Assembly: GCA_016928575.1 (NCBI GenBank)
Contig: JAFGKK010000009.1
Coordinates: forward strand, 1-32,656
DNA from: Anaerolineales bacterium
GTDB lineage: Bacteria > Chloroflexota > Anaerolineae > Anaerolineales > RBG-16-64-43
Length of the DNA: 32,656 nucleotides
Reading direction: 5' to 3'
A model generated the notes under the pieces. It saw only the letters and a list, made by a program, of their open reading frames with translations. It had not been told where the DNA came from and searched no databases. Position 1 is the stretch's first letter, and the number at the start of each line of letters is the position of its first letter. Of the stretch, positions 1-32,656 are shown one piece after another. Made by a program: the position numbers and the translations under genes.

Positions 1-165
1 AAAAAAAAGTAGGGTGGGTTGGAGGGGCGCCAACCCACCAGAAAAAAAGAGTAGGGTGGGTTGGAGGGGTGCCAACCCACCAGAAAAAAAAGTAGGGTGG
101 GTTGGAGGGGTGCCAAACCACCAGAAAAAAAGAGTAGGGTGGGTTGGAGGGGTGCCAACCCACCC
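1..165. repeat. Four tandem copies of a ~42-bp palindromic repeat
   Basis: Units begin at 9, 51, 92 and 134 (periods 42, 41, 42). Each holds GGTGGGTTGG, a short GC spacer, then CCAACCCACC (one mismatch in copy 3), followed by an A-run. Each copy can therefore fold into a 10-bp hairpin. The array begins at the window edge, so its full length is unknown. There is no unique spacer between copies, so it is not a CRISPR. From 166 to about 330 I see nothing else. Confidence 0.9.
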
Positions 166-336
166 CATGAAGCGGTCCGACCGAATTTCGGCGGGCGGAT
201 CGTTCCCCAACCGCCCTGCCGGAATTCCTCAAATCGAATCCGCGATGCGCCGATCCGTCCTGCGGCGGGAAAAGGAAAGCGTGCGGCGCGGGACGCTAGG
301 CGTTGGATGCTGATCTGCGTTTCGGTATATCTGTGA

Positions 337-342
337 TATGAT
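337..342 (+). promoter_or_regulatory. Extended -10 promoter element for the first propeller gene
   Basis: TATGAT is preceded by TG plus one base (TGATATGAT), matching an extended -10 box. No good -35 hexamer lies 16-18 bases upstream, which fits extended -10 promoters. It sits 33 bases before the start codon at 376, with a Shine-Dalgarno-like AAGGGGG in between. Confidence 0.45.
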
Positions 343-375
343 AAAAACTTACCAATCCTCTTCAAGGGGGCATCC

Positions 376-2130
376 ATGAACGCCGCAACGGTCCGTTTCA
401 CAAAATGGCAGCGGTTTAATCTGGCGCTGGCGGCGTTGGTTTTTCTCGCCGCGCTGGGGTTCTTCGCCGAGTTGTTTTTCGGGAAAACGGGTCGACTCCG
501 ATACGACTTGTTTTCTTGGATCAACGCCGCCCTAGTCGGACTACTCTTATGGGCAAGCCTCGTCTTAGTGATCCGGGCGCTGAACGCGCTCCTGTTTCGA
601 ATCGATTTTGCCGAAACGTCCTTCCGGGTGACTTCCTTCTCCTGGAGGGGGAAGAAGGTCAAGGAGTATCCGTATGCGGAGATCATCCGGATCGCGCGGG
701 GGATCGGCCGGGGCGAGGTGATCGTCGAAGCCGCCAAAAAGTTGCCGTTGAAACTCACCCCGTTTGTGTATGAGGGCCGGGAAAAGCGGTTGCTCGCGCA
801 ATTCGAAAAACGCCTTCCGGAAAAAATCGAACCCGGGTTGGAACAGGCGCTGTTGGTTTTTATAAAGTACGACAAGCTCTCTTACTCCCTGCAGATCGGC
901 ATGCAGGTGCTGTTATTTTCGTTGGTTATTTTGTTGACGGGCTTGGATCTGGTGCGTCCGTATTTCGGCTGGCCGAATGCGGTTTCCCACCAATGGGGCA
1001 CGTTCTATCGGGCTTTTTCGGTTGACAAACACGGCGCCGTTTGGTTTGTTACGAAGAATGTAAATTCCGACGCCGTCCAAGTCGGCCGCCTGCTTGATGG
1101 TTCCGTCGATCGTTGGGATATTCCGTCCGAAGCGCTGGCGGATGACCTTGAGGTTTACGGCACAAGGGCGGTGTTCGGCAATTCCACAGGCAATCCGGTT
1201 CTGTTGTTGGATAAGGCGGTCCTCTTCTGGACGGGCACAGAATGGCTTCGCAAGCCGATCCCGGGGGATTTTTATTGGTCGCGCGGGATTTCCATCTCCG
1301 AGGATGTCTTGCGCTTCATCCAATATGAAGATGGGATTTACCAGCTCCGGTCGTGTCCCTTTGAAGCGCAGGGTTGCGATACCCTTCCCGTTCCGGAGGT
1401 GATCGCCGCGCCCGGCGCCAACCTGGTCTTCTACGGCGGTTCCTTGATCGTCGCCGGCCCGGAGGAAGGGCCGATCACCTTCTATCGAAACGAGGACGGA
1501 AGATGGGATCCCGTCGCCGGCCCGTTGGATCTGAACGAAAACTCTTTATTAGCCTGGACATTTTCCGGCGATGGGACGCTGTGGGTGTTGAGAGGTTTTT
1601 CCACGGGTGGTCATATCCGGGACTACCGCCTCGGTCCCCTGGCATTCGGCCATTGGGATGCCGCTGCGAACGAATGGCATTGGTATGCAGTGAACCCATT
1701 TCCTGAGGGCCTCGCTCAAGAAATCGACGGCATCACCGTGGATCCACGGGGACGAATATGGATTTACGGGAGGTATACAACGCCGAAGGTGAGTCTTGGA
1801 TACGCGGCCGCAGCCTATGTTGTTCACGATGAATTTGCCGACCTGGTCGTTCGCTATACGGATTCAAACTCCAATCTACAGAAAGGCGGGATCGTGCAGG
1901 GGCCTGACGGCAGATTGTGGTCGGCCGATTCCGCCCTGGTCTCACTCGACGCCACAACCGAGGATCTGCCGGCGCCGCTCCCGGCTTGGATCGCCGATTT
2001 GGATAACACCACGGTAATGTTTGTTTTATTGGGAGTGCTGTTTGTCGTTGAGGCCGCTTATTTTATCGTGCAGGCGGTCATGAAACGGGAAGAGAAAAAG
2101 ATCGTGAAGGCGGAAGGGAAAGGCGGATAG
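376..2130 (+). CDS. Membrane protein with PH-like domain and beta-propeller-like ectodomain (paralog 1)
   Basis: The 584-residue product is of unknown function. Predicted hydrophobic helices lie at about 15-33, 51-70, 171-190 and 549-570. Between helices 2 and 3 (about 73-147) is a small beta-rich domain resembling bacterial PH domains, rich in short strands and basic residues. Residues about 205-545 form repeated blades with D-x-x-G-x-x-W-type motifs (for example VDPRGRIWIYG and QGPDGRLWSADS), as in two-component-regulator or NHL-like propellers. By topology the propeller should be outside and the PH-like part inside. The start at 376 has AAGGGGG seven bases upstream. The next gene is a full-length paralog. 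A sensor or surface-binding role is possible, but nothing catalytic is visible. Confidence 0.8.
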   Translation: MNAATVRFTKWQRFNLALAALVFLAALGFFAELFFGKTGRLRYDLFSWINAALVGLLLWASLVLVIRALNALLFRIDFAETSFRVTSFSWRGKKVKEYPYAEIIRIARGIGRGEVIVEAAKKLPLKLTPFVYEGREKRLLAQFEKRLPEKIEPGLEQALLVFIKYDKLSYSLQIGMQVLLFSLVILLTGLDLVRPYFGWPNAVSHQWGTFYRAFSVDKHGAVWFVTKNVNSDAVQVGRLLDGSVDRWDIPSEALADDLEVYGTRAVFGNSTGNPVLLLDKAVLFWTGTEWLRKPIPGDFYWSRGISISEDVLRFIQYEDGIYQLRSCPFEAQGCDTLPVPEVIAAPGANLVFYGGSLIVAGPEEGPITFYRNEDGRWDPVAGPLDLNENSLLAWTFSGDGTLWVLRGFSTGGHIRDYRLGPLAFGHWDAAANEWHWYAVNPFPEGLAQEIDGITVDPRGRIWIYGRYTTPKVSLGYAAAAYVVHDEFADLVVRYTDSNSNLQKGGIVQGPDGRLWSADSALVSLDATTEDLPAPLPAWIADLDNTTVMFVLLGVLFVVEAAYFIVQAVMKREEKKIVKAEGKGG

Positions 2131-2151
2131 GAAATTTCCGAACCGTCTTTA

Positions 2152-2191
2152 CTAGGGTGGGCTGTTGCTGCACCGGCCCGCCCTGCTTTTC
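2152..2191 (+). terminator. Possible terminator hairpin between the two paralogs
   Basis: AGGGTGGGC and GCCCGCCCT can pair over nine positions with one G-U wobble around a 13-base loop, followed by GCTTTT. The left arm resembles the tandem repeat unit at the window start, so it may instead be a decayed single copy of that repeat. Confidence 0.35.
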
Positions 2192-2240
2192 CCATCCGGA
2201 TTACAATAATTTTAATCCATTTCTTCCCTCGGGGGCCATG

Positions 2241-4040
2241 ATGACGAATATGACGCTTCGCTTTTCGAAGGTCCAACGCGGATTGATGGTCTTTTCGGCG
2301 CTGATCTGCGCCGCCATGCCGGTGTTCTTTCTCTGGGCCGTTTTGGCAATTTGCGGTATCGGCCTGCCGGGGGATCTGCGTCTCCTTCCTTGCGGAATTG
2401 CCGCCGTTCTCGTTTTTTTAGGATTGGGATTCACCTTTGTCGCTTTTCTTACCGCCATCCGCGCATGTAATTGCCATTCCTTTCGGTTGGAATTCCTGGA
2501 ATCCACTTTCCGAATCCGATCGTTCACCTGGAGAGGAAAGAAGGAATCCGAATACCGCTATGAGGATGTCCTGACGGCGAAGCGGGGAACAGTCCGGGGC
2601 GAATTGATCCTGGAAATCGCCGGATCGAAACCCCTGCGGCTGACGCCGTTTCTGTATGAAGGCAAAGAAAAAAGGCTGCTTGCGGAATTGGAGCGGCGCC
2701 TTCCGCCCGGCAGGATGGAGCCCGACCTGGGGAATGCGCTTACCCGTTTTCGCAAGTACGACAAGCTCCTCTATCCGGTCCTGATCGCGATCCTGGCGGG
2801 GTTGTTGCTCAACGCCGGCCAAAGCATGGCGGTCGATGTCCTCCGGCAGTTCGGCGCTTGGCGGAACGCCGTGCCGTGGGATTTGCACACCCACTACCGG
2901 ACCGTTTCGGCCCAGGATACCGGCGACGTTTGGTTCGCCGATTACACCCTGGCATCCGAGGATGCGCGCATCGGAGTAATCCGGGACGGATCCGCGCAAT
3001 ATTGGAATTTTCCCGCGGCGGTTTTTCAGGATGACGACAGTTCCTACGACATCCTTGGCGTTTGGGGCGATCCGGGCGGGAACCCGGCGGTGATATTCGA
3101 ATCCTATGTGGCGATATGGGACGGGGCCGAATGGCGGACGTTCGCGCTTCCGGGGGATGTTCCCCGGTACCTGGGATATGCGGTTTATAAATATTCCCTG
3201 GTATACCTGTCTGCGGAGCAAGACGGATACCGATTTTGGTCCTGCAATCTTGGTTCGATCCACTGCGATTCCCTTCCCATCCCGGACGCGTTGGCCGAAG
3301 CCGACCTTCAACCGGTTTCCTTCCGGGGCTTTCCTTCCGGGCCGGTGCTGGCGGCGGGAAGCGGGACGAAACCGGTTTCTTTTTACCGGTTTGCGGCGGG
3401 GCATTGGGCCGCCGTCGGCGGACCGCTCCCGTTTTCCACACGGTTCTTCCTGGGCTTTACGGTTTCGTCGGAGGAAACGTTGTGGGTTGCACGGGATTTG
3501 GATTTGGCTCCCGGAGATATGCGCTATTCCTCGGGTCCGTTGGCATTCGGACATTGGGATGCCGGCGCCGGCGAGTGGCAGTGGAGCGCCACGGCCGAAT
3601 TCCCCGGCACGTTCGAGCAGGGCGTGGAAGGCATGGAGGTCGATCTGCAAGGAAGGATCTGGGTTGTCGGCCACTACCGCACGGCGGACATCGGCATCGG
3701 AGATACGGCCGCCGCCTACGTCGTCCGCGGGGAATCGGCCGTGGAAGTCGTCCGCTACACCGACGAGGACTCCAATTTTCAGATCGGGATCGGCGACTGC
3801 GCGATGGTCCAAGCTCCCGATGGAAAGCTCTGGACGTGCGATTCCGGATTGGTCTCGCTGGACGCGGCCGCGGAGGAGTTGACGCCGCCGCTTCCCGCCT
3901 GGCTGGTGGAGTTGGGTCTGCACAAATACCAGATGATCCTGCTCGGGTTGATTTGCGGTTTGGAGGTTTTGTATTTCCTTGTCGTAGGAATCGTATACCT
4001 GAAGCGGAGGAAAGCCGAATCCGCAAATATCCGTGGCTGA
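2241..4040 (+). CDS. Membrane protein with PH-like domain and beta-propeller-like ectodomain (paralog 2)
   Basis: This 599-residue protein is co-linear with the gene just upstream: two N-terminal helices, a PH-like segment (FRIRSFTWRGKKESEYRYED region), a third helix, a propeller-like region and a C-terminal helix. Shared stretches include GPLAFGHWDA, LTPFLYEGKEKRLLA (one or two changes) and LVSLDAAAEEL. I chose the ATG at 2241 because it makes the N-terminus start at the same distance from the RF-S/T-K motif as in paralog 1; ATGs at 2238 and 2250 are alternatives. The protein ends in KRRKAE-type basic residues, consistent with a cytoplasmic C-terminus. This is a tandem duplication that has diverged substantially. 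Function unknown. Confidence 0.8.
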   Translation: MTNMTLRFSKVQRGLMVFSALICAAMPVFFLWAVLAICGIGLPGDLRLLPCGIAAVLVFLGLGFTFVAFLTAIRACNCHSFRLEFLESTFRIRSFTWRGKKESEYRYEDVLTAKRGTVRGELILEIAGSKPLRLTPFLYEGKEKRLLAELERRLPPGRMEPDLGNALTRFRKYDKLLYPVLIAILAGLLLNAGQSMAVDVLRQFGAWRNAVPWDLHTHYRTVSAQDTGDVWFADYTLASEDARIGVIRDGSAQYWNFPAAVFQDDDSSYDILGVWGDPGGNPAVIFESYVAIWDGAEWRTFALPGDVPRYLGYAVYKYSLVYLSAEQDGYRFWSCNLGSIHCDSLPIPDALAEADLQPVSFRGFPSGPVLAAGSGTKPVSFYRFAAGHWAAVGGPLPFSTRFFLGFTVSSEETLWVARDLDLAPGDMRYSSGPLAFGHWDAGAGEWQWSATAEFPGTFEQGVEGMEVDLQGRIWVVGHYRTADIGIGDTAAAYVVRGESAVEVVRYTDEDSNFQIGIGDCAMVQAPDGKLWTCDSGLVSLDAAAEELTPPLPAWLVELGLHKYQMILLGLICGLEVLYFLVVGIVYLKRRKAESANIRG

Positions 4041-4071
4041 CGGCGCCGCGGTCTCCCTTTCCCGCCGATCG

Positions 4072-4077
4072 TATAAT
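4072..4077 (+). promoter_or_regulatory. Consensus -10 box, likely promoter of the MFS gene
   Basis: TATAAT occurs 32 bases past the stop of the upstream gene. No convincing -35 box is visible. If used, transcripts of the transporter gene would have a leader of about 210 nt. Confidence 0.4.
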
Positions 4078-4157
4078 AGACGAGGCGCTCTTTCGGGCCT
4101 GCTGGCTATGAACGGGAACGCTATTGCTGGTGTAAGCTCCGCAATCTGGTGATCGCC

Positions 4158-4182
4158 ATCCCGGCGGAATCCGCGCCGGGAT
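4158..4182 (+). promoter_or_regulatory. Strong hairpin in the MFS leader
   Basis: ATCCCGGCG and CGCCGGGAT form a perfect 9-bp stem around a 7-base loop. It is followed by CCGGGGTTTTCC, so it could act as an attenuator-like structure. It fits no riboswitch class I recognise. Confidence 0.3.
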
Positions 4183-4294
4183 CCGGGGTTTTCCGAACAG
4201 GCCCCCCGCACGCAACGAACGGGCTTGACAGTCCGGAGGATGCCTTTGCCTCCTTTGGACAGCCCCGTGCAATTTCTAGGGAGTCCATCGCGGG

Positions 4295-5599
4295 ATGAAT
4301 CCGTGGTTTCTCGATGACCGCAGGCTGAAGACCCTGCGCGAGGCGGTGGGGGGGCGGCTGGCGCAGTTCGCCTATCCGCCGGGGTTGGATAGGACCGCCC
4401 GCGACAACTACCGCAACGTCCAGGTCGACGCGGTCGGGATCGGACTCTCCGCCGCCGCCACCCCTTTCCTGCCGGTATTCCTGGCACGGCTTGGCGCCGG
4501 CGCGTTCGAAGTCGGCCTGCTGACCGTCATGCCGGCCGTGGCCGGATTGATCTTCGCCCTCGCCATCGGCCGCTTCCTCAACGCACGCCGCAACATCGTC
4601 CCCTGGTTCAGCTTCTCGCGCTTCCTGGTCGTTTCCTCGTACGCCGCCACCGGCGCCGCGCCGTTCCTCGTCCCGCGCGAGTGGCTCATTCCGGCCGTGA
4701 TCGGAATCTGGGCGGCGGCGACGATTCCGCAGACGCTCGTCAACGTCGCCTTCTCGGTGGTGATGAACGCCGTGGCCGGGCCGGGCGGGCGCTACGATCT
4801 GCTCAGCCGCCGCTGGACGATCCTCGGATTCACCAGCGCAGTCTTCGTCCTCGCCGCCGGCGCGGTCCTGGACCGGATCGCCTTCCCGGTCAACTACCAG
4901 GCGGTCTTCCTGGCGTTGTCCGTCGGCGGATTGATCAGCCTGAGGTTTTCCAGCCATATCGTGCTCCCGGAGCGCGCCTCGCAGCCGGCGGCCAAAGGCG
5001 CCTCCTGGCGGAATACGCTGCGGGACTACATCCGCTTGGTCCGTTCGCGGCCGGATTTTCTCTCGTTCACGCTCAAGCGGTTTGTGTTCTTCGCCGGAGT
5101 CACACTTGCCCAGCCGATCCTGCCGCTGTACTACGTGCGCACCATCCGGGCGTCGGATTCCTGGATCGGCGCGATCAGCATGGTGACGACGGTGGTGATG
5201 CTGGCCGGGTATCCGTTGTGGGCGCGCCAATCGCGGGTTCGCGGCTCGCGGTTCGTCCTGCTGGCGACGACGTTCGGCGTGGGGCTGTTCCCGCTGCTGG
5301 TGGCCTTTACCCGCCGGGTGGAGGTGATCGCACTACTGGCCGGATTGATGGGCATGTTCCAAGCGGGGGTCGACCTGGTGCTCTTCGACGAATTGATGAA
5401 GACGATTCCGGAGGAGTACAGCGCGCTGTTCGTCTCCTTCTCCCAGTTGTTCACCTACCTCCCGACCGTGGCGGCCCCTTTGCTCGGAACGCTGCTCGCG
5501 GAAGGAATCGGGCTGGGGGGCGCATTGGTCGCGGCGGCGGTCCTGCGCTTGGCGGGAACGGCGCTGTTCGCGGTCCGGGAGCGAGCGCCGGCGGGTTGA
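4295..5599 (+). CDS. Major facilitator superfamily transporter
   Basis: This 434-residue protein has about ten to twelve hydrophobic segments and short charged loops, the size and shape of an MFS permease. After a soluble N-terminal stretch of about 45 residues, the first helices carry GLSAAATPFLPVFLARLGAG, followed by a GRFLNARR loop that resembles the MFS motif between helices 2 and 3. A central cytoplasmic loop (about 225-250, basic) separates the two six-helix halves. It stands alone behind a 250-bp gap with a possible promoter and hairpin. I see no SD better than GCGGG just before the ATG. The substrate cannot be told from sequence; drug or sugar efflux are both possible. Confidence 0.85.
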   Translation: MNPWFLDDRRLKTLREAVGGRLAQFAYPPGLDRTARDNYRNVQVDAVGIGLSAAATPFLPVFLARLGAGAFEVGLLTVMPAVAGLIFALAIGRFLNARRNIVPWFSFSRFLVVSSYAATGAAPFLVPREWLIPAVIGIWAAATIPQTLVNVAFSVVMNAVAGPGGRYDLLSRRWTILGFTSAVFVLAAGAVLDRIAFPVNYQAVFLALSVGGLISLRFSSHIVLPERASQPAAKGASWRNTLRDYIRLVRSRPDFLSFTLKRFVFFAGVTLAQPILPLYYVRTIRASDSWIGAISMVTTVVMLAGYPLWARQSRVRGSRFVLLATTFGVGLFPLLVAFTRRVEVIALLAGLMGMFQAGVDLVLFDELMKTIPEEYSALFVSFSQLFTYLPTVAAPLLGTLLAEGIGLGGALVAAAVLRLAGTALFAVRERAPAG

Positions 5600-6209
5600 G
5601 GCCGGATATTTGGATCTGCAAAACGGCACGAAGAACAGCCCGAAGAACACGGAGAATAACCCACAGCGCGGGAAGCCTCCCGCTGATCCCGCTTCCCCCG
5701 ATTCGCGAGCCCGCCCCGGACTCCGCTTCCCCCAACATAGAGCATGCCGAGGGCGGGCGCAAGAAGGCTGGGCCGGGCCGGGGGGCAGGCGTGAGGGCGG
5801 GCGCGAGGTATTCCTCATCATCCCGCAGCAGCGGGGTAAAGCCGCTTTCTTGTCATCCTATGTCCGGGGAAGGATTTGCATCGGTGCATGAAGATATTCC
5901 GCTTTCCCCTGCCTGGCCGGCTTCTCGTATGGTCTCAGGATCTTGGCGCTTCCCGCGGCTTTCCGGTCACTCTATCTGCCGCTTCGAGGAAAGCGGAGGA
6001 AAAGACCGGGCGACATGGACATGCCGCCGGGCGGAGACCCGGCAGGATCGGACGACTGCTGGTAAACTTAGCAGACTGTTGAAGCAGGGGAATGTGGCGG
6101 TGCCGCGGCTCCGGAGGTTTTCCGGGGCGGATCCGACCGGCTTTTTCCCGCGGCCGGTTGGGTGAAGCGCGGCTCCGCCGAGTCCCAAGCCCTCGCACAA
6201 GGAGTCCTC
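5600..6209. other. 610-bp gap without a convincing gene
   Basis: The stretch is GC-rich with several open but unlikely frames. I found no tRNA-like cloverleaf, no clear terminator and no good promoter. A frame running into the next gene from 6162 has no SD, whereas the ATG at 6210 does. Confidence 0.6.
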
Positions 6210-7595
6210 ATGACCACCAAAGTGCAAGCGAGCCCCGCACCGGTCAACGACAAGCGCGAAATCAACGGTTGGGCGATGTACGACTGGGCGAACTCCGCCT
6301 TCTCGACGACCGTCGGCACCGTCTTCCTCGGCCCTTACGTGGCGAGCCTGGCGGCCCAGGCGGCCGAGGGGGCGCAGGACGGGATGGCGCGGCTGCTTGG
6401 CATCCCCATTGCGCCGGATTCCTTCTTTCCCTACTGCGTGTCGATCTCGGTCGGCCTGCAGGTCCTGTTCCTGCCGATCCTCGGCGCGATCGCCGATTAC
6501 TCGCACCTGCGCAAGCAGTTGATGCAGCTCTTCGCCGTGACCGGCGCCGTCGCGACCATCGCGTTGTTCCTGACCACCGCGCCGGTTTGGTGGCTCGGCG
6601 GCCTGCTCTATATGATCGCCAACCTGGCCTTCGGCGCGGCGATCGTGTTCTACAACGCCTACCTGCCCGACATTGCCAGTCCGGACCAGCGCGACCGGGT
6701 TTCCTCCTTCGGCTGGGCGATGGGCTACCTCGGCGGCGGCTTGCTGCTGGTGCTGAACCTGGCCTTTTACATGCTGCGCGACAAGCTCGGCGTGCCCACC
6801 GACCTGGCGGTGCGGATCAACCTGGCCTCGGCCGGGATCTGGTGGCTGGGATTCTCCTTCTTCACCTGGCTGCGGCTCCATCCGCGCTACGCGCGCAGGC
6901 CGTTGCCGCAGGGCGAGACCTACGCCAGCGTCGGATTCAAGCAGTTGTGGTCCACGATCCGTGAAATGAAGAACTTCCCCGAAACGCTCAAGTTCCTGGT
7001 GGCGTATTTCCTGTACAACGACGGGATCCAAACCGTGATCGCCGTCTCGGCCACCTTCGCCGCGGCGCCGCTGCTGCGCGGCGGGCTGGAAATCAAGCAG
7101 GAGCAGTTGACGATCGTCATCCTGATGATCCAGTTCGTGGCCTTCTTCGGCGCGCTGCTTTGGGGCCGGCTGGCCAAGCTGATGGGGGCGAAGCGCTCGA
7201 TCGTCCTCAGCCTGGTGATCTGGGCCGGGGTGGTGATCTACGCCTACGGCGGGATGTACGGAGAATCGCGGCTGGCGGAGTTCTTCGTCCTGGGGGGGTT
7301 CATCGCACTGGTGATGGGCGGTTCGCAGGCCATCAGCCGCAGCCTGTTCGCCCAGATGATCCCGGCCGGCAAGGAAGCCGAGTATTATTCCTTTTATGAA
7401 GTCAGCGAGCGCGGCACGTCGTGGATCGGCCCGATGCTGTTCGGGCTGGTCAATCAGATCTTCGGCAGCCTGCGGCCGGCGATCCTCTCGCTGATTTTCT
7501 TCTTCGTGATGGGGCTGATCATCCTGCCGCTGGTGAACACCGACAAGGCGGTGGCGGACCTCAAGGCGTTCGAGGCGGGGGAAACCCGACCCTAA
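6210..7595 (+). CDS. UMF1-family MFS transporter
   Basis: The protein has 461 residues from the ATG at 6210, which has AAGGAG at 6199-6204; the in-frame ATG at 6162 lacks an SD. The N-terminal motif INGWAMYDWANSAFSTTVGT is characteristic of the UMF1 (YxiO-like, Atg22-related) family, in which the YDWANSAF core is conserved. About twelve membrane segments follow, and the SRSLFAQMIPAGKEAEYYSFYE region in the second half is another family hallmark. The yeast relative Atg22 effluxes amino acids from the vacuole; bacterial substrates are unknown. The stop codon lies inside the palindromic terminator that follows, so the last residues (TRP) are encoded by the repeat. Confidence 0.9.
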   Translation: MTTKVQASPAPVNDKREINGWAMYDWANSAFSTTVGTVFLGPYVASLAAQAAEGAQDGMARLLGIPIAPDSFFPYCVSISVGLQVLFLPILGAIADYSHLRKQLMQLFAVTGAVATIALFLTTAPVWWLGGLLYMIANLAFGAAIVFYNAYLPDIASPDQRDRVSSFGWAMGYLGGGLLLVLNLAFYMLRDKLGVPTDLAVRINLASAGIWWLGFSFFTWLRLHPRYARRPLPQGETYASVGFKQLWSTIREMKNFPETLKFLVAYFLYNDGIQTVIAVSATFAAAPLLRGGLEIKQEQLTIVILMIQFVAFFGALLWGRLAKLMGAKRSIVLSLVIWAGVVIYAYGGMYGESRLAEFFVLGGFIALVMGGSQAISRSLFAQMIPAGKEAEYYSFYEVSERGTSWIGPMLFGLVNQIFGSLRPAILSLIFFFVMGLIILPLVNTDKAVADLKAFEAGETRP

Positions 7596-7648
7596 GGGTT
7601 CCCAAGGGTTCCCCCCGACCCTTAAGAACCCTTAGGGTCGGACTTTTT
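7586..7648 (+). terminator. Palindromic terminator overlapping the UMF1 stop codon
   Basis: CCGACCCTAAGGGTT (7586-7600) pairs perfectly with AACCCTTAGGGTCGG (7627-7641), a 15-bp stem with further internal repeats in the loop. A T5 run follows at 7644-7648. It lies between convergent genes and should stop the + strand transcript. A closely related palindrome recurs at 9449-9504, so it belongs to a repeat family. Confidence 0.75.
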
Positions 7649-7998
7649 CAATTCAGCTGAGATTGAGGGGCCTTCGCCAGAACCTGCTCGACCATTTGCC
7701 GCAGGTACGGGTACGGCAGTGCGCCGACTTGCTGGTGCACTACTTGGCCGCCTTGGAAAATCAACATCGTGGGAATGCCTTGTATGCCGTAGCGCATCGC
7801 CCATTCCGGATTCTCCTCGGTGTTCACCTTGGCCACCACCAACCGGCCCGCGTATACCTCGGCCAGCTTCTCGAGGGCGGGGGCCACCATCCGGCAGGGC
7901 AGGCACCACGGCGCCCAGAAATCCACCAGCACCGGCATCGGCGATTGCAGGACGGTCTTTTCAAACGCGGGGTCGGTCACGTGAATCGGTACGTTCAT
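7648..7998 (-). CDS. Thioredoxin
   Basis: This 116-residue protein has the size and fold signature of a classic thioredoxin: [20 protein letters not shown] carries the redox CxxC (WCLPC, where typical thioredoxins have WCGPC), and [11 protein letters not shown] holds the conserved cis-proline. It reduces protein disulfides in the cytoplasm using electrons from thioredoxin reductase. The start has CGGAGGA seven or eight bases upstream. It is convergent with the UMF1 gene and divergent from the sigma-factor gene. The Leu in place of Gly in the active site should shift the redox potential, but many bacterial thioredoxins vary at this position. Confidence 0.93.
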
Positions 7999-8145
7999 CG
8001 TTCCTCCGGGTTCTCGGGTTTTTCCTTATGTTAAATGCCGGTGCCGGGGAAAGGTGACAAAACCGGCGGGAAAGCAAAAACCGGTGATTGCGGGCGGTGG
8101 GGGCGGGGCCGGCGTCACGTTTCCGGCGGAACGGCATCCAAATCT

Positions 8146-8754
8146 ATGGACCATACTAGATCCGAATCCGCGCTCTTGGAACGGGTCCGCGCCGGCGATC
8201 AACGCGCCTGCGCGGAATGTGTGGAGATTCATGCGCCAGGCATCTACCGCCTGGCGCTGCGGATGATGCGCAACGAGTCCGATGCCGAGGATGTGGTCCA
8301 GGAGACTTTTCTGAGCGCGTTCAAGGGGATCGACCGGTTCGACGGCCGGTCGCAATTGCGATCCTGGCTCTACCGAATCGCCTACAACGCGGCGCTGATG
8401 CGTCTGCGGCGCACTGCTCCCGAGACGGTTGCGGTGGATGAGGCGGCCGATCCGGAGGATGGCGCGACCGTTCCACAGGCGTTGTTCGACTGGCGCGATC
8501 ATCCGGAGGCGGAATTGGAGAGGGCCGAGGCCCGTGCGGAACTCGAGCGGGCGGTGCGGGAACTGCCGGAGAAGCTGCGGGCGGCGTTCGTGATGCGCGA
8601 ATTGGAGAACCTTTCGACCGAGGAAGCGGCGGCTGCGTTAAACGTTTCGGAGGACGTCGTCAAGACCCGCCTGCACCGGGCGCGGCTATGGCTGCGCGAG
8701 CGCTTGACGGCCTACTTCGCCGCTCCGGCGGCGGGCGCGGAGGCGGAACGATGA
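8146..8754 (+). CDS. ECF-type RNA polymerase sigma factor
   Basis: This 202-residue sigma-70 family protein has only regions 2 and 4. Region 2 (about 10-85) holds SDAEDVVQETFLSAFKGI and LRSWLYRIAYNAAL, the -10 binding and core-binding motifs. Region 4 (about 130-190) holds LPEKLRAAFVMRELENLST and a helix-turn-helix ending in VVKTRLHRARLWLRE. The start at 8146 is chosen because the homologous region begins just after it; its SD is weak. The stop overlaps the next ATG (ATGA), so it is translationally coupled to a zinc-finger anti-sigma factor. Such pairs usually respond to envelope or redox stress; the divergent thioredoxin gene would fit a redox regulon, but this is inference. Confidence 0.92.
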   Translation: MDHTRSESALLERVRAGDQRACAECVEIHAPGIYRLALRMMRNESDAEDVVQETFLSAFKGIDRFDGRSQLRSWLYRIAYNAALMRLRRTAPETVAVDEAADPEDGATVPQALFDWRDHPEAELERAEARAELERAVRELPEKLRAAFVMRELENLSTEEAAAALNVSEDVVKTRLHRARLWLRERLTAYFAAPAAGAEAER

Positions 8755-8993
8755 ACCATGAATTCTGCAAAAACCTCTTGGAAGAACTTTCGCTCTACGC
8801 CGAGGGCGAAGCGGCCCCCGAGCTGTGCGCGGAAATCGAACGCCACATGGCCGAATGCCGCAACTGCCGGGTGGTGATCGACTCCCTGCGCCGAACCATC
8901 GACCTTTACCATCGCCTTCCCCAGCCGGATATGCCGGAGCGGGCGCGGGAAAGGCTGTACAAGTCGCTGGATTTATCGGACTATATGAAATAA
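8751..8993 (+). CDS. Zinc-finger (ZAS/zf-HC2) anti-sigma factor, soluble
   Basis: The 80-residue product contains the anti-sigma zinc motif H-x3-C-x2-C (H32, C36, C39 in HMAECRNC) plus an upstream Cys at 26. It overlaps the sigma gene by four bases, the usual arrangement for a sigma and its cognate anti-sigma. No membrane helix is present, so it is cytoplasmic, as in the RsrA-type redox sensors rather than membrane-anchored ones. Zinc release upon thiol oxidation would free the sigma factor; that mechanism is known for relatives and only inferred here. Confidence 0.88.
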   Translation: MNHEFCKNLLEELSLYAEGEAAPELCAEIERHMAECRNCRVVIDSLRRTIDLYHRLPQPDMPERARERLYKSLDLSDYMK

Positions 8994-9235
8994 GACAATC
9001 GATCAGCGACGAGCGACCGTCTGGAAAACCGGACGATAGACGGTGGACCTTGGACGATGGACGCGCATTCACGCGGGAATTTTCTTCGAGAGTGTAGCGT
9101 GGCTTTCCCCCGTTTATTGCCCATCGCCAAGGAGATAATCCGGCTTTGGCCCATCGTCGATGGTCGGATTTCCTGGTTCCCTTTCCCCCCAACCGGCATC
9201 CAACACGTTAACCTCAAGCCAAAAGGAGGCTTGTC

Positions 9236-9444
9236 ATGAGCGCCATTTTCAAGCAAATGAATCGAAGGTTGACCGAGTCATCCGGGTCGTTTTGGGCGCC
9301 GTTTTAGCGGGGCTGAAGCTGGGGGGCGTAACGGCCGGAACTTGGGGATGAATCCTGCTTGTCGTCGGCGTGATGCTCATGCTGTCCGGGTTGACCGGCT
9401 GGTGCTGGCTGTACAAACTGATCGGCTTCAGCACGAAGAAATGA
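9236..9444 (+). pseudogene. Broken DUF2892 (YgaP-like membrane domain) gene
   Basis: A strong SD (AAAGGAGG) precedes the ATG at 9236, but its frame ends after 23 codons. The family sequence continues in another frame (SKVDRVIRVVLGAVLAG), meets a TGA at 9349-9351, then resumes as ILLVVGVMLMLSGLTGW and ends in LYKLIGFSTKK at 9444. Intact relatives are about 60-70 residues with two membrane helices. The TGA falls where the family often has Trp (W-W-G-L), so a TGG to TGA change is likely. There are thus two lesions: one frameshift near 9253-9260 and one nonsense codon. Sequencing or assembly error is possible for either, less so for both. Confidence 0.8.
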
Positions 9445-9448
9445 AGAT

Positions 9449-9504
9449 CCCGACCCTAAGGGTTCCCAAGGGTTGCCGCAAACCTTGGGAACCCTTAGGG
9501 TCGG
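9449..9504. repeat. Second copy of the CCGACCCTAAGGG palindrome
   Basis: Arms 9449-9474 and 9481-9504 pair almost perfectly over 24 positions, with one extra G in the left arm. The left half is the same sequence as at 7586 onward. There is no T-run, so termination here would be less certain. It separates the broken DUF2892 gene from the glpD promoter. Confidence 0.85.
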
Positions 9505-9543
9505 CAAGGGTTCCCCCGCTATCCTTCCGCTCCCCCCTTTGGG

Positions 9544-9549
9544 TACAAT
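9544..9549 (+). promoter_or_regulatory. Possible -10 box for glpD
   Basis: TACAAT lies 25 bases before the start codon at 9575 and is followed by the SD CGGAGG at 9562-9567. No clear -35 box. Confidence 0.35.
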
Positions 9550-9574
9550 ATCCTCCGGAAACGGAGGTGCAGAT

Positions 9575-11170
9575 ATGCCGCAAACCGACCGGCGCGATGA
9601 GATTTGGGACCGCATCGCCGGACCGTGGGACATCCTCGTCATCGGCGGCGGGATCGTGGGGGCGGGAATCCTGCGCGAAGCCGCGCAAGAAGGCCTGCGC
9701 GCGCTACTGGTGGAGACGCACGATTTCGCCTCCGGGACCTCGAGCCGATCCTCAAAGATGGTCCACGGCGGCCTGCGCTACCTCAACACCGGGCAGGTTA
9801 TGCTCACCCTGCAGTCGGTGCGGGAACGCCAGCGGCTGCTGCGCGAAGGCCGCGGGCTGGTCGATCCGCTGAAGATCCTGCTCCTAAGTTTTCGCGACGA
9901 TTTTCCGCCCGGCTGGGTGATCGGCGCCGGATTGACGGTTTACGACATCCTGGCCGGAAAATGGCAGCACGTGCGCAAATCGCCTACCGCGGTCCAGCGC
10001 CTCTGCCCGTGCGCGGATTGCCGCTTGCTGGCCTGCGGCTACCGTTTCTTCGATGCCCAAACCGACGACGCGCGGCTGGTGCTGCGGGTGATCCGGGAAG
10101 GGGTGCGCGCCGGAGGCGCGGCGCTTAACTATACGCGCGCCTACGGTCTGTTGCGCGACCGCGGCGGACAGGTGTGCGGCGCGCAGATTCTGGATATGAT
10201 CGGCGACCGCACGGCCAATGTGCTGGCCGAGGTGGTGGTGAACGCCACCGGCGCCTGGGCCGACGAGCTGCGTGGGCAGATCGGACGGCGCCCGCGCCTG
10301 CGCCGCCTGCGCGGCAGCCACCTCTTTTTCCCGCGGGAAAAACTGCCCCTCGACCGGCAGATCACCTTTCAACATCCGAAGGACCGGCGATACATCCTCG
10401 CCTTCCCCTGGGAGGGAGTGACGCTGGTGGGCAACACCGACATCGATTGCCGCGACCCGATGGAGACAGATCCGCGGATCAGCGAACCCGAAACGGAATA
10501 CCTGATGGCAGCGGTCGGACGGGCGTTCGGCGGCCTGGGGCTTTCGCCGGACGATGTGCGTTCGACCCAAACCGGGGTCCGTTCGGTTCTCGACACCGGC
10601 CGGGCGGATCCGTCGAAGGAACCGCGCGACGAAATCCTGATGGATGAGGACGGCCTGGTGACGATCACCGGCGGTAAGCTGACGACGTTCCGCCATATGG
10701 CTCGCAAAACTCTGGGGTTCGTCCGCCGGCGCCTACCCGAGAGCCCGCGTCCCCAGCGCCGCCTGCGCGCGTTGGACAAACCCGAAAAAGAGGAGTTCAT
10801 CGGATTGGCCGGAGAAGCCGGGCTCAGCCCCGGCCTGCAGGTGCGCCTGCTCGGGCGCCACGGACACGACGCCGCCGAGGTGCTCCGCGGGGCGGCCGCC
10901 GGCGAGCTTTCACCGGTGGGGGATTCGCCGACGCTGTGGGCCGAACTGCGCTGGGCGGCGCAATCCGAGGACGTCATCCACCTCGACGATCTGCTTCTGC
11001 GGCGGACGCGTTTGGGGTTGCTCCTTCCGGAAGGCGCCGACGGCGAGATGATCCGGATCCGCGACCTGTGCAAGCCGATCCTCGGGTGGGACGACATGCG
11101 CTGGAACGTGGAACTGCAATCCTACCGCGCGTTGTGGCGGCGGTCCTACTCCCTGCGGGAGCAAAGGTGA
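9575..11170 (+). CDS. glpD: FAD-dependent glycerol-3-phosphate dehydrogenase
   Basis: The 531-residue enzyme oxidises sn-glycerol 3-phosphate to dihydroxyacetone phosphate at the membrane, passing electrons to quinone. The N-terminal dinucleotide motif DILVIGGGIVGAGILREAA is followed by the family signature SSRSSKMVHGGLRYL. The substrate domain includes RRLRGSHLFFP and FPWEGVTLVGNTD, and ITGGKLTTFRHMA marks the end of the FAD domain; the C-terminal helical domain (about 420-531) is present. Length is normal for GlpD. The ATG at 9575 is chosen because of its SD; a longer frame would run through the upstream palindrome. It is the first of three same-strand genes with an alkyl-DHAP-synthase-like enzyme and an FGGY kinase, to which it would supply DHAP. 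Confidence 0.92.
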   Translation: MPQTDRRDEIWDRIAGPWDILVIGGGIVGAGILREAAQEGLRALLVETHDFASGTSSRSSKMVHGGLRYLNTGQVMLTLQSVRERQRLLREGRGLVDPLKILLLSFRDDFPPGWVIGAGLTVYDILAGKWQHVRKSPTAVQRLCPCADCRLLACGYRFFDAQTDDARLVLRVIREGVRAGGAALNYTRAYGLLRDRGGQVCGAQILDMIGDRTANVLAEVVVNATGAWADELRGQIGRRPRLRRLRGSHLFFPREKLPLDRQITFQHPKDRRYILAFPWEGVTLVGNTDIDCRDPMETDPRISEPETEYLMAAVGRAFGGLGLSPDDVRSTQTGVRSVLDTGRADPSKEPRDEILMDEDGLVTITGGKLTTFRHMARKTLGFVRRRLPESPRPQRRLRALDKPEKEEFIGLAGEAGLSPGLQVRLLGRHGHDAAEVLRGAAAGELSPVGDSPTLWAELRWAAQSEDVIHLDDLLLRRTRLGLLLPEGADGEMIRIRDLCKPILGWDDMRWNVELQSYRALWRRSYSLREQR

Positions 11171-11323
11171 TCGGATAGGCCCGCGAGGCGAAACCGAGCG
11201 GGGCGGATCCACGGCTTGACCCGCGCCGGGGCGGGCGGATCGCCGGCCAGGCTTAAGGCCGCAATCCTTCCGGCTCGGCAAATCGGGGCGGGACCATTCG
11301 GCCGGTTTTCTTAATGGAGGTCC

Positions 11324-13057
11324 ATGACTGAAGGCGACGTCTCCCCTGCTTGGATCGAAAAGCCCCCGCCGTCCCGTTCCTACCGTTCGCTCTTCAAATG
11401 GGGCGATCCGGCCGGATACCGGCACCCGAACCGCGGGATGCTGGCGGTGCTGAAGGAAACCCTGGGGATGGACGATGCGGATTTCGCCCAGCCGCGGCGC
11501 ACCGGCTTCGAACCGTTCGATGCCGCGGAGAAGTGCGGATTGGATGAGGCGCATCTGCGGGCGCTGGAGGCGATCGCCGGGGCGGAGAACGTCAGCACCG
11601 CGACCTACGACCGCACCCGCGCCTCCTACGCCGGGGCGGCGATCGACGCGCTGCGGCTGCGCGCGCACGTCGTCGAAAACCTTCCGGATGTGGTGCTGGC
11701 GCCGCGCAGCGCGGAGGAAGTCCGGGCAGTTGTGGAGTATTGCAGCCGGGAGCGGATCCCGCTTTACGTGCGCGGCGCCGGCTCGGGGGTGACCCGCGGC
11801 GCGGAGGCGGTCAAGGGCGGGGTAAGCCTCGACATGGGCCGGCACATGAAGCGGGTCGTTTCTTTTAATGAGACCGACCAGATGATCACCGTCGAGGCCG
11901 GGATGACGGGGCCGGACCTTGAGGCGATCCTCAACGCCGCACCGGAACGGCTCGGGGCCCGGCGGCGCTACACTTGCGGCCATTTTCCGCAATCGTTCCT
12001 GTATTCCAGCGTCGGCGGCTGGGTGGTGACGCGCGGCGCGGGGCAGAATTCGACCTACTACGGCAAGATCGAGGATATCGTCCTAGCCCAGGAATACGCC
12101 ACGCCGCGCGGCCGACTCTCCACGCCGGGCTTTCCGCGCTGCGCCACCGGACCGAACATCGATCAGATTCTGATGGGCTCGGAAGGCTGTTTCGGCGTGC
12201 TCACCGCGGCCACCCTGCGCGTCTTCCGGCATGCGCCGCGGAACACCCGCCGCTTCAGCTTCCTGTTTCCGAGTTGGGAGGAGGGGCTCGACGCGGCGCG
12301 CGAATCGCTGCAGGGCGAGTTCGGCCTGCCCTCGGTCTTCCGCCTCTCGGATCCGGAGGAGACCGACGTGGCGCTGCGGATGTACCACATCCACGGCACG
12401 CCGGCGGACAGCCTGCTGCGGGCGCTCGGCTACACGCCGATGCGGCGCTGCCTGATGCTCGGATCGGCCGACGGCGACGCGGACTACGCGCGCACGGTGA
12501 AGCGGAAAATTTCCGCCCTGGCGCGGAGCCGCGGCGCGTTCCCGCTCACTCTCTTCGGGGTGACCCGCAGGTGGGAGAAGACCCGCTTCACCGACCCCTA
12601 CTTGCGCGAGGACCTGATGGACTTCGGGATCATGATCGACACGCTCGAGTGCGCCGCGCGCTGGGACCAGATCCCCGCCGTGCACGCGCAAGTGCGCGCC
12701 TTTGTCAAGAGCCGGCCGCGGACTATCTGCATGACCCATCTTTCCCACGCCTATCCGCAGGGCGCCAACCTGTATTTCATCTTCATCGCCCGCGCCGCCG
12801 ACATCGGGGAATACCTGAAGATCCAGTATGGCGTGCTGGAGGCGATCCGGAAATCCGGCGCGGCGATGAGCCACCATCATGGAATCGGCAAGCAGACCGC
12901 GCCATGGCTGGAAGAACAAATCGGAACGGCCTGCCTCGACGCGGTCCGGGCGCTCAAAACGCACTTCGACCCGGGCGGCGTGCTCAATCCCGGCGGGACC
13001 CTCGGGCTGGACCTGAGCGCGGAGCAGCGCGAGAAGCGGTGGGGGATGCGGGAATGA
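11324..13057 (+). CDS. FAD-binding oxidase resembling alkylglycerone-phosphate synthase
   Basis: The 577-residue protein belongs to the FAD_binding_4 / FAD-oxidase C family. The FAD-binding part (about 115-290) contains VLAPRSAEEVRAVVEYC, PLYVRGAGSGVTRG and SSVGGWVVTRGAGQNSTYYG. The C-terminal cap holds SHHHGIGK (His at 517-519), the histidine cluster that is conserved and catalytically important in alkylglycerone-phosphate synthase, and ends with FDPGGVLNPGGTLG. In eukaryotes that enzyme swaps the acyl chain of acyl-DHAP for a fatty alcohol, the first ether bond in ether lipids. SD GGAGG sits just before the ATG. Position between glpD and a sugar/glycerol kinase supports a glycerol-phosphate-linked substrate. 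A dehydrogenase with another hydroxy-acid substrate is the alternative. Confidence 0.8.
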   Translation: MTEGDVSPAWIEKPPPSRSYRSLFKWGDPAGYRHPNRGMLAVLKETLGMDDADFAQPRRTGFEPFDAAEKCGLDEAHLRALEAIAGAENVSTATYDRTRASYAGAAIDALRLRAHVVENLPDVVLAPRSAEEVRAVVEYCSRERIPLYVRGAGSGVTRGAEAVKGGVSLDMGRHMKRVVSFNETDQMITVEAGMTGPDLEAILNAAPERLGARRRYTCGHFPQSFLYSSVGGWVVTRGAGQNSTYYGKIEDIVLAQEYATPRGRLSTPGFPRCATGPNIDQILMGSEGCFGVLTAATLRVFRHAPRNTRRFSFLFPSWEEGLDAARESLQGEFGLPSVFRLSDPEETDVALRMYHIHGTPADSLLRALGYTPMRRCLMLGSADGDADYARTVKRKISALARSRGAFPLTLFGVTRRWEKTRFTDPYLREDLMDFGIMIDTLECAARWDQIPAVHAQVRAFVKSRPRTICMTHLSHAYPQGANLYFIFIARAADIGEYLKIQYGVLEAIRKSGAAMSHHHGIGKQTAPWLEEQIGTACLDAVRALKTHFDPGGVLNPGGTLGLDLSAEQREKRWGMRE

Positions 13058-13096
13058 CGACGAAAAAACACGGCGGCGGGAACTAAGAACCTTGTA

Positions 13097-13275
13097 ATTG
13101 CGAGGAGGCCCGAAGGGCCGACGAAGCAATCCCGATCCTATTCCATAGGGAGGAGATTGCTTCGTCGGCTGCGGGAACGCAGACCCTGTTCCCGAAGCCT
13201 TCTCGCAATGACACCCGCTTCTGCGGAGGGGATTGCTTCGTCGCCCCGACTGCGTCGGGGCTCCTCGCAATGACA
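13097..13275. repeat. Dispersed palindromic repeat (ATTGCGAG ... CTCGCAATGACA)
   Basis: One left end with ATTGCGAG and GACGAAGCAATC (13097 onward) faces GATTGCTTCGTCG and CTCGCAATGACA right ends, the latter occurring twice (13202-13213 and 13264-13275). A related element lies at 19297-19440. Such non-coding palindromes are scattered in many environmental bacterial genomes and have a MITE/REP-like look. It fills the gap between the AGPS-like and kinase genes. Confidence 0.8.
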
Positions 13276-13336
13276 AACCATACGGCGGCAAAGGCGAAGC
13301 GTCGCCGTCCACAAACGCGGAAATGGGAGAGTGATG

Positions 13337-14881
13337 ATGACGCCTGAGAACCTGCTCGCCATCGACAACGGAACCCAAAGCGTGCGCGCGCTGATTTTCG
13401 ATCCGCGCGGGAACCTGCTCGCCAAACAGCGGGTGCCGTACGAGCCGTATTACTCGGCCGCGCCCGGGCTGGCCGAGCAGGATCCGAATGTGTATTGGGA
13501 TGCGTTGTGCAAGGCCTGCCAGGGGTTGTGGCGGATGGATGGCGTCGACCGGTCCAGCATCGCCGCGGCGGCGGTGACCACCCAGCGTTCGACGATGATC
13601 AACATAGACAAAGACGGCAAGCCGCTGCGGCCGGCGATCGTCTGGCTCGACCAGCGCCGGACCGAGGGCCTGGCTCCGGTGGGCGGCTTGTGGGGCGCGG
13701 CGTTCGCCCTGGCCGGGGCGAGCGAGACGGTGGCCTACCTGCAGGCCGAGGCGGAGTGGAATTGGATCCGCACGAACCAGCCGGAAGTGGCGGAGAAGAC
13801 CCATAAATACCTGTTCCTCTCCGGCTATTTGGTCCACCGGTTAACCGGCAAGTATGTCGATTCGGTGGCCAGCCAGGTGGGGTACATGCCGTTCGATTAT
13901 CAGAAGCAGGCTTGGGCGGCCGGTTGGGATTGGAAGTGGCAAGCCCTGCCGATCAGCCGGGACCTGTTGGTGGAGCTCGTGCCGGCGGCCGGGGTGCTGG
14001 GAGAAATCACGCCGGAGGCGGCGGAAGCCACCGGAATCCCCGCCGGCCTGCCGCTGATCGCCGCCGCGGCCGACAAGGCCTGCGAGGTGCTCGGTGCCGG
14101 ATGCATCCAACCGGAATTCGGCTGCCTAAGCTTCGGCACCTCGGCCACGATCAACACCACCCACCGGCGCTACGTCGAAATCACTCCGCTGATCCCGCCC
14201 TATCCTTCGGCGGTGCCCGGCGCCTACGACCTGGAGCTGCAGATCAACCGCGGCTACTGGATGGTGAATTGGTTCAAGAACGAGTTCGGCCTGCGCGAGC
14301 AGCGGATCGCGGAGGAGCGCGGGGTGGAGCCGGAAACGCTGTTCGACGAGCTGGTGAACTCGGTCCCGCCCGGCTCGCAGGGCCTGGTGCTGCAACCCTA
14401 CTGGTCGCCGGGCTTGCGCTCGCCCGGCCCGGAGGCGCGCGGTGCGATCGTGGGCTTCGGCGACGTGCACACCCGCGCCCACATCTACCGCGCGATCCTC
14501 GAAGGGCTGGCCTACGCGCTGCGCGAGGGGGCCGAGCGCACCGCCAAGCGCAGCGGGGTTCCGATCCGCGCGCTGCGCGTGGCGGGCGGGGGGAGCCAGA
14601 GCCGGGCGGCGATGCAGATCACCGCCAACGTCTTCGGCCTGCCCGCCAGCCGGCCGCACGTCTACGAGGCCAGCGGACTGGGGGCTGCGATCGACGCGGC
14701 CGTCGGCGCCGGGGTGCATCCGGATTTCCCCACGGCGGTGAGGGAGATGACCCGCATCCGCGACACCTTCGAACCCGACCCGTACTTCCACGAGGTATAC
14801 GAGGAGCTGTACCGGGAAGCCTACCTGAAGCTGTATGCGCGGCTGCGGCCGCTGTATCAGGCGATCCGCAGCATCCGCTGA
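13337..14881 (+). CDS. FGGY-family carbohydrate kinase (glycerol kinase-like)
   Basis: The 514-residue kinase has the two-domain FGGY layout. The N-terminal phosphate-binding strand reads [20 protein letters not shown], followed by [10 protein letters not shown] and [11 protein letters not shown] (conserved active-site D-Q-R). The C-terminal ATP-binding part has [14 protein letters not shown] and the [18 protein letters not shown] ... [10 protein letters not shown] signature. Three start codons are stacked (GTG 13331, ATG 13334, ATG 13337); the last has the best spacing from GGGAG at 13325-13329. With GlpD and an alkyl-DHAP-synthase-like enzyme upstream, glycerol or dihydroxyacetone is the likely substrate, but FGGY kinases also act on pentuloses, so I do not assign glpK. 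Confidence 0.85.
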
Positions 14882-14892
14882 CCGGTCCGGCG

Positions 14893-14913
14893 GCCGCCGC
14901 CGTGCGCGGCGGC
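14893..14913 (+). other. GC-rich hairpin after the kinase gene
   Basis: GCCGCCGC and GCGGCGGC form an 8-bp stem with a 5-base loop twelve bases past the stop. There is no T-run directly after it; a better terminator follows at 14972. Confidence 0.4.
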
Positions 14914-14971
14914 TCCTGATTCGATTTAACAAATACGGCCCCCCGTTCCTTCTCCACGGATTCCATGCCGG

Positions 14972-14992
14972 AAAAGGGCTTGCCCCTTTTTT
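14972..14992 (+). terminator. Rho-independent terminator
   Basis: AAAAGGG (14972-14978) pairs with CCCTTTT (14984-14990) around CTTGC, and the T-run extends to 14992. It should end the kinase transcript. With A's on the 5' side it could also work weakly on the other strand. Confidence 0.65.
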
Positions 14993-15036
14993 ATCCTGAT
15001 CGAAAAATATTAATTCCCGAAGCCGCCACGGTTGCG

Positions 15037-15042
15037 TATACT
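15037..15042 (+). promoter_or_regulatory. Possible -10 box for the HEAT-repeat gene
   Basis: TATACT lies 47 bases before the ATG at 15089. The -35 region is not recognisable. Confidence 0.35.
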
Positions 15043-15088
15043 GAAATACTCGCCTGATGTCGGTTCAACCTCTTGCGGAGGCACCCTC

Positions 15089-16342
15089 ATGAATCCCGAA
15101 GATCCGCCGCTTCCGGAAACCGTCGAAAACCCGCGCGCTGTATCCTCCCTCCTGAAGCGGATGGAATTCGGAAGGGACACAAGAAGCGAATCCGCGGCCG
15201 GGATCCGTTGCCGCGCCGTGAAGGAGTTGGCCGAGACGCGCGATCGGCGGGCGGTGCCGGCGTTGATCCGCGCGCTGGAGGACCCGGATCTGTACGTATG
15301 CATGACCGCGGCGACGAAGCTGGGCGAGATCGGCGACCGGCGCGCCGTCCGTCCGCTGCTCAAAGCGCTGCGGCGGCCCGCCCAATGGGAGGAATTGCGC
15401 TCCGCGGCGGGGGAAAACCTGGGAAGGATCGGCGACGAGCGGATCGTACCGGTATTGGTGAAGCTGCTGAACCATAAGGACGTTTTCATCGTCGACGGCG
15501 CAATCATCGGTTTGGCGGTGATCGGCGGACCCGGTTTGGCTCCCCTGGTGCGGGCGCTGCAGCACCGGAATCCGCAGGTTCGCGCCAGGGCCGCCATGGA
15601 ATTGGGTTATTGCAGCGATCCCTGCATCTTGGAAGGTTTGCTTTCGCTTCTCAGCGACGGATCGGCCAAAGTCCGGTTTCGGTCGGCGCAGGCGCTGGGT
15701 GAAATTGGCGACGGGCGGGCGCGGGAGCCGCTGCGCAAAGCAACCGCGGATCCCGATCCCGACGTGCGCGCCACCGCGGTCCGCGCGCTCGGTTGTTTGG
15801 AGGGAACGGACGCGCGGGAGGCGATGGGGACGTTCGCCGGGTCGCAGGATCCGGGGATCCGGAGGGCCGCCTTCGAAGCGCTGTGGCTCATCGACGGGAT
15901 GACCCGCGCGCTGATCCGCAAGGCGCTGACGGATCCGGACCCCGGCGTGCGGTGGATGACCGGCCGGGCGATCCAAACCGGGTTCCCGCCGATTCCCGCG
16001 ATGCGCGATCGGCCGCTGCCGAAGATTTCCTGGCGGCCGGAAACCCGCGCCGAGGAGATCGATTTTTGGATTGCGACCGAGCAATGGGAGCGATGCGCCT
16101 GTGCGGGGCCGGAGGCTCTCGATCCGATCCTGGAGGCGTTTCCGCAGTGCGAATCATGCGATCCGGACCCGGCCCGGTCGGTGCTGCGGCTTCTCCAGGA
16201 AAACGCGGTTCCCTGGGAACAGCGGCGGAAAGCGGTCCATTGGCTGCGCGGCGAGCCGGCCGGCGGAAAGCGCCGGCGGATGATGGATTTATCGGCGGGA
16301 GGGATGCGGGATGGGGGCGCTGATCTACCCGGCACTTTCTGA
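15089..16342 (+). CDS. HEAT-repeat (PBS-lyase-like) protein
   Basis: The 417-residue protein is built mainly of about eight HEAT-like repeats of 30-31 residues between roughly 45 and 290, each with the D-x-R-A-V-x-x-L-x-x-A-L ... R-x-x-A-x-x-A-L-G-x-I-G pattern (for example DGRAREPLRKATADPD then VRATAVRALGCLEG). Such repeats stack into a solenoid that binds proteins; no catalytic residues of phycobilin lyases can be assumed. The C-terminal 120 residues are not repeats and contain four Cys (CACAGPE, QCESCD). GCGGAGG just before the ATG supports the start. It is convergent with the FtsZ-like gene. Partner and role unknown. Confidence 0.85.
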   Translation: MNPEDPPLPETVENPRAVSSLLKRMEFGRDTRSESAAGIRCRAVKELAETRDRRAVPALIRALEDPDLYVCMTAATKLGEIGDRRAVRPLLKALRRPAQWEELRSAAGENLGRIGDERIVPVLVKLLNHKDVFIVDGAIIGLAVIGGPGLAPLVRALQHRNPQVRARAAMELGYCSDPCILEGLLSLLSDGSAKVRFRSAQALGEIGDGRAREPLRKATADPDPDVRATAVRALGCLEGTDAREAMGTFAGSQDPGIRRAAFEALWLIDGMTRALIRKALTDPDPGVRWMTGRAIQTGFPPIPAMRDRPLPKISWRPETRAEEIDFWIATEQWERCACAGPEALDPILEAFPQCESCDPDPARSVLRLLQENAVPWEQRRKAVHWLRGEPAGGKRRRMMDLSAGGMRDGGADLPGTF

Positions 16343-16478
16343 AAACGGCAAGAGCATCCGTTGGAAGTCGGCCGAACCGAATTTCCCCACCGAGCATTGG
16401 AAGCCCTCGTTCAGCGAATCGGGTTTGCGCCGCCGCCCAGCCGGTGGCGAAGAGGACTCCCGGCCGGAGATGGCTCTA

Positions 16479-17177
16479 TTAAAAGGAATAAGGGATAGGA
16501 TCTTCGATCCCGGCGAACAGCGCCCGCACCTCGCCGGCATCGAGCCGCGGATTGTTCTTTTCGGCGGACGCCTTGAGCCAATCCTCCACGCCCTTCAGGA
16601 TGAACGAATCGGCGCCGGCCAGCGCCGTTTGCATCGGCGTATCCGGAGGAAATTTCCGCAGCAGTTCGGCGTTGGGGATGATCATCACGTCGCGCGCGCG
16701 CTCGGGGAGCGCGCGAATCCGTTCCAGGCCTTCCCGGGCGATATGAGCGCGGCGCAGCCCTTCGAAATCGGCCGGAGTGAAAACGAAGAACAGCGGGATG
16801 ATCGCCAGCTCGTGGACGATCTCGGCGACGACGGGGAGGGCGCCGGTGCCCGTGCCGCCGCCGAATCCGGCGACGACGAACAGCAGGTCGGTTCTCTTGA
16901 GCAGGTCGTCCAGGGCAGCGACGGATTCCTCGGCGGCCTTGCGCCCCAGGCGCGGATCCCCGCCGGCTCCCTGGCCGCGGACCGCCTTCTTCCCGATCTG
17001 CAGCGAGGCCGCCGCCGGAGAGAGCAACAGGGATTTCGAATCGGTGTCGACCGCCGCAAAGCGCACCTCGGGCGGCGCCTGCCGGCTGATCCGGCGGATC
17101 ACGTTTGACCCGCATCCGCCCACGCCGAGAAAGGTCGTCCGCGTTCCGTCGATCCCGATCCGGTTGTTCTCCGCCAT
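16479..17177 (-). CDS. Truncated FtsZ/tubulin-like GTPase (GTPase domain only)
   Basis: The 232-residue protein aligns by eye with the FtsZ GTPase domain: LGVGGCGSNVIRRI (T1), AAVDTDSKSLLLS (T2), VRGQGAGGDPRLGRKAAEES (T3), VVAGFGGGTGTGALPVVAEI (tubulin signature, GGGTGTG at 106-112), and IIPNAELLRKF. It ends with RLDAGEVRALFAG, matching the FtsZ T7 loop NLDFADV with N changed to R (211), D kept (213) and D changed to E (216). FtsZ is usually 350-450 residues; the C-terminal domain and the conserved tail are missing, and only 136 bp separate its stop from the convergent gene. SD GGAGGAG supports the start. It may bind GTP but is unlikely to replace cell-division FtsZ; a regulator or co-polymer is possible. 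Confidence 0.85.
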   Translation of the reverse strand: MAENNRIGIDGTRTTFLGVGGCGSNVIRRISRQAPPEVRFAAVDTDSKSLLLSPAAASLQIGKKAVRGQGAGGDPRLGRKAAEESVAALDDLLKRTDLLFVVAGFGGGTGTGALPVVAEIVHELAIIPLFFVFTPADFEGLRRAHIAREGLERIRALPERARDVMIIPNAELLRKFPPDTPMQTALAGADSFILKGVEDWLKASAEKNNPRLDAGEVRALFAGIEDPIPYSF

Positions 17178-17348
17178 CGTGCGTCTCCTCCGGTTCTCTC
17201 CTTGCGCCGCCGCCGCGCCGGCGCAGCGGTTTTCTCACACGTCAATCGCCGGGCGTGATTCTATTCTATACACTAAAGCCCGCCGGAAGGCGGCCGGAGA
17301 TGGATTCCCGCGGAATTTTGGAATTTGCCCCGCGGCGGAGCATCTTGT

Positions 17349-17354
17349 TATACT
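17349..17354 (+). promoter_or_regulatory. Extended -10 element for the glycosyltransferase gene
   Basis: TGTTATACT gives TG, one base and TATACT. It is 95 bases before the ATG at 17449, in the divergent gap with the FtsZ-like gene. No good -35 box. Confidence 0.4.
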
Positions 17355-17448
17355 CGCCTTCGGCGGCTGCGGAGTATCATTCCACCCGACGGGCAATCCG
17401 GACAGGCGCGGAAGCCATTTCATCCTGGAGACGGAACGAGGAGAGGAT

Positions 17449-19179
17449 ATGGGTAAACGAAGCATTGGCATTGTGCTCACGGCGCTCGGCGGTTTGGCGT
17501 TTGCAGCCGCCCTAGCCGCCGGTCTGGCCGGATACCCGCGGCCGGGCTGGGGGCACTACAAAATCCTGGCCGCCCTGGCCGGCCTCGGTGCCGCCGCCGC
17601 CGGGGTGTTCCTGCTGGAACGAAGCCTCCAAAAAGCGCGCGGCGCGCAAAACGCCGGCGGACGGTATTTCGCCTACGCCTGCTTCTTCAACGCGGCCCTC
17701 TCGCTCCTCCCGCGCCTGCCGTTCCTCGACCACATCAGCTCCTGGTGGCGTTCTTCCCACACCCTCCTCTCTTCCCTCTGGTTTCAAAAGGAAGGCATCG
17801 ACCTGTTCCACTATCAAACCCCGGTGTTCGGCCCGCCCTGGCAGGTGCCGCTGGAATTTCCGCTGTATCAGGCGCTCTGCACCGTGTTTGCCAACCTCAC
17901 CGGCATCGACCTGACTCTTTCGGCCCGGCTGGTGAGCCTGATGGTCTTCTACGCCACCGCCCTTTTTCTGGTCCTGCTGTGCCAGAAATTCCTCGAAAGC
18001 AAGTCCCTGATCCTGATCATCCTGACCGTTTACCTTTGGCTGCCGTTCAACATCCGCTACAGCACGGAGATCCTTCCGGATTATTTTTCGGTATTGCTGG
18101 CGATGAGCTACCTTTACTGGATCCACGAATGGCTGGCGGCGCCCCGCAGCCTTCCGCGCTTTTCGCTCGCGGCGATCTCGGGGATCCTCGGCGCGATGGT
18201 GAAAATCACCACCATGCCGATTGTCGCGATCCCGGCGGTGCTGATGGCGTTGGACGGCCTGCGGCAATGGGGGATGGCGCCGAAGGATTTTCTCTCGCCG
18301 CGCACATTGGCCGGGATGCTGAAGAGGCACGCGGGGCCGCTTGTGCTGTTGGCCGGCATCGCGCTGCTGCCCCTGGCCGCCGAGATCCTCTGGGTGCGGC
18401 TGGAAGACGCCGTCAAACAGGCCAACCCCTACACGGTCTGGTTGACCTCGGCGAATTCCAGCGATTGGTGGTACGGGACCTGGAGCCAGAAGCTGAGCTA
18501 CACGGAGTGGACGGGCAAGTTCACCAACCTGAGGAATTATTTCCTCTTCGGGCCGGTGATCCTGTTTCCGGTCCTGGGCGTCGCCTGCCTGCGCCGCCTG
18601 CCGCCCAAAAGCCGTTGCGTGTTCGGTTCGGCGCTGGCGGGCACCCTGCTGACGGTCTTCATCTTCTTTAATTTATATTTTCACGAGTACTACTACATCG
18701 CGGTAGCCGCGTTCCTCAGCATCCTGATCGGATTCGGGATCTACGCGTTGTACCGGTTCCTGCTGGAGCGGCATGTCTGGGGACACGTGTTTTCCGCCAT
18801 CCTCTTCGCCTTCATCCTGCTGGCGGGCCATGAAAAGTACGCGTTTATCCTCAACACGGTGAGTCAGGAAGTGGATTACACCGACGACACGTTTATCGCA
18901 GTTGCGGCGAAGGTGGCGGAGATCACGCCTGAGGACGAATACATCATCCTGCTCCAGGACGATTGGTATCCGGAAATGTTCCTGTTTTCCGGGCGCAAGG
19001 GCCTGACGATCATCCCCGAGGTGGAGGGCGTTTTCACCTGCGAATCGGTGACGCGCCATCCGTACACGACGGTGGTGACGGTGAACCGGCCGGCGAGCAC
19101 GGCCGAGGATCTCGGGATTCTGAGATGCTTCGGAACCGTCGAGAGGATCGCGCCGGGGCTGTACAAGGTGAAGCCGTAG
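17449..19179 (+). CDS. GT-C type membrane glycosyltransferase (family 39-like)
   Basis: The 576-residue protein has two N-terminal hydrophobic helices, then about ten more membrane segments up to residue 470, and a soluble C-terminal tail of about 110 residues. The loop after the first helices reads FQKEGIDLFHYQTPVFGPPW and continues to a Pro/Glu/Phe motif (LEFPLYQAL), as in PMT_2/ArnT-like glycosyltransferases that use polyprenyl-phosphate sugars, where an acidic residue in this loop is catalytic. The family acts on the outer face of the cytoplasmic membrane, transferring sugars to lipids or proteins. The ATG at 17449 has GAGGAGAGG close upstream; an open frame extends much further 5' but overlaps the FtsZ-like gene on the other strand. 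Donor and acceptor unknown. Confidence 0.82.
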   Translation: MGKRSIGIVLTALGGLAFAAALAAGLAGYPRPGWGHYKILAALAGLGAAAAGVFLLERSLQKARGAQNAGGRYFAYACFFNAALSLLPRLPFLDHISSWWRSSHTLLSSLWFQKEGIDLFHYQTPVFGPPWQVPLEFPLYQALCTVFANLTGIDLTLSARLVSLMVFYATALFLVLLCQKFLESKSLILIILTVYLWLPFNIRYSTEILPDYFSVLLAMSYLYWIHEWLAAPRSLPRFSLAAISGILGAMVKITTMPIVAIPAVLMALDGLRQWGMAPKDFLSPRTLAGMLKRHAGPLVLLAGIALLPLAAEILWVRLEDAVKQANPYTVWLTSANSSDWWYGTWSQKLSYTEWTGKFTNLRNYFLFGPVILFPVLGVACLRRLPPKSRCVFGSALAGTLLTVFIFFNLYFHEYYYIAVAAFLSILIGFGIYALYRFLLERHVWGHVFSAILFAFILLAGHEKYAFILNTVSQEVDYTDDTFIAVAAKVAEITPEDEYIILLQDDWYPEMFLFSGRKGLTIIPEVEGVFTCESVTRHPYTTVVTVNRPASTAEDLGILRCFGTVERIAPGLYKVKP

Positions 19180-19296
19180 GGGGTGCCATCCCGTCCCATC
19201 GTCCAGGTCCCGAGCGCGGCGAGGAAAAATCGGCCTTCGAATGGGAAAATGAACGTCATACCCGCTTAGCAGGGCACTGTAACTAGCTATTGACAG

Positions 19297-19440
19297 TGTC
19301 ATTGCGAGCCTGTCCTCGTTCAGCGGGGGCGACCGGAGGGGGCGAAGCAATCTCCTCCTTCTGAAAAACAAGGAGATTGCTTCGTCGCTTCGCTCCCCCG
19401 GCTTCGCCGCGGCGAAGACGGGGCGAGGCTCGCAAAGACA
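19297..19440. repeat. Dispersed palindromic repeat, second copy
   Basis: The left end TGTCATTGCGAG (19297-19308) faces the right end CTCGCAAAGACA (19429-19440, one or two changes). Inside are GAAGCAATCTCC and GGAGATTGCTTCGTCG. It is the same family as 13097-13275 and can fold into a long hairpin. Confidence 0.8.
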
Positions 19441-19638
19441 GCCCCCGCCTTTTTCAGTACCCCGCTAGGCATCATGGGCGTGTGTTCTTGTAAAATCCTG
19501 GATTCCTGCAAAGAACATGCGGGGAATGACGACCGATCCGGTGCATTGAACCGCGTTTTTTTCTCCTCTTTAGGGGAAGAAAAATCCTTGTCTCAAGAAA
19601 GAAATCGGGGAAAAATGGTTTCCATCGCCTAGCCGCCC

Positions 19639-19676
19639 TTAAGGCCGAGTCGGTCTTAAGACCGACTCGGCCTTAA
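19639..19676. repeat. Perfect 38-bp palindrome
   Basis: The left half is TTAAGGCCGAGTCGGTCTT and the right half is its exact reverse complement with no loop. CCCCGACTCGGG follows directly, repeating the core. It lies between the 3' ends of convergent genes, where it could end transcription from both sides, although no T-run follows. Confidence 0.9.
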
Positions 19677-19792
19677 CCCCGACTCGGGCTCTAGCGCCCC
19701 GAATACCGCCCCGCATGAGTTGGGAAAAATTAAATCGGGCGATTATCCTCGACGATGGTCCTTGGTCCGTCGTCCGCGGTCCATCGTCGGAT

Positions 19793-21715
19793 TCATCCCC
19801 GCCGGAACGCCGCCAGACTCTCCAAATACGCGTCCGGCAGGCCGATGTCGAAGCGCGTGCCGTCCATGATCAGGCCGTAAAACCCGTCCTCGCGGCGCAG
19901 CCGGTCCAGCGCCGAGGTGAGCTGGAACTCGCCCCGTTCGCGGACGTTGTTGCGGATGTGGTCCTCGAGGATCTCGAAGATTCCCGGCTTGACGATGTAG
20001 AGGCCGAAGACGGTGAGGTATTCGCCTTCGGGCATTCCCGGCGCGCGCAGGTTGGTGCGGGCGTAATCGACGGTCGGCTTTTCGGCGAACTCGCTGATGT
20101 TGAGCACCCGGTCGTCCTCGATCCACACGCCGCCGACGGTGCCGTAATTAGCGATCCGCTCCTCGGGCGTGCTGCGCAGGCCGAGGATGTTGGTCCCGTA
20201 GCGCTGGTAGGCCTCGATCAGCTGGGTGGCGCAGGTTTTTTCGCCGGCGGAGCGGTAGAGGTGGTCGCTGAGCATCAGCAGGAAGGGCTCGCCGCCGACG
20301 GCCTCGCGGGCGCAGTGGATCGCATGCCCGAAGCCCTCCTGGTTCTTCTGGACCACGAAGGTGACCCGCTTGCCGATGTCGAGGATCCGGCCGGAGTACT
20401 CCTGGAAGTGCCGCGGCAGTTTGTTGAAGTTCTCGACCGAGACCGGGTCGTTGAAAAAGGCTCGGAAATCGTCAAGGTCGTCGGGCTGGACGATGACGAT
20501 GATCTCCTCGATCCCGGCGTCGAGCGCCTCCTGGACGGCGTAGAGGATGGCGGGCTTGGCGATCCCGTCCCGGTCGACGACCGGAAAGAGCTCCTTCTTG
20601 GTGGCCTTCGAGGCGGGAAACAGGCGGGTGCCGAATCCGGCGGCGGGCAGAACCGCCCGGCGGATGGGCTGGGTGGGACGGATCGTCAGCGCCAGGGCCG
20701 AAAGCTTCAGGTCCCGCTCGAGAATCCGGATCACGGCCTGCTGGTCCGCCGGGCTGCGGGCGACGAACTGCGCGGTGCCGTCGCCTTGCGAACCGACGCC
20801 CTTGCCCCCCCAGACGTGCGGTTGGAGTCTGGGGTGGGAGAGGGTATTGTGCAGAACGGGGGCGGTGAGCTCCTCGGGGCAGGCGGGCGCGGCGTATTGG
20901 TCGAACAGCGCCTGGGCTTCGGTCATCAGCGTGCCCAGCCGCTCGGCGTCGCCCTCGTGGAGCGCCTTTGCCGCCTCGTGGACGATGCGCTTGTTGAGCG
21001 GTCCGAGCAGTTCGTGCACGCCGCGCTCGACCTCGTTCTCGGCGATCGGGTAGGAGCGGTTCAGGCGGTTGAGAATCTCCATGGTATCTTTTTTGGATTG
21101 CAGGTCGACGACGACGAAGTACAGCTCCTTCTCCACCGTCAGGGTCTCGGTGTCCATCCGGTCGCCGTCGAAGGTCATCAGCACGGGGTGGTTGCCGAAG
21201 GCGCAGCCCTGGTCCATCCGGCCGCAGCGGGAGGGGGTGGTGATCTCGCCCATGTAGGCGAGTTCCATTTCGCCGCGCACGGTGAGCTTGAGGTCGTAGA
21301 CCCGGTTGAAGGCCCGCGCCGCCAGGACGCTGACCGCCGCGCTGGAGGAGAGCCCCTTGCGGATGGGCAGGTCGGTCTGGTAGTTGTGGAGCGTCAGCCC
21401 GCGAACGTGGTGGTTGGTGAGAACCTGGTAGGCCACGCCGGCGATGTAGCTCCAGAATCCGCCCTTCTCGGCCTCTTCCAGCAGGGCCTTGGGGTGCATC
21501 GGAATCTCCTGCGGGCCGTGCAGTTTTCCATCGCGGGTGGTGGAGGAGAGGACAAGCGAGGTGGGGTGCGGCTCGACTTCGGCGTAGATCCCCTGATCGG
21601 TGCCGCAGATCAGCGTGTAGCCCTTTTCGATGTCGGCGTTGATCCGGCGGTAGCCGCCGGCCCAATCCGAATGTTCGCCGAACAGGCAGATGCGTCCCGG
21701 TACGAAGAGCTTCAT
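19793..21715 (-). CDS. Bifunctional GHMP sugar kinase / GalU-like UTP-sugar-1-phosphate uridylyltransferase
   Basis: This 640-residue fusion has two domains. Residues 1-345 form a galactokinase-like GHMP kinase: PGRICLFGEHSDWAGGY (sugar-binding and Arg8), PIRKGLSSSAAVSV (117-130, ATP loop), CGRMDQG (Asp168 aligns with the galactokinase catalytic Asp) and GGKGVGSQGDGTAQF (third motif, 303-317). Residues about 352-640 form a nucleotidyltransferase like GalU: LPAAGFGTRLFPASKATKKE, PVVDRDGIAKP, QEGFGHAIHCA (459-469) and LSDHLY (482-487, metal Asp). Together they would turn a free sugar plus ATP and UTP into a UDP-sugar. Known kinase-pyrophosphorylase fusions (Fkp/FKGP for fucose) have the opposite domain order and other subfamilies. 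It is preceded by AGGAAAGAGG as SD. The sugar (galactose, arabinose, glucuronate) cannot be read from sequence. Confidence 0.85.
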   Translation of the reverse strand: MKLFVPGRICLFGEHSDWAGGYRRINADIEKGYTLICGTDQGIYAEVEPHPTSLVLSSTTRDGKLHGPQEIPMHPKALLEEAEKGGFWSYIAGVAYQVLTNHHVRGLTLHNYQTDLPIRKGLSSSAAVSVLAARAFNRVYDLKLTVRGEMELAYMGEITTPSRCGRMDQGCAFGNHPVLMTFDGDRMDTETLTVEKELYFVVVDLQSKKDTMEILNRLNRSYPIAENEVERGVHELLGPLNKRIVHEAAKALHEGDAERLGTLMTEAQALFDQYAAPACPEELTAPVLHNTLSHPRLQPHVWGGKGVGSQGDGTAQFVARSPADQQAVIRILERDLKLSALALTIRPTQPIRRAVLPAAGFGTRLFPASKATKKELFPVVDRDGIAKPAILYAVQEALDAGIEEIIVIVQPDDLDDFRAFFNDPVSVENFNKLPRHFQEYSGRILDIGKRVTFVVQKNQEGFGHAIHCAREAVGGEPFLLMLSDHLYRSAGEKTCATQLIEAYQRYGTNILGLRSTPEERIANYGTVGGVWIEDDRVLNISEFAEKPTVDYARTNLRAPGMPEGEYLTVFGLYIVKPGIFEILEDHIRNNVRERGEFQLTSALDRLRREDGFYGLIMDGTRFDIGLPDAYLESLAAFRRG

Positions 21716-21780
21716 GGAACCTCTTTCCTGAGAGGATGGGATTGCGGATGGGGGCGGGCCGCTGCGGCCCCCGGCGGCGA

Positions 21781-21786
21781 ATTATA
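21781..21786 (-). promoter_or_regulatory. Consensus -10 box for the kinase-uridylyltransferase gene
   Basis: On the minus strand this reads TATAAT, 66 bases upstream of the start codon. The leader between them is very GC-rich and can fold. No clear -35 box. Confidence 0.4.
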
Positions 21787-21826
21787 AATCACACTCCCCG
21801 CCCGGGCCGCGGCTCCGCGCGGGTGA

Positions 21827-23878
<2,052 letters not shown>

Positions 23879-23907
<29 letters not shown>

Positions 23908-24202
23908 CGCCGGCTTCTGGGCGGGCCTGTGGCGCGAGGCTCTGCTGGCGACGACCCTCGGATGGGAGCTGGCGATCCCGATCTTCGGCGGCGTGCTGAT
24001 CGGATACGGACTCGACCGCTGGCTGGGGGAAGGGCACACGTTCACGATCGGCCTGCTGCTGGCGGGGGTGTTCGTCAGCTATTATAACCTTTGGCGGTTC
24101 ATCAAGCGCTTGGACCGCAAATCGAATCCGGAGGAAAACCAGCCGGAGGAAGAGGGGGAGGCGCAAGCTTGGAACGGGGAAGAGGGAAACAAGGAGGGAT
24201 GA
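23879..24202 (+). CDS. atpQ: N-ATPase accessory membrane protein AtpQ (AtpI-like)
   Basis: The 107-residue protein has two membrane helices (about 24-45 and 53-72) with GWELAIPIFGGVLIGYGLDRW between and around them, as in AtpI/AtpQ proteins, then a charged Glu-rich tail. AtpI-like proteins assist c-ring assembly or Mg2+ uptake in relatives. It overlaps atpC by 29 bases if it starts at 23879, or by 17 from the ATG at 23891, and overlaps atpR by four. Confidence 0.8.
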
Positions 24203-24468
24203 TGGTTTTGTACATCCTGTGGTTCGGGCTGGGGGCTGTCTGCGGCGGAGCGGGGGTCTGGAGCATGCGCCGGACCGTCATGGCGGCGGATCCCGCCGGC
24301 GGATCCGCCGCGGGGCGGATCGCCCTGGGAATTTATCTGCGGATGGGATTGGCGGCGGCGCTGCTGCTGGGCGCGGTGCAAACCGGTCCGGGTTGCGCCG
24401 TGGCGGCGGCCGCGGGGCATTGGCTCGCCGGTCGGCTGTCGCTCGCACTCGGCCTTCGGAGGCGGTGA
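24199..24468 (+). CDS. atpR: N-ATPase accessory membrane protein AtpR
   Basis: This 89-residue protein has three hydrophobic segments. An Arg lies inside the second (GIYLRMGLAAALLLG), a feature reported for AtpR, where it is thought to face the c-ring carboxylates during assembly. AtpR occurs only in N-type operons, so its presence between atpQ and atpB is diagnostic. Two ATGs are adjacent (24199 and 24202), after AAGGAGGG. The stop overlaps the atpB start (TGATG). Confidence 0.8.
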   Translation: MMVLYILWFGLGAVCGGAGVWSMRRTVMAADPAGGSAAGRIALGIYLRMGLAAALLLGAVQTGPGCAVAAAAGHWLAGRLSLALGLRRR

Positions 24469-25127
24469 TGGAAGACGTGCTTCCCAAAGTCGTCTTCACG
24501 GTTTTCGGCCTGCCCGTCCGGGATACGGTGGTGGCGACGTGGGCGATGATCCTGCTGGTGCTGCTGGCCGCGGCGTTCATCAACCGCCGCAAGCCGACCG
24601 CGCTGGAGATGCTGGTGGATTTTCTCGCCGACCTGATCAGCGGGATCCTCGGGCGCCCGGCCGCGCCCTATCTGCCCCTGCTCGGCTCACTGGCGATCTT
24701 CATCGCGGTGGCCAACGTGATCGGCTTCATCCCGTTCCTGCTCTCCCCCACCCGCGACATCAACACGCCGTTGGCGCTGGCGCTGGTGGTGTTCCTCTCC
24801 GTGCACTTTTTCGGCATCCGTTCGAAGGGGCTGGTGCGGTACCTGAAGGACATGGCCTCGCCGATCTACCTGCTGCCGCTGGAGATCATCGGCCAGTTGA
24901 GCCGCACGCTCTCGCTCACCCTGCGGCTGTTCGGCAACATCTTCAGCGCGGAATTGATCCTGGTGATCGTCATCGCGCTGGCGCCGCTGTTTGTCCCGCT
25001 GCCGCTGGCCGGATTGGGGATCTTCACCGGCCTGCTGCAGGCCTATATTTTCACCGCGCTGGCGGCGGTCTACATCGGCGCCGGGGTGGAAGCCGTCGCC
25101 GAAGGAAAACGAAAGGAAAAAGGATAA
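24468..25127 (+). CDS. atpB: Alternate F1Fo ATPase subunit a
   Basis: The 219-residue Fo subunit forms the ion half-channels. Five or six membrane helices are visible. The essential stator Arg is R153 in the SLTLRLFGNIFSAEL motif, matching E. coli Arg210. It is shorter than the housekeeping a subunit (about 270), as usual for N-type enzymes. The ATG overlaps the stop of atpR. It is followed four bases later by the c-subunit gene. Confidence 0.93.
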   Translation: MEDVLPKVVFTVFGLPVRDTVVATWAMILLVLLAAAFINRRKPTALEMLVDFLADLISGILGRPAAPYLPLLGSLAIFIAVANVIGFIPFLLSPTRDINTPLALALVVFLSVHFFGIRSKGLVRYLKDMASPIYLLPLEIIGQLSRTLSLTLRLFGNIFSAELILVIVIALAPLFVPLPLAGLGIFTGLLQAYIFTALAAVYIGAGVEAVAEGKRKEKG

Positions 25128-25131
25128 CCTC

Positions 25132-25404
25132 ATGGCAGAAATGGATCCGAACACCCTGGTACTCGTCGTCACCATCATCATCGCCGGAGCGGGGATCGTC
25201 CTCGGAACGGCCATTCCGGCCCTGGCGGAGGGGCGCGCCGTGGAGAAGGCCCTCGACAACATGGCCCGCCAGCCGTCCATCTCGCGAGACATCCGCACCA
25301 CCCTGCTGATCTCCATGGCGCTTTTGGAATCCACGGCGATCTACGTCCTGCTGGTCATGCTGATCCTGATCTTCGCCAATCCGCTGGTCGATCGGCTGTT
25401 GTAA
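25132..25404 (+). CDS. atpE: Alternate F1Fo ATPase subunit c
   Basis: The 90-residue rotor subunit has two helices (about 8-33 and 55-82) joined by the loop ARQPSI, which contains the family RQP. The ion-binding carboxylate is E66 in LLESTAIYVLLV; E, S, T and Y match the Na+ ligand pattern of the Ilyobacter c subunit (E65, S66, T67, Y70). E33 in the first helix replaces the Gln32 ligand, giving two carboxylates per site, a pattern described for N-ATPases. Both Na+ and H+ transport have been discussed for such rings. An in-frame extension upstream has no basis; the ATG at 25132 has GGAAAAAGGA before it. Confidence 0.93.
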   Translation: MAEMDPNTLVLVVTIIIAGAGIVLGTAIPALAEGRAVEKALDNMARQPSISRDIRTTLLISMALLESTAIYVLLVMLILIFANPLVDRLL

Positions 25405-25416
25405 AGGAGACGCGGC

Positions 25417-26199
25417 ATGCTGGATCTGGACCTGACCACCATCGTGCTGGAGATCCTGAACTTCCTGGCGCTCACCGTCGGGTTGTATTACCTGCTCTTC
25501 CGGCCGGTGATGCGGCGGGTGGAGGCCCGGGCGCAGGAGAAGGCCCGCGTGGAACGCGAGATGAAGCGCGCCCTGCAGGAGGCGGAAGAGCACAAGGCGG
25601 AGCTGGAACGCCGGCTGGGGCGGGTGGACGAAGAGGTGGACCGGCTGATGGACGAAGCCCGCGAGCGGATCGAACGCGAGCGCAGCCAGATGCTGGAGGA
25701 GATCCGGGCCGAGGCCGAGCAGGCCCGCGACGACGCGGAAGCCGATATCCTGCGGCATCACAAGCAGGAACTCAAGGAGTTCAACCAGTACGTGCTCGAC
25801 ACCCTGATCGCGCTCAGCGGCGAATTGATCGAAAAAGCCGCGCCGGCCGAAGTCCACGACCGGCTGGTGCAGGAAACCAACGACTACGTCTGGAAGCTCG
25901 GCAAGGAGCAGGCCCACGAAGTGGAGGCCCTGCGCCGTTCGCTGGGCGACCGCACGCCCACCGTGCACATCTCTTCGGCCCGGGCGCTCTCCCCCGACCA
26001 GCAGCGGATGCTGGCCAAGACCTTCAGCGCCTTGACGGACCGCAACGTCAACTTCGAAATCGAAACCGATTCCAAGCTCTACGGCGGGGTCCGGGTGCGG
26101 GTGGGCGACATGCTGTTCGACAATTCCATCGCCGCCCAACTGGAACGGATCCGCTCCGAAACCCAAAGCGGCCTGCAAGCGATGACGCCCGATGACTGA
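25417..26199 (+). CDS. atpF: Alternate F1Fo ATPase subunit b with delta-like C-terminal domain
   Basis: The 260-residue stator protein begins with one membrane helix (about 9-30), followed by a long, strongly charged coiled coil to about residue 125. The last 90 residues (about 170-250) resemble the C-terminal part of delta/OSCP: VHISSARALSPDQQ, then KLYGGVRVRVGDMLFDNS and QLERI. Since no atpH gene exists in the operon, this part should attach the stator to the top of alpha. SD AAAGGAG lies 7 bases or so upstream. It overlaps atpA by eight bases. Confidence 0.88.
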   Translation: MLDLDLTTIVLEILNFLALTVGLYYLLFRPVMRRVEARAQEKARVEREMKRALQEAEEHKAELERRLGRVDEEVDRLMDEARERIERERSQMLEEIRAEAEQARDDAEADILRHHKQELKEFNQYVLDTLIALSGELIEKAAPAEVHDRLVQETNDYVWKLGKEQAHEVEALRRSLGDRTPTVHISSARALSPDQQRMLAKTFSALTDRNVNFEIETDSKLYGGVRVRVGDMLFDNSIAAQLERIRSETQSGLQAMTPDD

Positions 26200-27877
26200 G
26201 ACTCCCCGCCCGGTCGATCCGCGCATTCGGGCCGCCGCGGAGCGGATCCGTAAGGAAATCCCCTGGCTGGATTCCGCCGCTCAACCGGAGCAGGTCCGTC
26301 TGGATGCCCGGCGGATCTGGCAGAACACCCGCCCCGCCGACGCGCCGCGGACGGTCCGCCGCCGGAGGCTGGCGATGCTCCTGCGCCTGATCCGCCAGGC
26401 GGTGCGGCGCCACCAGTACCGGGTGGAGCACCGCGACGTCGGCACGGTGCAGCACATCGGCAGCGGGGTGGCGACGATCTCCGGGCTGCGCCAGGCGGGC
26501 GTGGACGAGTTGGTGGAATTCCCCACCGGGGTGCGGGGGATGGTGTTGACCCTCGACCACGACCGTGTGCACGCCATCCTGCTGGGAAGCGACGAAGGCG
26601 TGCACGGCGGCGACCTGGTGACGGCCAGCGGGGGGCGGCTGAGGATCCCGGTGGGCGCGGACCTGGCCGGGCGGGTGATCACCCCGCTGGGGGAGCCGAT
26701 CGACGGACGCGGTCTGATCGAAGCCTCGGACGAGTATCTGCTCGAACGCGACGCGCCCGGAATCGTCGACCGCCGGCCGGTCCACCGGCCGTTGCACACC
26801 GGCCTCAAGGTGATCGACGCCTTGCTGCCAATCGGCTGCGGCCAGCGCGAATTGATCGTCGGCAACCGGCAGACCGGGAAGACCGCCCTGGCGATTGACG
26901 CCATTCTCAACCAGCGCGAGACGAAGGTCTACTGCATCTACGTCGCGATCGGGCAGAAGAGCTCTTCGACCCTCTCCGTCATCCGCACCCTGCGGACCGA
27001 AGGGGCGCTCGAGTACACCACGGTGGTGGTTTCCAGCCCCGACGATCCGCCGGCCCTGCGCTACCTGGCGCCCTACGCGGGCTGCTCGATCGCCGAATAC
27101 ATGACCCACCAATTGAAGCGGGATACGCTGGTGGTGTATGACGACCTCAACCGGCATGCCGACGCTTACCGTGAGCTGAGCCTGCTGCTGCGCCGTCCTC
27201 CGGGCCGGGAGGCGTATCCCGGCGACATCTTCTACCTGCACGCGCGGCTGCTGGAGCGCGCCGGCCAGCTTTCCGCGGATTCCGGCGGCGGCTCGCTCTC
27301 GGCCCTGCCGATCGTGGAATTACAGCGCGGGAACATCTCCTCCTACATCCCCACCAACCTGATCTCGATCACCGACGGGCAGATCGTGCTCGACGGCGAC
27401 CTGTTTAACAAGAACGTCAAGCCGGCGGTCGACATCGGGCTTTCGGTTTCGCGGGTGGGCGGAGCCGCGCAAACCCCGGCCATGCGCAAGGTGGCGGGCC
27501 GCATCCGGCTGGAGCTGGCGCAATACGACGAGGTGGCGCGCTTCGCCCGCTTCGGCACCGATCTGGACGAGCACACCCGCCGGCAGATCCGCCGCGGGCA
27601 GCGCCTGCAGAACCTGCTGACCCAGCCGGTGAACCGCCCGATGAGCCTCGGCCGCCAGGTGGCGGTGCTTTACGCCGCCGGCAGGGAGCCCTTCGAAGAC
27701 GTCCCCCCCGAGGAGGCCCGCGCCTACGAACAGCGCCTGGTGGAATTTCTGGAGGACAGGCACCTCGAAATTCTCAACGCCGTCCAGCGCGAAGGCCGGC
27801 TTGAGGGGGAGACGGCGGCGGAGCTGGAGGAAGCCCTGGAAGAGTTCGACCGGTCCGCCGAAGCGATGCGGGAGTGA
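26192..27877 (+). CDS. atpA: Alternate F1Fo ATPase subunit alpha
   Basis: This 561-residue F1 subunit carries the non-catalytic nucleotide site: Walker A GNRQTGKT (224-231), the family segment YVAIGQKSSSTLSVIRTL, VVYDDLNRHADAYRE, and SYIPTNLISITDGQI. The Walker A lies about 55 residues later than in the housekeeping subunit owing to an Arg-rich N-terminal extension (1-75), which could contact the unusual b/delta stator. The gene starts within the end of atpF. It is followed by a small PII-like gene instead of atpG, which is the notable oddity of this operon. Confidence 0.95.
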   Translation: MTETPRPVDPRIRAAAERIRKEIPWLDSAAQPEQVRLDARRIWQNTRPADAPRTVRRRRLAMLLRLIRQAVRRHQYRVEHRDVGTVQHIGSGVATISGLRQAGVDELVEFPTGVRGMVLTLDHDRVHAILLGSDEGVHGGDLVTASGGRLRIPVGADLAGRVITPLGEPIDGRGLIEASDEYLLERDAPGIVDRRPVHRPLHTGLKVIDALLPIGCGQRELIVGNRQTGKTALAIDAILNQRETKVYCIYVAIGQKSSSTLSVIRTLRTEGALEYTTVVVSSPDDPPALRYLAPYAGCSIAEYMTHQLKRDTLVVYDDLNRHADAYRELSLLLRRPPGREAYPGDIFYLHARLLERAGQLSADSGGGSLSALPIVELQRGNISSYIPTNLISITDGQIVLDGDLFNKNVKPAVDIGLSVSRVGGAAQTPAMRKVAGRIRLELAQYDEVARFARFGTDLDEHTRRQIRRGQRLQNLLTQPVNRPMSLGRQVAVLYAAGREPFEDVPPEEARAYEQRLVEFLEDRHLEILNAVQREGRLEGETAAELEEALEEFDRSAEAMRE

Positions 27878-27880
27878 ACG

Positions 27881-28201
27881 ATGAAAATGATCATGGCAAT
27901 CGTCCCGAAGATGGAAGCCGAGTCGGTGCTGGATCACCTGGTGGATGCCGGGTTCACCGCCACCTACATGGAAAGCCGCGGCCGGATTATGCGGCAATCG
28001 CAGTTGACCCTCTATATCGCGGTCAGCGACGCGAACGTGGAAACGGTGATGAATATCATCCGCGAAAACTGCCACTCGAAGATCCGGATCAACCCGGTCC
28101 GCCGGGGAGACGGCAAGGCGGGCGGGGAAGCCGCGGTGCAGGCGGACGTCGGCGGAGCGGTGATCTTCCTGTGGAGCCTGGACGCCGTCCGGACCGGCTG
28201 A
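27881..28201 (+). CDS. PII-like protein of the DarA/c-di-AMP receptor family, inside the atp operon
   Basis: The 106-residue product starts three bases after the atpA stop. It follows the pattern of DarA/PstA/YaaQ: MKMIMAIVPKMEAESVLDHL (strand 1, helix 1), LTLYIAVSDANVETVMNIIR (strand, helix 2) with EN next, and the C-terminal QADVGGAVIFLWSLD (GGA-hydrophobic motif). DarA-type proteins are PII-like trimers that bind c-di-AMP between subunits. The ligand loop here reads ESRGRIMRQSQLT, where DarA has TTGGFLKSGNTT, so the Gly pair and Asn of the known site are not kept; the ligand may be different. Its location points to control of the ATPase, perhaps by contacting alpha or gamma. Role is inferred. 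Confidence 0.78.
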   Translation: MKMIMAIVPKMEAESVLDHLVDAGFTATYMESRGRIMRQSQLTLYIAVSDANVETVMNIIRENCHSKIRINPVRRGDGKAGGEAAVQADVGGAVIFLWSLDAVRTG

Positions 28202-28216
28202 ACGGCGGAGCGCGGC

Positions 28217-29086
28217 ATGGAATCCAAAAGCGGCGACCGGCTCGAAAACATCCGCAGCGTCGAACCGATTCTCGACGCCCTGCGGACCATCGCGCTCGGC
28301 AACTGGCACGCCGCCCTGAGGCGGCGGGAATGGGTTTTGGAATTCGCCCGGCGCACCGGCGGGATCCTGGCGGAGATTCCGTCCGGGGCCAAGCCGCCGG
28401 CGGCGGAGGCGGACGCCGGCGGACGCCAGACGGCCGCGCTGGTGATCGGGAGCGAACGCGGATTGTGCGGTTCGTTTAACCGGGTTCTGGCGGAGCGGAC
28501 CGCGGAATACCTGGAAGACCGCGCCCGGCGCGGGGAATCCGTGCGTTTGTACGCGGCCGGATCGCTCGCGGCGCGGACCCTGGAACGGATGGGCATGGAG
28601 ACCGAGCGCTTCAAGGTTTCCGCAACCGCCGCCCTGCCCACGTTCGAGACGGCCGACGCGTTGGCGCGGGATTGGCTTTCCGCTTACGAAGCGCAAGAAG
28701 TGGACCGGGTGGACGCGATCTACAACGCTTATCTTGGAGCGGGGCGGAACGAGACGAGGATCGTGCGGTTGATTCCGCCGCAGATTCCCCGCCGCCCGGC
28801 CGCGGAAGCGGATGAGGCGGGGTTCGCCCCGATCCTGGAAACCGAACCGCTCGGGCTGATCGTCCGGGTGGTTCTGTTGCAGCTGTCGGCGCAGGTCTAC
28901 GCCTGCCTGCTTGAATCCTCCGCGGCCGAGAATTCCGCGCGCTTCCAACTGCTGGAGGAAGCTCGGCAGAACATCGACCGCCTGGTGGAGGAACTCGAAG
29001 CGGAGGCCGCCCAGGCTCACCGCCAATCCATCACCCGGGAGTTACAGATCCTGGCCGCCGGGTCGGGATTGTTGCGCGGGGAGTGA
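28217..29086 (+). CDS. atpG: Alternate F1Fo ATPase subunit gamma
   Basis: The 289-residue central-stalk protein has the gamma layout: an N-terminal helix (RLENIRSVEPILDALRTIAL), a Rossmann-like middle (ALVIGSERGLCGSFNRVL), and the long C-terminal helix with AENSARFQLLEEARQNID and ITRELQILAAGSGLL that rotates inside alpha/beta. It is divergent from housekeeping gamma, as usual for N-type operons. GGCGGAG precedes the ATG at a spacing of 8 bases. It is the last gene of the operon. Confidence 0.9.
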   Translation: MESKSGDRLENIRSVEPILDALRTIALGNWHAALRRREWVLEFARRTGGILAEIPSGAKPPAAEADAGGRQTAALVIGSERGLCGSFNRVLAERTAEYLEDRARRGESVRLYAAGSLAARTLERMGMETERFKVSATAALPTFETADALARDWLSAYEAQEVDRVDAIYNAYLGAGRNETRIVRLIPPQIPRRPAAEADEAGFAPILETEPLGLIVRVVLLQLSAQVYACLLESSAAENSARFQLLEEARQNIDRLVEELEAEAAQAHRQSITRELQILAAGSGLLRGE

Positions 29087-29130
29087 CCCCTCCCTTCCCC
29101 TAAGAGAGAGCATCCGCGGCAGGCTTCCCC
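29087..29130 (+). repeat. Post-stop repeat, copy A
   Basis: Starting directly after the atpG stop, this reads CCCCTCCCTTCCCCT, then GAGAGCATCCGCGGC and AGGCTTCCCC. The same pattern, with changes, starts directly after the stop codon at 32611 (copy B). CCCC and GGGG then TTTT (to about 29145) could form a weak terminator. Confidence 0.65.
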
Positions 29131-29174
29131 AAATCATCGGGGTTTTCCATAAAGAGTCCGACGCTGTCTCTGGA

Positions 29175-29272
29175 TCGTCATGTCCGCGCCTGCCCTGCGA
29201 AGCGGGGTGTTCCAAGCGGGCGTCCAGTCGTAAAAACCTTGGATTCCCGCTGAAACCGCACGGGCATGACGA
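29175..29272. repeat. 98-bp element with 12-bp terminal inverted repeats
   Basis: TCGTCATGTCCG at the left and CGGGCATGACGA at the right are inverted repeats with one mismatch. Inside are GCGTCCAGTCG and CCTTGGATTCCCGC, a pattern common to dispersed non-autonomous palindromes in many bacteria. A partial relative lies near 19490-19530. Confidence 0.6.
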
Positions 29273-29418
29273 ACAATAACTGCCTGGGTACACCAAAAAA
29301 AATCGTCCTTGCGCGTTTAGCACTTCCCAAGTAGTGCGAACGACATTTGAAGGCAGGAGGGAATGGGGCGGAGGAGAATAATACTGCTGCTTGAAAGCAC
29401 CCCGCCCGCGTTTTTAGG

Positions 29419-29424
29419 TATAAT
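29419..29424 (+). promoter_or_regulatory. Consensus -10 box upstream of the microsatellite
   Basis: TATAAT is followed 12 bases later by CAAGGGGGCA, the same SD-like block that precedes the first gene of the window. TTGAAA at 29391-29396 is too far (22 bases) for a standard -35. It could drive the TadE/TadG-like genes. Confidence 0.4.
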
Positions 29425-29451
29425 TCTCTTATCCAAGGGGGCACCTTGATC

Positions 29452-29485
29452 CTCACTCACTCACTCACTCACTCACTCACTCACT
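29452..29485 (+). repeat. (CTCA)n microsatellite, 8.5 copies
   Basis: Thirty-four bases of uninterrupted CTCA units lie between the promoter-like site and the TadE-like gene. A TTG codon at 29446 with AAGGGGG before it reads through the tract and stops at 29485-29487. Tetranucleotide tracts are prone to slippage. Confidence 0.95.
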
Positions 29486-29606
29486 AAAACCGGACTACAG
29501 TCGTTATTGGATTCGCATTCGGCGAGCCGCCGCGCGGATGGTAAAGGATTCTCCGCCGGCGGTTTTTCGTTTTCCGCGGAAGGCCGGAAAAGAAAGGAAG
29601 GGTAAA

Positions 29607-30020
29607 ATGAAAACGGGGATGCTGACCGATCACCGCGCCTCGAGCATGGCCGAGGCGGCGATCTCGATGCCGGTGGTTCTGCTGGTGCTGATGTTCGCGA
29701 TCAACGCCTCGCTGGCGGCCTACACCGGCGTGGCGGCGGCAAACGCGGTGAACTACGGCGCGCGGATCGGATCGGTCACGCGCGAGAACGCGGAGCAGTG
29801 GGCCAAGGAGGCGGTCAAGCGGGCGTGGGATCAATCCGGCGCGGGCGGGGCGTTTTCCTATTCGGTGCTGGTGGGCGAGCGGCCGAACGGGGTGGTGATG
29901 GTGACGGGGCGCTGGAGCTATCCGACGATCCTCTCCGGGCTGTGCGAGGTGTTCGGCGGCTCGTGCCCCTCGAACTTCCAGGGTACGGTGACGGCGGTCT
30001 ACCGCAAAGAGGGGTACTGA
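29607..30020 (+). CDS. TadE-like pilus assembly / pseudopilin-like protein
   Basis: This 137-residue protein has an N-terminal charged stretch followed by SMAEAAISMPVVLLVLMFAI, one membrane helix with an early Glu, as in TadE and other pilin-like minor subunits of tight-adherence pili. The rest is predicted outside the membrane (AAANAVNYGARIG and following). The ATG at 29607 has GGAAGGG six bases or so upstream; an in-frame ATG at 29538 lacks an SD. It is followed one base later by a TadG-like gene, so they form a small operon. No Tad ATPase or secretin lies in the window. Confidence 0.78.
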   Translation: MKTGMLTDHRASSMAEAAISMPVVLLVLMFAINASLAAYTGVAAANAVNYGARIGSVTRENAEQWAKEAVKRAWDQSGAGGAFSYSVLVGERPNGVVMVTGRWSYPTILSGLCEVFGGSCPSNFQGTVTAVYRKEGY

Positions 30021-30021
30021 G

Positions 30022-30447
30022 ATGCGCCGGCGGCGGGCTTCCGGCGCGACGATGGCGCTGTATGCGGCGTTCCTGGTGCTGGTGGGATTGCCGCTGCTGG
30101 CGCTGACGGTCGACGTGACGCGGGCCTACCTGGCGTCGGCGCAGCTGCGGGGGGCGACGACCGCGGGCTGTCTGGCGTACGTGCGGTCGCTGGAGATGAA
30201 GCGGTTCATCGACGAGGGGGAGACCGTGGTTTCCGGAGATGCGGCCGGGAACGCCTACCAGGTCTTCGGACCATCCGCGCCGGAGGGGGCGGTTCTGGAG
30301 GTGGCTCCGGACGAGCGGGACGGGCGGGTGGTGGCGCTGTGCACCGGACGGTACAACTTGGATGTGATCATCCCGCTGATCCCGGACTTCGAAATCAGGG
30401 CGGAAGCGGCGGCCAAGGCGGATTTCGCGACGACGGAGAATTGGTGA
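30022..30447 (+). CDS. TadG-like (Flp pilus-associated) membrane protein
   Basis: The 141-residue product begins with MRRRRASGATMALYAAFLVL, a basic N-terminus and one membrane helix ending in LTVDVTRAYLASAQLRGAT; the V-D-V/A-x-R-x-Y/F motif after the helix is typical of the Tad domain (TadG and relatives). It lacks the von Willebrand domain of long TadG proteins. It starts one base after the TadE-like gene. Tad proteins of this type act at the cell surface in pilus assembly. Confidence 0.75.
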   Translation: MRRRRASGATMALYAAFLVLVGLPLLALTVDVTRAYLASAQLRGATTAGCLAYVRSLEMKRFIDEGETVVSGDAAGNAYQVFGPSAPEGAVLEVAPDERDGRVVALCTGRYNLDVIIPLIPDFEIRAEAAAKADFATTENW

Positions 30448-30514
30448 GCCGTGCTCCATGCGGCGCGGGCGGAATAGAATCGTCCGGCGCGAAAAGAGGC
30501 GTCAGGAGGGAACG

Positions 30515-31471
30515 ATGGGAAAGAGCGGACGAATTCTTTTGGGCACATACATCTTGGCGTTGATCCTCCCGGCTTGCGGCGGGGCGGGCGTCGGGGGGGT
30601 GACGGTGGTGCGGACGACCAAGCCGTCGGTGACCTACAAGCCGAGCGCGACGGAGACCCACACCTACACGCCGAGCATCACGCCGACCGCGACGAAGATC
30701 CCGGACCTGGAAATCGTCGACGGCCGGTTGATCGACTGGAGCGACACGGTGGGAGGGGTGTATTTCATGGGCCGTCTCCGGAATAATACCGATACGCCGA
30801 TGGTTCTGCCGGTGGATGAATATGCGTTTATATTTCAGTTTGAAAAATATAGGACCTTCGGGGATATCTTTTTACATGATACGATAGGCCCATATGGATT
30901 GAAGCCGCTAATAATGGATTTACCGAGGAGTAATTGTATCCTTTATCCAAAGGAGGAGGGAGTTATTTTGTTTGACTGGTCTTCCTTTGAAGAAATGGAT
31001 GGCTTTTTAGCAAACCGGGAAGAAGTGAAAAAATATACTGGTCCGTTAGGAATGACCTTTTCATACCAGAGTTTCTATATACCTTCAATGGATCTACTGG
31101 AAAAATATCACCCGAAAGCCGAGAATGTGGAATACCATGTCGAGGGGGCAACTATCTATTTCGAATTCGATATTTACATCCCGGCCCCGCAGGAAAAGAA
31201 AAAAGGAAAGAATAATGTATTTGGATACCTGATGATGTTTGATAAAGATGGGGAAATGATCAATATGCTATATGAAAATATCTGGTACGATCTTCCATAT
31301 AATAATCCATATGACAACCTTGTTCATTTAGAAGGGCATGGGTCTGGAGAAGGAGTGATGTATGGTTGGCGTCATCTCCTGACGATAACTAAGGAAGATC
31401 TAAATAAGGTTGATCATATCGAAATGTTTTTTGAGTCTCAGTTTGATAGTGTCTGCATGAATGTCCAGTAG
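30515..31471 (+). CDS. Lipoprotein with Thr/Pro linker, unknown function
   Basis: The protein has 318 residues from the ATG at 30515, which has AGGAGGG upstream. A signal peptide ends in the lipobox LPAC (Cys at about 21), followed by a Gly-rich stretch and a Thr/Ser/Pro linker (TYKPSATETHTYTPSITPT), so it is anchored outside the membrane. The rest is a beta-rich region of FxFE/YxF pattern with no motif I recognise; an opening stretch (LIDWSDTVGGVYFMGRLRNN) resembles extracellular FxLYD-like domains, which are often found behind such linkers. The DNA turns from GC-rich to clearly AT-rich inside this gene, near 30780-30820. Confidence 0.75.
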   Translation: MGKSGRILLGTYILALILPACGGAGVGGVTVVRTTKPSVTYKPSATETHTYTPSITPTATKIPDLEIVDGRLIDWSDTVGGVYFMGRLRNNTDTPMVLPVDEYAFIFQFEKYRTFGDIFLHDTIGPYGLKPLIMDLPRSNCILYPKEEGVILFDWSSFEEMDGFLANREEVKKYTGPLGMTFSYQSFYIPSMDLLEKYHPKAENVEYHVEGATIYFEFDIYIPAPQEKKKGKNNVFGYLMMFDKDGEMINMLYENIWYDLPYNNPYDNLVHLEGHGSGEGVMYGWRHLLTITKEDLNKVDHIEMFFESQFDSVCMNVQ

Positions 31472-31510
31472 TTATAAAAAATGTAAGAAACGATTACCAG
31501 GAGGTCAATT

Positions 31511-32611
31511 ATGAAGAGTGTGATTATCATCTTGGTTGGATGTTTATCCGCCATGCTAATATTTTATTTTCAACCAGGGGAAAAAGTAGGAGCGGCTGAA
31601 GATATTTACTGCGGCGAAACAGAAATAATTCGTAAAGATGCAAATGCCACTGCGTACTGGAAATATTCAGCTGCTAAAACAAGCCCAAATTTCGTACTTG
31701 ATTATTACCAGGACCCGGATTTGACGGGTGTGGATATCTCGGTCACAATCGAATCCGAAGAATTAATCGTTAACTATTCGAAGCGGGAAGACGTCTGCCT
31801 GCCGGTTCCGGAGCCATATTATGGAGAGCGCAGCAATTGCACCCCGGAAGGCGGTGCGGATCCGGCTGTCGTTTACCGCTGGCAAAGGCAGTGCGTTCCC
31901 CAACCGCCGGAGACGACTTTTCGTGCAATCGATACGGACACTGTATGGGTATGGTTGGATATGTCGCTTGAAACAAAAAGTCTATTGGGGCCGGGGCCGT
32001 ATTACAATGGAACGGAATCTCCGGTCCTGCGCTACCTGTATCCCGATCAGTGGGCCGTGCGCGTCGCCCGGCCGGGCGAAATGGAGATCATCGAACAGCC
32101 GGGATTTAAAAACGCCGAGGAGGTGGAAGCCTTCCTGAAAGAAAATGAGGATTACCTGATCCTGGAATCCGATGCCAAGTCCGCCCTGTCGGAAACTCGA
32201 ATGAAGATATCGTTCCAAAGCGTCCTGGAATGGCCGGCGCTTTCGTTGGTGGAAAGACGCAAGTGCGTGGCGGGAGTGAATACCACCGGCTTGGATGCGG
32301 ATTTAACGGCCAAAGCGGGAGGGGAGAAAATCTGTTCCTTCTCTACGTATTATTTTTCTTACGGTGCTAATAAACTCGAAATCGAGATGAAAAAGATCCC
32401 GCTGGATTTACCCGGAGAATGGTATATCGGTGTGAGTTTCTATATGGATTGTGCGGTATTCGACAACGGCAACGGTTCCGAACAATGTTATGGGATGCAA
32501 ATATTCGAAAGATCGAATGAGGCTGATGAAATGAAATTTGCTTTTAAAAGTTACATCCTTCGCTCTTCACCATGCAACCCCGACGAGCCGGGCGGATGCT
32601 GGGAGGAGTAA
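31511..32611 (+). CDS. Secreted or lipid-anchored protein, unknown function
   Basis: The 366-residue protein starts with MKSVIIILVGCLSAMLIFYF, a hydrophobic signal. LVGC matches a lipobox but comes very early (Cys11), so cleavage by signal peptidase I after VGAA (before EDIYC, near residue 30) is an alternative. The mature part has eight or more Cys (for example DIYCGE, EDVCLP, SNCTP, RQCVP), suggesting disulfides outside the cell. No known domain was recognised. SD AGGAGG is six bases upstream. Base composition alternates: AT-rich at both ends, GC-richer around 31790-32320. Confidence 0.7.
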   Translation: MKSVIIILVGCLSAMLIFYFQPGEKVGAAEDIYCGETEIIRKDANATAYWKYSAAKTSPNFVLDYYQDPDLTGVDISVTIESEELIVNYSKREDVCLPVPEPYYGERSNCTPEGGADPAVVYRWQRQCVPQPPETTFRAIDTDTVWVWLDMSLETKSLLGPGPYYNGTESPVLRYLYPDQWAVRVARPGEMEIIEQPGFKNAEEVEAFLKENEDYLILESDAKSALSETRMKISFQSVLEWPALSLVERRKCVAGVNTTGLDADLTAKAGGEKICSFSTYYFSYGANKLEIEMKKIPLDLPGEWYIGVSFYMDCAVFDNGNGSEQCYGMQIFERSNEADEMKFAFKSYILRSSPCNPDEPGGCWEE

Positions 32612-32656
32612 CACCTCCCTAACCCCCCGGAGATAGCGTCCGGGGCGGGCTTCCCC
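32612..32656 (+). repeat. Post-stop repeat, copy B (cut by window end)
   Basis: Directly after the stop codon: CACCTCCCTAACCCCCCGG, then AGATAGCGTCCGGGGC and GGGCTTCCCC. It aligns over its full visible length with 29087-29130, which also begins right behind a stop codon. Confidence 0.65.

Follow-up and report, generated by a model that had tools for sequence, protein, structure and literature searches.

In the L-fucokinase/GDP-fucose pyrophosphorylase (FKP) of Bacteroides, an enzyme of monosaccharide salvage, a GHMP sugar 1-kinase is joined to a sugar-1-phosphate nucleotidyltransferase; the pyrophosphorylase comes first and the kinase last in a protein of 949 aa, and GTP rather than UTP is used (PMC11982464). 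In the zebrafish protein DrGKUP (glucuronokinase/putative UDP-glucuronate pyrophosphorylase), a short nucleotidyltransferase of bacterial type, directed towards a UDP-sugar, comes first, and a GHMP kinase, the glucuronokinase, comes last (PMC3938481). The zebrafish kinase is active, whereas pyrophosphorylase activity of the recombinant protein was not confirmed in vitro, and the authors call this half putative (PMC3938481). The protein described here, encoded in a stretch of 32,656 nucleotides from an Anaerolineales bacterium (the window), is kinase-first. A sequence-only reading of the window had claimed that its domain order is opposite to that of the fucose kinase/pyrophosphorylase fusions and that the subfamilies differ, and both points hold: the kinase stands last in FKP (PMC11982464), and the Fucose_pyrophosphorylase domain (PF07959) is absent from our fusion in a Pfam scan, which sets it apart from the FKP type. 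The reversed order likewise separates it from the zebrafish architecture. Kinase-first order is shared with HldE, the heptose-7-phosphate kinase/heptose-1-phosphate adenylyltransferase, in which a PfkB-type kinase is combined with a cytidylyltransferase-type domain; the folds, however, are unrelated, and the Pfam scan of the fusion gave no PfkB match but a GHMP one, which places it outside HldE. We infer that the fusion works like FKP, DrGKUP and HldE, yet by the tests made it is a member of none of them. A search of the open-access literature returned no description of a kinase-first GHMP/GalU-like family, and this conserved family is apparently undescribed so far.

The fusion gene occupies positions 19793-21715 of the minus strand as a single complete frame of 640 aa with an ATG start, and the putative ribosome-binding site AGGAAAGAGG lies upstream of the ATG (21720..21729, minus strand). 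A homologue scan of the sequence collection found 20 related loci, mostly full length and 54-86% identical to the window protein. Besides the window protein itself, 16 full-length or near-full-length homologues were retrieved, all free of internal stops. An alignment of 17 proteins fits 640 columns, and the fusion is therefore essentially collinear. In either half, most substitutions relative to the nearest relatives fall on third codon positions; the GalU half evolves under strong constraint, and the short stretch around the join under weaker constraint than the halves. The frameshift artefact that the sequence-only reading had named as its own refutation is ruled out, as is an assembly artefact, by these collinear homologues, spread over six phyla without internal stops, and by the third-position substitutions; the fusion of kinase and uridylyltransferase is genuine. 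A 690-aa plus-strand frame over the same DNA (19715-21787) has only antisense similarity behind it and is regarded as a shadow frame.

As had been read from the letters, kinase and GalU-like halves lie on one polypeptide, and the Pfam scan recovers both: GHMP_kinases_N (PF00288) at residues 90-173 (7e-10; 39.4 bits against a cut-off of 22.3) and NTP_transferase (PF00483) at residues 354-634 (5e-20). Together with structure matches, these delimit an N-terminal kinase domain of galactokinase fold (residues 1-340; 20696..21715), a short linker between the domain limits (residues 341-349; 20669..20695) and a C-terminal uridylyltransferase domain of GalU fold (residues 350-640; 19796..20668), all on the minus strand. 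The structure comparison used an AlphaFold2 model with a mean pLDDT of 78. Residues 1-345 match the fold of the Pyrococcus galactokinases 2dei and 1s4e (VIA Z 29.6 for 2dei of P. horikoshii), which with the PF00288 score places this half in the GHMP kinase superfamily, and residues 350-640 match UDP-glucose pyrophosphorylase 8f73 of P. aeruginosa (VIA Z 32.6). Confidence in the model is low at residues 16-28 and 362-372, both of which contain active-site motifs, and for this reason the pocket was not read from it. The best NCBIfam matches of the fusion were galU, mevalonate kinase and galactokinase, all far under their cut-offs: the galactokinase models gave 66.5 against 443 (NF003006) and 45.5 against 226.65 (TIGR00131), the GalU equivalog TIGR01099 gave 179.7 against 326.8 bits, and PF10509 gave 21.9 against 23.1. 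Since neither half reaches the curated cut-off for galactokinase or GalU, the fusion lies outside GalK and GalU proper, although the C-terminal half belongs with GalU by fold and active-site residues.

All five motifs quoted in the sequence-only reading (GEHSDW, GLSSSAA, MDQ, GFGTRLFPASK and QEGFGHA) are present in the translation. In the kinase half, the sugar-pocket motif GEHSDW (residues 13-18; 21662..21679, minus strand) contains E14, H15, D17 and W18, invariant in 60 of 60 sequences with letters there. The phosphate-binding motif GLSSSAA (residues 121-127; 21335..21355) and MDQ (residues 167-169; 21209..21217), whose D168 lies where galactokinases have their catalytic base, follow on the same strand. 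In a set of 61 sequences, R8, E14, H15, D17, S123-125, D168 and K209 never vary in those that cover the position. The GEHxD, GLSSSA and MDQ motifs are common to the Pyrococcus galactokinases, from which the window kinase nevertheless departs, with about 20% identity and an extra segment, WAGGYRRINADIEK, after the GEHSD motif (residues 18-31; 21623..21664, minus strand). This segment is about 11 aa longer than in galactokinases, with R23 invariant and R24 kept in 57 of 60 sequences. The galactokinase tyrosine, which sits near O4, we align with N216 of the window protein; in this sequence alignment the position is variable, with N, A or S in most members. Because the catalytic residues are kept while a segment is added and the tyrosine position varies, the kinase half appears to combine a galactokinase-type catalytic apparatus with a different pocket.

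The uridylyltransferase half carries the nucleotide signature GFGTRLFPASK (residues 360-370; 20606..20638), QEGFGHA (residues 459-465; 20321..20341), SDH (residues 483-485; 20261..20269), in which D484 is predicted to bind Mg and H485 is typical of the subfamily, EKP (residues 545-547; 20075..20083), with predicted sugar and phosphate contacts, and D623 (19847..19849), by alignment the predicted second Mg-binding Asp, all on the minus strand. Aligned to solved GalU, the active-site residues are largely preserved across the homologues. Compared with bacterial GalU, the window half has only about 30% identity, carries a DGxAKP insert and falls in a separate clade. On a quick tree, in which some branches are long, the uridylyltransferase halves of the fusions form one clade (SH-aLRT 97); its provisional sister is a stand-alone subfamily that also carries the insert.

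Conservation in this half is uneven. D484, E545, K546 and D623 are kept in all fusions that cover them, whereas E375, Q459 and Q598 vary and R364, the Arg of the GxGTR signature, is replaced in 9 of 55 fusions (L134-L139, L087, L088 and L089), which still have the metal-binding Asp residues and EKP. The loss of the signature Arg in these nine means that the uridylyltransferase half may be weakened in some lineages. One could go further and suppose that the kinase is the functional part and that, in some lineages at least, the other half has undergone partial decay or has become a regulatory domain to which UTP or a UDP-sugar binds without turnover. The contrast with the essentially invariant kinase residues and the stand-alone kinases of Nostoc plasmids, Verrucomicrobiota and Gemmatimonadota speak for such decay. 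We regard it as improbable, given the four residues retained in every fusion covering them, the strong constraint on the GalU half and the complete, intact GxGTR signature of the window protein.

The fusion is present in Chloroflexota, Acidobacteriota, Planctomycetota, Gemmatimonadota, Verrucomicrobiota and Sumerlaeota, where its full-length homologues are 58-86% identical to the window protein. It was found in about 10% of the sampled genomes of Verrucomicrobiota and in 1-2% of those of the other large phyla. A full-length copy was found in 5 of 61 genomes of the genus, family and order of the host (host counted) and in 3 of 301 sampled Chloroflexota genomes. The kinase half was detected in 29 of 288 sampled genomes from the phylum of the Verrucomicrobia member, 7/297 from that of the Acidobacteriota member, 6/298 from that of the Longimicrobiales member, 3/294 from that of the Phycisphaerae member and 2/40 from that of the Sumerlaeota member. 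Six relatives consist of the kinase only (L023 from Longimicrobiales, L154 from the Verrucomicrobia sample and L169-L172 on four Nostoc plasmids); the Nostoc plasmid kinases are annotated merely as GHMP kinase. In the kinase tree these six are scattered over three places among the fusions, a placement compatible with either order of fission and fusion. On a plasmid of Sphaerospermopsis kisseleviana (L168, 8022-9731), a truncated kinase of the fusion family, missing its N-terminal part, precedes an unfused, intact-looking uridylyltransferase gene whose product falls in the same subfamily as the C-terminal half of the fusions. Genes that are separate and adjacent in one organism and fused in others are a usual sign of a functional link, and the S. 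kisseleviana pair, set beside the fusions elsewhere, points to such a link between the two halves. Further candidate fusions did not survive inspection: the leading parts of two apparent kinase-first frames (L048 and L072; 669 and 741 aa) are not kinase sequence but mere open frame before GalU, and G356 C453 is actually two genes, a GHMP kinase and a GalU.

Both folds with their catalytic residues, the conserved fusion, the nucleotide-sugar neighbours found elsewhere and the S. kisseleviana gene pair are the grounds on which we read the protein as, probably, a bifunctional monosaccharide 1-kinase and UTP:sugar-1-phosphate uridylyltransferase. The N-terminal half would transfer phosphate from ATP to the C1 position of the free sugar, D168 serving as base and GLSSSAA holding the phosphates, and the C-terminal half would convert the sugar-1-phosphate and UTP to UDP-sugar and pyrophosphate; the fusion would keep the sugar-1-phosphate intermediate local and make a one-protein salvage of monosaccharide to UDP-sugar. 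We infer activity, the direction of the reaction and UTP as the nucleotide. Against it count the replaced signature Arg in nine of 55 fusions, the zebrafish analogue, whose pyrophosphorylase half was inactive in vitro (PMC3938481), the six kinase-only relatives, and the neighbourhood in Chloroflexota, which is conserved only among close relatives. The direct route from free sugar to UDP-sugar that the sequence-only reading proposed is likely. Bypass of GalT as its purpose finds no footing, since the host genome has a classical galactokinase as well as GalT and a bypass is not needed.

The two activities might instead be independent, the kinase making one sugar-1-phosphate and the GalU half mainly producing UDP-glucose from glucose-1-phosphate as the GalU of the cell. 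In the host and in the tested fusion-bearing Anaerolineae, no protein reaches the GalU cut-off and the fusion is the best GalU-type match, as this explanation would have it. Anaerolineae without the fusion, however, also lack any GalU-type match, so this is no plain substitution of the fusion for GalU, and four genomes from three other phyla (G353, G355, G356 and G357) carry the fusion and a true GalU besides. We therefore consider independent activities unlikely and retain the coupled reading.

Within the window the fusion gene stands alone, with no functionally linked neighbours: on one side lies a divergent F-type ATP synthase operon, on the other a convergent gene for a putative glycosyltransferase. 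The supply of sugar donors to a nearby GT-C glycosyltransferase, as earlier suggested, gains nothing from this arrangement: that gene is convergent, on the other strand and more than 600 bp away, and neither Pfam nor NCBIfam matches its 721-aa product (17014-19179, plus strand) at E<=0.001. The ATP synthase operon (21971-29086, plus strand) comprises, in this order, beta, epsilon, small membrane proteins, a, c, b, alpha and the gamma region. Its subunit c has the motif LESTAIY and, within helix 1, another acidic residue, features that suggest an alternate, possibly sodium-coupled (N-type) ATPase, although the beta subunit scores under the alternate-ATPase cut-off.

Across Chloroflexota there is no conserved neighbourhood beyond short synteny among close relatives, and no sugar genes there. 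In other phyla, the genes around the fusion were called by a simple codon-usage method with approximate starts. Of the 56 genes immediately beside the fusion in Verrucomicrobiota, 11 are nucleotide-sugar genes, whereas the 287 at greater distance include 8. The enrichment is no more than suggestive, as the query genes were picked from the same neighbours and as L128/L130/L143, L144/L145 and L149/L150 form sets of related loci, several of them syntenic. Among these neighbours are UDP-glucuronate decarboxylases (E 1e-122 and ~5e-108 against solved UXS1 structures), a nucleotide-sugar dehydrogenase, a GalU and GHMP kinase pair, and a protein that we tentatively take, from sequence features, to be UDP-glucuronate 4-epimerase-like; its top match in the PDB bears the label dTDP-glucose 4,6-dehydratase, and the second, 6zl6, is described simply as an epimerase-domain protein. 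FKP proper (818 bits against a cut-off of 721) is a separate, full-length gene directly upstream of the fusion in L144 (5976-8882, overlapping it, and with PF07959) and in L145, so that two bifunctional sugar-salvage enzymes stand in tandem. In all five Gemmatimonadota loci (L160-L164), the gene directly upstream of the fusion is heparinase II/III-like, its product being related to oligoalginate lyase and dermatan-sulfate epimerase. Overall, the neighbours suggest a setting in which monosaccharides are salvaged and UDP-uronates metabolized.

Four Verrucomicrobiota loci (L085, L128, L141 and L143) encode a GmhB/HisB-like HAD phosphatase in the gene that immediately precedes the fusion, as might be expected if the enzyme were a heptose or sugar-phosphate kinase/nucleotidyltransferase resembling HldE or HddA/HddC and working with a GmhB-like phosphatase; the conserved arginines of the extra segment could then bind phosphate. 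However, the four loci are partly syntenic, with gyrase genes alongside, most loci have no HAD gene beside the fusion, the L017 phosphatase scores under the GmhB cut-off, and the kinase is galactokinase-like in fold. Such a role is highly improbable, and a free monosaccharide remains the favoured substrate.

As to which monosaccharide, the gene surroundings in other phyla lean weakly towards a uronic acid, with galactose about equally well indicated. The salvage and UDP-uronate theme makes uronate a serious candidate; against it stands the invariant E14, whose counterpart in galactokinases touches the C6 hydroxyl. A GHMP kinase of another branch, with the motif GNPSDG, adjoins GalU as a separate gene in genomes that also carry the fusion (L070, 1339-3336; L085, 161-2079; L149, 10837-12765); genomes with this arrangement include G356, G357 and G1206. 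This kinase may resemble glucuronokinase, and the two genes may be a bacterial glucuronokinase/GalU pair. Since some fusion-bearing genomes possess such an additional GHMP kinase/GalU pair, and E14 is invariant, glucuronate should not be assumed. Galactose is disfavoured by the unconserved tyrosine near O4 and by the GalK that the host already has. A uronic acid (glucuronate or galacturonate) is tentatively proposed, galactose or another neutral hexose is a somewhat weaker possibility, and a sugar of another kind is rather unlikely.

Should the enzyme be active, it would offer a compact one-protein route from free sugar to UDP-sugar donor, useful in enzymatic glycan synthesis, and would indicate that kinase/pyrophosphorylase fusions arose more than once and with opposite domain orders. 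It is doubtful, though conceivable, that a widespread, as yet undescribed bacterial family salvages free glucuronate or galacturonate straight to the UDP form, having been assembled from a kinase of galactokinase type and a GalU-like subfamily of its own, with a domain order opposite to that of the FKP and zebrafish fusions and an origin independent of theirs. Proteins whose annotation stops at ‘GHMP kinase’ or ‘UTP-glucose-1-phosphate uridylyltransferase’ gain a testable function from the analysis, which also suggests that several phyla that have received little study possess a salvage branch.
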